Source of the DNA: Oligoflexales bacterium
GTDB taxonomy: Bacteria > Bdellovibrionota_B > Oligoflexia > Oligoflexales > JALZUQ01
Length of the DNA: 64,000 nucleotides
Assembly: GCA_023301465.1 (NCBI GenBank)
Contig: JALZUQ010000046.1
Span: 1-64,000 of the forward strand
Reading direction: 5' to 3'
The notes under the pieces were generated by a model. It worked only from the letters and a program-made list of their open reading frames with translations. It searched no databases and was not told the origin of the DNA. How positions within the stretch are numbered: position 1 is the stretch's first letter; each line of letters starts with the position of its first letter. This document shows, piece by piece, positions 1-64,000 of the stretch. The position numbers and the translations under genes are program-made.

Positions 1-160
1 TACTGCTATCGGCACTTTTTGCGTTTATTTAAGAGGGGAAAATTATTATGTTTAATATTAGGTGTTTAGTCAGCAATTGTTGGTAGGTTGGCCAAAGTGA
101 GAATGATGGGCTTTATATCATTTGCAGTAAGCTCAATTTACGATGTTTAGTATTCAGTTT
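1..160. other. left edge, no gene assigned
   Basis: Only a few short open frames are visible here. One 12-codon frame starts with ATG at 48 behind a GAGGGG ribosome-site-like stretch and stops at 86. Nothing can be assigned to it. The flanking minus-strand lipoprotein gene ends at 161. Confidence 0.4.
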
Positions 161-2755
161 TTATAGGCAAGAACATACTCTATAATGATTTATGTCTTTA
201 GCATTCGAGCTGGTTGGCAAAGCTGAGCCAGATGAATCTGAAGTAAATGTTCTTGGAACAAGGTCTCCGCCGAGAGCTTGTACAAAAGAGCAGCCGATAC
301 CTTGATCGTTTATTTGAGAAGCATTTGCGTCGTAGCTAGACATGTCTCCAATAGTCAATCCTGCATCAAGCCCTGATTGTATAGAGGGTAAATTTAATAG
401 AGCGAGGCATTGAGAAGAGTCTATTCTGTCAGAACCCACAAAAAACCTAGTTGCAGCGTGATCTGATAATGATTGTGCTCCACAAATATCTGCACAACTT
501 TGATCTCCAGCAAATGTTTGATCCATAAACCAACAAATTCCATTTGAGGTTTGTCCTATCTCTCCAAAAAGAACTCCTGGGCTTGGACAGTTTGCTTTCA
601 CATGGAAGTTTAGAGGTGTTTGAGCGTTAACAATATTTAAAGGATTTGTATTTGATGTAAGAGACGGTGTAAATGATCCAGTGCCTAACTCCGTGCCTTC
701 AATAACAATCCTGCTATCTATGCACAATGTATTGGAAACGATTCCAAATATATTTCCAAAACGATTAAAGCTGTTGGTGCCACTATAATCAAAAGTAAAA
801 GATGGAGTATAGTCTGCACAAGTCGTGTGAAAATCGACAATGCTACCATCAGTTCGTTGTACTTGTGCTTCAAATGTACGCGTTTCTTCAAATATAAACT
901 CTGGATCAAAGGGGCCACCTGAAATATCTGTTAGGATAATATCATCAAATACAGCGGGGCCTACATTTATTGATAGGCTGCCTTGAATACCACTTACATT
1001 AGCATTTAGTATAAATGAACCTTCCCTTAGTGATTGAACGTCACCATGATCCGTGGAGTTATCAACATAAGCAGGAGGTTCAATCCCAGAAAAAGAATTG
1101 ATAAACCAAAAAGCTTGGTTGCTTGCAAGTAGGTGCGGTCCTGGGTTAACTGCCTCATCTGAGAAGGTTCCAAATACTTGAAAGGTTTCAATTTTACCTA
1201 AATCAATATTAGTGTCATTGTCTACAGCCTGAATGGAAATACTATTTAATGTTGAATTTGAAACAGCAAGTGGAAATGTTAAGCTTACACCTTTATACAG
1301 TAAGTTCATCATGCCCGTTTGTGCTTGTTCAGCAGTGAGTGTGATTTCATCTACTGTCGGTTTTGAGATTTTAGCCATAGTGCTGGGGCTGACCGTGATA
1401 TTAAGACCTGATCCAAAACTTTCTGTGATATTTTGAAAGCTGTTATTGGTCATCTTTGCCCATACCGTAAAAGTTTCTGTGAGTCCGGCAGGTTTTGAAA
1501 TTGAATCGACTGCTTCAAAAGGTGAAACTGTTGAGCGAATTTCCAAAGAAACAGGTTGAATAGGATCAACAATAATATTGATGCTTTCAGTGAAGCCATT
1601 AAGATTTGCTTGAATACTAGTAGTGCCGGAGTTATTGGCAAAAACCAAACCTGAAGAACTAACAGATGCTACTCCAGTATTTAGTGACGACCAACTAGCT
1701 GCACTGGTCATATCTTGTTGAGAATTATCTGTAAGGGTTGTGATAAGTGTTAGTTGAGAGCTTAGTCCGTTAGCAATTGTTAAGCTTGTGGGGCTTATAG
1801 CAATGTTTTTAATCGTTGGTTGAATGACGTTGACTTGAATTTCAATGGTCTTACCATTATATGTGGCTTTGATAGTATCAGACCCAAGAGTGGTTGTTTC
1901 AATGAGCCCCTCTGAATTCACAGAAACAATACCATTTACGGTTTGATATTCTGTGATATCTGTGACGTTTTCAACACTTAGATCACTAAAATGAGCACTC
2001 ATACTTAATTGTGCACTAGAGCCAAGTGCAATTGTTTTAATTGGGTCTTCTGTCGTAAGAAATTCAAAAGAGGGGGGATTGATTGTCAATGTTGTGCTAG
2101 TTGATTTTCCTTGAAAGCTTGCATTAATATCTGCATCCCCCGCTTCGAGTAAGTCGAGCGAGATGATGCTGGTATTTTTATCTACGCTTAAACGACTTGA
2201 GTTTGATGAAGACCAAATACAATCTAAACTGTGGTCAATAACGATTCCATTTGTGTAAATACCAAGGCATTTGGTTTGGATACGATTTCCGCTATAAAAA
2301 GTTTGAGTCGGTAATTGTATATTTAACTCGTTTAACTCTTCTGGTAACACTATAATGTCAATGGTTTTCTCAATATTTGCAAAACTTGCCGTAAGTGAAA
2401 CGGTTCCTTGTCTATGTGTTTGAATTAAAGTGTCGTTATTTTCGTTTTTAATGATAGTCGCAACAGACCCATCAGAAACTTGAAAAATTGAAAGATTAGT
2501 AATGTTTTGTGTTGAATCATCTAAGTAGATCGCATCTAACTGAATGGCACTATTTTTGCCAGCAACGATCACTACTGGATTGATTTTTAATTGCAAATCA
2601 AGGACACCAAAATCCTTTGTAACATTAGAATTTTCAGTTGCTCCTAGTTGTGTCGAATGAGGGTTTACGTTTTTAGAATCTAAGCATCCAGTGCTAAAGA
2701 CAACAATTGACAAGCAATAGATAAGATATGCAAATTTGTAATTAAAAGAAAACAT
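161..2755 (-). CDS. BID_2-type Ig-repeat lipoprotein with 8-Cys C-terminal domain
   Basis: Predicted surface or outer-membrane lipoprotein of 864 residues. A hydrophobic leader ends in a lipobox (FSTGC, Cys24). Residues about 45-715 are beta-rich Ig-like repeats of the bacterial BID_2 kind, with recurring patterns such as 'WSS..TGVASVSSSG' and 'G.TSIQA...G'. Residues 723-864 form a separate module with eight cysteines: C723, C741, C754-x3-C758, C783 (in QCLA), C822 and a terminal CSC (C861, C863). The next gene, divergently transcribed, has the same module. BID_2 repeats are known as spacers in adhesins and other surface proteins; the ligand is unknown. Function is inference, the architecture is seen. 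Confidence 0.85.
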   Translation of the reverse strand: MFSFNYKFAYLIYCLSIVVFSTGCLDSKNVNPHSTQLGATENSNVTKDFGVLDLQLKINPVVIVAGKNSAIQLDAIYLDDSTQNITNLSIFQVSDGSVATIIKNENNDTLIQTHRQGTVSLTASFANIEKTIDIIVLPEELNELNIQLPTQTFYSGNRIQTKCLGIYTNGIVIDHSLDCIWSSSNSSRLSVDKNTSIISLDLLEAGDADINASFQGKSTSTTLTINPPSFEFLTTEDPIKTIALGSSAQLSMSAHFSDLSVENVTDITEYQTVNGIVSVNSEGLIETTTLGSDTIKATYNGKTIEIQVNVIQPTIKNIAISPTSLTIANGLSSQLTLITTLTDNSQQDMTSAASWSSLNTGVASVSSSGLVFANNSGTTSIQANLNGFTESINIIVDPIQPVSLEIRSTVSPFEAVDSISKPAGLTETFTVWAKMTNNSFQNITESFGSGLNITVSPSTMAKISKPTVDEITLTAEQAQTGMMNLLYKGVSLTFPLAVSNSTLNSISIQAVDNDTNIDLGKIETFQVFGTFSDEAVNPGPHLLASNQAFWFINSFSGIEPPAYVDNSTDHGDVQSLREGSFILNANVSGIQGSLSINVGPAVFDDIILTDISGGPFDPEFIFEETRTFEAQVQRTDGSIVDFHTTCADYTPSFTFDYSGTNSFNRFGNIFGIVSNTLCIDSRIVIEGTELGTGSFTPSLTSNTNPLNIVNAQTPLNFHVKANCPSPGVLFGEIGQTSNGICWFMDQTFAGDQSCADICGAQSLSDHAATRFFVGSDRIDSSQCLALLNLPSIQSGLDAGLTIGDMSSYDANASQINDQGIGCSFVQALGGDLVPRTFTSDSSGSALPTSSNAKDINHYRVCSCL

Positions 2756-3016
2756 GTTTATGTGGGGAATCTCCTGTAAACATACAATAATATTATGTTT
2801 GTTTTCGGTATAAATCTGGTTTTCTCAACTCTATATTAAAAGGTCTGTAAATTCAGTTGGTTGAGTTGAAGGTGTAGTTAATTATTGAGGGTGTTTGAAT
2901 ACTTCAATGAAAGAGAGTCTATTTAATAAAAGAATACAAGGTGTTAACGGTGGAGCTCATTATTTCTGAGTAAATATTCGAACTATATAGCATGAAGAGG
3001 GAAAAGGTTTTCTGTG
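2756..3016. promoter_or_regulatory. divergent promoter region of the two Ig-repeat lipoproteins
   Basis: About 260 bp of AT-rich DNA separate the two divergent lipoprotein genes, so promoters for both must lie here. An inverted repeat (AAACATA, 9-nt spacer, TATGTTT) lies close to the left-hand gene's start, and could be an operator. No -35/-10 pair stands out. Confidence 0.35.
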
Positions 3017-5641
3017 ATGTCTTTCAAATTGGTTCAATTGATAATATTAAGGGTCGGTATAGCACTGATTGCCTTAGGTCATTTGGCTTGTGACCAAGCT
3101 TCACAAAGTCAAGTCTCTCAAGGCAGCACTTCATTTTTGGAGCCAGATATTTCATTAAGCGAAGCTTCCAATGATAATATACTTGCAGGAATTTCAAATA
3201 ATGGAGACAACACTGAGAAGTGGGAGCTTCAAAATACAACTTCAAATATAAGTAATGAAAGTGCAACCATCGGTCAGAATTTTGATGTGAAAATAAATGC
3301 ACATTACGCCCTTGGTGATCAACAACGAATTATTTTGGCAAACGATCAATTCGTGTGGAGTGTTTCAGGTGATGAGATTATTAAAGAAATCGCAAAAGGA
3401 AAGTTCTTGGCAATAGGTATTGGTGCCGTTAAAATCACAGCTTCATGGGAAAAACATGATGTGTCATATGAATACGATGTTCAAGTAGTTGACTCTGGTA
3501 TTGTTAGTGTTGCCTTGAGTCAACAAAAAGGCACATTGAAATTAGATGATGTTATTGGCCCCATTTCAATTCGAGGTTTCTATCCAGATGGAACTTCAAC
3601 CAACATCACAAACTCCAGTACACTTATACCTAATAATAGTGATGATCATTTTATTGTTTCTAAAAGTTCTAATGATGAGTTTTTTATTAAAGCGGTAAAG
3701 TCTGGTGCAGGATCTCTAAAGTTAGCTTATGAGGATCATTTAGAAAAGTTTGATATTCAGGTGACAGGGCCTGATTTTTTGAAATTCATTGAGCTAGTTG
3801 AAGTTCCAGGTGGAGTAGTTGTTGGTACTGACTCAAACTTAGACTTGCAGGCGTTGTACTCTGATAATACTACTCGTAATATATCGGACCGTGTTAGTTG
3901 GGAAGTGTCCCCAAACTGGGCTGCAAAAGTTGAGTATAATGTTGACACTCAAAAAATGCTTCTTAAACCTCTCGTTTCAGGCTTGGTAACTTTAAGGGCT
4001 TCATATGAAGGGAAGTTTCTGGAGCAAGAAGTTTTTATAGACACAGGTGCACCTGTAGAATCTTTGGAGATTAATACATCAATCATCTTACCTTTAGGGG
4101 CAGAGCTTTCTTTGCCACTTATAGGAAAAACTTCTTTGGGTTTAGTAAATATAACATATAGATCTTCTTGGGTGTCTGTTCCTGAAGGCCAATCTTTTTT
4201 TACATTTGATTACGATAGAGATACCAATAGTAGAATATTAAAACCTATTGCAATTGGATCTTCGACGTTACAAGTAAGTTACCCAGGGCATGAACCGATT
4301 GAAATTCAGGTACAAGTAACAGAAGCAGCAGTTGAGAGCATTCATGTTTTTCCAAAGAATACTAATTTGGTTCATCCCTTAGAAATAACCTGTGGTGTTG
4401 ATGAAGCTCAGTACTTGGTGCGTGCAACTTTAACCAATGGACAACAGATACAGATAAATGATGAAGATGTCCAATGGAGTGCAAGTAATTCTAAGCTTGA
4501 AGAGAAGGATGGAGAAAAGGGAACTCTGATTGCTATAGCAGAAGGAAATGAGACAATTGAAGCAACTTATTTAGATCCTATTACATCCATAGAGCACAAA
4601 GCTAATGCTGAAGTTGAAGTGCTAGCTCCTCATAGAGTTGGTATTCAAATACAAGCTGATGTTAACTCACTTGAAATGGGTAAAGACTTTGACTTTTCTG
4701 TCTTTAAAACATTTACTTGTGGCGACCCTGTTCCTGTAACCAATACTGCAAATTTTTATGTCTGGGAAGTTGTGCAGGGTTTGAATCAACCAAATATTGT
4801 TAGTTTTAATAATAATCAAAGAGGTGTCTTGTCAACCTCTGGTTCATTAGCCTCAACTTCTTTAGTAGAGGTCAAGTTAACAAGTAATGCTCCAGGAGAA
4901 CTGGAATATACTGCAAGCTCAAATGTAAATGTTCTTCCAGAGACGCTAGCAAGCTTTGAGTTTGACTATGGAGCAACTGTTGAGTTTACATTTGGTAAGA
5001 GTTATCAAATGTCAGTCATTGATTCCTTTCAGCCGCACTTACGCGGAGAATTGACGAATGGAATTGAAGTAGATCATGCATATATTACTCAAAACCATAT
5101 CATAAAATATGAGGTAATCAGTGAACAAGACCCTATTTTAGTTGATGACTTAGGGGTTGTTTTTGGTAATGAAATTGCTAGTGGGTTGTTGTCTGTTGAG
5201 ATTGAAAATGTAAGCAAAGAGCATACAAGTATTACTGTAACAGCTCCTTGTCCAAAAGACTCATTTGGTAACTGTATAGGTAGATTGTATGATCAAAAAC
5301 ATTGGTGGTTTCTTGGTAATGTAGGGGAGTCATGCCAGCAAGTTTGTGATCAAATCGTTGATGATATCGGGGTTGCTGTTGTTGATACAAAAGGAACTTA
5401 TGGAGTTGGGCACCTTGATTCCATAGGCGGTACGCAGTGTCTTGCTACTATGGATTTTATATCTGGCAAAACTCCTTTGACAGAAGCTGGCGGTCTTGAT
5501 TTTACTGGATCAAGTGGTTGGGGAGTTGGTTGTGGTTTGTTTCCTTCAAGTGGAAGTACCTACAGAATTTCAAGTCCTAATACGAATGCTTCAGACTCAT
5601 TGCCTGCATTTAGAAGGTTGTGCTCTTGTAAGGGGATTTAA
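3017..5641 (+). CDS. Ig-repeat lipoprotein with 8-Cys C-terminal domain, paralogue of the divergent gene
   Basis: Predicted lipoprotein of 874 residues. The leader reaches a cysteine in the context GHLAC, an imperfect lipobox. A GTG lies directly before the chosen ATG, so the start could be 3014. The middle consists of Ig/BID_2-like beta repeats ('SLKLAYEDHLEKFDIQV', 'VTLRASYEGKFLEQEV', 'STLQVSYPGHEPIEIQV'). The last 130 residues carry eight cysteines in the same order as the divergent neighbour (C, C, CxxxC, QCLA, GC, CSC), while the repeats are much less alike. This suggests an old duplication or a shared modular tail. Likely exported and surface-exposed; partner unknown. Confidence 0.85.
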   Translation: MSFKLVQLIILRVGIALIALGHLACDQASQSQVSQGSTSFLEPDISLSEASNDNILAGISNNGDNTEKWELQNTTSNISNESATIGQNFDVKINAHYALGDQQRIILANDQFVWSVSGDEIIKEIAKGKFLAIGIGAVKITASWEKHDVSYEYDVQVVDSGIVSVALSQQKGTLKLDDVIGPISIRGFYPDGTSTNITNSSTLIPNNSDDHFIVSKSSNDEFFIKAVKSGAGSLKLAYEDHLEKFDIQVTGPDFLKFIELVEVPGGVVVGTDSNLDLQALYSDNTTRNISDRVSWEVSPNWAAKVEYNVDTQKMLLKPLVSGLVTLRASYEGKFLEQEVFIDTGAPVESLEINTSIILPLGAELSLPLIGKTSLGLVNITYRSSWVSVPEGQSFFTFDYDRDTNSRILKPIAIGSSTLQVSYPGHEPIEIQVQVTEAAVESIHVFPKNTNLVHPLEITCGVDEAQYLVRATLTNGQQIQINDEDVQWSASNSKLEEKDGEKGTLIAIAEGNETIEATYLDPITSIEHKANAEVEVLAPHRVGIQIQADVNSLEMGKDFDFSVFKTFTCGDPVPVTNTANFYVWEVVQGLNQPNIVSFNNNQRGVLSTSGSLASTSLVEVKLTSNAPGELEYTASSNVNVLPETLASFEFDYGATVEFTFGKSYQMSVIDSFQPHLRGELTNGIEVDHAYITQNHIIKYEVISEQDPILVDDLGVVFGNEIASGLLSVEIENVSKEHTSITVTAPCPKDSFGNCIGRLYDQKHWWFLGNVGESCQQVCDQIVDDIGVAVVDTKGTYGVGHLDSIGGTQCLATMDFISGKTPLTEAGGLDFTGSSGWGVGCGLFPSSGSTYRISSPNTNASDSLPAFRRLCSCKGI

Positions 5642-5654
5642 GTCAAAGTCGATA

Positions 5655-6791
5655 CTACTGAAAAATATGGTGACGTGATGAATTTCCTCTAAAATCAGAT
5701 GTTTTTTTAATACAGATTCTTTGGTCGGCAAGTTGTTTTATAAGTTTGTCTTTGAAGTACATTGAAATTTCATAAGTAGTGCAACCTAAAGAGAGTTTTA
5801 CTTTTTTTGAGGGTTTTAATGAAGTTAGTTTTATGATTTTTGAATCGATATGAAAGTCTGCTTCGAATCCTTTGTCTATCTGACCACTAAAGACAACGTC
5901 AATGGATGAATGATCAGAATAGTAATTTGCATGATTAACCGGCGATTTCTTGTTCAAAAACTTATCTAATGGTATCTCTAAGCTGTCTTGGCTCTGAATG
6001 AATGTAAATTCAGTCCATTTCTTTCCTGATATCTTGAGGACATTGCTTTGGTAGTTCATGTCTGAGCTCATTACTTGAATAAAATGCCCTTTAAAAGCTG
6101 AGAAATTGTGTGATGCGTTATTATCTTGAGTGGTAATAACGGGTACGCCTCTTGGTTGATTCGATTGCCAAATAAAAACATAGTACTCTTTTATAGAGGA
6201 TGTCTTTTGCCAGGAAAGATTAACTTGAAGTTCATCTCCTGAAGATAAAAAAGACATGTTTTTATATGGGTATATCCATTTTATTTTTTTGTGTTTTTTT
6301 TGCAAATAGACACTGTTTGGTTCTTTTGATTTGTTGAATTCATTAAACTTTTTTTGTTCGTCTAACCAAAAATTATTAACTGACATCATCATATCTTGAT
6401 TCCATGCATCAGACCAAAAAGAATATTCTTGAGGTGTGTTGTCATCATTAAACTGCTTTAAAAATTTTTGAGTGTTTTCTAAAAAGGTGGTTTTACCAGA
6501 AGTTTCTTTGATTAGCTGAGGTGATAGTCTTATAATGGTTTGGCCATTAAATTCCAGAGTTTTGCTTTTAGATTTTTTGGATGAGAGTTTTATTTTTAAA
6601 ATTGAATCTTGATTCATTTGAATAAGATCGCCATAGTTTAGGTTTTTTCTTTGGCAAACGTCTAAGCTTTTTAGGCTAAAGGCACCAATAATATGAATGT
6701 TTCCCTTGCACGATATGACTTCAATGTTCCCAAATAAGTTTGAATGCGACAGTATGCCGGTAACAATTAAAATAAAAAATTTAAACAACAT
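5655..6791 (-). CDS. exported FecR-like domain protein of the motor operon
   Basis: Predicted exported protein of 378 residues, the last gene of the minus-strand operon containing the Mot and FliF/FliG-like genes. ATG at 6791 begins a signal peptide (MLFKFFILIVTGILSHS); a TTG start at 6812 would add seven residues. After the leader, residues about 20-95 resemble a FecR periplasmic domain ('GNIHIIGAFSLKSLDVC', 'LNYGDLIQMNQDSILKIKL', 'NGQTIIRLSP'). A fibronectin-III-like stretch follows at about 190-260 ('VNLSWQKTSSIKEYYVFIW'). The start overlaps the upstream gene's end by 11 bp, implying coupled translation. A periplasmic structural or regulatory role in the motor is inference from context. 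Confidence 0.75.
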   Translation of the reverse strand: MLFKFFILIVTGILSHSNLFGNIEVISCKGNIHIIGAFSLKSLDVCQRKNLNYGDLIQMNQDSILKIKLSSKKSKSKTLEFNGQTIIRLSPQLIKETSGKTTFLENTQKFLKQFNDDNTPQEYSFWSDAWNQDMMMSVNNFWLDEQKKFNEFNKSKEPNSVYLQKKHKKIKWIYPYKNMSFLSSGDELQVNLSWQKTSSIKEYYVFIWQSNQPRGVPVITTQDNNASHNFSAFKGHFIQVMSSDMNYQSNVLKISGKKWTEFTFIQSQDSLEIPLDKFLNKKSPVNHANYYSDHSSIDVVFSGQIDKGFEADFHIDSKIIKLTSLKPSKKVKLSLGCTTYEISMYFKDKLIKQLADQRICIKKTSDFRGNSSRHHIFQ

Positions 6792-7431
6792 GCTTGGTTC
6801 TCGTGGCGGCAAGGTAGTTGAAGTACGTGATGATTGTGCTGAAAGATATAAGCAGTAAAATCCACCATCTGTAAATATAGGTTATTTTTTTTATAAAAAA
6901 GTCTGCTGGGACTTCGCTGAATGAAATCAAATTTGTTCTTGGGATCGTTGTATATGCATGAAAACCTTTCTTTGATACGAAGCTATAAGACTGCAAGGGG
7001 TTGCGTATAAAACTTTGGACAGACTTAAATGATGAAACACTATTTGTTTGTACGTTCTTTTGATTGGAAAAAATCACATCGCCAGCTTTAGTCATGATGA
7101 AACTATTAGTGGTGTTTTTGAATAAAGGTGAGCTAGTAGAGATCATAGATTGTATTTTTAATTTTCTTTTTAAGGTTTTATGTCCTTGTATCTCAATTGT
7201 GTTGTTCTTATTAATGATGTATTTTGTTTGTTTGTCTTTAGAGAAAATGTCGTCTAAGTTGTTGGTAATATGTGCGTTAGTGCTATGGAAGTTTTGAAAG
7301 AAAAACATGACTTCTTTTGGCTGTAAATCTTTTGTCCAAGCGGTATACACGATGAGAAAAAAACAACCAGTAAACACTAAGGGTTGAATAATAAATAACA
7401 ATTTAAGTAAGTTTGATTTTAATCTTTTCAT
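6781..7431 (-). CDS. two-TM membrane protein with Cache-like extracytoplasmic domain
   Basis: Membrane protein of 216 residues. There is one transmembrane helix near the N-terminus (about 10-30) and one near the C-terminus (about 187-207), with about 155 extracytoplasmic residues between them. That loop has the feel of a Cache-type sensor ('IMTKAGDVIFSNQ', 'FHAYTTIPRTNLISFSEVP', 'FFIKKI' running into the second helix). It has no HAMP, kinase, GGDEF or methyl-accepting domain after the second helix; only about eight residues follow. It sits 5 bp after motB, so it may sense a signal or modulate the stator. Domain call is by eye. Confidence 0.7.
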   Translation of the reverse strand: MKRLKSNLLKLLFIIQPLVFTGCFFLIVYTAWTKDLQPKEVMFFFQNFHSTNAHITNNLDDIFSKDKQTKYIINKNNTIEIQGHKTLKRKLKIQSMISTSSPLFKNTTNSFIMTKAGDVIFSNQKNVQTNSVSSFKSVQSFIRNPLQSYSFVSKKGFHAYTTIPRTNLISFSEVPADFFIKKITYIYRWWILLLISFSTIITYFNYLAATRTKHVV

Positions 7432-7436
7432 TTTTG

Positions 7437-8207
7437 TTAGTTACTTTCGTTTTTTTTAACTTCAATGGTGACACGTCTATTTAACGCTTGGTTTTCTAGT
7501 ATAGGTTTACCATCTGCTGAAAAGTTAGGGGCGATAGGGTCGTAACTTGCTCGGCCAATTGCTTGAATACGCTCAGGTTTTATGCCGTTTTTCATGAAAA
7601 ACCTCGAAACACTTAATGACCTTGCTGTTGATAACTCCCAATTGTCTTTGTAAAGACCGTTTTTAATGGGTGTTGGATCAGTATGCCCTGTGATGTGTAA
7701 AGAGTAAGAGTTTGGAATGTTTTTAATTTTTTCTGTGATTGCTTTTAGAATGATCTTGCTTTTTTGAGTAAGTTTGTTGGAGCCAGTCTGAAAAAGTTTT
7801 ACAGAGGGGATTACTATCTTCAGTAAATCTTCATTTTTTTGATCGACCCATTGGTGTAGGCTTTTTTGTAATTTTTTGATGGTTTTCTTATCTGTTTTAT
7901 CTCTAAATATTTTTTTTGCTATTGTATTTGGGTTGTCCTCTAAGTTTAAGGCTGCAAGTAATAGTTTTACTGCACGTACTTCTTTATTGTTATTAGGTAC
8001 ACCAATGTTTTTTTTGCTTTTACTGTCTTCGCGACCAGAAAATTCTTTGCTCATAGCTTCTTTGAAGGATTCAACATCAGATTGGTTTTTTTGTGAAATT
8101 GCAAAAAAGATAATAAAAAAGATAAGTAATAGTGACATCATATCTGCGTATGAGTATATCCAGTTTTCGTCTGATTGTTGTTTTCTTACTTTTTTATTAA
8201 TTGCCAT
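7437..8207 (-). CDS. motB: MotB-family stator protein with OmpA-like domain
   Basis: Ion-channel stator subunit of 256 residues. A short basic N-terminus leads into the single transmembrane helix, which carries the proton-binding aspartate of the family (SYADMMSLLLIFF, D22). A linker follows, then a C-terminal OmpA/MotB peptidoglycan-binding domain at about 125-250 ('LHITGHTDPTPI', 'NWELSTARSLSVSRFF', 'ALNRRVTIEV'). It lies 16 bp downstream of motA. The family converts ion flow into torque on FliG. Here no flagellar gene lies nearby, but a FliG-like protein is encoded just upstream in the same operon, so that is the likely partner. Confidence 0.93.
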   Translation of the reverse strand: MAINKKVRKQQSDENWIYSYADMMSLLLIFFIIFFAISQKNQSDVESFKEAMSKEFSGREDSKSKKNIGVPNNNKEVRAVKLLLAALNLEDNPNTIAKKIFRDKTDKKTIKKLQKSLHQWVDQKNEDLLKIVIPSVKLFQTGSNKLTQKSKIILKAITEKIKNIPNSYSLHITGHTDPTPIKNGLYKDNWELSTARSLSVSRFFMKNGIKPERIQAIGRASYDPIAPNFSADGKPILENQALNRRVTIEVKKNESN

Positions 8208-8223
8208 GATTTAACACCTGTTT

Positions 8224-9006
8224 TTAACGTTGATAGCTTCTCTCACCTGGCAATACAAATGAATTGAGTTTTTCTCTAATAAAAAGTGTTGGTAGTCTCT
8301 GTCCTACAAGTATTGCACCTTCAATAGCAATTCGCCTTTTGATGTCATCTTCAATGGTTTTTTGTGTGATGTTTTCAGCAAATGGGATAAGTACCATGTT
8401 AGATAAAGCTACACCATATAGGGTGGTGAGTAGGGCGATTGACATTGCAGGTCCAATCATAGATTGGCCTTCAGAATCACCTAAGTTTTGAAGGACGGCA
8501 ATGAGGCCAAGTGTCGTACCCATCAAACCAAATGCTGGTGGAAACTTTGAAATGATACTAAATACCTCAGCTTCACTCATGTAGCGTTCTGATTGAGTAT
8601 TATAGCGTTGCTCCAGTAGTTCTCTGAGTTGATCCAAAGTTATTTCAGAGTCAATCCAAAGCACAGCTTGAAATGCATCTTTTACAAAAAGATCATCTAT
8701 AGACTCTAGTTTTTGTTCAAATGCTACTGGGTTATCTAAGAAAATTTCATTGTATTGGCAGATTTCTTCAATTAACTCAGAGTAAATAGTAATATCTTTT
8801 CCAAATAATCTTCTGAACACGACTTTAAAAAGTACAATGAGCCTTTTGATGGGAAAACAAATAAATGTAACAGCAAGTGTGCCACCGAGGACCAAAAGCC
8901 CTGCTTTAAAGTCAAAGAATACATAGATGTTATCTAAAGACTGAGTAACAGAGATAATAAATATGATAACAGCAGCTAAAAAGCCCATAAATGTTGCAGC
9001 GTTCAT
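8224..9006 (-). CDS. motA: MotA-family stator protein
   Basis: Inner-membrane stator subunit of 260 residues, the usual length for MotA. It has four transmembrane segments (about 5-23, 34-53, 157-175, 186-208) and a large cytoplasmic loop at about 55-150 between helices 2 and 3. Family motifs are present: 'GGTLAVTFICFP' in helix 2, 'FPPAFGLMGTTLGLI' at the start of helix 3, and 'TTLYGVALSNMVLIPFAE' in helix 4. P157 and P208 are candidates for the two conserved channel prolines. The cytoplasmic loop is what contacts FliG in flagella. The gene follows the FliF/FliG-like gene by 12 bp. Confidence 0.93.
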   Translation of the reverse strand: MNAATFMGFLAAVIIFIISVTQSLDNIYVFFDFKAGLLVLGGTLAVTFICFPIKRLIVLFKVVFRRLFGKDITIYSELIEEICQYNEIFLDNPVAFEQKLESIDDLFVKDAFQAVLWIDSEITLDQLRELLEQRYNTQSERYMSEAEVFSIISKFPPAFGLMGTTLGLIAVLQNLGDSEGQSMIGPAMSIALLTTLYGVALSNMVLIPFAENITQKTIEDDIKRRIAIEGAILVGQRLPTLFIREKLNSFVLPGERSYQR

Positions 9007-9018
9007 GGTTGTTTCCTA

Positions 9019-11100
9019 TTATATGACGTCATCAAAATTATTTTCTTCATTTACTGGTTGAGTTTGTTCTAGGTCCTCAGTCATTTTTAGTCTGGTTGTT
9101 TCATTCACAAGTGTTTCTTGATCTTTCTTGTGTCTGTTTAAATCATGCTGGATGTTTGGTTCTATTAAAAATAATTCATCGCTGTTTTTTAGGTTTTTCA
9201 TGATGTTTGTGATTTCTTCACGAATAACTTTGCTTTGAATGGAAAGGCTTTTGCCTTTTTTCTGCGAAGCTTTTTTGTACTCATGTTCGATCATTGCTTT
9301 ACGGTTACTAGTCATGAATGAGCTGATTTTTTCAAATAGCTCGGGTGCTTCTTGAATCCATAATGCAACTTGGATGTTTGAAAGTTCACTGTATATTCTC
9401 TCAATGCTTTCATTTTCAAGCCTTAGGCAGTCACTAAATATAACCACATGTCTTTGAAGTTTATGGCCTAGTTTTGGGTTTTCAGTTGCAATGTAATCCA
9501 TCATTTTTTCAACAGATGGCTGTTTTAGTTCATCTATTATTTTGAGGTAATGTCTTAGTTGCGTTTCGTTTGCTTCGTTTTCTTTATTTGAAATAAAATT
9601 TTCATAGGATGCGAGTATATTAGTATCTAAATCTGAGTGAAGTAACGACATATCTTGTTGGGTATCTTTGTTTGAAAAGTTAAAATCTTCTGAGTTCATT
9701 AGCTCTTCCAAGAGTAATGCTGCTCTTTGAGGTGCTAGGTAACTTAAAATGCGTTCTGTATAATGAGCTGGGGATTTCTTGCAAAATTCTTCCAGGTTTT
9801 TTTGATTAGATTTTAGTAGATTTTTTCTTAATAAAGGATCCTTTTGATTATTGTAGGCATCTAAAGTTGCTATAGTGATATAAGATATGACTTCCTCTAG
9901 AGCTTCAACGGCTAAAATATTTTTGTGAGGGTTGTTAGAATCAAGAATAGTGGTTATTTTAAATTGAATATCCTCTGAAAACTGGTGATAGTATTCAGAG
10001 GTTTTTTCAATTTGAAAGCTTTCAAGTATAAGAACAGCTTTGAATTGTTGTTTTTTCTCGTTTGAGTAAAGTCCTCCGACGATATACTCAAGAAGATGAA
10101 CATCATTTTCTTTTGTAAGAGTTTCTATTTTTTGAACCAGATTATTTTTGTGTTTTAAAAGAGAGTCTAGGTTTGCATGTGTTTTTAATTGTCTGCTTTC
10201 TTTGGATTCTTTTTTTGTTGGGTTAATATTACTGCCTGACTTCAAAACCTTTTTTGGAGAGTCGTTTTGTTTTTGTTCAAATATACTTTGCATCATCTTC
10301 GTGAAATTTCTGACTAAGTCGCTTATTTTTGAAAGAACAAACCAACAAACAACCAATGCAATTATCAATGATAAAAGCCATGCTGTGATTTTTAATATTT
10401 CAATAAAGTTTACTTTTAAAAAAGATCCCCAAGAATCAAATTTCCCTGATTTAATGGTTTGTAATTCTTGCTCAGTTTTGGTTAGCTGTTGTTGTAGTTT
10501 TGTGTTTTCTTCCTTTGACTTTTTTTGAATCTCGTTCTTTGCGTCTATATTGTTCTCTAGTCTAGAAATTTGACTGTTTTTCGTAATAAGCTGTTGTTCT
10601 AGTTGTAGAATTTTATTTTGTTCTTTTTGGTTATTGTTTTTTTTGACTTTTTCTTTAATTCGTATCTGAGCAATTTCCTCTTTGAGATTTATTTTGTTTT
10701 TTGGGATGTAGTCGAGTTCTTGAAAGAGGAGCTTTTTGATGTTTTGTCTTTGTTTGCTGCCAATTGATTTATCAAAGGTTACTAAAACACTGATCATCTT
10801 AATGTATCGTTGGATAGATGAACGCGTTATCTTATTTGTATTCTCTCTGTTGGTTTGACCAGGAAAGTAAGGCACACTTTTTTCTGATTGAAGGGATTTA
10901 GAAGAAACTTTAATACTAAAGTAGTAGTAACCTGCCGGCAAAGCACTTTCTAGGCTCTTTTTAATGTCGCTTGAGAGAATATCCTTAATCTTTAATCTGG
11001 TTTCTATTTGTTTTGATTTTTGTGCTTGTAGTTGAAAAGGAAGTATTAAACTGCCAAAACAAAGATATACCATAAGATTAAATTTAATTAGATTTTTCAT
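9019..11100 (-). CDS. FliF-like/FliG-like fusion protein, candidate rotor of a non-flagellar motor
   Basis: First gene of the operon, 693 residues. Order: signal peptide (1-26, ending LQA); periplasmic region resembling the FliF ring-building domain before its last helix (about 35-140, 'LPAGYYYFSIKV', 'SIQRYIKMISVLVTFD', then a helix and 'IPKNKINL'); coiled coil (about 158-217); one transmembrane helix (about 233-257); cytoplasmic region resembling all three FliG parts. FliG_N-like is about 330-386. FliG_M-like starts near 440 (SPAHYTERILSYLAPQRAA, aligning with EHPQ-type sequence). FliG_C-like is about 530-645 ('IFSDCLRLENESIERIYSEL', 'SSFMTSNRKAMIEHE', 'IMKNLKNSDELFL'). Both likenesses are by eye. 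Co-operonic MotA/MotB support a rotor role. Confidence 0.8.
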   Translation of the reverse strand: MKNLIKFNLMVYLCFGSLILPFQLQAQKSKQIETRLKIKDILSSDIKKSLESALPAGYYYFSIKVSSKSLQSEKSVPYFPGQTNRENTNKITRSSIQRYIKMISVLVTFDKSIGSKQRQNIKKLLFQELDYIPKNKINLKEEIAQIRIKEKVKKNNNQKEQNKILQLEQQLITKNSQISRLENNIDAKNEIQKKSKEENTKLQQQLTKTEQELQTIKSGKFDSWGSFLKVNFIEILKITAWLLSLIIALVVCWFVLSKISDLVRNFTKMMQSIFEQKQNDSPKKVLKSGSNINPTKKESKESRQLKTHANLDSLLKHKNNLVQKIETLTKENDVHLLEYIVGGLYSNEKKQQFKAVLILESFQIEKTSEYYHQFSEDIQFKITTILDSNNPHKNILAVEALEEVISYITIATLDAYNNQKDPLLRKNLLKSNQKNLEEFCKKSPAHYTERILSYLAPQRAALLLEELMNSEDFNFSNKDTQQDMSLLHSDLDTNILASYENFISNKENEANETQLRHYLKIIDELKQPSVEKMMDYIATENPKLGHKLQRHVVIFSDCLRLENESIERIYSELSNIQVALWIQEAPELFEKISSFMTSNRKAMIEHEYKKASQKKGKSLSIQSKVIREEITNIMKNLKNSDELFLIEPNIQHDLNRHKKDQETLVNETTRLKMTEDLEQTQPVNEENNFDDVI

Positions 11101-11249
11101 GTATCTACTTTATTTCATAATTCATTTATCTTATCTGGTCGGGATTTTTCTTAGCTTCTTTAAAAAACCAACTATAAAAAAAAGAAAGAGTTGGGGGTTT
11201 AGTTAAAATTTAAAGAGGGTTACGGTTAATGTGTCTTGTTATTTATTGT

Positions 11250-11278
11250 TTGAATAAAACATATGATCAGAGTAAAAT
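11250..11278 (+). promoter_or_regulatory. candidate sigma70-type promoter for the lipoprotein/outer-membrane operon
   Basis: TTGAAT (11250-11255), a 17-nt spacer and TAAAAT (11273-11278) lie 46 bp before the lipoprotein start, inside the 224-bp divergent gap with the rotor-like gene. In AT-rich DNA such matches arise by chance. A second -10-like TATAAT overlaps at 11278-11283. Confidence 0.35.
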
Positions 11279-11324
11279 ATAATATAATCATTTAGTTACT
11301 TGTTTGGTGAAGGGTTTACGTTTT

Positions 11325-11969
11325 ATGAAGAAAACATCTCTGTTTTTAGTGAATTTAATTTTATTTCAAGTGCTTTTGTTAAGTGGCTGCAAAAAACGAA
11401 CAGTAGCAGTAAAAACTAATGTTAATTCAACTATTAATATTGTTGATTTTAAACGCCCTAACAGCAAAGGCAAGGTATACGGAAAAACACCAAAAAAAAT
11501 ATCCATGTCTAAACTTAAAGGGAAGTTCATTCGTTTAAGTAGTAAAGGGTATGAGCCACAAAATTGGGTGTTTACTGACCTTATTTCTAGAAAGATTGAT
11601 CTTTCTACAAAACTAGAGAAAGTTGTTGTAGATGAGAACTTAAAAAATAAAGACAAAAAAGAAGAGCCGAATAATATACAAGAAGAAAAACAGAGGAAAG
11701 CACAAGAGGTAAAATCTAATAACCGCTTGGCAAGAATGATCATGAGAAGCTATGTGTCTTTTACGAATAAAAAGTACAGAGATTCATTTGAGCTAGCAAA
11801 TCAATTGGCGTCACTTTTCCCTAATCTTGCAGCTCCATTAATTATTAAAGGTTTGATTTTTTTAGAACAAAACAAGAAAAAAGCAGCACGTATTTCATTT
11901 CTAAAAGCAAAAAACCTAGACCCAGAAGATAAAGATATCGACAAACTCATCGGATATGCAAAGCCATGA
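11325..11969 (+). CDS. PEGA-domain/TPR lipoprotein
   Basis: Lipoprotein of 214 residues. ATG at 11325 is preceded by AAGGG at a good distance; a TTG at 11304 would only add seven residues. The leader ends in a clear lipobox (LLSGC, Cys22). Residues about 25-95 look like a PEGA domain ('GKVYGKTPKKISMSKLKGK', 'RLSSKGYEP'). A charged linker (about 100-130) and one or two TPR-like helical hairpins to the C-terminus follow ('YRDSFELANQLASLFPNLAAP', 'ARISFLKAKNLDPEDKDI'). It is divergent from the Mot/FliG-like operon and overlaps the next gene by 4 bp. An outer-membrane scaffold role for the motor is inference. Confidence 0.8.
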   Translation: MKKTSLFLVNLILFQVLLLSGCKKRTVAVKTNVNSTINIVDFKRPNSKGKVYGKTPKKISMSKLKGKFIRLSSKGYEPQNWVFTDLISRKIDLSTKLEKVVVDENLKNKDKKEEPNNIQEEKQRKAQEVKSNNRLARMIMRSYVSFTNKKYRDSFELANQLASLFPNLAAPLIIKGLIFLEQNKKKAARISFLKAKNLDPEDKDIDKLIGYAKP

Positions 11970-12586
11970 AAAACTATATTTTCTTAAGTGTATTGTTTAT
12001 ATCTACGTTTTTTGCGTACTCCAGAGGAGAGGCGAAAATGTTAGATTACAGACTTCTCGTTGGTGGAACTTATGGTTCGCTGGATGTGCAGCCTAGTCAG
12101 GACTTTCCGTTTCAACGTCAATTTGAATATCAATCGATTGCCTTTGTTCCTGGCCTTGTTTTTCAACCACATTTTGACTTTTTTTATTTATTAGATATAC
12201 CAATTCAATTTGATTATACTAATAATCAGGTCATTAATATTGGTGGTAGTATCGGTGTTGGTTATCACCTTTTAGGTGGAATTAAAGAATATCAGACTGG
12301 TTCTGAAGACTTGTCTTTAACTTTTACGAATGAGTACAGTCTTTCCGGGGTTGTTAAGATGAGTTACTTATTTTTTGATGCTGGTACAAGTGAAACCTTG
12401 AGTCAGCTATCAAGTGTTAAAAGCTCTGTTTTGACTTTAGATGTTGGTCTCCTATATAGGCATGATATTGTCGACCAATGGAGCACGGGTGTTGAATTAA
12501 ACGCATCGGTTTTGTCTTTTGCAGTTGATAACGAAACTAAAGTTAGTGTATTTCAATTTATATTTGGTGGATTTGTCAGATTTTAA
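11966..12586 (+). CDS. small outer-membrane beta-barrel protein
   Basis: Exported protein of 206 residues. A signal peptide of about 22 residues is followed by alternating hydrophobic/polar beta strands throughout ('YRLLVGGTYGSLDV', 'INIGGSIGVGYHLLGGI', 'LTLDVGLLYRHDI'). It ends in a terminal phenylalanine within an aromatic strand (FIFGGFVRF), the usual Bam recognition end. It is coupled to the lipoprotein gene by an ATGA overlap and to the next gene by overlap. No specific family recognised. Confidence 0.75.
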   Translation: MKNYIFLSVLFISTFFAYSRGEAKMLDYRLLVGGTYGSLDVQPSQDFPFQRQFEYQSIAFVPGLVFQPHFDFFYLLDIPIQFDYTNNQVINIGGSIGVGYHLLGGIKEYQTGSEDLSLTFTNEYSLSGVVKMSYLFFDAGTSETLSQLSSVKSSVLTLDVGLLYRHDIVDQWSTGVELNASVLSFAVDNETKVSVFQFIFGGFVRF

Positions 12587-14094
12587 AGTATTTTTTTATA
12601 TTTTTGTTGCTTTTTTCTTTAGAAGCTTTTGGAGCAAAAGTTAGTTACCTTTCTAAAGATCATGCTTTCATGGTTTTAGATCAAGGTCTTCAAAATGGTC
12701 TTCAAGATGATCAAGTTGTTTGTTTGTATCGTAACAAAAAGCTTCTTGTTTGTGGTGTCGTAGGTTTTATTTCAGATAATGAATCTACAATATTATTAGA
12801 AAGTCTTTCATCCCAAAAAAAATCACTTATAAAGTTAAAGATGAAGGTTGAGTTAGGGGAAATACCACCAAAATATCGTTATAAGACTAATATTGATGTG
12901 TCGGGTAAGACTTCTGTTGAAATTCAGAAAAAAAAATCAGCGGCTAGAATTGTTTCTATTGATCAAGACCAACGCTTAGTTACTTTTCGCTTTAATGGAT
13001 CCACATTTAAAAAAGATGATCGTGTGTGTGTATATAGGCAGTCATCATATAAAAATCTTGCCTGCTATATTGTTTCTAAAGTTAGTAGAAAGTTTGGTTT
13101 TATTCGAAGTCGAGGCAGTAGGTTCAAAACACTACAGGTAGGTGATCTCGTAAAGCAAAAAGATAAAAAAACCAACGATGACTCATTGAATAAAAAACCT
13201 GAATTGATTGAAGGCAAGAAGCTAGTGCCGCTTACTAAACCTATTAAAGACGAAAACATTAAATTGGGATTAGGGTTAGACCCAAATCAACAAGGGCTTC
13301 TTATTGATAAATCAAGAAAAAAACGACGTACTAAAAAATCTCAAAAAAACAAAAACACAAAATGGAATAGCCCAAAAAGGTATGCAGTAGGTGGCGGGTT
13401 TGTTTATCCATTTATTGCAAGGTTGCAAGCAAGCCATGCTGGTTTTATTCGTATCCTTTCTGAGGAATCTCCCAGATCAAGGCAGTGGGAAGCTCTAGAG
13501 GACTTGCAGCCATCTTTTGGTTTTCAATTAGCTTTTGAGGTTTTTGACCTATTTGTGAAGCGAACTGTTTTGGATATAGGTGGCTGGTATTCTTTGGTCA
13601 CTCCTTTGGATAGTAATGGTCCATTGGATGATCTAGATTTAACAAGAATGTATTTTTCTCAAAGTGAATATAAAGAAATGGGTTTTTGGGTCGACTTTAA
13701 ATATAAAGTTCTAGACTTGAGGAAATCTAAGTTTCATGTGGATGCTGGTTTAGGTTTGGATTACTCATTACATTTTATTGATTATAACGCATATTGGGTT
13801 CAAGGTGATAACCCGGAGCGTACTTTACTAGCTAATGTAGAAAATTTAAAAGGAGTTCTAGGTCTTCGTTTGCCTATAGGTTTCTATTTTAACTTTAGAG
13901 ACTTCACTTTTGGGTTGACAACAGTTTTAGGGGTTCCGGTTGCAATTATTGATCATGGATCAAAAGATTTTTCTGTACCGCCGTTTTCATTTTCTTATGA
14001 TGGAGATGCATTGTTAGACCTAAAAGAAGCGTCTTCTATTGATAAAAGTTCGTTTTCGTTTGATCTGGGTTTCAGTGTGAAATATAAAATATAA
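12580..14094 (+). CDS. exported two-repeat plus beta-barrel protein, probable ATT start
   Basis: Predicted 504 residues from ATT at 12580, overlapping the preceding stop by 7 bp. The TTG at 12604 would leave only a stub of the signal peptide. From ATT the leader is complete (LKYFFIFLLLFSLEAFGA, then KVS), and GGTGG lies 9 nt upstream. The mature part opens with two related modules: 'DDQVVCLYRNKKLLVCGVVGFI' and 'DDRVCVYRQSSYKNLACYIV', each with two cysteines. A lysine-rich linker (about 200-265) and a C-terminal barrel of about 235 residues with many aromatic beta strands follow. Likely an outer-membrane protein with a periplasmic foot. Family unknown. Confidence 0.75.
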   Translation: MLKYFFIFLLLFSLEAFGAKVSYLSKDHAFMVLDQGLQNGLQDDQVVCLYRNKKLLVCGVVGFISDNESTILLESLSSQKKSLIKLKMKVELGEIPPKYRYKTNIDVSGKTSVEIQKKKSAARIVSIDQDQRLVTFRFNGSTFKKDDRVCVYRQSSYKNLACYIVSKVSRKFGFIRSRGSRFKTLQVGDLVKQKDKKTNDDSLNKKPELIEGKKLVPLTKPIKDENIKLGLGLDPNQQGLLIDKSRKKRRTKKSQKNKNTKWNSPKRYAVGGGFVYPFIARLQASHAGFIRILSEESPRSRQWEALEDLQPSFGFQLAFEVFDLFVKRTVLDIGGWYSLVTPLDSNGPLDDLDLTRMYFSQSEYKEMGFWVDFKYKVLDLRKSKFHVDAGLGLDYSLHFIDYNAYWVQGDNPERTLLANVENLKGVLGLRLPIGFYFNFRDFTFGLTTVLGVPVAIIDHGSKDFSVPPFSFSYDGDALLDLKEASSIDKSSFSFDLGFSVKYKI

Positions 14095-14108
14095 ACCTCT
14101 CTGAGAGG

Positions 14109-14137
14109 TGTCACCCTACATGATTATGAGGGTGACA
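14109..14137. terminator. hairpin between convergent genes
   Basis: A perfect 9-bp stem (TGTCACCCT, 11-nt loop, AGGGTGACA) lies between the outer-membrane operon and the convergent lipoprotein gene. A smaller inverted repeat (CCTCTCTGAGAGG) precedes it. No strong T-run follows on either strand, so termination efficiency is uncertain. Confidence 0.5.
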
Positions 14138-14151
14138 TGTGATTTGTGCTT

Positions 14152-14919
14152 CTAATACTTAATCAACTGAATGTTTTCATTCTTGGTTTTTACTGGAAGC
14201 ATGATTTTTACAGGCACTTTGTTTTGTGCGAAACAACGCACGCCCTTAGATTTTATATTTCCAATATTTAAAGCAGAAACATAAAGCTTCACTTTATTTT
14301 CTTCAATTTCGTAGCTATAGCTTGCAAATGCGTCATCTAAACAACCGGAAGTACCAATGTGTAGCGTGACAGAAGACACAAAGCAAGAAGGGTGGTCATT
14401 GCAGTCTTTTGTGTCAACTGAAGTAAGATTGATGTCTTTTGTCTTAAATATTTTAGTGGTTCTCATTTGAATAGACTTATGAGCTGCTTTATTAAATACA
14501 ATCTTCAATTCATCTTTTGAATATTCTCCCGGAATATCAATCATGCGAACGGTTTCAGTGTTTGTTATACAATTACTAAGAACTGCAAGCTTAGAAATGC
14601 TTTCAAACACTGAAATATAAATGGTTGACTGCTCTTTGCCTTTTACAATGTGGTGGCTTATTGGTTGTAGGTCGTGGTGGCAATATAGGTCAAACTTCAT
14701 GGAGATACGAGTAAACTTCATCTCAGGTATATCAGCCAAGTTTTTCGTGATGTTGGTGATTTCAGTGCTTATTGGGGCGATAGGTGAAATAGACATTGGG
14801 CTACTGTCAAATGCTGGGATTTCGTCAAAACTACTTGATGTGGAATAGTTTTCTGAAAAATCACCACAGCTAATAGTGAATATGCTGATAAATAGTAATG
14901 TTAAAATTGATGGTTTCAA
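14152..14919 (-). CDS. lipoprotein of unknown function
   Basis: Predicted lipoprotein of 255 residues: signal peptide with lipobox FTISC (Cys18), a Ser/Pro/Ile-rich linker to about residue 60, then a mixed beta-rich domain with a few cysteines ('LYCHHDLQPI', 'DCNDHPSCFVSSV', 'TSGCLDDAFASYSY', 'GVRCFAQNKVPV'). These probably form disulfides in the periplasm or outside. The gene converges on the outer-membrane operon and has its own upstream region of about 200 bp. I do not recognise the family. Confidence 0.7.
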   Translation of the reverse strand: MKPSILTLLFISIFTISCGDFSENYSTSSSFDEIPAFDSSPMSISPIAPISTEITNITKNLADIPEMKFTRISMKFDLYCHHDLQPISHHIVKGKEQSTIYISVFESISKLAVLSNCITNTETVRMIDIPGEYSKDELKIVFNKAAHKSIQMRTTKIFKTKDINLTSVDTKDCNDHPSCFVSSVTLHIGTSGCLDDAFASYSYEIEENKVKLYVSALNIGNIKSKGVRCFAQNKVPVKIMLPVKTKNENIQLIKY

Positions 14920-15131
14920 AATGTATCCTCCAAAAGGTTAAGTCTTATCTGAGTGAATAATAGTGCCATTTCAAGTATTTATAAAATTACTTATTTTGAT
15001 GAATAGTCATTAGTATGTATTATGTTGTTTCAGGATGTGTGTAAGTCGTTTTAACTACTAGGAGTTTTAGATTTAGGTTAAGAAGCATTCTAGATATTCC
15101 GAAAAAACAGGTGATTGTTATGGAGTTGTTG

Positions 15132-15617
15132 ATGAAAATTTTTCACTATTTCTTTTTAATTACCTTATTAACTATTGGTTCATCTGCTTTATCTAGAGAC
15201 TCTAGGCCTTCCCCGAAGGAAATAAAGCAAATGAAAAAGCATTTAGACCAACTTAAGAAACAAATGAAGAGAAATCAAGTTTTTGACGAGTATGCTGGTG
15301 AACAAAAAAGAGTTTTTTTAGGGGTGAGTTGTATTCGAGATGATGGCGTTTGTAGCGAGTTTCACGGCACTGAGAGTGTTAAGATAGCTGTGAAGCGTAT
15401 GATCTATCAAATAAAGAAAGACAATAAAAAATGCAAGATTACTACTAAGCCATGCACGAAGACAAATTCTTATAAGGTCTGTGAGCAAAGACCTCCAATA
15501 TCAATGTTTTCATTTAAGAATTATATCTATAAAGGTTTTGGCAAGGGCATGACGAACAAACAAAAACGATCAAAAATGTTTGATTTGTGTTGTACCGGGT
15601 ACGAATGCAAACAATAG
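15132..15617 (+). CDS. secreted basic cysteine-rich protein
   Basis: Small exported protein of 161 residues. In-frame starts exist at 15111 (GTG), 15120 and 15132. The last is chosen because GGAG precedes it by 6 nt and a clean signal peptide follows (MKIFHYFFLITLLTIGSSALS). The mature protein is strongly basic, begins with a helical Lys/Gln-rich stretch ('KEIKQMKKHLDQLKKQMKR'), and has eight cysteines including a CC pair near the end (LCCTGYEC), enough for four disulfides. It stands alone between two minus-strand genes. Function unknown; a toxin-like or matrix-binding role would be speculation. Confidence 0.65.
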   Translation: MKIFHYFFLITLLTIGSSALSRDSRPSPKEIKQMKKHLDQLKKQMKRNQVFDEYAGEQKRVFLGVSCIRDDGVCSEFHGTESVKIAVKRMIYQIKKDNKKCKITTKPCTKTNSYKVCEQRPPISMFSFKNYIYKGFGKGMTNKQKRSKMFDLCCTGYECKQ

Positions 15618-15640
15618 TCAGGGTTCATGTATTTTGATGA

Positions 15641-16852
15641 TTATATTTTCCATGGTTTAAGAGTACTTTTGGCATTATTAGCAATGTTTTTAAATTTACT
15701 AAGTTGTTTTGAAGGTAAAGGGTCTTTAGCTGGAAACCTTCTTCCTGTGGGGTTAACGTATTTACCGTTTTCGTAAAATGAGAAATGAAGGTGTGGTCCT
15801 GTAGCTAGACCAGAAGAACCAACGTAGCCAATCACTTGTCCTTGTCTTACTTTTGAGTCTTTACGAAGGCCTCTCGCAAAACCTCTTAAGTGTAGGTAAG
15901 CGGTTGCATATCGTCTGTTGTGCTTAATTTTAATAGTTCTACCACCTGAACCCATCCAGCCGATAGAAATAATAGTACCGTCCCCAACTGTTTTTACAGG
16001 TGTTCCAGATTTGGCAGCGTAATCGACTCCATTGTGGGCTCTGGTGTAGCCAAGTACTGGGTGAAATCTTTTGCGTTTAAAGCCAGATGAAATACGTTTG
16101 TAGTTAAGAGGGCTTTTAAGAAACATTCTTTTTAAACTGCGTCCACTACTATCAAAGTAACTACCGTACCGGCTATTGGGGTTCTTTTTAAAGTAGATAG
16201 CGTCATACTTGCGGCCAGAATTAATATATTCGGCGGCAGTAATAGGTCCGTACCCAATAAACTGATCGTCGGCATACTTTTCTGTGACTGAGAGACGCCA
16301 CTTATCTCCACTTTGAACTTGTTTTGCAAAATCAATTTGCCAAGCAAATATCTCAGAGAGATTACCAATTAGATTGGGATTCATTCCAGCTTTTTGTGCA
16401 GACTCCCAAAAACTAAGTGCAACGACGCCAGAGTAGGACTTTACTTTTTCTGTGATTGGAATATCTACAGATTTGAACTCCCAGTTTTTCGTGAGGTTCA
16501 TGTTTGCAATGACGGTTTTAGTTTTTGATGGCCGAATGACAATCTTAGTAACCTTTGATAAAGGCATCGCTCTAAACTCGCCCGTGATTTTTGTGCCGAT
16601 AGAAAGTCTTCTTAAATCAATAAAATCTGAAAAACCTCTATTGAGTTCGAAAATGCTATTTTCATCAAAAGCAAATTGTCTCAAAGTAGAAGCTAAAGTT
16701 TGATTTTTGGTTATTTTAGTATGACGTAAATAGTACCCAGATATGAGTTCTGTCGGTTCACTGAGTAAATGGGAGTATGCAGGTTCCCCCTGAAGCTTAG
16801 GCTGAATAGTTAAAAAGATAAGCAAACTAAAAGTTAAATACATATATCTCAA
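15641..16852 (-). CDS. periplasmic M23 endopeptidase, MepM-like
   Basis: Exported zinc endopeptidase of 403 residues, predicted to cut peptide cross-links in murein. A signal peptide of about 22 residues is followed by an OapA/LysM-like region (about 40-120) and a middle domain. The C-terminal LytM/M23 catalytic domain covers about 245-375. Zinc ligands are visible as H273 and D277 (HNGVD) and H356 (HLHF), with catalytic H354 and H321. The arrangement and length match MepM (YebA) of enterobacteria. All active-site residues are intact, so it should be an enzyme rather than an activator such as EnvC. It is divergent from glyS. Confidence 0.9.
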   Translation of the reverse strand: MRYMYLTFSLLIFLTIQPKLQGEPAYSHLLSEPTELISGYYLRHTKITKNQTLASTLRQFAFDENSIFELNRGFSDFIDLRRLSIGTKITGEFRAMPLSKVTKIVIRPSKTKTVIANMNLTKNWEFKSVDIPITEKVKSYSGVVALSFWESAQKAGMNPNLIGNLSEIFAWQIDFAKQVQSGDKWRLSVTEKYADDQFIGYGPITAAEYINSGRKYDAIYFKKNPNSRYGSYFDSSGRSLKRMFLKSPLNYKRISSGFKRKRFHPVLGYTRAHNGVDYAAKSGTPVKTVGDGTIISIGWMGSGGRTIKIKHNRRYATAYLHLRGFARGLRKDSKVRQGQVIGYVGSSGLATGPHLHFSFYENGKYVNPTGRRFPAKDPLPSKQLSKFKNIANNAKSTLKPWKI

Positions 16853-16900
16853 CGGGGTAATCTCCGTGTGGTCGTTTATTTAAGGGCATCTGTCTATTAT

Positions 16901-16955
16901 GGTATCATTCAAATCACGATTCTTCCACTCGGCAGACGTATTTGAATGTGATACC
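16901..16955 (+). promoter_or_regulatory. long hairpin in the glyS leader
   Basis: GGTATCATTCAAAT (16901-16914) pairs with 16940-16955 over 14 bp, apart from a 2-nt bulge (TG) in the right arm. TTTTC follows on the plus strand, as in an intrinsic terminator or attenuator. It lies 37 bp before glyS, in the gap with the divergent peptidase gene. It could be a leader attenuator or a long operator. No T-box features were recognised. Confidence 0.45.
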
Positions 16956-16991
16956 TTTTCAACGTTTAGAAATAGATGAATAGGTGGACTA

Positions 16992-18527
16992 GTGCAAGAA
17001 TCTGAGATCATGAACCGTGTTGTTTCTTTGTGCAAAAGACGAGGCTTCGTCTTTCAAAGCAGTGAAATCTATGGAGGTTTAAAGTCTTGTTATGATTATG
17101 GCCCTTTGGGCGTTGAGCTAAAAAAGAACATTTCAGACCTTTGGTGGTCAAATATGGTGCGAAACAGAGATAATGTAGTTGGTTTAGATGCTTCCATTAT
17201 CATGCATCCAAAAGTATGGGAGACATCTGGGCATCTAGCTGGCTTCAGTGACCCATTAGTAGACTGCCACGATTGTAAAACACGGTTTCGTGCAGACAAA
17301 GCACCCATCAAAGAGGCTGGTTCTGCAATAACCTATCAAATTCAGCCTCCTGGACAAAAAAAACAAAAAATTGAATCAGTGGTTGGTGATTGCGGTTACG
17401 TTTGCCCCCAATGTGGTTCACCAAATCTTTCTGATGAACGCCAGTTTAATCTTATGTTTCAAACAGGTTTAGGCCCAGTGGACCCTTTGGAAAAAATTCC
17501 TGAACTCGTTGCAAAAGAAAACTTGCAAGGTAAAGACCTTCTCAAAGCAATTCGTGAAGCTATTGCAACATCGGCAGTTTATTTAAGGCCAGAAACAGCT
17601 CAAGGTATTTTTGTGCAGTTTTTAAATGTTAGCCAGTCCATGTCTATGAAAGTTCCATTTGGTATCGCCCAAACAGGAAAATCATTTCGAAACGAAATAG
17701 TGACAGAACATTTTATTTTTCGTTCTTGTGAGTTTGAACAAATGGAAATGGAGTTTTTCTGTGAACCGGGCACTCAAGTCAAGTGGATGGGTTACTGGAA
17801 GGAAGAACGAATTAATTGGTATAAACAGTTCGCAAATCACCCTGAAAACTTTAGGTTAAGACAACACGATAAAGATGAATTAGCTCACTATTCTGATGAT
17901 TGCTACGATGTAGAATATCAATACCCTTGGGGGTGGGATGAACTAGAAGGTGTCGCATCTAGAACCGACTATGACCTCAAAAAACACGCGGCAGCAACAG
18001 GTACAAAGCTCAGTTATTTTGATCAACAAAAGCAAGATCCAGAAACTGGTAAGAACGGTTGGCGGTATGTGCCGTATGTGATCGAACCTGCGGCAGGCCT
18101 AACAAGAAGCGTTTTATGCTTTTTGTGCGATGCCTATAGCGTTGAAAAAGGTGTCGATGCAAAAGGTGTAGAGAAAGAACGTGTGATCCTAAAACTTCAT
18201 CCAAAGCTTGCACCGTATAAAGTTGCGGTCCTCCCACTACTAAAAAAGGACGGCCATCCAGAATTGGCTGCAAAAGTTGCGAAGGCACTTGGTGATGTTG
18301 GTTTAATTCATAAAGTGGATGACGCTGGGTCAATTGGTAAACGCTATAGCAAGCATGATGAGATAGGCACTCCTTTCGCCGTGACTATTGATGGTGATAC
18401 CGTTTCAGATCAAACCGTTACGGTAAGACACCGAGATACTGCTAATCAAGAAAAGGTGCATCTTGATAAATTACAAGAATATTTGGTTCAACAATTAAGT
18501 GATTTTTCACCTAGTCGTTTAACTTAG
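16992..18527 (+). CDS. glyS: glycyl-tRNA synthetase, homodimeric class II type
   Basis: Charges tRNA-Gly with glycine in the cytoplasm. The 511-residue product is the single-chain (alpha2) form, not the GlyQ/GlyS two-subunit form. Recognisable parts: 'VSLCKRRGFVFQSSEIYGG' and 'YDYGPLG' at the N-terminus, class II motif 2 ('FRNEI', 'FRSCEFEQMEMEFF'), two Cys pairs typical of a zinc-binding insertion ('CHDCKTRF', 'CPQCG'), motif 3 ('PAAGLTRSVLCFL') and the anticodon-binding domain ('LAPYKVAVLPL'). The start is GTG with GGTGG 4 nt upstream. It leads an operon with the PPi-phosphofructokinase gene. Confidence 0.95.
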   Translation: MQESEIMNRVVSLCKRRGFVFQSSEIYGGLKSCYDYGPLGVELKKNISDLWWSNMVRNRDNVVGLDASIIMHPKVWETSGHLAGFSDPLVDCHDCKTRFRADKAPIKEAGSAITYQIQPPGQKKQKIESVVGDCGYVCPQCGSPNLSDERQFNLMFQTGLGPVDPLEKIPELVAKENLQGKDLLKAIREAIATSAVYLRPETAQGIFVQFLNVSQSMSMKVPFGIAQTGKSFRNEIVTEHFIFRSCEFEQMEMEFFCEPGTQVKWMGYWKEERINWYKQFANHPENFRLRQHDKDELAHYSDDCYDVEYQYPWGWDELEGVASRTDYDLKKHAAATGTKLSYFDQQKQDPETGKNGWRYVPYVIEPAAGLTRSVLCFLCDAYSVEKGVDAKGVEKERVILKLHPKLAPYKVAVLPLLKKDGHPELAAKVAKALGDVGLIHKVDDAGSIGKRYSKHDEIGTPFAVTIDGDTVSDQTVTVRHRDTANQEKVHLDKLQEYLVQQLSDFSPSRLT

Positions 18528-18535
18528 GAGTCATT

Positions 18536-20164
18536 GTGGATTCATTCTCTCTTGCAAGAAAAAAATTTGAAGTTCGTTTCCCTGATACTTTGAAAGTTCC
18601 AACACGATTATCAAAAGGAGATACCCCTGAGATAGTTTCTGCAAAAAACTTTCGTAAAGACATAAAAACTTTGTTTCCTATCACTAGTGGTCAATCATTA
18701 TCTCGCCTTGGAGAGTGTGAAAAATCACCTTCTGAGAAATTTAGAGTAGGGGTTGTGTTTTCTGGTGGTCCTGCTTCTGGCGGGCATAATGTTATCGCCG
18801 GTCTTTATGAGGGTTTAGTCGCTCTTGATTGTCTAGGTGAAATGGTTGGGTTTCTCAATGGTCCCGGTGGTATTATTCACAATAGAACCACTGTCTTAAG
18901 TGCGACGCATGTAGCAGACTATAAAAACACTGGTGGATTTGACTTATTGGGGTCGGGTCGCGACAAAATCGAGTCAGATGAACATCTTAAAATGGCTGCT
19001 AACACAGTATCGAAGCTAGAATTAGATGCTTTAGTAGTGATTGGAGGCGATGATTCCAATACGAATGCTGCGGTTCTAGCTGAGTACTTTGCTTCAAAAG
19101 ACTTAAAAAATAGAGTGTTAGGTGTTCCTAAAACCATTGATGGTGACTTACAAAACGAATATGTAGAAATGACTTTTGGTTTTCATACTGCCACTCAGGT
19201 TTATGCTGGTCAGGTAAGTCATATCGCAAGAGATATTCTGAGTTCAAGAAAGTATTATCACTTTGTAAGGTTAATGGGGCGAGCGGCAAGTCATATTGCA
19301 CAAGAAGTCGCATTAAATATCAAGCCAAATAAAGTGCTGATTTCAGAAGAAATATACGAAAATAAATCTACTTTATCTCAAGTGGTAAGTGATCTTGTGG
19401 ATCTAGTAGAAAAAAGATCAAAATCAGGCAAAGAATATGGGTTAGTTTTAATTCCAGAAGGCATCGTAGAATTTATGCCTGATGTTCAACTATTAATAGC
19501 AGAGTTAAGTGATGCGATGAGCAAATACTCTGAAGAGTTCGAAGCTGCCTCCGAAATAACTAAAAAAATCTCTTTGGTGTCTACTTGGCTTCAAGCTCAA
19601 TCTAAGGAACTTTTTTTAGATTTACCAAAGTCGGTACAAGAGCAATTGATTGCAGATAGAGATCCACATGGAAACGTGCAGGTCTCAAAAATTGAAACAG
19701 AGAAGCTATTAGGGTGGATGGTTGAAACAGAGCTTAAAGAACGGAAATCCGCTTCAAAGTTTAACTTTCAACCTCATTTTTTTGGTTATGAAGGAAGATG
19801 TGCTCCACCCACAAATTTTGATGCAAATTACGGTTACTCGTTAGGTAGAACTGCTGCACACCTTCTGGTTCAAGGGTGTAACGGAGTGATGGCTGTGGTT
19901 GCGTCTTTGCAGAACCCACCAGAAAAGTGGCAACCTCTTGGTGTTCCACTTACTTCTATGATGGCATTAGAGAAGCGTCATGGTAAAATGAAACCAGTGA
20001 TTAAAAAAGCTTTAGTTGAGACGAATCGCAAAGCTTTTCAAGAACTTAAAAGGCAAGAAGCAGTATGGGCGGTTGAGGATCACTATACGGTATTTGCGGG
20101 CCCTCATTATTTTGGGCCAAGTGAATTAGTGGATCTCATACCTAAGATTTTGGAGTTAAGGTAA
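18536..20164 (+). CDS. pfp: pyrophosphate-dependent 6-phosphofructokinase, long type
   Basis: Phosphorylates fructose 6-phosphate with pyrophosphate instead of ATP, a reversible step of glycolysis and gluconeogenesis. The 542-residue length fits the long PPi-PFK clade. Phosphate donor specificity is visible: GGDDSNTNAA with D173 in place of the ATP-enzyme glycine, and PKTIDGD with K199 and D202. 'GGPASGGHN' near residue 80 and 'RLMGR' (substrate binding) are also intact. GTG start, 8 bp after the glyS stop, with TTAGGAG overlapping that stop. Its TAA overlaps the ATG of the next gene, so the three are co-translated. Confidence 0.95.
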   Translation: MDSFSLARKKFEVRFPDTLKVPTRLSKGDTPEIVSAKNFRKDIKTLFPITSGQSLSRLGECEKSPSEKFRVGVVFSGGPASGGHNVIAGLYEGLVALDCLGEMVGFLNGPGGIIHNRTTVLSATHVADYKNTGGFDLLGSGRDKIESDEHLKMAANTVSKLELDALVVIGGDDSNTNAAVLAEYFASKDLKNRVLGVPKTIDGDLQNEYVEMTFGFHTATQVYAGQVSHIARDILSSRKYYHFVRLMGRAASHIAQEVALNIKPNKVLISEEIYENKSTLSQVVSDLVDLVEKRSKSGKEYGLVLIPEGIVEFMPDVQLLIAELSDAMSKYSEEFEAASEITKKISLVSTWLQAQSKELFLDLPKSVQEQLIADRDPHGNVQVSKIETEKLLGWMVETELKERKSASKFNFQPHFFGYEGRCAPPTNFDANYGYSLGRTAAHLLVQGCNGVMAVVASLQNPPEKWQPLGVPLTSMMALEKRHGKMKPVIKKALVETNRKAFQELKRQEAVWAVEDHYTVFAGPHYFGPSELVDLIPKILELR

Positions 20165-20628
20165 TGTCAGAAGCGGCAACAAAATCAACCACAACAACAA
20201 GTGGTGGTAAAAAACGTAGAAGAAAAAGATCTTCCGGAGGTAGGAAGTCCAGCAAAAGAAAATCAGGTCGCACTGGGTCGGGGAAATCAAAAATCCCCAC
20301 CAATCAGCAAAAGGGCGTCAAAAAGAAAAAACCAGAAAAAATCGGTGAGTATCCTAAGATGAGAAACCCGAATGGTTTTGAGCCGAATAGAGAAGTAGAT
20401 CTTCAAAAAAAAATCGGCGTTGTGTTTTTTGCTACGATTGCAGAAGCGATGTCTAAAGTAAGTGATATAAAATCAACAAGTCAGAGTTATGAACAGTTGA
20501 ATATTGTCATTAAACAAGAAGGAAATCGAGAAATACCAGAGCTTGAAGAGGTCGGAAAAGTATTCTTGGGTGAGGCGTGGCACACCATTCACACACGAAG
20601 AAAAGACGATGGGTTTTATAAGTCTTGA
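20164..20628 (+). CDS. small protein with histone-like basic tail
   Basis: Protein of 154 residues translationally coupled to the phosphofructokinase (TAATG overlap). Residues 1-60 are a disordered, highly basic Lys/Arg/Ser/Gly tail ('KKRRRKRSSGG', 'KSSKRKSGRTGSGKSK'), suited to binding nucleic acid. Residues about 70-154 form a small folded domain ('KKIGVVFFATIAEAMSKV', 'YEQLNIVIKQEGN', 'VGKVFLGEAWHTIHTRRK'). The domain family is not recognised. Its place behind glyS and pfp does not reveal its job. It could be a nucleoid- or ribosome-associated protein. Confidence 0.75.
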   Translation: MSEAATKSTTTTSGGKKRRRKRSSGGRKSSKRKSGRTGSGKSKIPTNQQKGVKKKKPEKIGEYPKMRNPNGFEPNREVDLQKKIGVVFFATIAEAMSKVSDIKSTSQSYEQLNIVIKQEGNREIPELEEVGKVFLGEAWHTIHTRRKDDGFYKS

Positions 20629-20750
20629 TGGGAATTTATGGATTGAAAAATCTACTTGGTGTGATTTATGCTCTTACATCAACTAGCCCTGATTGCTTTG
20701 GGAAGATAGATCTAAAGACTAGAGAATTTCTAGATTATATGAATCATTAA
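20628..20750 (+). CDS. 40-residue micro-ORF coupled by TGATG
   Basis: An ATG at 20628 overlaps the stop of the preceding gene (TGATG) and opens a frame of 40 codons, reading MGIYGLKNLLGVIYALTSTS at the start and ending DYMNH. The N-terminal half is moderately hydrophobic, the C-terminal half charged. The coupling mirrors the TAATG junction one gene upstream, which is the main argument for it being real. No family is recognised. Confidence 0.4.
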   Translation: MGIYGLKNLLGVIYALTSTSPDCFGKIDLKTREFLDYMNH

Positions 20751-20780
20751 ATTGTAAAAACAATCATAAAAAGGTCCTCA

Positions 20781-22589
20781 TTGACTCCACTCATACATTG
20801 TAAAGATTTAGAGTTATCTTATTCTGGGAAAGTACTTTTTGACGGTTTTGATTTTAGCTTGTCTGAAGGTGATAAAGTCGGACTGATTGGAAGTAATGGA
20901 AACGGTAAATCTACTTTACTGAAGATTTTGTCTGGAGAAGTAGAAGCTGATGAAGGTGAGGTTTCAAAACGAAAGCACCTTAAATGTCACTTAGTAAGAC
21001 AACATGCCGATTTTGATGAGACTCAAACTATTATTGATTGTGCCCTAAGAGATTTTGGAGGGTTAGAAGGTGCTGATGTCAGTGTTTCAGTTTTAGCTCA
21101 GTCTTTATTAAGCCGGGCAGGGTTTGATAATGCTTATGATACCGTCAACCACCTTTCAGGAGGTTGGAAAAAACGACTTCAAATAGTTTGCGGATTGCTA
21201 GCTGAGCCAGAATTACTTTTGTTAGATGAGCCCACAAACCATATGGACCTAAAAGCCGTTTTATGGCTTGAAGGTTTATTGAAGCAAGCACGTTTTGCTT
21301 GGGTGGTGGTGAGTCACGATCGAGAATTTTTAAATCAAGTTTGTGGTGAAGTCATAGAAATTGACAAAGTATACCAAAGCGGAATGATTAGGCATCAAGG
21401 TAATTATGACAGTTTTTTAGACCAAAAAGAGACATATTTAGATAACCTTCAGTCTTATAGTGAGTCCCTCTCTAATAAGGTGCGAAGAGAAGACGAATGG
21501 TTATCAAGAGGTCCAAAGGCGAGATCTACAAAAGCCAAAGGAAGAATAGACAGAGCACATGAACTCAAAAAAGAGTTGGCACAAGTAAAAGATCGTCAAA
21601 AAACAAAAAGCTCTAAGATAGATTTTGATGGAACCAAACGTAAATCTAAAAAGTTTGTTGAGCTAGAAAATGTTGGTTTTGGATATGATAGCGATGAACT
21701 TTGGAGTGATTTATCACTGGTGATTCACCCGGGGTCTAGACTCGCTATTTTAGGCGGTAATGGTAGTGGTAAAACATCATTGATGAAGTTGTTAGCAAAA
21801 GCACATCAACAAACGAGCGGAAAAGTTAAATTCGCCGACGAACTAAAAATTCTCTATTTTGATCAGCAAAGAGAAGCTTTACCGACTGGTGTCACCTTAA
21901 AAAGAGCCTTAGCGGAAGCAGGTGGGGATAGTGTTGTTTTTCAAGATCGTATCATTCATGTGACTTCTTGGGCTAAAAGGTTTGGGTTTGAAGTAAAACA
22001 ACTTGAAATGAAGATTGATGACCTTTCAGGTGGCGAAAAAGCTAGGGTTTACATTGCTAGATTAATGCTACAAGAAGCGGATTTACTTCTTTTAGATGAG
22101 CCAACAAATGATTTGGATATACAAACAAGAGAAGTACTAGAAGAAAGCCTTCGCACATTTAAGGGGGCGGTTGTTTTAATTAGCCATGATCGTTATATGC
22201 TTAAAAATGTTTGTAAGCAGTTTTTAGGTGTGTCGCGTGAAAGCATGCACATCTACGCCAGCTTTCTTCAGTGGTTTAAAACCATGAACTCGTCTCCTAA
22301 GAAAAACAGTGCAAAAAAAAACGCAAAAATAGCTACATCAGAAGATGATCCATCAGCAAAGAAAAAAAAGAAGCTTTCATATATGGATCAAAGAGAGTTT
22401 GATCAAATGGAAGAGAAAATACTAGAAGCTGAATCAGAACTTGAGGACGCTCAATCTCAACTAGAACTCCCAGAAGTTGTGTCAAACTCTAGAAAACTAG
22501 CAGAAATTTCAAAAAAAACAGATGAAGCAAGAACAAAAGTAGAAAAACTTTACGCTCGTTGGACGGAATTAGAAAACAGACAAAAGTAA
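20781..22589 (+). CDS. uup: ABC-F ATPase, Uup-like
   Basis: Soluble tandem ATPase of the ABC-F group, 602 residues, with no membrane domain. The first nucleotide-binding domain has GSNGNGKST, LSGGWKKR and LLLDEPTNHMD. The second has GGNGSGKTS, LSGGEKAR and LLLDEPTNDLD. A linker helix pair lies between them. A C-terminal basic linker and coiled coil (about 540-602, 'DQMEEKILEAESELEDAQSQLE') is typical of Uup and rare in EttA. ABC-F proteins act on ribosomes; Uup has also been tied to branched DNA. TTG start with AAAAAGG upstream. Strong terminator follows. Confidence 0.9.
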   Translation: MTPLIHCKDLELSYSGKVLFDGFDFSLSEGDKVGLIGSNGNGKSTLLKILSGEVEADEGEVSKRKHLKCHLVRQHADFDETQTIIDCALRDFGGLEGADVSVSVLAQSLLSRAGFDNAYDTVNHLSGGWKKRLQIVCGLLAEPELLLLDEPTNHMDLKAVLWLEGLLKQARFAWVVVSHDREFLNQVCGEVIEIDKVYQSGMIRHQGNYDSFLDQKETYLDNLQSYSESLSNKVRREDEWLSRGPKARSTKAKGRIDRAHELKKELAQVKDRQKTKSSKIDFDGTKRKSKKFVELENVGFGYDSDELWSDLSLVIHPGSRLAILGGNGSGKTSLMKLLAKAHQQTSGKVKFADELKILYFDQQREALPTGVTLKRALAEAGGDSVVFQDRIIHVTSWAKRFGFEVKQLEMKIDDLSGGEKARVYIARLMLQEADLLLLDEPTNDLDIQTREVLEESLRTFKGAVVLISHDRYMLKNVCKQFLGVSRESMHIYASFLQWFKTMNSSPKKNSAKKNAKIATSEDDPSAKKKKKLSYMDQREFDQMEEKILEAESELEDAQSQLELPEVVSNSRKLAEISKKTDEARTKVEKLYARWTELENRQK

Positions 22590-22617
22590 AAAGCGTGATC
22601 AAGGACCACGCTTTTTT
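22588..22617 (+). terminator. intrinsic terminator after the ABC-F gene
   Basis: AAAAAGCGTG (22588-22597), a 9-nt loop and CACGCTTTTT (22607-22616) form a perfect stem ending in a T-run on the plus strand. The A-run on the left also lets it serve the convergent zinc-protein gene. Confidence 0.9.
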
Positions 22618-22644
22618 AGAATTAATTTGTTTGTTCTTATAAAA

Positions 22645-22884
22645 TTATATGATTTCACGCCCAGCAATGTAGCCAGTAGAACGGTTCAAACACCCGCAAT
22701 TTCTATTGCCAGCAGACTCAAAAAGTTGAGTGCAAGAAGCACATCGTCTAACTTTTATCTTGATCGCTGTTAGCCCAGCTAAACGTCTTGCATGGTTCTT
22801 TAATTCAATATCTTTGATCACTGAAGCTGGAAGTCTTTTTGTCTTATTTTTAGTGAATTCAGATGGTTGTTGAGTGTCAGTCAT
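22645..22884 (-). CDS. small zinc-finger-like protein
   Basis: Protein of 79 residues with no signal peptide. The N-terminal 45 residues are basic and probably helical ('LPASVIKDIELKNHARRLAGL'). Four cysteines follow as C48xxC51 and C63xC65, likely one zinc site ('RRCASCTQLFESAGNRNCGC'). GGAG lies 6 nt before the ATG, supporting a real gene. The family is not recognised; a nucleic-acid or protein adaptor role is possible. Confidence 0.7.
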   Translation of the reverse strand: MTDTQQPSEFTKNKTKRLPASVIKDIELKNHARRLAGLTAIKIKVRRCASCTQLFESAGNRNCGCLNRSTGYIAGREII

Positions 22885-23193
22885 GTTTTCTCCGTGCCTA
22901 AATATTGCTTGTTCTAGCTAGGTATTGCCTAGGATGGCAGACAATAACATAACTGTAGTGATGTTGAAACTATATAGATAATAATCTATTTTAATGATTT
23001 TAACAAGTTTTTAATAGAATAACTTATAGAAACATATATTCTTGTAGTCATTGCAGTTAGTTGCGTTGGTTTAATCAAGGTGAAAGTGTCAGTTTCTATC
23101 ATACATATTATCTTGCCGGTAGTTCAACTGCCTCAACCATTATAAAGTATGGGCCGATCACATTTATAAGAATGACTAATCTGTGAGTAAGCA
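22885..23193. other. 309-bp divergent intergenic region
   Basis: AT-rich spacer between the zinc-finger-like gene and the GspC-like gene. It holds a small palindrome, CTAGG-TATTG-CCTAG, near 22918-22932, about 35 bp upstream of the left gene, where an operator would be expected. No coding frame or RNA structure stands out otherwise. Confidence 0.4.
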
Positions 23194-23817
23194 ATGTTAC
23201 TAAAAAGGTTCTTATATATATTTGTGGTTATATTTCTCATAACGCCTAGCAGCCTATATTCTGTCGTGCAGCACCAAATTGAGAAAAGATTTCATGTTGT
23301 TGGTGTCGTTGGCGGAGCAACGGATAATCATTCTGTTGTGTTGCTTAGAGATGAGATAAAGAATAAGAGTTTCACGTTAAAAGTTGGTCAAAAGTTACCA
23401 AGTTTCAAAGGTGCAAGCATTGCTGCGATTTCTTCTAAAAAAATCACCATCACACACGATAAAAAAGAAATCATACTAAACGTTGGGAATAGTGGGAGGT
23501 CTACTTTGAATGAAGTGATTGGTTCAAAGGTTGATCATTCGAAACCATCGGCAAGGCTAAAGGAACGTGATACAAAAAAGTTACTAGATAGTGCTTGGGA
23601 AGACTTATATGAAGGCGTTGACTGGCAATATGAGGATTTGGATACGAGTGGCAAAGAACAGGTTCGTGACGTTGTTATCGAACTCGTCAATGACACAGAG
23701 TTAAACCCTGCCCTTAGTGCAGAGATAAAAGATAAAATAAAAGAAACAAAAGGTATGTCAGACGAAGAGTTAGAAGAGTACCTTGAGGTCATTGATGAAC
23801 AAACTAGTGGTTGGTAG
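23194..23817 (+). CDS. exported protein with GspC-like homology region
   Basis: Exported or membrane-anchored protein of 207 residues. An N-terminal hydrophobic segment (about 5-22) is followed by a domain at about 30-100 resembling the periplasmic HR domain of type II secretion GspC/PilP ('HVVGVVGGATDNHSVVLLRD', 'FTLKVGQKLPSFKGASIAAI', 'KITITHDKKEIILNV'). The C-terminal 100 residues are acidic and helical. Other type II secretion genes are absent from the window, so a role in secretion is only a possibility. An intrinsic terminator follows directly. Confidence 0.65.
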   Translation: MLLKRFLYIFVVIFLITPSSLYSVVQHQIEKRFHVVGVVGGATDNHSVVLLRDEIKNKSFTLKVGQKLPSFKGASIAAISSKKITITHDKKEIILNVGNSGRSTLNEVIGSKVDHSKPSARLKERDTKKLLDSAWEDLYEGVDWQYEDLDTSGKEQVRDVVIELVNDTELNPALSAEIKDKIKETKGMSDEELEEYLEVIDEQTSGW

Positions 23818-23836
23818 TCAATTAAGAATCCCTATA

Positions 23837-23870
23837 AAAAAGCACGTTGAAATCATTCAACGTGCTTTTT
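23837..23870. terminator. bidirectional intrinsic terminator
   Basis: Perfect 15-bp stem (AAAAAGCACGTTGAA, loop ATCA, and its complement) with A- and T-runs at the two ends. It sits between convergent genes and should stop transcription from both sides. Confidence 0.92.
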
Positions 23871-23886
23871 AAATTTATAAAAGAAG

Positions 23887-24099
23887 TTATGCTTTCGCTT
23901 TTTCTTCAGTAGCTGCTTCTTCCGCAGGAGCTTCTTCTGCAGGTGTTTCTACTTTTTTAGGGGTTGGTAGTTTGATCTTTCCAGCTTCTGCAAGAAATTT
24001 CAATTTTTCTTCACCATTAAGAAGGCCACCGCCTCTTTTTTTAACGGCCCATTTGCCATTTCTTTTTTGGGTTAACTGAAGGTCTGCTGCTTTTTTCAT
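23887..24099 (-). CDS. small basic protein with Ala/Glu tail
   Basis: Protein of 70 residues. The first 45 form a small basic motif ('LTQKRNGKWAVKKRGGGLLNGEEKLKFLAEAGKIK'-like order of Arg-Asn-Gly-Lys, Gly-rich turn and helix). The last 20 are a low-complexity Pro/Ala/Glu tail with AEEA repeats. AAGGATAG lies 8 nt before the ATG. No known function is recognised. Confidence 0.7.
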   Translation of the reverse strand: MKKAADLQLTQKRNGKWAVKKRGGGLLNGEEKLKFLAEAGKIKLPTPKKVETPAEEAPAEEAATEEKAKA

Positions 24100-24229
24100 T
24101 TTTCTATCCTTACAACTAAATGCTTGTATTCATTGAAATAACTCTTTTTAATGTTTTATACAACAAATTTATGCCCTTTTGGTCAGCAATAATCATCCGA
24201 TCAGAAGAGTTGAGGGAGAATACACCAAT

Positions 24230-24661
24230 ATGCTTGTAATTTCAGATAAATTAGAGATCCCATTAAGAGAGCTTCAGTTCACTTTTGCGAGGAGTTCAGG
24301 ACCGGGTGGTCAAAACACAAACAAAGTGAGCACAAAAGCACAACTGAAATGGAACGTATTAGGCTCTTCTTCCATCACAGATGATCAACGCCAATTGATC
24401 ATGATTAAACACAAAAACAAAATATCGAAGGCGGGGGTTTTAACCATTCAAAGTGAGCGTTTTAGAGATCAGGGAAGAAACGTTGCTGACTGTTTAGAAA
24501 AGCTAACTAAAGCTATACGTGCTGCACTTCATAAACCAAAAAAGCGAGTTCCTACAAAGCCTACTAAAGGTTCTGTAGAAAGACGTATTAAAGATAAAAA
24601 GGCAAAGTCTCAAAAAAAGAATAATCGAGGGAAGGTAAAGCATGGTGTCACGTTTCACTAA
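24230..24661 (+). CDS. arfB: ribosome-rescue peptidyl-tRNA hydrolase ArfB
   Basis: Rescues ribosomes stalled on messages without a stop codon by hydrolysing peptidyl-tRNA. The 143-residue product has the GGQ catalytic motif in GPGGQNTNKVST (GGQ at 26-28), a compact RF-1-like domain and a basic C-terminal tail that would enter the empty mRNA channel ('KPKKRVPTKPTKGSVERRIKDKK'). The start at 24230 gives MLVISDKLEIP, matching the ArfB N-terminus, and has GAGGGAG upstream; frames open further back to 24179. The end overlaps mscS by 20 bp. Confidence 0.92.
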   Translation: MLVISDKLEIPLRELQFTFARSSGPGGQNTNKVSTKAQLKWNVLGSSSITDDQRQLIMIKHKNKISKAGVLTIQSERFRDQGRNVADCLEKLTKAIRAALHKPKKRVPTKPTKGSVERRIKDKKAKSQKKNNRGKVKHGVTFH

Positions 24662-25670
24662 CATACTAAGTGAATATACATCGAAGTATTACCTTGCTAT
24701 AGGAGCATTGTCTTCTAGTGTCGTGTGTCCTGCTTTATTATTAGCTGCAAAAAAGAAAACAAAAAAAGCAGTTAAAAAAGCATTAGAAGAAAGCACTAGC
24801 TTTCATGATGTCGCTAGTACCGTTTGGAATTTCCCGTTAGTTGTGGTGGACAGTTCTCCTGTAACGATAGGGAAAATCATTGTTGGAATCGCACTCATTG
24901 TTTTTGGTTTTTTCTTCTCAAAGTATTTAAGTAGAAAAATTGCCAGAAACGTCATTCGCAGGTTTATCCATGATAAAGGTGCAGTGGCAACCCTTGAAAC
25001 CTTTAGTTTTTACATCTTTTTATCTATACTAACCGTATTCGCGTTTAATGTTGCAAATGTTCCTTTGTCTGTATTTACTTTCATCGGAGGTGCGTTAGCG
25101 ATTGGTATTGGTTTTGGTTCTCAAAATATTGTTAATAACTTCTTTTCTGGTTTGATTTTAATGATGGAACGACCGTTGAGGGTAGGCGACTTTGTTGAGG
25201 TTGACAATGCACTAGGCATTGTAGAATCTATTGGTATGCGATCAACATTAATTCGTTCTGTAGGAAACAAGCATATCATTGTTCCTAATAGTTCTTTCCT
25301 TGAAAAAGCGGTTGTGAACCTTACTCATGATACAAATAAGATTCGAGTAGCGATCACTATCGGTTTTGCATATGGGTCTCCTGTTCAGTTAATTCAAGAA
25401 ATATTACTACGTGCAGCTGAAGAAGAGCCAAAAGTCATTAAAAACCACAAACCATTTGTTATATTTAGAGATTTTGGAAGTGATGCTCTCACATTTGAAG
25501 TACATTTTTGGATTCGTATTGGGCAATTGATGGATAAAGATGTCATTGAATCTAACCTTAGGTTTCGAGTGAATGAATACGTAAATCAAGCAGGTCTGGT
25601 GATTGCCTTTCCTCAAAGAGATATTCATTTACATCAAAGTCAGCCAATCAGTGTGAAAATGGCCAGTTGA
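24642..25670 (+). CDS. mscS: MscS-family mechanosensitive channel
   Basis: Inner-membrane channel that opens under membrane tension to release solutes, 342 residues. An N-terminal hydrophobic segment and a lysine-rich stretch precede two to three further transmembrane helices. The pore helix region is typical ('FTFIGGALAIGIGFGSQNIVNNFFSGLILMMERP' order). It is followed by the cytoplasmic beta domain ('RVGDFVEVDNALGIVESIGMRSTLIRS', 'IIVPNSSFLE') and the alpha/beta domain. It overlaps arfB by 20 bp in another frame and is likely co-transcribed with it. Confidence 0.92.
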   Translation: MVSRFTNILSEYTSKYYLAIGALSSSVVCPALLLAAKKKTKKAVKKALEESTSFHDVASTVWNFPLVVVDSSPVTIGKIIVGIALIVFGFFFSKYLSRKIARNVIRRFIHDKGAVATLETFSFYIFLSILTVFAFNVANVPLSVFTFIGGALAIGIGFGSQNIVNNFFSGLILMMERPLRVGDFVEVDNALGIVESIGMRSTLIRSVGNKHIIVPNSSFLEKAVVNLTHDTNKIRVAITIGFAYGSPVQLIQEILLRAAEEEPKVIKNHKPFVIFRDFGSDALTFEVHFWIRIGQLMDKDVIESNLRFRVNEYVNQAGLVIAFPQRDIHLHQSQPISVKMAS

Positions 25671-25786
25671 GTGATAAGTAAAATGCTTACTTTGATAATA
25701 TTAAGTGAATATAGAGGCTTACATTAATTAGTATTGCCATTGTTTTTGAATATATCCTTGATGTTGATTAAAAAACAGGCTATCTA

Positions 25787-25813
25787 AACCACCTTAAGAA
25801 ATTTTGGTGGGTT
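25787..25813 (+). promoter_or_regulatory. hairpin that could mask the ribosome site of the giant gene
   Basis: AACCACC (25787-25793) can pair with GGTGGGTT (25806-25813) with one bulged G. GGTGGG (25806-25811) is the ribosome-binding site, 9 nt before the ATG at 25821. Pairing would reduce translation until opened. Confidence 0.4.
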
Positions 25814-25820
25814 AATACAA

Positions 25821-28800
25821 ATGTCTAAGTACTTTATCGTCATACTTCTTTTTATGACAGGTTTGTTCTCTCAGTTAGAGGCTGATTCATATTGCCAGTT
25901 TGAGTTTGCATATCATTCTTCAAATAATTTAATACTCAGTTCTAGCAAAGTACCTTCAAATATAAACACAAAGTCTAAGTCTTTATTTGCACCTATTGAT
26001 ATTGCTACAGCAAAAATACTTCTTGAGGATGAATGGAATGATTCAAGTTATTTTCATGCCGGCTTAGAAGAAATCCATCAAATCGGATCAGGTGAAATGG
26101 GTAAAGATGGGAGTCCTGCTGGACTAAATAATTTTACTTACAAACATATTTTTCAAAAATATAGAGCTGCAAGGTCCTTAGGAATATCACCAGAAAAAGT
26201 ACGTTTATTGATGGAGTTCGGAGTATTAGGTGGTAAAAACAAGAAAAAAAAGAAGAAGATAAAAAAAACGGTAAAGAAAAAAAACACGAAAGACGCTGAA
26301 GCTGCAAATGCCCAAGATTACCTGAATTCTAATTTTAATATTCCAAATGAATTTGTACTTCACGCTGCAGTCATGGGGACACTTTTACCTTATTTTAAAG
26401 AAAAATATGCAGATGGTGTAAGTGTAATACGTTTAGATAAAAGCCTTGTACAAAATATTATAAATGCAGTTGTCAGGGTGATCAAACCTATTGTGCTTGA
26501 AGAGTCCCGAGAAAGAGGGGTTGGAGGAGTCATAAATATTGAGTATCTTTTGGGAACGTTTTTTAGTGAAGCCACTCAAAGTGCAGATGTTGTGTATTAC
26601 AAAGGAGTGAATTTCGAAAGTGCAGAAAAATTTAATAATAAATTCCTCAAAGATTATTCAAAAGCGAAAACAAACGATGAGAAGTATCAAGCCTATATTG
26701 ACCATATCACTGCTTTTAATGATAGAGTATATTTTGTTAACTGGGGTTTTTTACTAGCAGATTTTTCGGTTTTTGATGAGAGTCAAAAGGAATGTTTAAC
26801 GAGCTTACTTCTGAGCTCTGTTTCAAAAATGAAAACGGCTTATTCTTTTAGCATGCTTAATTTCTTTTTTTACAGTGCAATTGAATCTAACAAATCAGAT
26901 TTCAATGAGTATTTTGGTCTTATAAGTTCACTCATTTATCAATATCTTGAGTATTTTAAGATGAGTCCACAGTTTAATATTACTTACCATGCAGATTTTG
27001 ATGAAGTGGGGCTTTCAACGACGAAAAGACTTATTCAATGGTCATCGTATATTAGAAATAACTTAGGAATTGGAAAAGATGCAACTGAGGATGAGTTTCT
27101 TAAAATAAAAGAGTTGCTTGTCGGTGTTAAAGTGACGAAAGCTCATGATTATGAGTTTTTAAAAACTCATTTAGGGTGGATGCTTTTTTCTGATGAGGAA
27201 ATAGAGGTTTTAGCTAATCTTGGAGAAGAAAAAGTAAATATAGTTAAATATATTTTCATTCAAACAAACAAACCGTTGGCAATTAAAAATTTTGATCTGG
27301 TGGAAAGAGGTCTTTTTCAAGGCAAGGGTCTAGTATATGAAGCGTCTTTGGAATCATTGAAGAACTTACTTGAAGATGATGGATATTCTCAAAAAGCAGA
27401 TTTGCTGTCTGCTCATATTAAAAAACAGTTGATTATCACAGACTTTAAAAATTTGCCTCATACTGTACAACAATATTTAATTCACTTTGGTAGTCTTCAT
27501 GATCTAATTCATTTGTTTGCTCGTTTAGATCTAGCTGATTTAAAAAACAATAAAGGTATTTCTAACTTAGTTGCAGAACTATCTGATAAAATTTCAAGTT
27601 TGGATAAATTACTAAAGATTGATCTGTCGTATGAAGAGTCAGATTTTTTAAAACGTTTGTTAGATAATGCAAATACTGAAATTTCCAAGCTATCACTAAT
27701 GGTTTTATTATCTCAACACAGCGATGATGCTGTGGATGGATTGTTGTTGATTTTGAATGATCATGGATATTTAAAAGAGCCATTTGTTAAAAAAGTATTT
27801 CAAAAAATGGTTGATGGGATGAGCGGTGCTTCTGCCAATATCTGGTTGAATTCGTTTTTTAACTCCCTAGACTACGTTTTTTTAAAACCTCACTTATATT
27901 CTAAGTTGTCTGAAGGGCATAAAGCAGCTCTTATTTGGAGAGAAGCAATTCAAAATGAGGGAATAAGTGAGTCAGGTCGGAATGATGCTAAGCAATCTGA
28001 GGCCATTAAAAAAAGTTTAAATATTATGATCTCAAATGTTGCATTTGATGGTACAGCTATAGAAGTTGCTTTGTCTTTAGATGATGCAGGTTTGCTGTAT
28101 AATGAAGAAATTAAAATAAAACTAAAGGCTTTCAGAAAGCAAAGAAAAGAAGCAAAAAAGCTAGAATATATCAATGCAAAGAAGCAAAATTTCTCTAAAA
28201 AATCTTCCGCAACAACAACGAGAGGGTCTGAGAAAAAAGTTACTAAAAATAAGACTTTGTCCGATTTTATCGAAAACCCAAATAGTTTCGAAATGAATGA
28301 AGCGATACAGCTAGTTCAAAGTGAAATGAAGAATGTCACTATTGCAAATCAAGAGCTTACCTTAATGGCGATGGTTTTGTTGTTAGATATGGGGCTTAAC
28401 AAAGCTTCGGTAGAGAAGAAGTCTCTTTTCTTAGATACTGTATTGCACGCTTTTCACTTAGAGCCTAAGCAGGTAATTCTAATGTTGTATTTTAAATGGA
28501 TTGTTCAGTATGCTTTTCATTTGTCAGATGATTTGTTTAGCGAGCAAGAGTTTAGTAAATGGTCTGATATTGTGGGTGGTCTTTTTCTCAAAAGTAAAAA
28601 ACCATCAGAGTTTTTGCCTTTACTCATTTCATTGTTAAGTCATTCAAATATCATCATCCGTGAATATGCTATGTCTAAACTTAATGAGTTTTTTCATCCT
28701 AAGTACGCAATAAATACTCCTACCAAAAAGTTTGTTTCTAAAATTCGTTCTGTATTTGATTTATATGATAAAATAGAAGACCCATCAGTTAAAGTCGTTT

Positions 28801-29501
28801 TAGCGGTTTTTCTTCGAGGTTTCTCAAATAATTTAGACGTTACTTTTGAGGATATCCAAAGCATTTCTTTGCCTGACGATGCGTCTATGAAGCTTTTTGA
28901 TATGTTAGAGAAAACAAAAAAACAAACGCTTCACCCTATGACAATGAGATCAATACCTCCAGACTCAAAATGGTCTGTGGTTGATACAGCAATCAATGAA
29001 AGTCATATGGGGGTCGCGTATTTAAATCGTTTTAATAACTTTTTTTCAAATAATGATAATAATTTAAGTGAACTACAAAGATTGCTCGAATCAGCTTCGA
29101 TGGAAGCTGCTTTTCACTTTGAAACCAAAGCAGGGCGAATCCCAATTGATATGACAAAAACACATGCAGGTTATGATATTTGGTCAATTGATCTGAAGAC
29201 AGGTAAGATTCGCTATATTGAAGTCAAAGCAAAAATGAAAAACACCAAGTATTTCAACGAAATTCCTATTTCAAATTATGAGCTTGAAGTTGCTGCTCAG
29301 TCTTTACAACAAGGTTTAGGTGAGTATTTTGTCTACATTGTAGATATAAACACTCGCTCGGGTGAGATGAGCCTTCATCAGTTAGAAAAAATTAATATTA
29401 AGCCACATGACCCTGATTATATAGTTTTGGGAAGTAACTCTTATGCAAGTGCTGCATATAAGAGAGATTTGCTGATGAAGCATAAAGTCAAAGAGGACTG
29501 A
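25821..29501 (+). CDS. giant exported protein with C-terminal DUF3883/nuclease-like domain
   Basis: Predicted exported protein of 1226 residues. A signal peptide (about 1-21, ending LEA) is followed by a long, mostly helical region. A lysine-rich block lies near residues 140-157. The C-terminal domain (about 1090-1205) resembles DUF3883 ('MEAAFHFETKAGRIPIDM', 'GYDIWSID', 'RYIEVKAK', 'ISNYELEVAAQSL', 'EYFVYIVDI'). D1119 with E1134-V-K1136 fits a PD-(D/E)XK nuclease core. DUF3883 is usually cytoplasmic in restriction-like and defence proteins; an export signal is odd. It may be a secreted effector or a degenerate envelope protein. Domain assignment is by eye. Confidence 0.7.
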   Translation: MSKYFIVILLFMTGLFSQLEADSYCQFEFAYHSSNNLILSSSKVPSNINTKSKSLFAPIDIATAKILLEDEWNDSSYFHAGLEEIHQIGSGEMGKDGSPAGLNNFTYKHIFQKYRAARSLGISPEKVRLLMEFGVLGGKNKKKKKKIKKTVKKKNTKDAEAANAQDYLNSNFNIPNEFVLHAAVMGTLLPYFKEKYADGVSVIRLDKSLVQNIINAVVRVIKPIVLEESRERGVGGVINIEYLLGTFFSEATQSADVVYYKGVNFESAEKFNNKFLKDYSKAKTNDEKYQAYIDHITAFNDRVYFVNWGFLLADFSVFDESQKECLTSLLLSSVSKMKTAYSFSMLNFFFYSAIESNKSDFNEYFGLISSLIYQYLEYFKMSPQFNITYHADFDEVGLSTTKRLIQWSSYIRNNLGIGKDATEDEFLKIKELLVGVKVTKAHDYEFLKTHLGWMLFSDEEIEVLANLGEEKVNIVKYIFIQTNKPLAIKNFDLVERGLFQGKGLVYEASLESLKNLLEDDGYSQKADLLSAHIKKQLIITDFKNLPHTVQQYLIHFGSLHDLIHLFARLDLADLKNNKGISNLVAELSDKISSLDKLLKIDLSYEESDFLKRLLDNANTEISKLSLMVLLSQHSDDAVDGLLLILNDHGYLKEPFVKKVFQKMVDGMSGASANIWLNSFFNSLDYVFLKPHLYSKLSEGHKAALIWREAIQNEGISESGRNDAKQSEAIKKSLNIMISNVAFDGTAIEVALSLDDAGLLYNEEIKIKLKAFRKQRKEAKKLEYINAKKQNFSKKSSATTTRGSEKKVTKNKTLSDFIENPNSFEMNEAIQLVQSEMKNVTIANQELTLMAMVLLLDMGLNKASVEKKSLFLDTVLHAFHLEPKQVILMLYFKWIVQYAFHLSDDLFSEQEFSKWSDIVGGLFLKSKKPSEFLPLLISLLSHSNIIIREYAMSKLNEFFHPKYAINTPTKKFVSKIRSVFDLYDKIEDPSVKVVLAVFLRGFSNNLDVTFEDIQSISLPDDASMKLFDMLEKTKKQTLHPMTMRSIPPDSKWSVVDTAINESHMGVAYLNRFNNFFSNNDNNLSELQRLLESASMEAAFHFETKAGRIPIDMTKTHAGYDIWSIDLKTGKIRYIEVKAKMKNTKYFNEIPISNYELEVAAQSLQQGLGEYFVYIVDINTRSGEMSLHQLEKINIKPHDPDYIVLGSNSYASAAYKRDLLMKHKVKED

Positions 29502-29621
29502 GAAAAATACTAGGTATTTACGTCCTATTGGTCCTAAGCTGTTTCTCTGTTAACCATTCTTACTTTTTGTGGTTCATATCTGGCTTTGATGCTGTCATCA
29601 TACTCTGATAAAGGAGTATTT

Positions 29622-30437
29622 ATGGAACTATCAAAAATCACAAATCTTCGGGGAAAATTATCTTGGCCAATGATCATATGGATGATTGTAGCTCACTCTT
29701 TAGCGGTTGCTGGGTTGTTCTATATGAATATTCCAAACCTGATCATTTTTTTGGTCCTATATTTTATGACTGGTTGTTTAGGGATTTGTATTGGTTACCA
29801 CCGTTTACTAACTCACCGCAGTTTTAAAACAACAAAATGGTTGCGAAGGTTTTTTGCTACTTGCGGAACTCTGGCTCTTCAAGGAGGCCCATCAGATTGG
29901 GTAGGTGATCATCGTTTACATCACGTAGCTTCTGATACAGAAGCTGATCCACATAATGCAAAACAAGGGTTTTGGCACAGCCATATGGGTTGGATATTCT
30001 TTAGGTATCCAGAAAAAGTGAAAAAATCAGTGCGTAAACTATGCCGTGATATTCAAGTAGATCCCTACTTACGTTTTTTAGATTCTGCCTTTGCACAGAT
30101 TGGTTTGCAGGTTGCAGTTGGTCTTATTCTGCTAGCTTTCTTCGGATGGAGTGGGGTCCTTTGTGGTGTTTTTCTTCGTTTAGTGACACTTTATCACGCT
30201 ACTTGGTTTGTAAACAGCCTTTGTCACTTAAAGGGGTACACTTCCTTTAAAACAAAGACTTTAGCAAAAAACAATTGGTTTGTGGCTTTGTTGGCATGGG
30301 GTGAAGGTTGGCATAATAATCATCATGCAGATGAACATAGAGTTCGAGCTGGGCTAAGTTGGTGGGAGTTTGATGCAAGTTATATCGTCATAAGAACTTT
30401 GTCATTTTTTGGATTAACTTGGGGCTTAAAGCGTTAG
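29622..30437 (+). CDS. membrane fatty acid desaturase (acyl-CoA delta-9 type)
   Basis: Introduces a double bond into a saturated acyl chain, adjusting membrane fluidity. The product is 271 residues from ATG 29622, with AAGGAG 5 nt upstream; an upstream TTG/ATG adds 12 residues. The three histidine boxes of the type 1 di-iron desaturases are complete: HRLLTHR, DHRLHH and WHNNHH, plus a histidine in NSLCH. Hydrophobic helices alternate with these boxes as expected. Electron donor genes are not adjacent. It converges on a barrel protein gene. Confidence 0.93.
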   Translation: MELSKITNLRGKLSWPMIIWMIVAHSLAVAGLFYMNIPNLIIFLVLYFMTGCLGICIGYHRLLTHRSFKTTKWLRRFFATCGTLALQGGPSDWVGDHRLHHVASDTEADPHNAKQGFWHSHMGWIFFRYPEKVKKSVRKLCRDIQVDPYLRFLDSAFAQIGLQVAVGLILLAFFGWSGVLCGVFLRLVTLYHATWFVNSLCHLKGYTSFKTKTLAKNNWFVALLAWGEGWHNNHHADEHRVRAGLSWWEFDASYIVIRTLSFFGLTWGLKR

Positions 30438-30455
30438 TTTTAATCCCAAGTTTTT
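30416..30455 (+). terminator. terminator overlapping the desaturase stop
   Basis: AACTTGGG (30416-30423) and CCCAAGTT (30445-30452) form an 8-bp stem followed by a short T-run. The loop is 21 nt and holds a smaller GCTTAAAGC hairpin. The left arm encodes the desaturase's last residues. Confidence 0.5.
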
Positions 30456-31351
30456 AGATAAGCTAAAGAAAAACCCTTTGAAATAGTTGTGTTAAAAGAG
30501 TTAAAATGTCCACCGCTAGTATATGAAAACTTTAAATTATCTGTTTTGTTCCACTTAAGATCCACGGTAGTAAAAAAACTATGGTTGATTGATCTTGAGT
30601 CTGGTGCTTTTATGTCATTATCATATCTATAATGCCCATATAGGTGGTTATATCCTGCTAACACTCTGACAGACGAAAAAAGCTTAACCCCCGTAGTGAG
30701 AGAAGACGCTAATTTCCAAGGAGGGTTTATCATCTCATCGAGGACTTCTGATTTAAATCCATAGTTTATAGATTGAGTGACTCCCAGTAGTAACTTGTTC
30801 TTGTCGTTCCAGATATCATAGCCAAGATTGATTTCATGAAACTCGCTTCCAAAAACATCGACTAGGTCTCTTGTTTGACTTTCGCTTCGTGCTGTTACTA
30901 TTTTTGGTGTGTATGAAAAAAGTAGTTGAACTTGGGGTAATAAAACTTTGCTTTGATTGGGTTGCCATAAAGTGAGTCTACCCCCAACATTTGGGTTTGT
31001 AAAAAAAGAGGCCTGGTCTTTATTGCTAGATTGTGACGAATAACTTCCATATAGGCCAAAATACAAGGAAGGGGTAAGTCTGACTGCTAGCCCAATATCT
31101 GCAGAGGATTTTTGTGAAACTAACGGGTTATTGGTAAGTAGGCCTTTCGTGGTGATTGCGTTTGAAATAGTGATGTCACGATAACCAACATAAGACTTTA
31201 TGTTTTCAGACTGACCCATGTAGATATCGGCACCTTTTCCTCTGCTGCATGATGCACATGCAAGTAGGGGCTCTGGCAAGACATAACAAAAGGTGAGCAT
31301 TGCTGAAACAATTAGGTACCAGCTGTTCTTTTTGCGAGAGGTATTTGACAT
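30440..31351 (-). CDS. outer-membrane beta-barrel with N-terminal CxxC
   Basis: Exported protein of 303 residues; ATG 31351 is chosen, though a TTG at 31381 would overlap the upstream gene's stop. After the signal peptide the mature protein begins with a cysteine cluster (ACASCSRGKG), then continuous amphipathic beta strands ('LAVRLTPSLYFGLYGSYSS', 'LLLGVTQSINYGF', 'RVLAGYNHLYGHYRY', 'NLKFSYTSGG'). Barrels with a similar Cys-rich start occur next to metal or redox lipoproteins; here the upstream neighbour is a FixH/YtkA-like lipoprotein. A copper- or redox-related role is inference. Confidence 0.7.
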   Translation of the reverse strand: MSNTSRKKNSWYLIVSAMLTFCYVLPEPLLACASCSRGKGADIYMGQSENIKSYVGYRDITISNAITTKGLLTNNPLVSQKSSADIGLAVRLTPSLYFGLYGSYSSQSSNKDQASFFTNPNVGGRLTLWQPNQSKVLLPQVQLLFSYTPKIVTARSESQTRDLVDVFGSEFHEINLGYDIWNDKNKLLLGVTQSINYGFKSEVLDEMINPPWKLASSLTTGVKLFSSVRVLAGYNHLYGHYRYDNDIKAPDSRSINHSFFTTVDLKWNKTDNLKFSYTSGGHFNSFNTTISKGFSLAYLKTWD

Positions 31352-31373
31352 GGTGCCGAAGATAATCACTTGG

Positions 31374-31853
31374 TTATTCAACCTCAGTATTGATGGTAAA
31401 CTTATAAGTTGTGCCGTTATGCTTTACGTGAACAAAAATATCCCAATTTCCTTCCATATGGAAATATAGACTTTGGGCTTTAGTCTCGCTAGTGGTTTCG
31501 GTGAACGTAAGATTTTGCTTAGGCTGATAGCCGCAACAAGTCATTTTAGGTTGAACTTTCGTGGTATCAGTACTTTTCATGTCTACGCTCTCGGTAGCCG
31601 TTTTAAGGCGGATTTTCAATGTATTGGTCTGATTATCACCTTTTGTAAACTTTTTCGGGTCCAATTGGTAGCCAAGTTGAACCGTTTTCGTGGAGTCCCA
31701 AATCCAAGTAATCTCATCTTCATTGGTATCGTCAGTGTTTTTGGCCGTCGCTTCAAATGACTCTTGAGTATTAAAAGTTCTTGTTTTGTCAGTTTCTGGT
31801 TCAGACCCGCATGCTGCTAGAATAAAAAGAATGTTAAGCGTGATAAATTTCAT
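31374..31853 (-). CDS. FixH/YtkA-like lipoprotein
   Basis: Lipoprotein of 159 residues with lipobox LAAC (Cys15) and a strong ribosome site (AAAGGAG) before the ATG. An acidic linker leads to a single beta-sandwich domain whose end is typical of FixH/YtkA-like proteins ('SLYFHMEGNWDIFVHVKHNG', then 'TYKFTINTEV'). A Cys pair (MTCCGYQP) lies where related domains often have Met/His residues, suggesting metal binding. It shares an operon with the CxxC barrel protein downstream. Confidence 0.7.
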   Translation of the reverse strand: MKFITLNILFILAACGSEPETDKTRTFNTQESFEATAKNTDDTNEDEITWIWDSTKTVQLGYQLDPKKFTKGDNQTNTLKIRLKTATESVDMKSTDTTKVQPKMTCCGYQPKQNLTFTETTSETKAQSLYFHMEGNWDIFVHVKHNGTTYKFTINTEVE

Positions 31854-32365
31854 TTTCTCTCCTTTTGTTACCCTATATTATTAGAAGAAGTATGCCTGAA
31901 GGTCAATAAGAATCGCATGATTGAATTACATAACTTCCTGTATTTATTAATAAAAAATAAATAATGGGAACATTGCTCTATGGATATGGGGAGAAGTTTT
32001 ATCGAGTTCAAATTTTGAAACTAATTTTTTTAAATTTTGAAACTTAACTTACTTTGGCCGCAATCTATGAAATTAGTGTTTATGAGCCCTAAAAAAAATA
32101 GTGGTTCCAAAAAATATTTTTTTGGAGGATGGATTTTGAATTTTCAAATGGGTGAAAAGTCTTGAAACCATTGATAGGGCTGTAAAATAAGGTTTTTTCT
32201 GAGTTTGGTTTTGGGTGGCAATTAAGGTTGATTTGAGGTTTGTTTTTACCAAAATTAGATTAATCTATAAAAATAGGGTTTTTTTTGTGTTTTATGCTTG
32301 ATATTAAGAAATGAATTGTTTATGTTTGAGGTACATTGATTTTAATTTTGGAAGGAAATCCACAA
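31854..32365. promoter_or_regulatory. 512-bp divergent region with repeated TTTGAA/TTCAAA motifs
   Basis: Very AT-rich gap between the FixH-like lipoprotein and the HU-like gene; no gene seen. The 13-bp sequence AAATTTTGAAACT occurs twice (32010-32022 and 32032-32044), 22 bp apart, about two helical turns. The first copy is part of a palindrome, TTCAAA-T-TTTGAA. A third element, TTTGAA-TT-TTCAAA, lies at 32135-32148. They may be operator sites for one regulator. Confidence 0.4.
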
Positions 32366-32884
32366 ATGGCAAGAAAAAAGACTAAGAAAAAAGCGACTAA
32401 GCGTAAAGTAGCTCCTAAAAAGACAACTCGCAAAGCAACAAAAAAAGCAGCTCCTAAAAGAAAAGCGGCAGCTAAGAAAAAAGCTCCAGCTAAGAAAAAA
32501 GCGGTAGCTAAGAAAACAGTTGCAAAAAAGACTGTTGCTAAAAAAGTAGCGGTAAAGATCCCAGCACGTTTTACTGCTGCTTCTAAGCCACGTACTAAGA
32601 GCCAGATCTTCTCTATGATCTCTGAGCACACTGGATTAGCAAAAAAAGACGTTACTAACGTTTTCGAATGCCTAGAAAAAGCAATTTCTGCTGACATGGG
32701 TACTCGTGGACCAAAAGTATTTACTGTTCCTAACTTAATGAAAGTTACAGTAAAGCGTAAGCCTGCGACAAAAGCTCGTAAAGGTATCAACCCGTTCACT
32801 GGCGAAGAGATGATGTTCAAAGCTAAGCCAGCTCGTAACGTTGTTAAAGTAAGAGCACTTAAGAAACTTAAGGACATGGTTTAA
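32366..32884 (+). CDS. HU-like DNA-binding protein with lysine-rich N-terminal tail
   Basis: Nucleoid protein of 172 residues. ATG 32366 follows GGAAGGAAA at 7 nt spacing. Residues 1-70 are a histone H1-like tail made of Lys/Ala/Pro repeats (AKKKAPAKKKAVAKK and similar). Residues about 75-172 resemble HU/IHF: an N-terminal helical part ('SKPRTKSQIFSMISEHTGLAK', 'VFECLEKAISADM') and the usual end ('GINPFTGEEMMFKAKPA', 'VRALKKLKDMV'). HU dimers bend and compact DNA; the tail would add charge-based condensation. It is a single-gene unit with a terminator. Confidence 0.9.
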   Translation: MARKKTKKKATKRKVAPKKTTRKATKKAAPKRKAAAKKKAPAKKKAVAKKTVAKKTVAKKVAVKIPARFTAASKPRTKSQIFSMISEHTGLAKKDVTNVFECLEKAISADMGTRGPKVFTVPNLMKVTVKRKPATKARKGINPFTGEEMMFKAKPARNVVKVRALKKLKDMV

Positions 32885-32925
32885 TCCATACCTTTTTCTT
32901 AAAGAGTTTTATTTTATAAAGCTTC

Positions 32926-32958
32926 AAAAGAGTCCGATTTTATTTTCGGGCTCTTTTT
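32926..32958 (+). terminator. intrinsic terminator after the HU-like gene
   Basis: AAAAGAGTCCGA (32926-32937), an 8-nt loop and TCGGGCTCTTTT (32946-32957) form a 12-bp stem with one G-T pair, ending in a T-run. It ends about 20 bp before the next gene's start. Confidence 0.88.
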
Positions 32959-32978
32959 TTATGTGAGGAGGTTACTGA

Positions 32979-33956
32979 TTGTTCAATGTATTCAAACAGG
33001 TGGATGAACAATTTTTGTCCATGAGGCCAGAAGAACTATCAAAAAAGTACCAAGATATATCGCTGATACATCTAGAAAAAGGTAGTTCAGCTCGGACATT
33101 CGTTGTTTCAGTGTTGATACATGGTAACGAGAAATCTTCTTTTAAAATTCTACAAGGTTTTTTAGCTTACCTTCAATCTTCAGGTCTAGATTACTCGTTG
33201 CTGATTCTTTTGGGTAATCTTAGTGGCACTAAAGACTCTATGAGACATTTGAAGTGTCAGCCTGACTTTAATAGAATTTGGATTGACCCACCGGCCAAAT
33301 ATAGAGATAGGGTTTTACATGCTCTTCAATATATTAGAGGCTTGAACCCTTATTGTTTGATTGACTTGCATAATAATACGGGATCAAACCCTCCGTATGC
33401 ATGTATTTCAACTCTAGACAAAAAGAGTATTGGTTTGGCTTCCCTTTTTTCTGGAAGTGTTGTCTATTTTCCAAAAAAATTAGGTCTTTTGATAGATGAA
33501 ACAGCAGGAGATTTTCCGTCAGTTGTCTTTGAGTGCGGTGTAAGCATGGATCCAAAGCCTATTGATCTAGCGATTCGTTTTCTAAAGCAAGTGATTCACC
33601 AGCCATGGAGTTACGAAGAACTTCATAGATTAGGGGAGTCAGTCAAACCTCAAAAAACAGTGGGCAGGTTTCTTATTATTGGTGCAAGCTCTAAAGAAAC
33701 AATTGGCTTTGAGCTTGCTTCAAACATCGAATCCAAAAATTTCAAAGGCTTTCTCTCTGGTGATGAGTTTGCCAAAGGGCCAAAGGTTTCATCCATTCGT
33801 TATGTTGCAGATTCAGGCGAGGATCTCACGTCAGAGATATTTATTTGTGAGGGTGAGAGTTTGCGTTTCAAAAAAAACGTGTATCCTTGCATGCTTACAA
33901 CAAATTTGGATGTTGCATTAAGTGATTGTATTGGTTATCTGCTTGAAGAGGTATAG
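32979..33956 (+). CDS. AstE/aspartoacylase-like zinc hydrolase
   Basis: Member of the M14-fold succinylglutamate desuccinylase/aspartoacylase group, 325 residues, cytoplasmic. Zinc ligands are visible as H48 and E51 (HGNE) and H131 (DLHNNT); the catalytic glutamate is E185 (FECG). The C-terminal half is a beta-rich domain seen in the same group. The TTG start has GAGGAGGT 6 nt upstream. The substrate cannot be told. The next gene is speD, 45 bp away, so an N-acylated amino acid or amine is possible, but that is inference. Confidence 0.8.
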   Translation: MFNVFKQVDEQFLSMRPEELSKKYQDISLIHLEKGSSARTFVVSVLIHGNEKSSFKILQGFLAYLQSSGLDYSLLILLGNLSGTKDSMRHLKCQPDFNRIWIDPPAKYRDRVLHALQYIRGLNPYCLIDLHNNTGSNPPYACISTLDKKSIGLASLFSGSVVYFPKKLGLLIDETAGDFPSVVFECGVSMDPKPIDLAIRFLKQVIHQPWSYEELHRLGESVKPQKTVGRFLIIGASSKETIGFELASNIESKNFKGFLSGDEFAKGPKVSSIRYVADSGEDLTSEIFICEGESLRFKKNVYPCMLTTNLDVALSDCIGYLLEEV

Positions 33957-34001
33957 AATACCTGTCTGTCTAATTGGTTAATTGTCGAATTTGGAGCATA
34001 G

Positions 34002-34739
34002 ATGAAGTTAGAAGGTTTTAATAATTTAACAAAATGTCTGAGTTTTAATTTATACGATTTTTGCGTAGCCAGTAATGAGTCTGAAAGACAAAGTTATGTT
34101 AAGTTTTTGAAAGAGCATTACTCAGCTCCAGCTATCACAAAGTCATTAAAAGGCATATGCAACATCATTGAAGCAAATGTTTTGAGTGTTTCTGACCAAG
34201 ACTATGACCCTTGGGGGGCTAGCTCACTTGTACTAATGAGTGACCTTAAAGGCTCTGGGGTTCAGGGTGGGGCATCTTCTTCAATGCACCTTGATAAAAG
34301 TCATATTTGTGCCCATACATATCCAGACTTTGATCATCAAAATGATATTTGTTCCATACGCATAGATATTGATATCGCCACTTGCGGTGAGATTTCTCCA
34401 TTAAATGCTCTTAACTATATGTTTAAAAGCTTTGATACAGATATTGTTGTCATTGATTATGTTGTAAGAGGATTTACGAGAGATGATCAAGGCAAAAGAA
34501 TATTTATGGATCATGAGGTCAGGAGTATTCAAGATTATATAGATCCATCGATAGCTTCACAGTATGAATCTGTAGATTTAAATATTTCCAGTGATAATAT
34601 TTGGCAAACCAAGATGCAGCGTTCCAAATTTGATGTAGATGAGTATTTTGTTGATCCCAAATCGTATGAAGGCAAGAAAAATGGGATCATCAAAAATATC
34701 CAAAAAGAAATGCGAGATATTTTGTTTATGCGTTCTTAA
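34002..34739 (+). CDS. speD: S-adenosylmethionine decarboxylase proenzyme, enterobacterial type
   Basis: Decarboxylates S-adenosylmethionine to supply aminopropyl groups for spermidine. The 245-residue proenzyme self-cleaves before a serine that becomes the pyruvoyl group. The site is visible as DKSHICAHTYPD, with S100 expected to become pyruvoyl. 'DIDIATCGEISPLNALNYMF' and 'VVIDYVVRGFTRD' match the larger E. coli-type SpeD, not the short Bacillus/Thermotoga form. The spermidine synthase gene speE is not adjacent. Confidence 0.93.
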   Translation: MKLEGFNNLTKCLSFNLYDFCVASNESERQSYVKFLKEHYSAPAITKSLKGICNIIEANVLSVSDQDYDPWGASSLVLMSDLKGSGVQGGASSSMHLDKSHICAHTYPDFDHQNDICSIRIDIDIATCGEISPLNALNYMFKSFDTDIVVIDYVVRGFTRDDQGKRIFMDHEVRSIQDYIDPSIASQYESVDLNISSDNIWQTKMQRSKFDVDEYFVDPKSYEGKKNGIIKNIQKEMRDILFMRS

Positions 34740-34918
34740 GTGTTCTTGTTTTAAGTTCTGCTGTCGTCATGGGTTTTTGTCTAGGTATATAAGAATTAGT
34801 AATGTTGTTATTCTGTTGTATGTCACAGTACAAACGGTATTATGAAATGTTGTTTTTTGTATGTGTTTAGATTAGAATTTTTAATAGTTAGAAAGTATTG
34901 CTTGGTGGGAGGGCTGTA

Positions 34919-36529
34919 TTGTTTCGGGTAACTATTTTATCAATGATTTTTTTTTGTAGTCAATCAACAAATGCTTTGCCTGATTGGGGTCAAGCTGTAA
35001 AAGTATCCAAACCACGCAATAATATTTATGATTTAAACCCGAATGATTTTGCTAGTTATCTCAAAGCCGGTAAACAACATGCTTACCGTTATCCAGTCTC
35101 AGTAACAGGTTTAGTTTTTCCAGATAAGATGTTTAAAAGAATTTTAAATGGAGAAAGTAAAAGTTTTGTGCATAGGCTTGCTACTAAATATGCACGAAAG
35201 AAATCAGGCTTTAAAAGTTTTGAAAGCTTCCAAGACTGGATGGGCTTATTACGTCAAAAGGGTGAAGTTCTTAGAGTCGGTGAAACACGCATGCAACGAG
35301 GTGGTGTAGATGGGCTTACGTATAGTTGTGGTGTTTGTCATGTAGGTGAGCTGTTTGGAAAAAAAGTTTTTGGGCTAACTAACCGCTTTCCTAGAGCAAA
35401 TGCTGCATTTGTATTGGTTCAACAGACTTTCGATAAGACTAATCCATCATTTCTTCGTTTTGCCACCCAAACCAATGGCAAGGAACTTAAGCTTATTCAA
35501 GAAAATGTAAAAAATCTTCAATGGGTCGGTCAAAGGGAACCTGTGGTTGTTGGGTTAGATTCCTCATTAGCCCAAGTTGCTCTTTCACTTGCAAAAAGAA
35601 AACAAGATAAGTGGGCTAGCATGACGAAGAAGTCTGCTAAGTACCCTAGGTATAATAAGTTAAGCACCCATGTTGCAGATAGCAAGCCTTCGGTCTGGTG
35701 GAACCTGAAGTATAAGAATAGATGGCTTTCAGACGGTTCAGTGAGGTCAGGTAATCCAATTTTCACAAATTTTTTATGGAATGAACTTGGTAGAGGTACA
35801 GAATTAAGACAGTTATCAAAATGGTTAAAGTTTAATAAAAAAACTGTAGATGAATTGACAGCGGCTGTTTTTGCAACGAAGCCTCCTAGAATAGAGAGTT
35901 TCTTTCCAGATCATCAGTACGACTTAGCTGCAATGAAACGTGGCCAGAAACAGTTTAGAAAGTATTGCGTTAGGTGTCATGGTGACTACAAAAAAGTATG
36001 GGAAAAGACAAATACAGGTACCGTGATAGAAAAAATGCAAACCTCAAAAGTGCTTTACCCCCAAAGAACATTAGTAAAGAATGTTGGAACTGATCCAGGG
36101 AGATATCTTGGCATGCAGTATTTTTCAGACCGTCTCAATGAACTTGAAATTTCACAAAATGCAGGAACAGTCGTCATACCAACTAATGGCTATGTGCCTC
36201 CACCACTTGTAGGGATTTGGGCTCGTTGGCCTTATCTCCATAATAACTCTATCAGCAGTTTGTGTGATTTACTAACGCCAGCCAGTATGAGACGCAAAAA
36301 ATATTATGCTGTTAAGGCTATAGATAAAAATCGAGACTTTGATTTTGAGTGTAATGGTTATCCAACAACTATTGCAGATGAATTTAAGAAAAGAGAATAT
36401 CTATTTGATACATCTAAAAAAGGTCTTTCAAATGCTGGTCATGACGACGGTATTTTTCTTGTTGAGGGCAATGATGTATTGCCTGTCAAAGCGAAGAAAG
36501 ATTTAGTTGCATTTTTACAGTCATTATAA
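34919..36529 (+). CDS. dihaem c-type cytochrome
   Basis: Periplasmic electron-transfer protein of 536 residues. The chosen TTG at 34919 has GGTGGGAGGG just upstream and starts a signal peptide (MFRVTILSMIFFCSQSTNA); the frame opens at 34898. Two haem motifs are seen: C137-GV-C140-H and C350-VR-C353-H. The second domain has cytochrome c-like features ('MKRGQKQFRKYCVRCHGDY') and a late 'YVPPPLVGIWARWPYLHNNSI' segment typical of large dihaem cytochromes related to peroxidase/DHOR-type proteins. Partner unknown. Maturation could use the CcsA encoded elsewhere in the window. Confidence 0.85.
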   Translation: MFRVTILSMIFFCSQSTNALPDWGQAVKVSKPRNNIYDLNPNDFASYLKAGKQHAYRYPVSVTGLVFPDKMFKRILNGESKSFVHRLATKYARKKSGFKSFESFQDWMGLLRQKGEVLRVGETRMQRGGVDGLTYSCGVCHVGELFGKKVFGLTNRFPRANAAFVLVQQTFDKTNPSFLRFATQTNGKELKLIQENVKNLQWVGQREPVVVGLDSSLAQVALSLAKRKQDKWASMTKKSAKYPRYNKLSTHVADSKPSVWWNLKYKNRWLSDGSVRSGNPIFTNFLWNELGRGTELRQLSKWLKFNKKTVDELTAAVFATKPPRIESFFPDHQYDLAAMKRGQKQFRKYCVRCHGDYKKVWEKTNTGTVIEKMQTSKVLYPQRTLVKNVGTDPGRYLGMQYFSDRLNELEISQNAGTVVIPTNGYVPPPLVGIWARWPYLHNNSISSLCDLLTPASMRRKKYYAVKAIDKNRDFDFECNGYPTTIADEFKKREYLFDTSKKGLSNAGHDDGIFLVEGNDVLPVKAKKDLVAFLQSL

Positions 36530-36636
36530 TCTTTTACAGCAATATTTCTGGTTTTCTTTATAAAATCCTAGTAAATTCAAAGCCTTGCAGTGTTATTGTT
36601 TTTAGTCATAAAAACATTTAGCACAGTTATATATGC

Positions 36637-38352
36637 ATGCTAACCTACCGGCTGTTTAACTTGAAAGCTGTCATGAACTTACTAAAAAAAATTGGTTTAA
36701 AAATTGGGCGATTTATTCTCCTTCCAGCGGCGATTAGCTATCTACTTCAAGTGTTAGTTTTTTGTTCCATTACTGGTAAATCTCCTTATGTCTCTAGTGA
36801 TAATTTTCTTGGTGAAATAATTTTATTTTTATTCGTGTTTTTATGTTCCAAAACAATTCGAAAAGCTTATGTCTTTTATACTGTGGTTGTACTCGTTTTG
36901 TATTTTTCTCATGCTGTCAAATACCTCTATCTTGGGTCACCTGTTTTAGTTTCAGATGTATTAATGGCTTCAGAGTCTTTTGAAGTGCTTCCGTATGTAC
37001 TGAAGTATGTTGTTTTTTTAATTATTTTAGTGCCTTTTGCTGTCGGAGTTTGGGCGATATCATTTAAAACAATAAAGACCTACCTTGTACTCACTTTCGT
37101 TTTGTTTGCTTTGTATTTATCGGAAAGTTATCCCGTAAAATTTGAAAATTATTTATTTTCATCTCTGAACTTAAAAAAAGTCACATGGAATCAATACCTT
37201 TCTTTTAAGAGGAAAGGGCCAGTTCTATTCTTGTTTGCTGACTACTTGGAGTATAAAAGCAATTTAGTTAGCTCGATTAGTAAAAGTGAATGGGAATCTA
37301 TTCGTCATTTAATCAAAAATGATAGTTTTCAAACTCAGGCTGATCAAGTCATCAATGAAAATATCTATGTGATTGTTTTAGAATCTTATTTGGATTCTAA
37401 GAAAATACTCGAAACAACTTTAGACCCATTTGATTTGATTCGAGTCAATAATCAAAAACTTCAATGGAAGGAAATGTTATCGCCCAGGTTTGGAAATGGC
37501 ACTGCCACTGCTGAGTTTGAGTTGCTTTGTGGGTTTCCGTATTATAAAAGTTTACCAGCTTTTTATAATTCTGGTTTTAAGAATATTGAGTGTTTACCAA
37601 AACTTGCAAGTGATGCCGGGTATCACACAGTAGGGTTTCATCCGAACAGGTCTGGTTTTTTTAATAGAAAAATTGGATATCCAGGCATTGGTTTTGATCA
37701 AACATTTTTTCTTGAAAATATAGACCCATCAGGCAAGCCTCGGTCAACGTACATGTTAGATGATGAACTGTTTCAAAAGCTTGAATCTCTTATGTCAGTT
37801 TTATCAAAAAAACAATTCAATTACGTCTTAACTGCAGGTTTACACTCACCTTACCATCAAGAAATAGTGACAGCAGAACATCAGAAGTTCTTTACAAAAC
37901 CTATTCCAATGACAGCTAAAAAGTATTTTGTCAGGCAGTTGCAAACCTCAAAATCACTTTCGAAATTTATTGATTTCGTTGTTTCAAAGGACCCAAATGC
38001 AAAAATATTTATAACCACAGATCACGCTCCTCCACTGCAAAAGATTTACGCTGGTGTTTCTTTAGAGCAAAAACATATCGTGAAGTATGCAGAGATTAAT
38101 ATTGGTTTAGATTTACCTCATAGAGTTTCTAGCTATGAGGTTGGTGCAAGGTTAAAAGAGGTTTTTGGGTTTCGTAATAAGTACAAATCAATACAAGAAC
38201 TTCAACTTTCAAAAGATCTTATATTAAGACCGTTAGATGCTGATTTTATGACTTTTGGGCGTAAAAATGCTGAATTGCAGAAAAACACTGATGATATGAT
38301 GAGTCAGTTGGATGTTTTATTTCGTTACTATTGGAGTGAGAAAAAACAATGA
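36637..38352 (+). CDS. LtaS/MdoB-like membrane phosphoglycerol transferase
   Basis: Membrane-bound sulfatase-fold enzyme of 571 residues. Roughly five transmembrane helices fill residues 1-170. The extracytoplasmic domain has the family's nucleophile region (NGTATAEFELLCGFP, with T289 as the likely catalytic threonine), 'ENIYVIVLESY' (first metal site), 'HPNRSGFFNRK', 'LHSPYHQ' and 'FITTDHAPP' (metal site). The family moves glycerol-phosphate from phosphatidylglycerol to lipoteichoic acid or periplasmic glucans. In a Gram-negative a glucan or surface polysaccharide is the likely acceptor. Stops 1 bp before a convergent lipoprotein gene. Confidence 0.85.
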   Translation: MLTYRLFNLKAVMNLLKKIGLKIGRFILLPAAISYLLQVLVFCSITGKSPYVSSDNFLGEIILFLFVFLCSKTIRKAYVFYTVVVLVLYFSHAVKYLYLGSPVLVSDVLMASESFEVLPYVLKYVVFLIILVPFAVGVWAISFKTIKTYLVLTFVLFALYLSESYPVKFENYLFSSLNLKKVTWNQYLSFKRKGPVLFLFADYLEYKSNLVSSISKSEWESIRHLIKNDSFQTQADQVINENIYVIVLESYLDSKKILETTLDPFDLIRVNNQKLQWKEMLSPRFGNGTATAEFELLCGFPYYKSLPAFYNSGFKNIECLPKLASDAGYHTVGFHPNRSGFFNRKIGYPGIGFDQTFFLENIDPSGKPRSTYMLDDELFQKLESLMSVLSKKQFNYVLTAGLHSPYHQEIVTAEHQKFFTKPIPMTAKKYFVRQLQTSKSLSKFIDFVVSKDPNAKIFITTDHAPPLQKIYAGVSLEQKHIVKYAEINIGLDLPHRVSSYEVGARLKEVFGFRNKYKSIQELQLSKDLILRPLDADFMTFGRKNAELQKNTDDMMSQLDVLFRYYWSEKKQ

Positions 38353-39267
38353 TTATTGGTATATATTTCTGAATGTCTTTATTTCATTTATATTGTCACT
38401 TATGATGGATTGAACCTCAGCTACTGAAATACCTTTTATGGGAACTAAAAGTTGTTGCATTTGATTATTCATTGCCACAGTTTGTCCAGGTTTCGTGATG
38501 CACCTAATGATGGATGCTCTGGATTCTTCTGATCCATGGAAATCTATAATGATTTTTGCCAGTTTTTCTGATGATTCTGTCTTGATGTTGAGGTTGCCTT
38601 CAGATCTATAAATATCATTATTGATAATACGAAAATTTATACCTTCTTGAATAGTAGTGTCTGTAGATCCAGAGAGTCGAACTTTATTGTTGTTAAGTGT
38701 TGGGAGTATGTCTTTGATTGTTTTTTTGAAGTGAATGCTTGATAATTCAAATACTGAGTTTAGATTGTCATGAATATCAAAAAAACCAGCGTTCGTTAGA
38801 TTGGCTTGGTCTATCGCCCTGTTTTGGTAGTTCAACCGTGCTGGTTGTGCGTTCAGTATTCCACATCCACTAATATTTTCAGGTTGTTTGAAGTTAGGGT
38901 TAAGAATTATTGACGATGATAATATTTGTTTGTTTTGAATGGTAGTAAATGAATATAAAGTGGCTTGATCAGGTGCGGTGATTCCCATGTGTTCAATGCC
39001 GTATATTTCTTGTAATTCTTTGGTTTTTGAGAGCCCTAAAACACTACTATTTTGAAAAGATTGATAAGACTTCAAGTCTTGGACAAAAGAGTCTCGTCCA
39101 TCTGTGCTGTCGGCTTGTTCACTACTAAGCTCTTGTCTGGCGATAGAAGAGACAGCTGACCCAGATTCTCTAGGGTCATCTGCTACTTGAACTCCAAAAT
39201 TAGAGCAGCTTAGCATTGCTAAAGCACCGAAGATTACAAGGCTAATTGTGAAATGACGATCATTCAT
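38353..39267 (-). CDS. lipoprotein of unknown function
   Basis: Predicted lipoprotein of 304 residues from ATG 39267 (a TTG at 39294 adds nine). The leader ends in a lipobox (LAMLSC, Cys21). A Ser/Gln/Asp-rich linker to about residue 80 is followed by a mixed domain without recognised motifs ('SIILNPNFKQPENISGCGIL', 'IIIDFHGSEESRASIIRCIT'); the two cysteines may pair. It is divergent from the suf operon and convergent with the transferase gene. Confidence 0.65.
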   Translation of the reverse strand: MNDRHFTISLVIFGALAMLSCSNFGVQVADDPRESGSAVSSIARQELSSEQADSTDGRDSFVQDLKSYQSFQNSSVLGLSKTKELQEIYGIEHMGITAPDQATLYSFTTIQNKQILSSSIILNPNFKQPENISGCGILNAQPARLNYQNRAIDQANLTNAGFFDIHDNLNSVFELSSIHFKKTIKDILPTLNNNKVRLSGSTDTTIQEGINFRIINNDIYRSEGNLNIKTESSEKLAKIIIDFHGSEESRASIIRCITKPGQTVAMNNQMQQLLVPIKGISVAEVQSIISDNINEIKTFRNIYQ

Positions 39268-39355
39268 AGCTAGGATGATCGGCTTTCCCTTCAAAGAACT
39301 GAACCACTAAGCTTAAAATATTGAAATCACAAGAGAAAAACTCCTAAAAGGCCTT

Positions 39356-39393
39356 GACCTTTGCCTCTTATATGGATTAAAAAGAGGCAGGTC
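39356..39393 (+). promoter_or_regulatory. hairpin in the suf operon leader
   Basis: GACCT (39356-39360) plus GCCTCTT (39363-39369) pair with AAGAGGC-AGGTC (39382-39393), giving 12 bp with a 2-nt bulge and a 12-nt loop. It lies 20 bp before the first suf ribosome site. It may be an attenuator, an operator or a stability element. No T-run follows. Confidence 0.4.
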
Positions 39394-39425
39394 GCAAACT
39401 AGTGTCTCAAGTAAGGAGATGTCCT

Positions 39426-40865
39426 TTGAGTTTTACCTCGAGTAGATTTCACCAAAAAGAATATGATGCAGGTTTTGTTACTAAGGTAGATACGGATGAA
39501 TTCCCGGTTGGTCTTAGTGAAGAAATCATTGCATTGATATCCGAAAAAAAAGAAGAACCAGACTTCATGTTGGATTTACGCATGAAGGCTTATCGTTATT
39601 GGCAGAAACAAGTTGAGCCTCAGTGGGCTGATTTAGATATCGAACCAATTGATTTTCAAGGCGTTCGCTACTATGCGGTCCCGAAAAATATGGATACAGC
39701 TCCTCAATCTCTAGAGGATGTTGACGCTGAAATTCTTAAAACCTTTGAAAAATTAGGCATCCCATTAAGCGAGCAAAAACGTTTAACTGGAGTAGCTGTA
39801 GATGCGGTTTTTGATAGTGTTTCAGTTGGAACAACTCATCAAAAAGAACTTGCAGAACATGGTGTTATTTTTTGCTCGATATCCGAAGCAGTTCGTGAAC
39901 ACCCAGCTCTTGTAAAAAAGTATCTTGGTAAAGTTGTCCCGTATAAAGATAACTTTTATACGGCTTTAAATACCGCTGTCTTTAGTGATGGTTCATTTTG
40001 CTATATTCCTAAGGGTGTTAAGTGCCCAATGGATCTATCAACATATTTTAGAATCAATACAGAAGGAACCGGGCAGTTCGAAAGAACGCTGGTGATTGCT
40101 GATAGTGGTAGTTCTGTTAGCTACTTAGAGGGGTGCACGGCTCCTCAACGAGACGAAAATCAACTTCATGCTGCTGTTGTTGAGCTATGGGCTGAAGATA
40201 ACGCTTCTATCAAATATGCGACCGTACAAAACTGGTATGCGGGTAACCGTGAAGGTAAAGGTGGGATATATAACTTTGTGACAAAGCGTGGGCTTTGTAG
40301 TGGTGTCAATTCGCATATCTCATGGACACAAGTTGAAGCAGGGTCTGCCATTACATGGAAATACCCAAGTTGTGTTTTAAAAGGTGATAACTCACGAGGC
40401 GAATTTTATTCTGTTGCTCTGACAAACAATAAAATGCAAGCAGACACAGGCACAAAGATGATCCATATTGGAAAAAACACTTCCAGCTACATTATTTCAA
40501 AAGGCATTAGTGCTCAGGAGTCCAAAAACTCTTATCGTGGCCTTGTGAAAATGGGAAAAGGTGCAACTGGAGCAAGAAATTTTACTCAATGTGATTCTAT
40601 GCTTGTAGGCGATAAGTGCGTTGCAAACACATACCCAGTTATCGAAAACCAAAACCATACAACAACCATTGAACACGAAGCATCTACTTCCAAAATAAGT
40701 GAAGATCAACTCTATTATTTGAACTCAAGAGGTCTATCTACCGAGCAAGCTGTTAGCTTGATGATTAATGGATTTTGTAAAGAAGTGATCCAAAAGCTTC
40801 CGTTAGAGTTTTCTGTAGAGGCTGTGAAGTTATTAGAAATGAAATTAGAAGAAAGCGTAGGATAA
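39426..40865 (+). CDS. sufB: Fe-S cluster scaffold protein SufB
   Basis: Core scaffold of the SUF iron-sulfur assembly machine, forming SufB-SufC2-SufD. Predicted 479 residues from TTG 39426, with AAGGAG 7 nt upstream; the frame also opens with GTG at 39402. Typical sequence throughout: '[23 protein letters not shown]', '[17 protein letters not shown]', '[27 protein letters not shown]', '[17 protein letters not shown]' (candidate sulfur-accepting cysteine region) and '[23 protein letters not shown]'. First gene of a tightly packed operon with sufC, sufD, sufS, sufU, nfu and a photolyase. Confidence 0.95.
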
Positions 40866-40870
40866 ATAAA

Positions 40871-41638
40871 TTGTTAACCATTAAAAACCTCAGTGCAAAA
40901 ACGGGCGATACTCAAATCTTAAAAGGCGTTAACTTAGACGTTCAAGCAGGTTCAAAGCATGCCATTATGGGACCAAACGGTTCTGGAAAAAGCACATTAG
41001 CAAAAGTTCTATCAGGCCACCCCGACTATGAAGTGACGTCTGGTGAGGCGTGGCTCGAAGGTACAAAGGGCGAAAGAGTGAACCTGTTGGAGTTAGAGGC
41101 TTTTGAGCGATCGCTGCATGGGTTGTTCATTGGTTTTCAATACCCTGTTGAAGTGCCTGGCGTTAATAACCTTGAGTTTTTAAGAGCGTCATTTAATAGC
41201 TTATGTGAGTTTCATGGTAGTGCACCACTTGATGAAGAAGAATTTAAAGTTTTCATAGCCGAAAAAACATCATCACTTGGTTTTGGGGAGCCTTTCCTTG
41301 CAAGGGACTTGAATGCGGATTTATCTGGTGGCGAAAAAAAGCGAAATGAGATTATCCAGCTGTCAGTATTGAACCCCAAGTTAGCAGTCATGGATGAAAC
41401 AGATTCTGGTCTTGATGTAGATGCTCTTCGTGAAGTTGGGGGTGCTTTAAACAACCTTCACCACTCCGAAAATGCTTATATCATGGTAACCCACTATGAG
41501 CGTTTACTTGAGATTGTCAAACCTGATTTTGTTCATGTTTTTCATGATGGAAAAATCATTAAGACAGCAGACCGTAGCATTGTAAAAGAGATAGATGAAA
41601 AAGGTTATGATTGGCTTATTGAGAAAGGGCAGTCGTAA
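40871..41638 (+). CDS. sufC: SUF ATPase SufC
   Basis: Soluble ABC ATPase that drives conformational change of the SufBCD scaffold, 255 residues. Walker A is GPNGSGKST, the signature is LSGGEKKRNEI, and Walker B is LAVMDETDSGLD with the family's DETDSGLD form. 'FIGFQYPVEVPGV' is the SufC-typical Q-loop region. TTG start, 5 bp after the sufB stop. Confidence 0.95.
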   Translation: MLTIKNLSAKTGDTQILKGVNLDVQAGSKHAIMGPNGSGKSTLAKVLSGHPDYEVTSGEAWLEGTKGERVNLLELEAFERSLHGLFIGFQYPVEVPGVNNLEFLRASFNSLCEFHGSAPLDEEEFKVFIAEKTSSLGFGEPFLARDLNADLSGGEKKRNEIIQLSVLNPKLAVMDETDSGLDVDALREVGGALNNLHHSENAYIMVTHYERLLEIVKPDFVHVFHDGKIIKTADRSIVKEIDEKGYDWLIEKGQS

Positions 41639-41639
41639 C

Positions 41640-42464
41640 GTGTTAAACTTGCCGCAATATACGTCTTTGAATGTCGCCAATAACCCGACGACTAGCGTAG
41701 AAAACTCTTCTCCAAGGTATCACTTAGAGCTGACTCCCAAGCAAGATCAATCCTTTGCTATCAGCCTTGAAGCACAACAAGAGGCCAGACTTTGCTTTGG
41801 TTTTGAAGACGGAAAAGAAAATTTAGATCTTACAGTCGATTTGAAACCAGGTAGTCATCTTAAAATATTTAGGTACGGTTCTCCTGGGTCACAGTTTAGC
41901 CATTCAATTAAAGGTAATGTTTCCAAAAATGCAAGTTTGGAAATTTTTGAGTTATACTCAAAACCGATGAATGGGCATATTAAAAGTCAGATTGATCTTT
42001 CAGGTGAGGGTGCTGAATACACTATTCATAGTTTTACGGATTTAGATCACTGTCATATGAGTCATCAAGGTTTAGTGAGACATCTGGTGCCTAATACTTT
42101 CAGCAACCAACAACACAGATTTTGTTTGAACGGAGCTTCTAAAGGAAACTACGAAGGTGATGTGTTTATTGAAGAAGGTAGTTCTGGCGTTAGAGCAAAT
42201 CAGTTAAATCAAAACTTAGTGCTTCACCCTGAATCTAGAATGCATACGAAGCCTCAGCTTCAAATCTTCCATGATGATGTGAAGTGTACTCATGGTGCTA
42301 CGATCACTCAACCGAACCCTCAGCAATTATTTTACTTAAATAGTCGAGGTATTTCCCCTGCAAAAGCAATGGGCTTATTGCATCAATCATTTCGTGAAGT
42401 TATCATGAATTTATGTCATGACCCTGAGGTCTTGCAGGAAGTGCAGGCAAGTTTTGGGGTTTGA
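41640..42464 (+). CDS. sufD: SufD scaffold subunit, short form
   Basis: Partner of SufB in the scaffold, 274 residues from GTG 41640, 1 bp after sufC. The C-terminal core is typical ('LNGASKGNYEGDVFIEEGSSGVRANQLNQNLVLHPESR', 'PQLQIFHDDVKCTHGATI', 'LFYLNSRGISPAKAMGLLHQSF'), including the histidine-cysteine region DDVKCTHG at the SufB interface. It is much shorter than the roughly 420-residue enterobacterial SufD, having lost most of the N-terminal helical domain. An in-frame ATG at 41595 inside sufC is less likely. Confidence 0.9.
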   Translation: MLNLPQYTSLNVANNPTTSVENSSPRYHLELTPKQDQSFAISLEAQQEARLCFGFEDGKENLDLTVDLKPGSHLKIFRYGSPGSQFSHSIKGNVSKNASLEIFELYSKPMNGHIKSQIDLSGEGAEYTIHSFTDLDHCHMSHQGLVRHLVPNTFSNQQHRFCLNGASKGNYEGDVFIEEGSSGVRANQLNQNLVLHPESRMHTKPQLQIFHDDVKCTHGATITQPNPQQLFYLNSRGISPAKAMGLLHQSFREVIMNLCHDPEVLQEVQASFGV

Positions 42465-43683
42465 TGTTACTGGTTTTCGCAAAAATTTCCCTGCATTAAA
42501 TCGAAAAGTATGCGGAAATCCACTTGTTTACTTTGACTCTGCAGCCTCTAGTCTTACTCCAATCGCCGTTGCCGATAAAATACGTGATTTTTATTTAAAT
42601 AATAGTGCAAATGTTCATAGAGGAATTCATGAACTCAGTGAAGAGGGGACGACAGCATTTGAGCAATCTAGAGCTGAAATTAGAACCTTCGTCAATGCAC
42701 CATCTGAGCAATCAGTGGTATTGAGCTACGGTTGTACTGATAGTATTAATACTATCGTCAATGGATTCGCTGCATCAAAATTAAAATCAGCAGATACAGT
42801 TTTAATTGCTGAATCAGAGCACCACGCGAATATTGTTCCGTGGCAGATGCTACAAAAGAAAATTGGTTTTGAAATTGTAAAAATCCCTATAGATGAACAT
42901 GGGCGTTTACGACATGAGATAATGTCTGAATATGCTGGGAAATCAATTCGTTTTGTTTGTTTAGCCAGCCATTCTAATGCAACTGGGGTTGCTCATAATG
43001 TCCAAGAATGGACTCAGTGGGTGCATAAACAAGGTGGATATCTTGTTTTAGATGCTGCTCAAGCTGTTTCTCATGGTGCAGTGGACTTCAAAGGTCTCGG
43101 AGTTGATTTTCTTAGTTTTAGTTTCCATAAAATGTACGGACCATTTGGAGTGGGTGCTCTTATTTCAAAAGAAGAGCACTTATCAGACTTTGTGCCTGTA
43201 CGTGGCGGAGGTGAAATGATTGATAGTGTTCGTTTTTCGGGGACTACCTTTGCAAAACCACCGCAACTTTTAGAGGCTGGAACCCCAAATGTAGCTGGTG
43301 TGATCGGTGCTGGTGAATCAATTCGCTTTATAAGAGGTTTTGATTCAAAAGAATTAGCGAGTCACGAGTCTAGTTTAGCAAAAATGTGTAGAGAAGGTGT
43401 TCAATCCATTGAAGGAGTTGAACTGCTTGGAAATGAAGACCCACAAAACGCACCACTTGTATCGTTTGCTGTTAAAAAATGCCACCCTCATGATCTATCA
43501 ACGCTCTTAAATGGGTATGGAATAGCAGTGAGAGCTGGTCATCACTGTGCACAACCTGTTATGGACCGTTATGGGTTTAGTGGAACAATCAGAGCTTCTT
43601 TTTTGGCATATAATACACATGATGAAGTGAGTTATTTCGTAGAGAAACTCAAGACATCTATCAAAATGTTGAGGGACGCTTAA
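42454..43683 (+). CDS. sufS: cysteine desulfurase SufS
   Basis: PLP enzyme that takes sulfur from cysteine for cluster assembly, 409 residues from TTG 42454, overlapping the sufD stop. Active-site features: 'SFHKMYGPFGVGAL' with the PLP lysine, 'ESEHHANIVPWQ', 'DAAQAVSHG', and the persulfide cysteine in RAGHHCAQP. The short loop at this cysteine marks a type II (SufS) enzyme rather than IscS. Its sulfur acceptor is likely SufU, encoded next, since no sufE is seen. Confidence 0.95.
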   Translation: MGFDVTGFRKNFPALNRKVCGNPLVYFDSAASSLTPIAVADKIRDFYLNNSANVHRGIHELSEEGTTAFEQSRAEIRTFVNAPSEQSVVLSYGCTDSINTIVNGFAASKLKSADTVLIAESEHHANIVPWQMLQKKIGFEIVKIPIDEHGRLRHEIMSEYAGKSIRFVCLASHSNATGVAHNVQEWTQWVHKQGGYLVLDAAQAVSHGAVDFKGLGVDFLSFSFHKMYGPFGVGALISKEEHLSDFVPVRGGGEMIDSVRFSGTTFAKPPQLLEAGTPNVAGVIGAGESIRFIRGFDSKELASHESSLAKMCREGVQSIEGVELLGNEDPQNAPLVSFAVKKCHPHDLSTLLNGYGIAVRAGHHCAQPVMDRYGFSGTIRASFLAYNTHDEVSYFVEKLKTSIKMLRDA

Positions 43684-43688
43684 AAACC

Positions 43689-44087
43689 ATGATGGAATAT
43701 TCCACAAAATTAAAACAACTTGCTCGTGAAAGACCCGGCTTTGGTGAACTGCTTCATTACGATCATTTACTAGATGGAAGAAACCGTAAATGCGGGGATC
43801 ATCTGAAGCTTTACATTCAAATGCATCATGGAAAACTCGTAGACATCCGCTATCAAGGTGATGCTTGTGCTCTTTGTATGGCATCTGCAAGCTTGATGAT
43901 TGAATCTCTTCGTGGATCTGGTCTTCCAGAAACACTAAAAAATTACACAGAACTTCAAAGTGTGCTTAAAGGCAAAAAAACGACCTCTGAATTTCAGGTT
44001 TTCTCTGGTTGGGCTGGAAAAACCATGAGGTCTGGATGTATTGATTTGCCTTGGAAAACACTTTTTCAATTAAACGAGCCTTGGTAA
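43689..44087 (+). CDS. sufU: SufU zinc-dependent sulfur transfer protein
   Basis: IscU-like protein of 132 residues. The three conserved cysteine regions are NRKCGDHLKL, DACALCMASASLM and RSGCIDLPW, with the Asp of CGD. SufU in Firmicutes is a zinc protein that receives persulfide from SufS. The gene order sufS-sufU here suggests the same job, in place of SufE. It overlaps no neighbour but lies 5 bp after sufS. The 3' end reads into the open frame of the nfu gene. Confidence 0.9.
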   Translation: MMEYSTKLKQLARERPGFGELLHYDHLLDGRNRKCGDHLKLYIQMHHGKLVDIRYQGDACALCMASASLMIESLRGSGLPETLKNYTELQSVLKGKKTTSEFQVFSGWAGKTMRSGCIDLPWKTLFQLNEPW

Positions 44088-44110
44088 AACTAAGGCTGAT
44101 GGGAGCTCAT

Positions 44111-44680
44111 ATGGATTTTGTAAGTATCAACGTTGAAAACACACCAAACCCCCATGCAAGGAAGTTTGTATTTGATCGTCACGTGATTGCGAGTGGTGCT
44201 AAAGTTTCATTTCGAAATTCGAGTGAATGTGCACATGTTCCTATTGCAATGAATGTGCTTGATATAGAAGGAATAAAACAAGTCCATTTTTTTGGAAATT
44301 GTTTAACAGTATCAAAATCATTAGTAAAAACTTGGGACGATGTAGAGCCAACATTAATCACCTTGATGAAGTCAATGATCCCATCTCATGACCCTAGCTT
44401 CGATTTGCAAAATAAGCCTTCTAAAGACCATTATACGCCTGAAATGATTGAGATGGATAAGATTCTTGATGAAAGCATTAGGCCTTACCTACAAGCTGAT
44501 GGCGGAGACCTACGTTTGGTTGGGTTTGAAAGCAACATTTTAACCGTCAGCTACGAGGGTGCATGCGGAAATTGCCCAAGTTCTGAGGCTGGAACTCTAC
44601 AAGCGATCATCAATATTTTAAGAGAAAAATATGACCCTTGTATTGAAGTTCTAACGGTTCCAAGTGAGTATACTCCTTAG
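44111..44680 (+). CDS. nfu: Nfu-type Fe-S carrier
   Basis: Iron-sulfur carrier of 189 residues. An N-terminal Nfu domain ('VSINVENTPNPHARKFVFDR', 'VHFFGNCLTVSKS') is followed by a NifU C-terminal domain with the cluster-binding CGNCPSS ('DESIRPYLQADGGDLRLVGF', 'CGNCPSSEAGTLQAIINILR'). ATG 44111 has GGGAG 6 nt upstream; the frame is open back to 44051 inside sufU. It likely passes clusters from SufBCD to target enzymes. The stop TAG overlaps the GTG start of the photolyase. Confidence 0.92.
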   Translation: MDFVSINVENTPNPHARKFVFDRHVIASGAKVSFRNSSECAHVPIAMNVLDIEGIKQVHFFGNCLTVSKSLVKTWDDVEPTLITLMKSMIPSHDPSFDLQNKPSKDHYTPEMIEMDKILDESIRPYLQADGGDLRLVGFESNILTVSYEGACGNCPSSEAGTLQAIINILREKYDPCIEVLTVPSEYTP

Positions 44681-46113
44681 TGGAGCTGCTGTGGGTAAGA
44701 GATGATTTAAGATTAGTAGATAATCCTGCGTTAAATGCTTTGTTGAGTCTCAAGTCAAAAGATAGTGTCGCTATCTACATTTACGACTCAAGAAAATTTG
44801 AACAATCTATGCTAGCCCCAGCAAACAAGGTGTTTTTACACCACAGGCTTATAAAATATCAAAAAGAATTAAAAGAAAAATATAATTTAGATCTCATCAT
44901 GTTTGAAGGCGATGCTTTCAAAGTTTTGAGTCAATTTATCAAGTCTAATAAAGTAGATAACGTATTTTGGAACAGAAGGTACTTCCCGCCTCTTGTTGAA
45001 GAAGATGCTAAAATAAAAAAACATCTCATAATGAGTAGCATTCATTGCGAAAGCTTCAATGCGAACTTATTGATCGAGCCTTGGAATGGTCTGAAAGATG
45101 ATGGAAAACCATATCTTGTGTATTCTGCTTATTTTAAGAAAGCTTATAAAAAATTAGACTATTCGCTCACTAAAATGAAAAATTTTATGTTTGATCGAAA
45201 GACAAAAATTTCTGGGCATCAAAATAAAATAGACTTGTTACCAAAAAGACAGTGGCATAAAACATTGCACGCTTCATGGAGTGCAGATGCTTTATCTACC
45301 ACAAAGAAGTTACGAAAATTTCTCAAAAATGATGTTCTTTCATATAATGCCAAGAGGGATAGGCCGGATTTAGACGGTACTTCTTCTATGAGTCCTTATT
45401 TGCGGTTTGGAGTCATTTCTCCAAAAATGATATTAACCGAATTAGAAAAAGTGCATTCTAAAAACCGTTGGATGTCAGATCCAAACCTAGCACAATACGT
45501 TAAAGAACTTTACTGGAGAGAGTTTGCGTGTCAGTTAATGTATTATTTCCCTTATACAGTTTCAAAACCACTTAGACCTAAGTATAAAAAATTTCCTTGG
45601 AAACCTCATAAGCAAAGTTTAAGAGCATGGCAAAAAGGCCTTACAGGTTACCCCATTGTAGATGCTGGTATGCGTCAGCTTTGGGCGACAGGCTGGATGC
45701 ATAATAGAGTTCGCATGATTGTTGCTTCATTTTTGATAAAGCACTTAATGCAACCTTGGTGGAAAGGTGCTGAATGGTTTGCGGAGACATTGGTGGATGC
45801 AGATATTGCAAGTAACTCTTTAGGGTGGCAATGGGTTGCTGGTTCTGGGGCTGATGCAGCACCTTATTTCAGGATTTTTAACCCCATCACACAAGGTCAA
45901 AAGTTTGATGTAACTGGAGCGTATGTAAAAAAATGGGTTCCTGAACTTGCAAACTTACCACTAAAATACCTGCACGCTCCCTGGGAGGCTCCTAAGAGTG
46001 TGCTTGATGAGTGCGAAGTAATCTTAGGGAAGGATTACCCTGAGCCTGTGGTCGACCATCCTCAGGCACGTGTAAAAGCTTTAAATGCTTATTCAAAGAT
46101 TAAAAACAATTAA
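44680..46113 (+). CDS. phrB: deoxyribodipyrimidine photolyase
   Basis: Light-driven repair enzyme of 477 residues in the photolyase/cryptochrome family. The N-terminal antenna domain begins LLWVRDDLRLVDNPALNALL. The FAD-binding domain shows 'DLDGTSSMSPYLRFGVISPK', 'WREFACQLMYYFP', 'GLTGYPIVDAGMRQLWATGWMHNRVRMIVASFL', 'DADIASNSLGWQWVAGSGADAAPYFRIFNP'. These fit class I CPD photolyases. GTG start overlapping the nfu stop (TAGTG), so it is translationally coupled to the Fe-S operon although this class normally has no Fe-S cluster. Confidence 0.93.
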   Translation: MELLWVRDDLRLVDNPALNALLSLKSKDSVAIYIYDSRKFEQSMLAPANKVFLHHRLIKYQKELKEKYNLDLIMFEGDAFKVLSQFIKSNKVDNVFWNRRYFPPLVEEDAKIKKHLIMSSIHCESFNANLLIEPWNGLKDDGKPYLVYSAYFKKAYKKLDYSLTKMKNFMFDRKTKISGHQNKIDLLPKRQWHKTLHASWSADALSTTKKLRKFLKNDVLSYNAKRDRPDLDGTSSMSPYLRFGVISPKMILTELEKVHSKNRWMSDPNLAQYVKELYWREFACQLMYYFPYTVSKPLRPKYKKFPWKPHKQSLRAWQKGLTGYPIVDAGMRQLWATGWMHNRVRMIVASFLIKHLMQPWWKGAEWFAETLVDADIASNSLGWQWVAGSGADAAPYFRIFNPITQGQKFDVTGAYVKKWVPELANLPLKYLHAPWEAPKSVLDECEVILGKDYPEPVVDHPQARVKALNAYSKIKNN

Positions 46114-46733
46114 AATGAATTTCTACAAACGCTGCTTGAAGGTGTTTTGTTAACATTATGCAAGCCAGTATACTTTTTTGCAATTAAGTTTAACTTGATA
46201 AGATTCTTTTTATTTGGTTTTGAGTCTTTTTCAAAAGAAATTTTACGAATATGAAGACCTTTTGGACCTATTGAATGTTCATGTTTTAATTTATGAATGA
46301 GATAAGTGATTTCAAAATCATCCCATTCAAATTGGAGTGTGCTTCCAGCGGCTTGTAATTTATATTGATTAGATTGTTTATAGCTTTTTATAATATGAAA
46401 AAGAGTAGTTGCAGATTGATCTGAAAAACTGCTTTGAAGTCTGAAGCTGATGTGGAATCCAGTCCAAGTGCTTTTATGAGTAATATACCCTATAACTTCT
46501 TTTTCACTCTTGAGTTGTTGTTCTATTTTATATGTTTTGTCTGGAATGAGATTCTCAAACGGTCTAACAGATTGCTGCCAATCTTTGATTTGTCTTAACG
46601 CGGGATGCTCAAAGTGAGATGTGGATGAAATGATATAACTGTTTGCGAACAATGAATGGTTCATCATAGACAAGAACAAGATAGCAGCTATATTCAAATA
46701 TTTACTGGATCGTTTATTGAGAAAATGGTGCAT
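46110..46733 (-). CDS. exported protein of unknown function
   Basis: Predicted exported protein of 207 residues: basic N-terminus, hydrophobic segment (about 15-30, ending SLFANS) and a mature domain rich in His, Lys and aromatic residues with alternating strands ('GYITHKSTWTGFHISFRLQSSF', 'YKLQAAGSTLQFEWDDFEITYLIH'). No motif recognised. Its stop overlaps the photolyase stop by 4 bp, tail to tail. Confidence 0.65.
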   Translation of the reverse strand: MHHFLNKRSSKYLNIAAILFLSMMNHSLFANSYIISSTSHFEHPALRQIKDWQQSVRPFENLIPDKTYKIEQQLKSEKEVIGYITHKSTWTGFHISFRLQSSFSDQSATTLFHIIKSYKQSNQYKLQAAGSTLQFEWDDFEITYLIHKLKHEHSIGPKGLHIRKISFEKDSKPNKKNLIKLNLIAKKYTGLHNVNKTPSSSVCRNSF

Positions 46734-46853
46734 GTTTTAAATTCTTTTTTAAATATAATGATCTTTATAATGCTTTCTTTAACCCAAGAGTAGGCATATA
46801 GCAAGGAGAGGGATATCTTGTTCGTTTCAACTGTCCGAAGTTACTATCTTTTT

Positions 46854-47771
46854 TTAGGGTAGTTGTTTATTAAATTCTTGAATAAGGTCTTCGTAGTCAT
46901 TTTTTGTCATTAAATCAGATTTTACAGTGGCATATATTGGTTTTACAACTTTTTTAATGTCTTTGATGGTTACTGTCCGTGTATCAGAATGTATGGAACG
47001 TTTAAAGATATCAGGAAGAAATGCGAGCGAGTTGGTAGACTTTACAATCTGAAGTGCACTAGCTGCTGTAGTCGTTTCGGCACGTACCATGCGATGTCTA
47101 ACTGGTATCGGGCAAAGATCATTTCCTCTTTGTATTCCGCCTTTTGTCCAGTAAATTGGATACACAAAGGGGTATTGGATAACGTTTTTAGTTGTAGGTG
47201 ATTTCAAAATAGGGTGATCTTTACGACAATATAATTTCCACTCTAGAGAGCACACTTTCTTTGAGGTCCATGTTCTAGGCCAATCAATTTTTCCGATATG
47301 AAAGCAAAGTTGTATTCCGCCTAATAGCCCCGCTTGCACAAACTCACTTGGTGCTAAATCTAAGAGTGAAAAACCGATACCTTTTTTTATGATTTTTTGA
47401 CTAGAAATCATTTGAGTAATGATTTCTGATGTGAGAAACGACGTAGAGGCAATGGTTATTTTTTTTTGAAAAATTTCTTTTTTGTGGTTTTCAAGATCTT
47501 GAATTTCATAGCAAGCGTCATATATCTTTTGTAATATTGGTATCATTTCTTTTGCCGATGGAGTCAGATTGACACCTCCAATAGACCTTTCAAATAGGAT
47601 TACTCCAAGTTTTTTTTCAAGAGAGTTAATGGTCTTAGAAATTTGCCCCGGTTGAACGCTCCGTCTTCTTGCCAGCTCTCTAATGCTATTGATAGATGAT
47701 AGTTCAAAGAAAATTTGAATTTCTTTGATTTTGATATCTTGTATATTAATGTTTCTATTTTGGTAACTCAT
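46854..47771 (-). CDS. LysR-family transcriptional regulator
   Basis: DNA-binding regulator of 305 residues. The N-terminal winged helix-turn-helix (about 14-75) reads 'IQIFFELSSINSIRELARRRSVQPGQISKTINSLEKKLG' in order, followed by 'LFERSIGGVNLTPSAK'. The effector-binding domain covers about 100-300. Its inducer and targets are unknown. A small palindrome just upstream may be its own operator. Confidence 0.9.
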   Translation of the reverse strand: MSYQNRNINIQDIKIKEIQIFFELSSINSIRELARRRSVQPGQISKTINSLEKKLGVILFERSIGGVNLTPSAKEMIPILQKIYDACYEIQDLENHKKEIFQKKITIASTSFLTSEIITQMISSQKIIKKGIGFSLLDLAPSEFVQAGLLGGIQLCFHIGKIDWPRTWTSKKVCSLEWKLYCRKDHPILKSPTTKNVIQYPFVYPIYWTKGGIQRGNDLCPIPVRHRMVRAETTTAASALQIVKSTNSLAFLPDIFKRSIHSDTRTVTIKDIKKVVKPIYATVKSDLMTKNDYEDLIQEFNKQLP

Positions 47772-48241
47772 GTTTCCATATTAGCATTCTATGCAATGAT
47801 CTTGCAAGAGGTTAGGTTGTATAAAGGGAAGGGGGATTTAATGTTTTTTATAAGAGATAATCTTATTAACTTAGTTTTGAATCGATATTTGGCGGTTTTG
47901 CCAAAAGAAATATTAATACTCAACGGAAATAAAATGGAAGATTCAAAAAAGCTGCTGCAAGAGATCTCATAAATAGGACAACAGTTGTTTGTTACTAAAA
48001 ATCATTAAATTTCAATAAGATAGCGGGTTTTTTTGTGAAAAAGGAGTTGTTGAGCAAGAAGCAAATACCTATAAAAAAATGTTATTGATTCATTACGATA
48101 ACTTATTGGACAATGAGTCAGGTAAAGCATTACTTTATAGGAGGTGGAGAACGCTAATATCAAATTAGCAATAGTAAATCTCTTTTTTGAGATTGTGATT
48201 AAGTTGATTTTAGTAAACAAGAGAACCTTGGGGGAGGAACC
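47772..48241. promoter_or_regulatory. 470-bp region with LysR promoter and possible micro-ORF
   Basis: The gap between the LysR gene and the cytochrome lipoprotein gene. An imperfect palindrome, GCAT-TCT-ATGC (47784-47794), lies 13 bp before the LysR start, where an autoregulatory site is expected. A short frame at 47841-47972 is listed separately. The rest, to the GGGGGAGG ribosome site at about 48230, shows nothing distinctive. Confidence 0.35.
47841..47972 (+). CDS. possible 43-residue small protein
   Basis: ATG 47841 follows a strong GGAAGGGGG ribosome-like site by 5 nt and opens a 43-codon frame (MFFIRDNLINLVLNRYLAVL at the start, then KEILILNGN, ending QEIS). The N-terminal half is hydrophobic. 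The ribosome site is the only real support. It could equally be chance in AT-rich DNA. Confidence 0.3.
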   Translation: MFFIRDNLINLVLNRYLAVLPKEILILNGNKMEDSKKLLQEIS

Positions 48242-49015
48242 ATGAAATTTTTTATTTTATCCATTTTTGTACTTGTAGGGTGTGACGGTGTCAAACCTGA
48301 CTTGAGTTTGGTGCAACAAAACAATGTAGAAGAAACTTTGAACAAGCCGATTGAAAAAGCAACAAAACCGTCGCTTAATTCTTCTAAACCCGTCAAGAAG
48401 CCTGCAAATAAGTCTAATGTTCAACCTACTAATGAAGAAGGTTTATTTCTATCAGTAGATGCAAGTGTTGAGCTTATTGTCCTTAATCAAGGCGAAAAAG
48501 TTATTACTTATAAAACAGATGTTAAGCCGGTTGTAGATAAGCATTGTATTCGATGTCATGGAAGTGCTGGAGAAATGAGTTTAAGAGAGTTTAATTTTAC
48601 TTGGTATGAGGATAATAGCGATGAGATTCAAGTGGATATTGTCAATGAAATGATTGCTAGAATGGAAAGTATTGGCGATCCAATGCCGCCAGTCAGCAAA
48701 AGAAGAGAGTCTATGACTCAAGGTGAAATAGATGTTATTAAAAAATGGTTAGATGATGGGTTAAAACTTGAAAGTAAATCAACAGATAAAGAATTAACAA
48801 TTAAATTTGATGCTCTTGATGCGGGTGGAAAAATTTTAGGAAGTGACGAACAAGTTTTAAAAAACGATGACATTGCAAATGTAAATTTTAAAATAAATGG
48901 AATAGAATCCATACTTGTAAAAGTATTTCAATCCAAAACTGAAATAGCGGCTAAAACTATAGAGGTGATAGGAACTCAAGCAAAAGGTGTTATAGAAGTT
49001 AACTTAATCAAGTAG
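48242..49015 (+). CDS. c-type cytochrome lipoprotein
   Basis: Lipoprotein of 257 residues with lipobox LVGC (Cys14) and a Lys/Pro/Ser-rich linker to about 65. A single haem-c domain has C102-IR-C105-H ('VKPVVDKHCIRCHG') and a distal methionine candidate in 'GDPMPPVSKR', then 'MTQGEIDVIKKWLDDGL', the usual last helix. A beta-rich C-terminal extension (about 185-257) is of unknown use. It converges on the ccsA-hemA-hemC operon, overlapping hemC by 12 bp. That operon would supply haem and the attachment machinery. Confidence 0.85.
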   Translation: MKFFILSIFVLVGCDGVKPDLSLVQQNNVEETLNKPIEKATKPSLNSSKPVKKPANKSNVQPTNEEGLFLSVDASVELIVLNQGEKVITYKTDVKPVVDKHCIRCHGSAGEMSLREFNFTWYEDNSDEIQVDIVNEMIARMESIGDPMPPVSKRRESMTQGEIDVIKKWLDDGLKLESKSTDKELTIKFDALDAGGKILGSDEQVLKNDDIANVNFKINGIESILVKVFQSKTEIAAKTIEVIGTQAKGVIEVNLIK

Positions 49016-49891
49016 CTGATTCGTGATGGCTTCTAAACTGTAATCTTTGAAGTCATCATGCCAGTGAGTTATCTTTTTTTCTTTTTGCCACTTAATAAAT
49101 ATCTTATTCAAGTCAGTATAAACACCAATAGGAGTAGTGCAAGCTGCTCCTATTTTTTCTAATATTTTTCGTTCAAAACTTGCAGCTTCTTGTGTGTTTT
49201 TACAGTTTAACGCTTGAAGTGCTGTGCGGTCAAAATCATGGTGAGAAGTCGTTTCAATTGCAATAATCCCTTGGGTTGCACAAGGTGGTATGGTCTCTAC
49301 TGAAACAGGGATTGCATCGTAATGGCCTGTAATATTAAGCCTGTCTAAAGCTGCTTTTGCTAATATAATGGCATCAAATTCATGGTCGTCAAGCTTTGCA
49401 AGACGGCTGTCGACATTGCCTCTGAGTTCTTTAATAACGATTTTTGGAAAAGTTTTCTTGAGAAGTGCAGCACGGCGTGGGCTACTAGTTCCACAAGTAA
49501 ACTTTATATTTGGGCAGTTTTTCTCGTTAATTTCATCAATTTCTGTAAATTTTTGAAAAATGCTCTTATGGAAGATCATTAAATCTCTAGGGTCATGTCT
49601 TGGTAAAAAAGTTACTAACTCAAATGGTTCGGGAAGTTTAGCCGGCATGTCTTTGAGGGAATGGACAGCGATATCAATTTTTTTATCTAAAAGAGCTACT
49701 TCGAGCTCCTTGATGAATAATCCTTTGCCTCCAATTTCACTAAGAGGTCCTAATTTTTGATCACCTGTGGTTTTTATGATTTGTATAACTGATGATTGAC
49801 CCTGTTCTTTTAGTTTGTCTTGCACAAATCTTGCTTGCCATAGTGCTAGAGTGCTGCCTCGAGTTCCAATGATTAACTTACGATTTGTCAT
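49004..49891 (-). CDS. hemC: porphobilinogen deaminase (hydroxymethylbilane synthase)
   Basis: Joins four porphobilinogens into hydroxymethylbilane, 295 residues. Visible: 'IIGTRGSTLALWQARFV', 'TTGDQKLGPLSEIGGKGLFIKELE', 'AVHSLKDMP' (catalytic Asp81), 'TSSPRRAALL', 'ELRGNVDSRLAKL' and the dipyrromethane-cofactor cysteine C251 in GAACTTPIG. It overlaps the upstream hemA by 14 bp. Last gene of the ccsA-hemA-hemC operon. Confidence 0.95.
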   Translation of the reverse strand: MTNRKLIIGTRGSTLALWQARFVQDKLKEQGQSSVIQIIKTTGDQKLGPLSEIGGKGLFIKELEVALLDKKIDIAVHSLKDMPAKLPEPFELVTFLPRHDPRDLMIFHKSIFQKFTEIDEINEKNCPNIKFTCGTSSPRRAALLKKTFPKIVIKELRGNVDSRLAKLDDHEFDAIILAKAALDRLNITGHYDAIPVSVETIPPCATQGIIAIETTSHHDFDRTALQALNCKNTQEAASFERKILEKIGAACTTPIGVYTDLNKIFIKWQKEKKITHWHDDFKDYSLEAITNQLLD

Positions 49892-51080
49892 CTTTAAAAA
49901 CCTTTTTTTTGTATTCTGTCATGACTTTAGATTTGATAGAGCCGATAAGGCCTTCAATATTTCTATGGAGTTCTGGGTCTGCTTTGATCCAAGATTTCTT
50001 TTTGATAGTTTTTGAGAGTTCTTGTTCAAAAATTTGATCTATTGTCTTTTTGAAATCCTTCAGGAGTTCTGAAGAACCTCTGTTTTTTAACCAACTTTGA
50101 ATATTATCTGTAGCTTGGTCAATGTAAGAAAGTGCTTTATCTGCTTCAGATTGTCGAAAAGCAATGTTTTCATCTCGAAGGTTACCAATCGCATCTATGT
50201 CAAAGCGAAAGACTCCATTTATATCAGAACAAGTCTCTTCAATGTTTCTGGGTATACAAACATCAATCAATACTAGTGGTTTGTTTTTTCTAATCTTCTG
50301 AACTTCTGAAATGAGTTCTTTTTTTATGACTGGTTTAGTGGCTGCTGTAGCACAGAAAATAAGATCGCAGTTTTTTAAGACTGCATTTATTCTGTCAATG
50401 TGAATTGCTTTTCCATTGAACTGCGTAGCAAGTTTAGAAGCGTTTTCAATCGTTCTGTTTGCAATAATAATCTCATTTGATTTCTTTGCTGTTAGATATT
50501 GACATGCAACTCTACTCATTTGGCCAGCACCGATGATTAAAATGGTTTTTTGTTTGAGTTCAAATATTCTGGAAGCTAAGTCTATCCCACTTTGTGCAAT
50601 GGATACTGATTTTTCACCAAGTTTTGTGTTCTGTCTTACTTTTTTTGTGGTAGAGAATGCAATCTCCATGATTTTTTGTAGAGTAGGTGTGCAGGCATCC
50701 AAGTCTTTAGACTCTCTAAATGCGTTTTTAATTTGGCCCGTGATTTGTGTTTCGCCAACTATCATAGAATCCAATGAAGCAGTTACTTTGATGATATGCT
50801 TTATAGCATCTTCACCTTCTGAAGTTAAAATAAGGTTTTCTATGTTGTCAATTTTAAAAAAGTCTAAAAAATAATTTTTTATAGTGTTTAAGCTTTGATC
50901 GCTGTCAAAAAATATTTCAAAACGGTTGCAAGTAGAGACAACAATAAACCCTGAGTTAGAAAACTGTCTTTTAAATTCTGTGTAAACTTTTTCAGTTGAT
51001 AGTTTTTCATCTAATAACATTTCGCGTTGCTCAGTATTGGCAACATGGTGATTTACTCCAATGCATTTAATTCTTTTCAT
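49878..51080 (-). CDS. hemA: glutamyl-tRNA reductase
   Basis: First enzyme of the C5 pathway to 5-aminolevulinate, reducing glutamyl-tRNA-Glu with NADPH, 400 residues. The catalytic cysteine is C51 (STCNRFE). 'SLDSMIVGETQITGQIKNAF', the Rossmann motif 'ILIIGAGQMSRVACQYL', 'NRTIENASKLA' and 'IDVCIPRNIEETC' are all as expected. It sits 3 bp after ccsA and overlaps hemC. Confidence 0.95.
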   Translation of the reverse strand: MKRIKCIGVNHHVANTEQREMLLDEKLSTEKVYTEFKRQFSNSGFIVVSTCNRFEIFFDSDQSLNTIKNYFLDFFKIDNIENLILTSEGEDAIKHIIKVTASLDSMIVGETQITGQIKNAFRESKDLDACTPTLQKIMEIAFSTTKKVRQNTKLGEKSVSIAQSGIDLASRIFELKQKTILIIGAGQMSRVACQYLTAKKSNEIIIANRTIENASKLATQFNGKAIHIDRINAVLKNCDLIFCATAATKPVIKKELISEVQKIRKNKPLVLIDVCIPRNIEETCSDINGVFRFDIDAIGNLRDENIAFRQSEADKALSYIDQATDNIQSWLKNRGSSELLKDFKKTIDQIFEQELSKTIKKKSWIKADPELHRNIEGLIGSIKSKVMTEYKKKVFKDDKS

Positions 51081-51083
51081 CGT

Positions 51084-51893
51084 TTATCCAAGTGGTCCAA
51101 ACCAAAGGCCAAAAAAGGCAGTGGAGAGAATTGCAAACCCAACGATTGTGAGTTTTGCGGTAGTTGTAACTTGGATGTCCTTAAATGATTTGAGGATTAA
51201 TATAAAGCTAAACCACCCAAAAACAGCAATAGACCAGATGATTTTTGTTTTCATGCTGATGGATAGTATGTCCAAGAAATGGTAAGTGTAATGTGCTCCA
51301 GTGAGCAGAGATACTAAAATACTAATAATACATAGCCATAAAAGAGTATTTAATAACGATCCTAATGTCTCAAGCGATGGCAGGCCCGGAAGCATTTTTT
51401 TTGTGGCACCTGATTTAAGAGCGGAGTTTTGTAGTAAATAAATAATAGCTATTAAGCTTGCTGCAACAGCCAAGCAAGATCCTAGAATAGCAAATATGAT
51501 GTGGGCAGATAATACGGGTTGCAGGTTTTCAATGGGGAGTTTTTCTCCTTGGTGGCTGAAAATAGAACTCACTAAAACAATGGTGACAAATGGTGATCCA
51601 AGTAAAGCCAGGGTAGAAGATTGAAATATACCACCAAGTAAACACACTATCACTGCAGTAGTCGTTACAAAATACAGTTGGATAGAAGAGAATTCGGGTC
51701 TAAGGTGAACATAAAAAGATGAAATGCAAAGTGCAATGGTCCCACCTACAAATGTATACCATGCCAACGTTCTAAGCTTTAAGTTCCAGTCGGAATTTCT
51801 AAGCTGAGAAAAAACCATGACCGTCGCAAGAGCGAAAAGAAAAAGCCCAAGAAATGCAAAAAACTCAAATACCTGCACAAGTACCACCTTCAT
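51084..51893 (-). CDS. ccsA: CcsA/HemX-type cytochrome c assembly membrane protein
   Basis: Integral membrane protein of 269 residues with about eight transmembrane helices, from the CcsA/CcmC/HemX haem-handling group. Start ATG 51893 (MKVVLVQVFEFFAF); the frame is open to 51986 but that would overlap the divergent gene. Histidines lie in 'VLSAHIIFAILGSCLAVAASL' and 'GAHYTYHFLDILS', though the full WWD motif is not obvious, so HemX (an assembly helper next to hemA) is an alternative. Operon mates hemA and hemC follow. Confidence 0.8.
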   Translation of the reverse strand: MKVVLVQVFEFFAFLGLFLFALATVMVFSQLRNSDWNLKLRTLAWYTFVGGTIALCISSFYVHLRPEFSSIQLYFVTTTAVIVCLLGGIFQSSTLALLGSPFVTIVLVSSIFSHQGEKLPIENLQPVLSAHIIFAILGSCLAVAASLIAIIYLLQNSALKSGATKKMLPGLPSLETLGSLLNTLLWLCIISILVSLLTGAHYTYHFLDILSISMKTKIIWSIAVFGWFSFILILKSFKDIQVTTTAKLTIVGFAILSTAFFGLWFGPLG

Positions 51894-51998
51894 ATTCTTT
51901 ATCAAAGATATCACAACCTTGGAATGCTTCACCAGAGAGATTAAAGGTAGCTTCTTTGCTTGAGAATATGTATAAATACTGTGCATTTAAGGGGCTTC

Positions 51999-53246
51999 AT
52001 GAGTTACAATCATCAAAATCGTTGGACACCAAGTAGTTGGAGGAATTACCCCATTCAACAACAGCCGTCTTACGGTGATATTGTAAGTGTTGAGGCAACT
52101 GAAAAATATATCTCAACCCTTCCTGGAGTCGCTCGTTTAGATGAAATTGAAAACCTACGTTCTTCTATCGAACAGGCTCAATTGGGTGAAGCATTTATCA
52201 TTCAAGGTGGAGACTGTGCTGAGAGGTTCATGGATTGTCGTGAAGATGTGATTTTTGGACAATTAGCTCTTCTCTCCCAAATGTGCGGTATCATTGAGCA
52301 AGAACTTCAAATAAATCCAATATTGATTGCAAGAATTGCTGGGCAATATGCAAAACCAAGATCGAACCAAGTTGAACTTGTAGATGGTATTGGTATTCCT
52401 AGTTATCGTGGCGATATGATCAATCATATAGACCCAACCGTTCATGCAAGAACTCCAGACCCTCAAAGACTTATGTTGGCCTATAAACACTCAGTAAAAA
52501 CAAAATACATTATGGAGCAGTGCCAATCAAATAAAACTAGTACTCCCTATTATTGCTCTCATGAGGGGTTAGTGCTTGGTTATGAAGAAGCACTAGTAAA
52601 AAACTTTGAAGAATTTTACTACGCAACGAGTGGCCATATGCTTTGGGTTGGTAAACGAACTGCAAAGATTGGTGAAGCTCATATTGAGTTTTTTAGAGGC
52701 GTTAGAAATCCAATTGGAATCAAAGTAGGGCAGAATACTTTACCAGAAGAAGTCTGTCATATTGTAGAGACATTAAACCCAGAAAACGAACTTGGAAAAA
52801 TCATCATTATTCCAAGGTATGGGGTACAACAAGTCCAAGAACATCTTCCAAAACTAATCCAACAGGTTTCATCAAAAAAACTAAATGTTTTATGGTCTTG
52901 TGATCCAATGCATGGAAACACTTTTTTAACAGTTGGGAGAATGAAAACTAGACGTTACGATGATATTTTATCTGAGATCAAACTAAATGCTGCAATACAC
53001 CAGGAGCTTGGTACAAGGCTTGGAGGTCTTCATTTTGAGTTGACTGCTCAAGATGTAACTGAATGTCTAGGTGGGGTTAGTATCAAGACTGAATCGGACC
53101 TTCGAAGAAGTTATAAGACAGCTTGTGACCCTAGATTGAATGCTTCTCAGAGCGTCCAGTTGATTAAAGAATTATGCAGTTCCTTCAAAATAAAAAAAAC
53201 AGGCTTACATATAAGCAAGCCTGATTATCCGTTAAACTTAGCGTGA
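51999..53246 (+). CDS. class II DAHP synthase
   Basis: First enzyme of the shikimate pathway, condensing phosphoenolpyruvate and erythrose 4-phosphate, 415 residues. It is the plant/mycobacterial-type (AroA-II) rather than AroG type: 'NRWTPSSWRNYPIQQQPSY', 'FIIQGGDCAERFMDC' (metal-binding Cys), 'RIAGQYAKPRSNQVE', 'SYRGDMIN', 'LLWVGKRT'-like region, 'SCDPMHGNTF' and 'LGGLHFELTAQDVTECLGG'. ATG 51999 has AAGGGG 6 nt upstream. The gene is divergent from ccsA, and its 3' end carries the neighbour's terminator. Confidence 0.93.
   Translation: MSYNHQNRWTPSSWRNYPIQQQPSYGDIVSVEATEKYISTLPGVARLDEIENLRSSIEQAQLGEAFIIQGGDCAERFMDCREDVIFGQLALLSQMCGIIEQELQINPILIARIAGQYAKPRSNQVELVDGIGIPSYRGDMINHIDPTVHARTPDPQRLMLAYKHSVKTKYIMEQCQSNKTSTPYYCSHEGLVLGYEEALVKNFEEFYYATSGHMLWVGKRTAKIGEAHIEFFRGVRNPIGIKVGQNTLPEEVCHIVETLNPENELGKIIIIPRYGVQQVQEHLPKLIQQVSSKKLNVLWSCDPMHGNTFLTVGRMKTRRYDDILSEIKLNAAIHQELGTRLGGLHFELTAQDVTECLGGVSIKTESDLRRSYKTACDPRLNASQSVQLIKELCSSFKIKKTGLHISKPDYPLNLA
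53193..53224 (-). terminator. terminator for the LRR gene, inside the DAHP synthase gene
   Basis: Read on the minus strand, CAGGCTT ... AAGCCTG (plus 53201-53207 and 53218-53224) forms a 7-bp stem followed by eight T (plus-strand A-run 53193-53200). It lies about 30 bp beyond the LRR gene's stop and inside the last codons of the DAHP synthase gene. Confidence 0.7.
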
Positions 53247-53250
53247 TTAG

Positions 53251-55128
53251 TTAAAACTCACATCGCCCCTTTGCTATTGGGCATGTTTTATCAAGAATAT
53301 AATTATCCTTTACGATAATTCGTAATTTATTTGAAAGTTTTGAGAGTACGCTTATATCTGTGATTCTATTGGAAGAAATATCTAAACGCCCAGTTAGTTT
53401 AAATAGTTCAGATAATGGTTGAACATCTTCAATAGAGTTTTCCTTGAGGGAAAGTTGATTGATGTTGGTGGCCCACTTAAGGTTTGAAATATCTTGAATG
53501 AAGTTATTGTCGAGATTAAGTTCTTTAAGCTTGTGGAGTGAGGCTATATCTCCAATATTTGATATTGAGTTGTCGCTAAGGTTTAAGTTTGAAATATTCC
53601 TCATGCTTGAAATGCCTTGTGTGCTTGTGATCTTGTTTGAAGAAAGGTCTAGTTTTAAGTCTTTTACTTTTAAAAGTGCTGACATTGTCGATAATGGCAT
53701 AAGATTATTTATACGGTTATTTGACAGTGAGATTGAATGTATTTTGTTTTTGTAAAATAGTGGGTCAATGCTTTTGATTTGATTGTTTTTGAGGGAGACC
53801 TCTTTGAGGTTTGTCATATTTGTTAGCCCGTTGATGGTTGTTAGTTTATTTGAGTCAGCTAACAAGACTTCTAGGCTTTTTGAGCTAGTTAAAACATAGT
53901 CGTTACTAAGTCCTGTGTCGTTTATGTTTAAGTTTTTGAGATGAGTAAGATCTAGCAATTCACCTAAGTATGATCTGTTTCCAGATAAATTAAGAGTTTC
54001 AAGTTTTTGGAAGTTTTTTAATCCGCTGATTGAACGAAGTCCTGCCCCTGGTATCGTTAACTCAATCAAGTTTGTGTTATTAATTAAGTCATTTAGACTG
54101 TCAATTTGAGTGAATACTGTTACAAATTTTTTAATGTTTTGTGTGTTTGAAAAACCTATCGTTTCAAAATTTCTGACATTTTGGAATTCAATATTCTCTA
54201 ATATACTATTTTGGCTCATGATAAGCGGTTGGTGAATCTTAGTATTTCTAAGGACTAATGATTCTAGTTCATTGAGTTTTTCAAGTTCAGCACCATCCTT
54301 TAAATTAACCCCAGAAATAATAAGTGTCTTAAGGTTATTCATGAAATTTATCTCACTCAGCGATAGATCAGGGCCAATATGATCAGGTCTCTTTTGTTGT
54401 GGATGAGTAACGCTGTGAGGCAATGCGTTTACGCGGAAAGCTTCTGTTGATTTGATGTCATGTTGTGACGAAAATGTTGTTTTAGTTATTGAAGACTGAA
54501 TAGACGAAAATAATTGAAACTCATTCACGGATAATTCTAAAGTTTTAATTTGAGTGGCGTCTATTAACTTTGATAGATTCGTTTTTTGGTTGTTGATTTT
54601 GACATGTAGGTTAATAAGGTTTGGCATGTTTTTGATATTTGGAAGATCTTTGTCTTTAATGATCAATTTTTCTAACGAAACTATGTTCTCAAGTTCATTT
54701 GCATTGAGTATGTCTGATTTTATCTCTAAAGTTTTTAATTTAAGTTTTGTAAGAGGTTTCATGTCTAAATTTTTGTTAGAATTTCCATGAATAGATAAGT
54801 GTTCAATGTTTTTCAGGACACTAAGAACTTCTAGATCGTCCGCAATTGCAACTCTTGGAAAAAAAGTAAGCTCATTGTTACGAAGAGTTAGTGTGTTTGT
54901 TCTGGTTAATTGTTTTGAAATTGCAAAACAATCAATTTCTTTGTTTGGAACTCTAGTCCAACTCTGCATAGTCAATATACTATCCACAACTGCGTGAACG
55001 GTGTTTTGTTTTTCTACGTTCAATTTGTCTATTTGAAGGCAGTATTCTAAAAAGCTGTCAAATGTTTGAGCCTTTAAAAAACTTGGTGTGAATAAAATAA
55101 TAAATAATAAAGTTAAAATAGTTCTCAT
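53251..55128 (-). CDS. exported leucine-rich-repeat protein, internalin-like
   Basis: Exported protein of 625 residues from ATG 55128, preceded by GGGGGAG; the frame is open to 55182. Signal peptide MRTILTLLFIILFTPSFLKA. A cysteine-containing cap (about 20-100) leads into about 20 leucine-rich repeats of roughly 20-22 residues. The consensus is best seen near the end ('LKELNLDNNFIQDISNLKWA', 'INQLSLKENSIEDVQPLSEL', 'LRIIVKDNYILD'). The protein ends in CPIAKGRC. The repeat class is that of bacterial internalins, which bind proteins. A partner cannot be named. Confidence 0.9.
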   Translation of the reverse strand: MRTILTLLFIILFTPSFLKAQTFDSFLEYCLQIDKLNVEKQNTVHAVVDSILTMQSWTRVPNKEIDCFAISKQLTRTNTLTLRNNELTFFPRVAIADDLEVLSVLKNIEHLSIHGNSNKNLDMKPLTKLKLKTLEIKSDILNANELENIVSLEKLIIKDKDLPNIKNMPNLINLHVKINNQKTNLSKLIDATQIKTLELSVNEFQLFSSIQSSITKTTFSSQHDIKSTEAFRVNALPHSVTHPQQKRPDHIGPDLSLSEINFMNNLKTLIISGVNLKDGAELEKLNELESLVLRNTKIHQPLIMSQNSILENIEFQNVRNFETIGFSNTQNIKKFVTVFTQIDSLNDLINNTNLIELTIPGAGLRSISGLKNFQKLETLNLSGNRSYLGELLDLTHLKNLNINDTGLSNDYVLTSSKSLEVLLADSNKLTTINGLTNMTNLKEVSLKNNQIKSIDPLFYKNKIHSISLSNNRINNLMPLSTMSALLKVKDLKLDLSSNKITSTQGISSMRNISNLNLSDNSISNIGDIASLHKLKELNLDNNFIQDISNLKWATNINQLSLKENSIEDVQPLSELFKLTGRLDISSNRITDISVLSKLSNKLRIIVKDNYILDKTCPIAKGRCEF

Positions 55129-55378
55129 GTCGTTCTCCCCCAAGGACTTGTTCGCTTTTGTGATTATTGGATGAATGGCCAAAAGTATAAAATAAACAAT
55201 TTTTATAGTTGTATTATGTTTATTTATAGTTCTTTATTTATTTGAATATCAATGGGTTGCAAGTCTTTTCTATCAAGAGTTTCAGTCAATTCTGGTTTTT
55301 GATCTTTGCGTTGAGAGGTTTTTTGAAATTCAAATATGCTAATATAAAGTAAAGATCCATCCAAAAAAAGATAAAAGT

Positions 55379-57364
55379 ATGAACCATTATTTTAGTCTGT
55401 TTAATCGCTTTATGAGCAAATGGAAGTTCTCAATTTGGATGACTTTATTGACGATGACTGTTTTTATTTTGATGTCTCAATCAAAAATGGGAGACTATGT
55501 TGAAGCTCATTTTTCATCATCATTTCAATATCAAGTTCGTAATTATCTGAAAGAATATCCCAAACTATCCTCTAAAGTAAAAATTCTTGTTTTCGATGAT
55601 GCTTTTATATCTTATTTAAATCGAGCTAATATTTCGATGGAAGAATGGTATAAAGTTCTTTGGAGTATTCAACAAAAAAAACCAAAGAAAATCTTTATTG
55701 ATAAGATTTTTGGATATATAGCTAAAGATGATCAGGACGCAATAAAGAAAATAAAAGATTTAAACGCTCCGGTTGGGGTTGGTGGTATGGGGACTGATCA
55801 TGAAATACCAAATAAAACTCCTTTGAATGTTTCAGCCGAGGGTTACTCAGCAAAATCGTTCTATGAACTTCCCGAAACTGAACCATCGTCACACTATAAG
55901 TCTATTTATGGACCGCATTATACTGTCAGAGACGCTTTTAGAAATGTTGGTCATATCGTATATGAAGGTGTCGGGTTTTATAAACCGTATTACCGCTACG
56001 ATGATTCGCATGTTTTTCCTCATTTAAGCTTTTATACAGATTCCGAAGCTGAGTTATATTCTGATAGGCTCAAGTCTGGTGGGACAACAGTTTATTTCGA
56101 CCGTAATGGTATGTTGCCGTATAATTTTGGGCCAATCTCTTATTACCAACAAAAATCATTTGGTATGACAGCAGCTTACCAAGAAGCTGTCATGTTAGGT
56201 AGAGCTAGTAGCCTTGTGCAAGAGGGAGATATTGTAATTATTCTTCCTTTGATGTTCACTGGAAATTCAGACTGGATCCCAACTCCGATTGGAAAAATTC
56301 CCGGTGGGTTTCTTCTTGCTGCGAGTTTTCAAAGCATGTTTTCTGGTGAATTCATTCATAAGTTAGATCGTTTGAGTATTCCTATTATTATTGTTTTTGC
56401 TGTTTTAGGTCTTCTTTCAGGTGTCTTGCTAAGTTTTGTGTGGTTTTGGTGGTTTCAAATTACTACCATGGTCATTACAATAGCGTTATGTTTTTATGCG
56501 TTTATTTATCATAGTTATATGATCCCTTGGATATATGGTGTTGCAACATTCTTTATTTGTGGACTTGTCTCAATGATAAAAAAGACCTTTCTTGGTTCAT
56601 TGGTTAGGCAAAGAATGGAGCAAGAGCTTGCAACTGCAAAAATTGTGCAACAGTATTTTTTCAAACAATCTAATATTGATAATCTTTATTTAACAGGTGA
56701 CGTACTTTATAAAAGTGCTTATGAGTGTTCTGGTGATTGGTGGTATTTTAAAAATCACGGCCATATCGATTATGCACTGATTGGTGATGTTATGGGGCAC
56801 GGTACCTCTGCTGCTTTGGTGACAGCAATTATTCACTCTAATATTACTGGTCAACTTCAAAAAAAATCTGATGTTCCTTTAAGTCCAAAATCTATATTGC
56901 AAAGATTAAATACAACTTTATTTGAAATTTTAAATGGTAAGGTAAGTGCAAGTATGCTTGCTCTTATGATAGATCATAAAAATAAAACAATTAGTGTTGC
57001 TAATGCAGGTCATAACTTTCCATTTATTATGAACGCAGTTGAAAACAAAATTAAAGGTGTGATCGTCAAGGGGGCTGTACTTGGAATTTCAGAAGATCCT
57101 GTCTTTCAAGAAAAAGAGATAAAGTACGACCAAAACCTAAGGGTCTTTACATACACTGATGGCCTTATTGAAAACTCTAATGATAATATCAAAAATATTA
57201 CAAGGTTAAAGCTTAAAAAAGAACTGCAAAAAAACTTAGGTAATAGTTGTGAACAAATGCATAAAAATATAGTTGATTTTGCAAAAGGGATTCATCAAGT
57301 TCATTTTAATGAAGATGATATCACGATGATGAGCTTTGAATTAAAATCAAATATCGTTACTTAG
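55379..57364 (+). CDS. CHASE2-SpoIIE membrane phosphatase
   Basis: Sensor phosphatase of 661 residues. One N-terminal transmembrane helix (about 17-34), an extracytoplasmic CHASE2 domain (about 40-330; 'KKIFIDKIFG', 'GHIVYEGVGFYKPYYRY', 'GDIVIILPL'), three transmembrane helices (about 334-400), a short coiled coil, and a PP2C/SpoIIE-type serine phosphatase (about 425-655). Metal-binding residues are in place: D470 in GDVMGHG, D594 in YTDGLIE, and the late DDITMM. Such enzymes dephosphorylate STAS-domain antagonists in partner switching. A STAS gene follows directly. Confidence 0.9.
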   Translation: MNHYFSLFNRFMSKWKFSIWMTLLTMTVFILMSQSKMGDYVEAHFSSSFQYQVRNYLKEYPKLSSKVKILVFDDAFISYLNRANISMEEWYKVLWSIQQKKPKKIFIDKIFGYIAKDDQDAIKKIKDLNAPVGVGGMGTDHEIPNKTPLNVSAEGYSAKSFYELPETEPSSHYKSIYGPHYTVRDAFRNVGHIVYEGVGFYKPYYRYDDSHVFPHLSFYTDSEAELYSDRLKSGGTTVYFDRNGMLPYNFGPISYYQQKSFGMTAAYQEAVMLGRASSLVQEGDIVIILPLMFTGNSDWIPTPIGKIPGGFLLAASFQSMFSGEFIHKLDRLSIPIIIVFAVLGLLSGVLLSFVWFWWFQITTMVITIALCFYAFIYHSYMIPWIYGVATFFICGLVSMIKKTFLGSLVRQRMEQELATAKIVQQYFFKQSNIDNLYLTGDVLYKSAYECSGDWWYFKNHGHIDYALIGDVMGHGTSAALVTAIIHSNITGQLQKKSDVPLSPKSILQRLNTTLFEILNGKVSASMLALMIDHKNKTISVANAGHNFPFIMNAVENKIKGVIVKGAVLGISEDPVFQEKEIKYDQNLRVFTYTDGLIENSNDNIKNITRLKLKKELQKNLGNSCEQMHKNIVDFAKGIHQVHFNEDDITMMSFELKSNIVT

Positions 57365-57483
57365 TCTTAAGTGCTTAATATTACTCAATAAAATATTTCC
57401 TCTAGGGCTTACTTTTTTTTAAAGAGTGCCGATAAAGATGTTGGAAGACTTGGAAATCTCTAGGGAAAGACAAAAGAGTTACA

Positions 57484-57954
57484 ATGAAGGTAAAAGTAGA
57501 ACATAAAGATAAAACAACGATTATTCGCATGTCCGGAATGATCAATGAAGATTGTGAGCTGTCTTTGGATAAGTTGCAGTCTGTAGGCGGAAACACCGTT
57601 GTCTTTGATTTTAAAGATGTTCTGTCTGTTAACAGTTGTGGTTTAAGAGCTTGGATTAATTTTCTTAGAAAGTTTGAAGAGAACAAAGAAATTTACTTTC
57701 GTCATTGCACGCCAGATATTGTGAATCAATTAAATATGATTCCAAGTTTTCAAGGGAGTGCAAAAATTGAGTCTTTATATGGCGAGTATTTTTGTGAAAA
57801 CTGTAAAATTGAGCAATTAGTTTTATATCGTGAGGGAGAAAACATGCCTGACGATGTAGATAATATTGATGCCGTGCTTTGTAAAAATTGTGGCAATGAA
57901 ACAGAAATGTTGGAGTTAGATGAAGAGTATTTTGACTGTGTGATGGGTGCATGA
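57484..57954 (+). CDS. STAS-domain protein with zinc ribbon
   Basis: Protein of 156 residues. A STAS (anti-sigma-antagonist) domain occupies about 1-95, with the loop that carries the phosphorylatable serine (DVLSVNSCGLRAW; S51 is the best candidate, followed by C52). A C-terminal part has two CxxC pairs (C104/C107 and C133/C136), likely a zinc ribbon, unusual for this family. It lies between a SpoIIE phosphatase and a diguanylate cyclase, and overlaps the latter by 4 bp (ATGA). Confidence 0.85.
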   Translation: MKVKVEHKDKTTIIRMSGMINEDCELSLDKLQSVGGNTVVFDFKDVLSVNSCGLRAWINFLRKFEENKEIYFRHCTPDIVNQLNMIPSFQGSAKIESLYGEYFCENCKIEQLVLYREGENMPDDVDNIDAVLCKNCGNETEMLELDEEYFDCVMGA

Positions 57955-58883
57955 GTATAACCAAAAAAATATTAATCAATCATCATGATAAATTGCTAGA
58001 AGCTTTTTCTGGGTATCGTGATTTTTGTCGTATTTTGACAGATGGTTACGCTCTGATTGCTTCTGACATGACTCTAATCGACTGCAATCAAGAATTTTGT
58101 AGAATGCTAGAAGGAAAAAAGAAAAGGCTTCTCAAAGAAGGTCAAGTATCTAATATGTTTGAGGTTTTTCTAGGAGAGAAGCAAGTAGCTCTAGAAGATC
58201 TCTTAGATATTAATAAGCCTCAAAGAGTTGACCAAGTCACGATGTGTGTGAATGGAAACAAGCTACTAGTAGTGATTTCATATTTCCCGTTTTTTGATAA
58301 TGGTATTTACTTAGGTTCACTTGCTATTTTTAGAAATATGACTGACGAATCTATTTTGCAGTATAAGTATAAAGATAAATACTTAGAAGCAATGACAGAC
58401 CCATTAACAGAACTTAAAAACCGTAGTTACTTTATGCAAGAGCTTGAACGTTTGACAGAATTATATTTTGAAGACAAACAAAATAATTATTTTTCGGTTG
58501 TTTTATTAGATATTGATTATTTTAAAAAGGTTAATGACACATACGGCCATCAAGCTGGTGATGCAGTATTGGTAGAAGTAGCGAAATCGCTAAGAAAAAA
58601 TGTGTTCGAAAGTGATATTGTAGGTCGCTACGGTGGTGAAGAGTTTGTGATTTTATTTCCTAACGTAAATCTAAATGACGCTATGCGAATCTGTGAGCGG
58701 CTGCGAAGAAAGCTTGAATCAAAAACAATAACCCATGACTCAAAGAAAATTAAAATCACTGCTAGTTTTGGTGTTACTCAAATTTCTGGTAACTCAGATA
58801 AAGCGAATTTAATGCTAGAAAGAGCTGATACTGCTCTCTACGAAGCGAAAGACGCAGGTCGCAACCAAGTAAAATCCAAATGA
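57951..58883 (+). CDS. PAS-GGDEF diguanylate cyclase
   Basis: Makes the second messenger c-di-GMP, 310 residues, soluble. A PAS-like sensor domain (about 25-145; 'ILTDGYALIASDMTLIDCNQEF', 'LGSLAIFRNMTDE') and a linker helix precede the GGDEF domain (about 150-310). The active site is GGEEF (residues 228-232), with 'DPLTELKNRSYF' and 'DIDYFKKVNDTYGHQAGD' intact, so it should be active. The inhibitory I-site position reads FESD instead of RxxD, so product inhibition is probably lost. It is coupled to the STAS gene. Confidence 0.93.
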   Translation: MSITKKILINHHDKLLEAFSGYRDFCRILTDGYALIASDMTLIDCNQEFCRMLEGKKKRLLKEGQVSNMFEVFLGEKQVALEDLLDINKPQRVDQVTMCVNGNKLLVVISYFPFFDNGIYLGSLAIFRNMTDESILQYKYKDKYLEAMTDPLTELKNRSYFMQELERLTELYFEDKQNNYFSVVLLDIDYFKKVNDTYGHQAGDAVLVEVAKSLRKNVFESDIVGRYGGEEFVILFPNVNLNDAMRICERLRRKLESKTITHDSKKIKITASFGVTQISGNSDKANLMLERADTALYEAKDAGRNQVKSK

Positions 58884-58946
58884 TGGGTTTTGATTTCTTG
58901 AAAAACTTAATTTAAATAAATGAATACTGATGAATCCCGATCATCT

Positions 58947-59792
58947 TTAGTAAGAATCTATCGGAGGCCCATCAGGGAGCGAAAACCACTTAGTAGAAGA
59001 AATTTCTTTTAGGCTGGATAGTATTTTCTTATTCTTGGCAACGAATGCACTTGAATCTAAAATGAGTCTTTTTCTACATTTTTCTATTTTGTAAATTTTA
59101 GAATAGTAGCCAAAGTACTTTCCGTTCATGCCTAAGCACGCTTCATCAATAGGTATGATCTCAATAGTGTCTTTTGATGAACTGAGGTTTTGTTTTGAAT
59201 ATTCACTATCAATAGATGATGAGATTTTTTTGCCATTTTTAATGCGAAAAAAAACATTTTGAGGCATGGCAAGTATTGTTTTGCCACCGGGTGGCTTCCC
59301 TTTGCTGTGTTGAATATAGCTTGTCCAATCAGGGAACTCTCTTTTTTTGCAGTTTTCTATGTAGTAAACACTTACGTTTGAAAAAGTGACGTATTTACCC
59401 TCAATTTTATTGCAAGCAAAATCTCTTGGAGGTCTCAAGTCATCAATTTTTTTTCCAGTAGGAATATTTCTTATAACTTCAGCTTCTACTGGATGAATCT
59501 TGGTTTTTTGTTTGGTTAGTTTTGAAATTTCTGTAGATGAGGCTACTTGCCGACGTTTACAGTTTTGAATTTTGTAAACCTTTTGGTAGTAACTAATGAA
59601 ACTGCCTTCATATTTTTTGCAAAATTTTACGGTTTGTCTTGGATTCGGTTTTATGACTTCAGGAGCTTTGTATGGTTTTGTTTCAAACTCTATTACTTCC
59701 CCTTTACTGTCATTTTTACCCGGTGCACCTATAGTGGTAAGTTCACAAAGAAAGTAAAGAAAGATACATGCTAATATAGTTAATTTATTCAT
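58947..59792 (-). CDS. exported protein with three Cys-flanked tandem repeats
   Basis: Exported protein of 281 residues: signal peptide (about 1-22), a Pro/Lys-rich stretch, then three repeats spaced about 70-100 residues apart. The shared pattern is C, four to five residues, G-[SK]-[FY], strand, Y-x-I-x-[NK]-C-[KR]-[KR]-R. The cores read 'GSFISYYQKVYKIQNCKRR', 'GKYVTFSNVSVYYIENCKKR' (residue count kept short) and 'GKYFGYYSKIYKIEKCRKR'. Each repeat has exactly two cysteines, likely one disulfide per repeat. The gene lies 18 bp after maf in the pur-led operon but may be unrelated in function. Confidence 0.75.
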   Translation of the reverse strand: MNKLTILACIFLYFLCELTTIGAPGKNDSKGEVIEFETKPYKAPEVIKPNPRQTVKFCKKYEGSFISYYQKVYKIQNCKRRQVASSTEISKLTKQKTKIHPVEAEVIRNIPTGKKIDDLRPPRDFACNKIEGKYVTFSNVSVYYIENCKKREFPDWTSYIQHSKGKPPGGKTILAMPQNVFFRIKNGKKISSSIDSEYSKQNLSSSKDTIEIIPIDEACLGMNGKYFGYYSKIYKIEKCRKRLILDSSAFVAKNKKILSSLKEISSTKWFSLPDGPPIDSY

Positions 59793-59810
59793 GTTTTTAT
59801 TATAAGGTCT

Positions 59811-60413
59811 TTATCTAAACAAATCAAAATGAAATTGTTTGATGCACAATTCACGAAGTCCAGCTAGCGGGAGCCCAACTACATTTGTATATGCTCCAGT
59901 AAGAGATTTGATGAATACTGCTCCAATGCCCTGTGCACCATAGGAACCAGCTTTGTCCATTGGTTCACCAGTTTCTATGTAGCGTTGAATAGTGTTTGCA
60001 TCCATGGGGCTTAGAGTCACATCTGTTTTCTCTATAGATATAAATGCCTCACTTTGTGTCGTAGCATTGACTTTCATAATGCCATATCCCGTTAAGACCT
60101 TGTGGGTCTTGCCTTGTATCTTTAGAAGCATGTTTTTTGCGTCATTTTGATTGAGAGGTTTTTCTAATACTTCGTCTTGAAAGACAACAATGGTGTCAGC
60201 TGCAATAAGTAAATAGTCTTGATTTTTATTTTTAGGTAGCTCCTTAGCGACTGCTTCTAATTTTTCCTTCGTATTACGTTTAATGTACTCTGTCGCTGAT
60301 TCGTGATCTTGCTTTTCCTCGTGAATATTTGGAACGTGTATTTCAGGTGATAAACCAATCGACCTCAATAAGTCTTTTCTTCTGGGAGAACCACTCGCGA
60401 GTATGATTTTCAT
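59811..60413 (-). CDS. maf: Maf-family nucleotide pyrophosphatase
   Basis: House-cleaning enzyme that hydrolyses non-canonical nucleoside triphosphates, 200 residues. Motifs: 'IILASGSPRRKDLLRSIGL' at the start, 'LIAADTIVVF', 'HKVLTGYGIM', 'YIETGEPMDKAGSYGAQGIGAVFI' and 'YTNVVGLPL'. These fit the dTTP/UTP-type (YhdE) members best, though subtype is uncertain. It overlaps the upstream tsaC/sua5-type gene by 4 bp. Confidence 0.93.
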   Translation of the reverse strand: MKIILASGSPRRKDLLRSIGLSPEIHVPNIHEEKQDHESATEYIKRNTKEKLEAVAKELPKNKNQDYLLIAADTIVVFQDEVLEKPLNQNDAKNMLLKIQGKTHKVLTGYGIMKVNATTQSEAFISIEKTDVTLSPMDANTIQRYIETGEPMDKAGSYGAQGIGAVFIKSLTGAYTNVVGLPLAGLRELCIKQFHFDLFR

Positions 60414-61042
60414 GGGGTAACCTCTATGTTTGAGTCAAATGCCATTATTTTATTTAAGAATTCAGGGTCTCCAGCTCTAAGCAAAATAAGTCTACCGTCA
60501 ACGGTTCCCTTTATGATGGTTGAAGGGTGTCGTTTTTTATTGTCTTGCTCATTTAATGGGTAAGTCATGTTAGGAATAATAATATTTTGGATGTCTTCTG
60601 ATTTACAAAAATCAGTAGCTTCTTGCCAATTTTTAGCGTGTTCTTTCCCAGAAACATTAACACTAGTGCTAATAAGTGGGGAAGGAGCCCACGCTAACAA
60701 CTCTCGAAACCACTCCAAACCAATGCTTTTAATCAATGGAAATCTTAGTGCAGTGGTTGATTGGTTTTTTGACTCATGCACAAAAGTTAATGGCCCCGGC
60801 CAAAATTTTTCAAGTAATTTTACGCTACGGTCGTGGAGTGTTGAAAACTCAGAGTAAGCTTGTTCAAATGAGCCAACTAATCCAATAAACCCTTGCCTGT
60901 TTTTGGTTACTTTTTTGATGTTAGAAATTTTTAAGACGGAGTCTTTATGATGTGAAAGGCAACCAATACCCGGAAGAGTATCGGTAGGATGCAAAAAAAT
61001 TGAGCCTCCCTCAAGTTTGATTTTTATTTCTGATAGATTCAT
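60410..61042 (-). CDS. TsaC/Sua5 threonylcarbamoyl-AMP synthase
   Basis: Makes threonylcarbamoyl-AMP for the t6A modification of tRNAs decoding ANN, 210 residues from ATG 61042, 10 bp after purE. The frame stays open to 61165 inside purE, but that extension has no family likeness. YrdC-domain features: 'GSIFLHPTDTLPGIGC', 'KKVTKNRQGFIGLV', 'FWPGPLTFV', 'ALRFPLI', 'PLISTSVNVSGKEHAKN' and 'RHPSTIIKG'. No C-terminal Sua5 domain, so it is of the short TsaC form. Confidence 0.9.
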   Translation of the reverse strand: MNLSEIKIKLEGGSIFLHPTDTLPGIGCLSHHKDSVLKISNIKKVTKNRQGFIGLVGSFEQAYSEFSTLHDRSVKLLEKFWPGPLTFVHESKNQSTTALRFPLIKSIGLEWFRELLAWAPSPLISTSVNVSGKEHAKNWQEATDFCKSEDIQNIIIPNMTYPLNEQDNKKRHPSTIIKGTVDGRLILLRAGDPEFLNKIMAFDSNIEVTP

Positions 61043-61052
61043 TGAGTCGTAT

Positions 61053-61556
61053 TTATTTTTTTGGGTTAAAGATAATTTGGTTGTCTTTATCTGATTGAAT
61101 GACGTCTTGTGCCATTTTTCTTCTGAAGTTTCCAAGTTTTTCTTTGATGCTTGCATCAAAGACACTCATAGAATGAACGGCGTATAGACATCCATTTGCA
61201 AACCCTGAGCCACCTAAACCCATTGTTGCAACGGGGATTCCAGCAGGCATTTGACCCATAGATAACAATGCGTCAAAACCGGCAGTGGATGGGTTGAAGA
61301 CGGGGACAGCAATCACTGGAGTAAGAGTCGCTGCAGCTGCTACACCAGCAAGGTGTGCAGACTTACCAGCAACGCAAATAATTGCCTTTCCGCCTTGTTC
61401 ATCAAAATCGTGTATTAATTTGTGAACCATTTCAGGGGTTCTGTGTGCAGATGCTACTCTTAACTCAAAGCTTATTCCTAGCTCCTTGAGATATCCTAGT
61501 CCTTTGTCTGTAATTTTAAGATCTGATTGTGAACCAAGTAAAATTAAAATATCCAA
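61053..61556 (-). CDS. purE: N5-carboxyaminoimidazole ribonucleotide mutase
   Basis: Step of purine synthesis that moves the carboxyl group of N5-CAIR to give CAIR, 167 residues. Motifs: 'LLGSQSDLKI', 'VASAHRTPEMV', 'AGKSAHLAGVAAAATLTPVIAVPV', 'MPAGIPVATMGLGGSGFANGCLYA'. It lies 14 bp after purD. The purK partner, needed for N5-CAIR, is not in the window. Confidence 0.93.
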   Translation of the reverse strand: MDILILLGSQSDLKITDKGLGYLKELGISFELRVASAHRTPEMVHKLIHDFDEQGGKAIICVAGKSAHLAGVAAAATLTPVIAVPVFNPSTAGFDALLSMGQMPAGIPVATMGLGGSGFANGCLYAVHSMSVFDASIKEKLGNFRRKMAQDVIQSDKDNQIIFNPKK

Positions 61557-61570
61557 GATGAACCTCCTAC

Positions 61571-62872
61571 TTATTTTGGTGATGGAATAGATGAAAACTT
61601 AAAATGAATGTCGCTTCTGTATTTTGTTCCAGGCATATCATGGTGAATTTTCTCAATGGCATGATACGCATTGTTTCTAGCTGCTTCTGGGTCTTTATTG
61701 CTTGAGCTGACCGTGAGAAGCCTTCCAGATGTTGTGGTAAGATTGTTGGACCCATTGGTTTTTTGAAAACCTGATCCAAAAATTTTTGTTTGTTTTTTTA
61801 GGTTTTTTGAATGATACAAATGTTGGTGTTTAGAAGATTCATAGGGGTAACCATCGCCTGCTAAAACCACTCCTAAATGAAAAAGGTTGTCATCTAGGTC
61901 TTTTGGTGGTTGAGGGCCTTCGTGTATACAATACTCAAGATACTCACCCCAATCTTGAGATTGGTTTCGAACCATCACTTGGGTTTCTGGATCACCCATG
62001 CGGCAATTAAACTCAATTACTTTTGGTCCGTTTAATCCCCACATCAACCCAACGTACAAGAACCCTATATATGGATTGCCATGTTCTTTCATGACATTTA
62101 TTAAAGGAGTGATAATTTGATTTTCTACGGTTTCTTGTGCATTAGAAGGTAGCCATGGTACAGGACTATAACAGCCCATACCGCCAGTATTTGGGCCGAG
62201 GTCACCATCTTTTAATCGTTTGAAGTCTACTGCAAAGCCAAGGTGTAGTTTTCTTCTATTATTACCAAGCATAGAGAAGAAAGAACATTCTCGGCCTTCT
62301 AAAAATTCTTCTACAATAAAAGGTGCTTTTGAAATTTCTTTGAGCTTAAAAAAATGATATGCGTTCTTCAAATCATCATGGCTGTGAATCACAAAAACAC
62401 CTTTTCCACCAGCTAAACCATCATATTTCATAACGCAGCTTCTATGAGAGGCTAGATGTTTTTCACAAGCATCATGAGCTTCTTGATGGCTTAAGTGCTC
62501 GGAGTAAGATGCAGTGGGTATATTCGCTTTTAACATCATTTTTTTTGCAAAGCTCTTTGAGCATTCAAGTTGAGCTGCAGCTTGACTTGGTCCAAAAACA
62601 GGGATGTTTTTTTGAGACAGGTAATCAGAAATTCCAGCAGCAAGTGGTCCTTCAGGCCCCACTACAACCGAGTCTATTTGATGTTGGGTACACAGATTTA
62701 CAATATTTCTGAAATCAAAAGCTGAAGAGTCTGAAAATATTTGATTTGCTTCACCCATGAGGGGGTTGCCCGGGAGTGCACCTACCCAAGAAACTGCTTT
62801 TGATTTGGATAGTTTCCAAACAATCGCATGTTCTCTTGAACCGCTTCCAATCACAAGAACCCGCATAGACAC
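61571..62872 (-). CDS. purD: phosphoribosylamine--glycine ligase
   Basis: ATP-grasp ligase that joins phosphoribosylamine and glycine, 433 residues. Motifs: 'VLVIGSGSREHAIVWKL' at the N-terminus, 'VVVGPEGPLAAGISDYL', 'FGPSQAAAQLECSKSFAK', 'MKYDGLAGGKGVFVI' (ATP-grasp), 'FLEGRECSFFSML', 'GDLGPNTGGMGCYSPVPW' and 'VIEFNCRMGDPETQVM' (metal site). First gene of the minus-strand operon with purE, tsaC/sua5-like and maf. Confidence 0.95.
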   Translation of the reverse strand: MSMRVLVIGSGSREHAIVWKLSKSKAVSWVGALPGNPLMGEANQIFSDSSAFDFRNIVNLCTQHQIDSVVVGPEGPLAAGISDYLSQKNIPVFGPSQAAAQLECSKSFAKKMMLKANIPTASYSEHLSHQEAHDACEKHLASHRSCVMKYDGLAGGKGVFVIHSHDDLKNAYHFFKLKEISKAPFIVEEFLEGRECSFFSMLGNNRRKLHLGFAVDFKRLKDGDLGPNTGGMGCYSPVPWLPSNAQETVENQIITPLINVMKEHGNPYIGFLYVGLMWGLNGPKVIEFNCRMGDPETQVMVRNQSQDWGEYLEYCIHEGPQPPKDLDDNLFHLGVVLAGDGYPYESSKHQHLYHSKNLKKQTKIFGSGFQKTNGSNNLTTTSGRLLTVSSSNKDPEAARNNAYHAIEKIHHDMPGTKYRSDIHFKFSSIPSPK

Positions 62873-63103
62873 CTCATTTTTGCCTAGTCATCTTTGGTGG
62901 TTTTATCATGTCTTAACCATAGAAGATTGCAAGGCTTAAGAGTATAAATTGTTAAATTAAACACTCATGCTGGGCTATATGGAGGCAGTTATTTTGTGTA
63001 TTTGGTGGCAAATATTTCAATAAAACACTTGTTGTATTAGGAGTTTATCATTTTATCCGATACATAGTTAAGTCATATACGCCTTTATGAGGGAGTTCAC
63101 AGA

Positions 63104-64000
63104 TTGAGTGACATAAAAGATTATTTAGAATTCTGGCAAGCTAGCCATCCTGTTTTTATTCATTGGGATGGTCGTGAAGGTTTTTATAAAAGTCGGACAT
63201 TACAAGAGACGGTGACCCGGTTGCTAGCGTACATGAGAAGAACTCCAAGTGTTCACTTTATTTACGGTTCTCCTGCAATGGGGAAAACAACCATCACAAG
63301 ATACTGTACAACCGAGTTATCTAGCCACATTTGGGATGTTTGTTGGATGAGTCTTGCTACTAATATAGACCATGACCAATGGGTCTTTCCAAAGTTAGCA
63401 TCTTTTTTTGGAATACACTCTGGATTATCACGTAAGCAAAAAATATACGAGGTTGGACGTCACTTAGACCTTATGGTGGAAGATAAGCGAAAACTATGCA
63501 TTGTTGTAGATAGTGCAGATAGACTTACTACAGATCTAGCTTTTGGAGAAATAGATACTCTCCTGCAACTTCAAGATATTTCCAAGCATTGTGTAAGTTT
63601 TGTTTTTGTGGGGCGTCATAAATTATATAAAATGGCACAAAGACAACACAGTTTACAATCGCGTACTGGGTGTTTGCATGAGGTCGATAGGTGGAGTTAT
63701 AAAGACTTTAGTGATTTTATAGGTTACGCAATACATAAACAGCCAAAGTGCACTTTAGATATACCAGAACAAATAAGAAAAGAAATATACGATCAATATC
63801 AAGGTCAAATCGGTCTTATGGCCTCCACTTTAGAAAATCTTTGCATCGAATCTTTCATACAGCAATCGAAAGATATTTTGAAAGTGTTTCAAGAGCAGAA
63901 ACAAAAAATATTGATGCCTAGTAATTTTGCTAAAATAGATTCCAGCACGCATCAAAAATCAATGAATAAAGTTCAGTCAAGCGTCCAAATGATTCAAAAA
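63104..64000 (+). CDS. ExeA/GspA-like AAA ATPase, cut by the window end
   Basis: Partial gene; 299 codons are present without a stop. TTG 63104 follows GAGGGAG at 8 nt. The product begins MSDIKDYLEFWQASHPVF and has Walker A (YGSPAMGKTT, about residues 55-64), Walker B (LCIVVDSADR) and a sensor-like 'SFVFVGRHKLYKM', in the style of AAA_22/ExeA ATPases. ExeA-type proteins usually have a C-terminal peptidoglycan-binding or other effector domain, which would lie beyond the window. Related ATPases act in secretin assembly, transposition (TniB) or regulation, so the role is open. Confidence 0.75.
   Translation, partial: MSDIKDYLEFWQASHPVFIHWDGREGFYKSRTLQETVTRLLAYMRRTPSVHFIYGSPAMGKTTITRYCTTELSSHIWDVCWMSLATNIDHDQWVFPKLASFFGIHSGLSRKQKIYEVGRHLDLMVEDKRKLCIVVDSADRLTTDLAFGEIDTLLQLQDISKHCVSFVFVGRHKLYKMAQRQHSLQSRTGCLHEVDRWSYKDFSDFIGYAIHKQPKCTLDIPEQIRKEIYDQYQGQIGLMASTLENLCIESFIQQSKDILKVFQEQKQKILMPSNFAKIDSSTHQKSMNKVQSSVQMIQK

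Follow-up and report, generated by a model that had tools for sequence, protein, structure and literature searches.

A natural FliF-FliG fusion encoded with MotA and MotB in an Oligoflexales bacterium: an apparent rotary motor that turns no flagellum

Gene content of the locus

We analyzed a window of 64,000 nucleotides (positions 1 to 64,000 of contig JALZUQ010000046.1, assembly GCA_023301465.1, Oligoflexales), in which a reverse-strand operon encodes a 693-residue membrane protein followed by MotA, MotB, a small membrane protein, and an exported protein (Table 1). A check of the open reading frames returned exactly the operon gene coordinates of a preliminary description of this DNA. That description had read the 693-residue protein as a fusion of FliF-like and FliG-like parts, and each element is borne out: a signal peptide, an RBM3-type domain, a coiled coil, one membrane helix, and FliG N, M, and C domains. 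The helix has a computed Kyte-Doolittle (KD) maximum of 2.67 near residues 238 to 256 and is followed by positive charge. Directly after the fusion lie MotA and MotB, also as described; MotB matches MotB_plug (7e-13) and OmpA (3e-17) in Pfam and carries the proton-channel residue Asp22 in the motif SYADMM, while the best NCBIfam matches of MotA are MotA/PomA models, placing it with the flagellar kind and not with TolQ/ExbB. The pair thus has what we required of a flagellar-type stator, namely, an A subunit of MotA/PomA type and a MotB with channel Asp, plug, and OmpA domain.

Table 1. Features of the FliF-FliG/MotAB locus (window positions)
Feature	Position	Strand	Evidence
385-aa exported FecR/fn3-like protein, conserved last operon gene	5655..6812	-	hhalign E 2.3e-18, 291 columns
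216-aa protein, two membrane helices, reduced sensor	6781..7431	-	hhalign E 8.7e-9, 85 columns
MotB stator subunit, 256 aa, channel Asp22, OmpA peptidoglycan-binding domain	7437..8207	-	Pfam
MotA stator subunit, 260 aa	8224..9006	-	Pfam MotA_ExbB 1.5e-22; NCBIfam MotP/PomA/MotA models; MotA tree
FliF-FliG fusion, putative rotor protein, 693 aa	9019..11100	-	Pfam; FliG crystal sequences; profile alignment; AlphaFold model
Signal peptide, residues 1-26	11023..11100	-	Sequence reading; hydrophobic stretch
FliF RBM3-like ring-building domain, residues 29-144	10669..11016	-	hhalign; model fold; structure matches
Periplasmic coiled coil, residues 159-217	10450..10626	-	Single long helix in model; charged/leucine-rich sequence
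Membrane helix, about residues 232-258	10327..10407	-	Hydropathy and charge asymmetry
FliG N-M-C region, residues 350-645	9166..10053	-	Pfam; crystal sequences; profile alignment; structure
FliG_C within fusion	9172..9492	-	Pfam
TPR/PEGA-like lipoprotein, LLSGC lipobox, conserved module gene	11304..11969	+	hhalign E 4.8e-23; weak TPR/PEGA
206-aa exported protein, probably a small barrel of the outer membrane, gene conserved in the module	11966..12586	+	hhalign E 3e-13
496-aa exported protein that may also belong to the module	12604..14094	+	Position only

The remaining two operon products had been called Cache-like and FecR-like, and neither label has a Pfam match behind it. The 216-aa protein is nevertheless homologous to the extracytoplasmic sensor part of phosphatases of about 600 aa that occupy the same locus position in relatives and contain detectable HAMP and SpoIIE domains. 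The 385-aa protein falls within a conserved family of exported proteins of about 390 to 430 aa, one member of which (L034) matches fn3 (E 0.0025). Two further module genes lie beyond the range of the preliminary description (5655-11100) and diverge from the operon: a lipoprotein whose hhalign match is the lipoprotein adjoining fusions in relatives, and a 206-aa exported protein with no Pfam match. The link of the following 496-aa gene to the module is not established, as it consists of position and a weak match to a 229-aa protein (L041; E 0.02 to 0.04).

Homology of the fusion to FliG and FliF

The cytoplasmic part of the fusion matches FliG in sequence, profile, and modelled structure. Pfam detects FliG_C (E 3.6e-8; score 34.1 bits, cut-off 23.3), the sequences of three FliG crystal structures match in sequence searches (E 2e-10 to 5e-10), and profile alignment with canonical FliG (E 1.7e-19) runs over 295 columns that cover all of N, M, and C. 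The best 14 PDB matches of an AlphaFold model of the fusion are every one FliG, and the modelled FliG_C superposes on that of T. maritima with 2.4 Å rmsd and a TM score of 0.72 to 0.75. The E-ring proteins FlgY, MotE, and FlbB and MgtE_N domains share a single-domain, FliG-like helical-repeat fold (PMC13023049), whereas the fusion has all three FliG domains, with a FliF ring domain on the opposite side of the membrane; a mere FliG-like fold of the MgtE_N/FlgY type is ruled out by the 295-column alignment together with the superposition.

The periplasmic part aligns with the RBM3/collar part of FliF (hhalign E 3.2e-5, 126 collinear columns; reversed control, E 0.24). Across our reversed-profile controls, which define the level of chance similarity, E values were 0.04 to 0.4, ruling out chance as the source of these matches. 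The model predicts an alpha-beta-beta-alpha-beta fold for the ring domain, with structure matches to FliF, EscJ, and PrgK, and for an independently modelled homologue from Bdellovibrionales each of the best 24 PDB matches among 350,542 chains is to FliG or FliF. Taken on its own, the RBM3 homology of the window protein is modest; RBM3 passes the curated Pfam cut-off only in one relative (L205) and falls below it in three (G053, G055, and G056). The alignment spans only FliF columns 238 to 427, and RBM1, RBM2, and the first membrane helix were not found in the fusion, where a cleavable signal peptide replaces TM1. The arrangement by which we recognized a FliF ring protein, an RBM3 domain with a membrane helix after it, is present.

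Absence of a flagellum in this genome

The genome to which the window belongs (G000; 96% complete) was searched family by family for flagellar genes, as the preliminary description had suggested for fliM, fliN, and flhA. No match over cut-off was found to FHIPEP (the export gate FlhA, present in 47 of the 58 genomes of the class), to FliF_C (stand-alone FliF, present in 48 of 58), or to FliMN_C (FliM/FliN, with flagellated comparison genomes positive), and the fusion is the sole FliG_C over cut-off. Given that FlhA, FliF, and FliM/N are missing, rod, hook, and filament genes are presumably absent as well. Because the genome has no FlhA, FliF, FliM/FliN, or other FliG over cut-off, the fusion is not the ordinary flagellar copy. 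Comparison at the sequence level thus establishes that a single predicted membrane protein, encoded with MotA and MotB, combines a periplasmic FliF ring-building domain with a complete cytoplasmic FliG while the rest of the flagellum is missing. A functionless, decaying remnant of a lost flagellum would fit that absence; however, the open reading frames are intact, the operon is tight, the partner genes are conserved, and the fused architecture is common to distant lineages, in which decay would not repeatedly yield the same fusion, so we give this explanation almost no credence.

Distribution of the module

Besides the fusion, MotA, and MotB, the module contains the TPR/PEGA lipoprotein and a small exported protein resembling a barrel; a sensor and a FecR-like protein are often present too. 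The module is conserved across Bdellovibrionota, where related carriers include Bdellovibrio-group predators and a fusion is encoded near 46 of 80 named MotA loci; a genome of the same family (G001) has neither the fusion nor a close MotA. On the MotA tree, fusion linkage is clustered (15 changes versus 27.5 with shuffled labels) and still requires many gains or losses, so rotors may have changed stator partners. Conservation of the gene set in species without flagella, another point raised at the outset, was found: the fusion occurs in five further genomes that lack both FlhA and FliM/N, namely G021 and, outside Bdellovibrionota, G100, G124, G129, and G271. The G124 protein adjoins MotA-MotB and exceeds curated cut-offs for YscJ_FliF_C (1e-6), FliG_M (6e-11), and FliG_C (1e-32).

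Many carriers also have flagella and canonical FliG, and Bdellovibrio motAB pairs are considered flagellar stators in the literature (PMC11323537), as would be expected if the module were an accessory to the flagellar motor, or an alternative component of it, and persisted here as a relic. We regard that as improbable, since the cluster is intact in a flagellum-less genome, the fusion recurs in the five others, and the clusters sit outside flagellar clusters, alongside outer-membrane genes.

Proposed motor and its stator-rotor contact

We consider it likely that the module is a dedicated, non-flagellar rotary motor. The earlier reading, of a stator turning a membrane-anchored rotor, is supported, in that structural matches to FliF and FliG were obtained by sequence, profile, and model and the protein is not the flagellar copy; rotation itself, the stoichiometry, and the function served (gliding, prey entry, or envelope work) are what we infer. 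Copies of the fusion would assemble through RBM3 into an inner-membrane ring, like an MS-ring with a built-in FliG ring. MotB would anchor a MotA pentamer to peptidoglycan, and ion flow would turn MotA, which would push on the FliG C domains and so rotate the entire membrane ring. With rod, hook, and export gate missing, the output would have to be short-range periplasmic motion, perhaps taken up at the outer membrane by the TPR/PEGA lipoprotein and its small barrel-like neighbor. The preliminary description had this motion pass through the coiled coil, which cannot be the general output because Bdellovibrionales homologues have no long coiled coil between ring domain and membrane helix. In relatives, the operon's sensor-HAMP-SpoIIE phosphatase and FecR-like protein probably regulate the motor. 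Most likely it would serve to shift components of the surface or envelope, as happens in gliding or on contact with prey or surfaces.

Several observations weigh against a rotary motor: the modest RBM3 homology of the window protein, the possible change of stator partners, the lack of fusion and close MotA in G001, and the state of the charges at the stator-rotor contact (MotA R90/E98, FliG R281/D289), which appear only partly conserved. An acid is kept at D289 in 17 of 19 fusions, and R or K occupies the R281 position in about 11 of 19; the window fusion has N there with R adjacent, and its MotA has lost the R90 equivalent and kept E98. TolQR and ExbBD, relatives of MotAB, are energized, non-rotating machines of the Tol-Pal/Ton kind. 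Such a non-rotating machine, in which MotAB would pull or strain the FliG part and the fusion would transmit a change in conformation as far as the outer membrane, accords with these incomplete charges, with the behavior of those relatives, and with a partner lipoprotein and barrel-like protein at the outer membrane. It is nonetheless unlikely, as the FliF ring-building domain and the full FliG N-M-C order are both specific to ring rotors and MotA falls with the flagellar MotP/PomA/MotA proteins instead of with TolQ/ExbB.

Comparison with known systems

With the flagellar motor, the likely rotary device shares FliF RBM3, FliG N-M-C, a flagellar-type MotA, and a MotB with channel Asp and OmpA domain, but here FliF and FliG form a single polypeptide that has neither RBM1 nor RBM2 and little of the collar, and outer-membrane lipoprotein and barrel-like partner genes stand in place of export gate, rod, hook, filament, and FliM/FliN. 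Artificial Vibrio FliF-FliG fusions form an MS-ring with FliG attached (PMC11481574); those were engineered from flagellar FliF, whereas the fusion described here occurs in nature and is missing RBM1/RBM2 together with the first membrane helix. The Myxococcus Agl-Glt system is likewise a flagellum-free proton-channel motor with outer-membrane partners, but AglRQS is classed with TolQR-type transporters (PMC12505986) and has no described FliG-type rotor, in contrast to the MotA/PomA-like stator and fusion rotor here. The proposed motor would resemble GldLM, the T9SS/gliding rotary motor of Bacteroidota, in being a 5:2 ion-driven machine that serves gliding rather than swimming; the GldLM stator is described as nonhomologous to MotAB, and a FliG-type rotor is not described for it (PMC13104615).

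Zorya (ZorAB) resembles the module in using a MotA/MotB-derived stator outside flagella, but its stator is coupled to nuclease/helicase effectors in the cytoplasm, and it is not known to contain anything of FliG or FliF. Zorya phage defense is ruled out at this locus, where neither the long cytoplasmic tail of ZorA nor ZorC/D/E effectors were found: the 260-aa MotA has no PADLOC match, the operon has no effector gene, and MotB matches ZorB only as a MotB relative.

Implications

To our knowledge, the flagellar rotor is normally thought to serve only the turning of the flagellum. We found no description of a FliF-FliG fusion with a MotAB module in the open-licence papers that were searched, and the module looks like an undescribed rotary motor that turns no flagellum. 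That cells without a flagellum carry a natural rotor made in one piece from FliF and FliG, along with a dedicated stator, implies that the core which generates torque can stand alone as a device, and this has a bearing on the evolutionary assembly of the flagellum. Rather tentatively, such fusion rings with dedicated MotAB may form a widespread class of rotary motor, flagellum free in several phyla, that would include the gliding or prey-contact motor of Bdellovibrionota and to which some "flagellar" MotAB of the Bdellovibrio group would belong. In a 2026 review (PMC13104615), the motor behind gliding in Bdellovibrionota is described as unidentified and as a major open challenge. The FliF-FliG/MotAB module is a concrete candidate for it, and a flagellar-stator role should not be presumed for MotAB genes in this phylum.

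FliF-FliG fusion encoded with MotA and MotB

Open reading frames place five consecutive genes on the minus strand at 11100-5655, with short or overlapping gaps, exactly where the preliminary description had put an operon. The protein encoded first carries FliG_C at residues 537-643 of 693 (Pfam; E 3.6e-8, over the curated cut-off), and residues 448-645 match FliG crystal-structure sequences (E 2e-10). A profile of 19 relatives aligned with ten FliG or FliG-like proteins of the same class (~330-360 aa) over 295 columns (E 1.7e-19, probability 99%), covering the FliG N, M, and C domains in order. Against 18 flagellar FliF proteins only the RBM3/collar part aligned (E 3.2e-5; residues 29-144 of the window protein), and reversed-profile controls gave nothing (FliG, E 0.14; FliF, E 0.24). 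When 58 genomes were scanned with Pfam FliF_C, four of the five subcutoff matches were N-terminal parts of fusions. In the AlphaFold model (mean pLDDT 74) an alpha-beta-beta-alpha-beta arrangement spans roughly residues 30-143 and a long helix residues 159-217, followed by the membrane helix and a C-terminal part made up of helices alone; judged by hydropathy and charge, the FliG part lies in the cytoplasm. The model's best 14 PDB matches are FliG without exception (E from 2e-6), followed by ring-building domains of FliF, EscJ, and PrgK among generic folds of like topology. A Bdellovibrionales homologue, modeled independently, matched only FliG and FliF among its first 24 structures, but at E 0.01-0.3. 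Profiles, Pfam, and structure matches thus agree with the initial reading of a FliF-like region joined to FliG N, M, and C domains.

Coordinates of the module genes and related features (window positions, or positions within loci, L, fetched from comparison genomes)
Feature	Position	Strand and order	Basis
FliF-FliG fusion, 693 aa	9019-11100	minus, first of five genes	ORF
MotA, 260 aa		minus, second gene	ORF
MotB, 256 aa		minus, third gene	ORF
216-aa protein		minus, fourth gene	ORF
385-aa protein		minus, fifth gene	ORF
Lipoprotein	11304-11969	plus, divergent from five-gene run	
Small exported protein	11966-12586	plus, divergent from five-gene run	
HAMP-SpoIIE phosphatases, close relatives' operons	L033:5615-7549, L034:7607-9454, L037:7636-9429		
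Second fusion subfamily	L190:6429-8810, L191:7555-9900, L199:7203-9707, L040:3176-5488		

The window MotA belongs to the MotA_ExbB family (E 1.5e-22); among NCBIfam models MotP, PomA, and MotA score best, with TolQ and ExbB far behind. MotB combines MotB_plug with an OmpA peptidoglycan-binding domain and carries the channel Asp in an SYAD motif, so that the MotA and MotB with proton-binding Asp reported at the outset stand. At the E. coli FliG contact position D289 an acid is present in 17/19 fusions, and at R281 R or K in about 11/19; in the window fusion, position 281 is N (followed by R) and position 289 is E, while the window MotA keeps E98 but not R90. Partial retention of this kind decides neither for nor against direct torque contact. 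Across loci L033-L112, 38/75 MotA homologues end in Ala-Ala, versus 29/560 other long ORFs, as do many fusions; this end, absent from the window MotA and fusion, could be a ClpXP-type C-terminal degradation signal.

Flagellar genes in the genome

The absences reported for this genome rest on a 2.77-Mb draft, 96% complete, in which profile searches found no FliF and, among the genes that the preliminary description had asked to be checked, no FlhA or FliM/FliN; the sole FliG_C match over the cut-off is the fusion. FlhA was found in 47/58 genomes of the class, and therefore the search method works. In this organism the fusion is thus neither an ordinary flagellar FliG nor a flagellar accessory.

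Genome G003, where searches found neither FlhA nor FliF_C, encodes a stand-alone 330-aa FliG-like protein (loci L139/L195; G003:C1:739660-740343). The window's genome has a second MotA-MotB pair (locus L198, G000:C8:160000-172053; 3761-10606, minus strand), beside a 365-aa protein and a 1444-aa AAA_11/UvrD-type helicase. ZorB models recognize its MotB (3.8e-14), and among defense helicases PDC-S37 and MkoC match the helicase, while PADLOC gives no match for the 260-aa MotA; by these matches the locus looks like a candidate Zorya-like defense system with a short MotA.

Distribution of the module

Homologous fusions (~550-810 aa) with MotA and MotB occur across the class and also in Bdellovibrionales, Bacteriovoracaceae, Silvanigrellales, Oligoflexus, and Pseudobacteriovorax; a few are incomplete owing to masked bases. 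At least 46 of 80 named MotA loci (stretches of about 6 kb) encode a fusion near MotA. The Bdellovibrionales group aligns with the window family at E 2.6e-19 (497 columns), a third group at E 6.5e-23 (526 columns), and Bacteriovoracaceae fusions at E 1.3e-7. Recurrent neighbors are a TPR/PEGA lipoprotein and a small barrel-like exported protein, to which the window counterparts align at E 4.8e-23 and E 3e-13. Further along the operon, the closest relatives encode a ~600-aa sensor-HAMP-SpoIIE phosphatase and a ~400-aa FecR/fn3-like protein. The window 385-aa protein aligns with the latter family (E 2.3e-18), as its earlier FecR-like label implied, and the 216-aa protein corresponds to the sensor region of the phosphatase (E 8.7e-9), HAMP and SpoIIE being absent. 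Retention of this two-helix part alone suggests that the window module has lost its signaling output. Also in the class is G021, where the fusion-MotA-MotB set is divergent and searches gave no FlhA, FliF, or FliM/N; its MotA is a long branch, and its kinship is therefore less sure.

Fusions of a second subfamily (770-850 aa) have what looks like a duplicated periplasmic domain, together with a membrane helix and FliG. Many flagellated genomes of the class carry about one of them, next to a small probable cNMP-binding gene. In L191 and L199 this fusion lies near apparent pilM-pilQ genes, without MotAB there; in L040 MotA-MotB follow.

Outside the phylum, where genomes were classed as same domain only, G124 (98% complete) encodes a 553-aa fusion (YscJ_FliF_C, 1e-6; FliG_M, 6e-11; FliG_C, 1e-32) followed by MotA and MotB. 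In G129 and G271 the fusion bears a TPR at its C-terminus and is accompanied by a coiled-coil protein, MotA, and MotB, and G100 has the order lipoprotein-fusion-exported protein, with MotA elsewhere. Searches found neither FlhA nor FliM/N in these four, which, with G021, gives a positive answer to the earlier question of whether species lacking flagella conserve the gene set. G246 and G175 have both fusion and flagellum.

Proposed mechanism and novelty

In flagella, the S-ring is made of FliF RBM3 domains, FliF carries the FliG ring, and the MotA pentamer pushes FliG C-domains as it turns round the MotB dimer. The natural fusion would form an inner-membrane-spanning ring equipped with a torque surface of its own and driven by the neighboring MotAB. 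Its output would be to the periplasm and outer membrane, most plausibly through the lipoprotein and barrel. Rings are described for engineered FliF-FliG fusions (PMC11481574). The coiled coil, first proposed to transmit motion, is not a general shaft, because Bdellovibrionales homologues lack it.

Beside the window module lies a large exported protein of 875 aa (3014-5641, plus strand) with weak bacterial Ig-like matches, and in Bdellovibrionales ~1000-aa probable lipoproteins with similar C-termini adjoin the module (L112:2114-5131, L103:2010-5009, L087:106-3111); such proteins may serve the motor as partners at the cell surface.

A 2025 survey of MotAB evolution, in its passages on the subject, deals with ion transporters both flagellar and generic, gives AglRS as the gliding case, and brings in FliG as a flagellar partner only (PMC12505986). 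All HD100 MotAB pairs were treated as flagellar stators in a 2024 study (PMC11323537), and a 2026 review calls the Bdellovibrio gliding machinery unidentified (PMC13104615). Searches of open-licence papers gave no account of a naturally occurring FliF-FliG fusion, nor of any FliG rotor that is not part of a flagellum. Every part is homologous to flagellar parts, yet the assembled device is one without a known counterpart.
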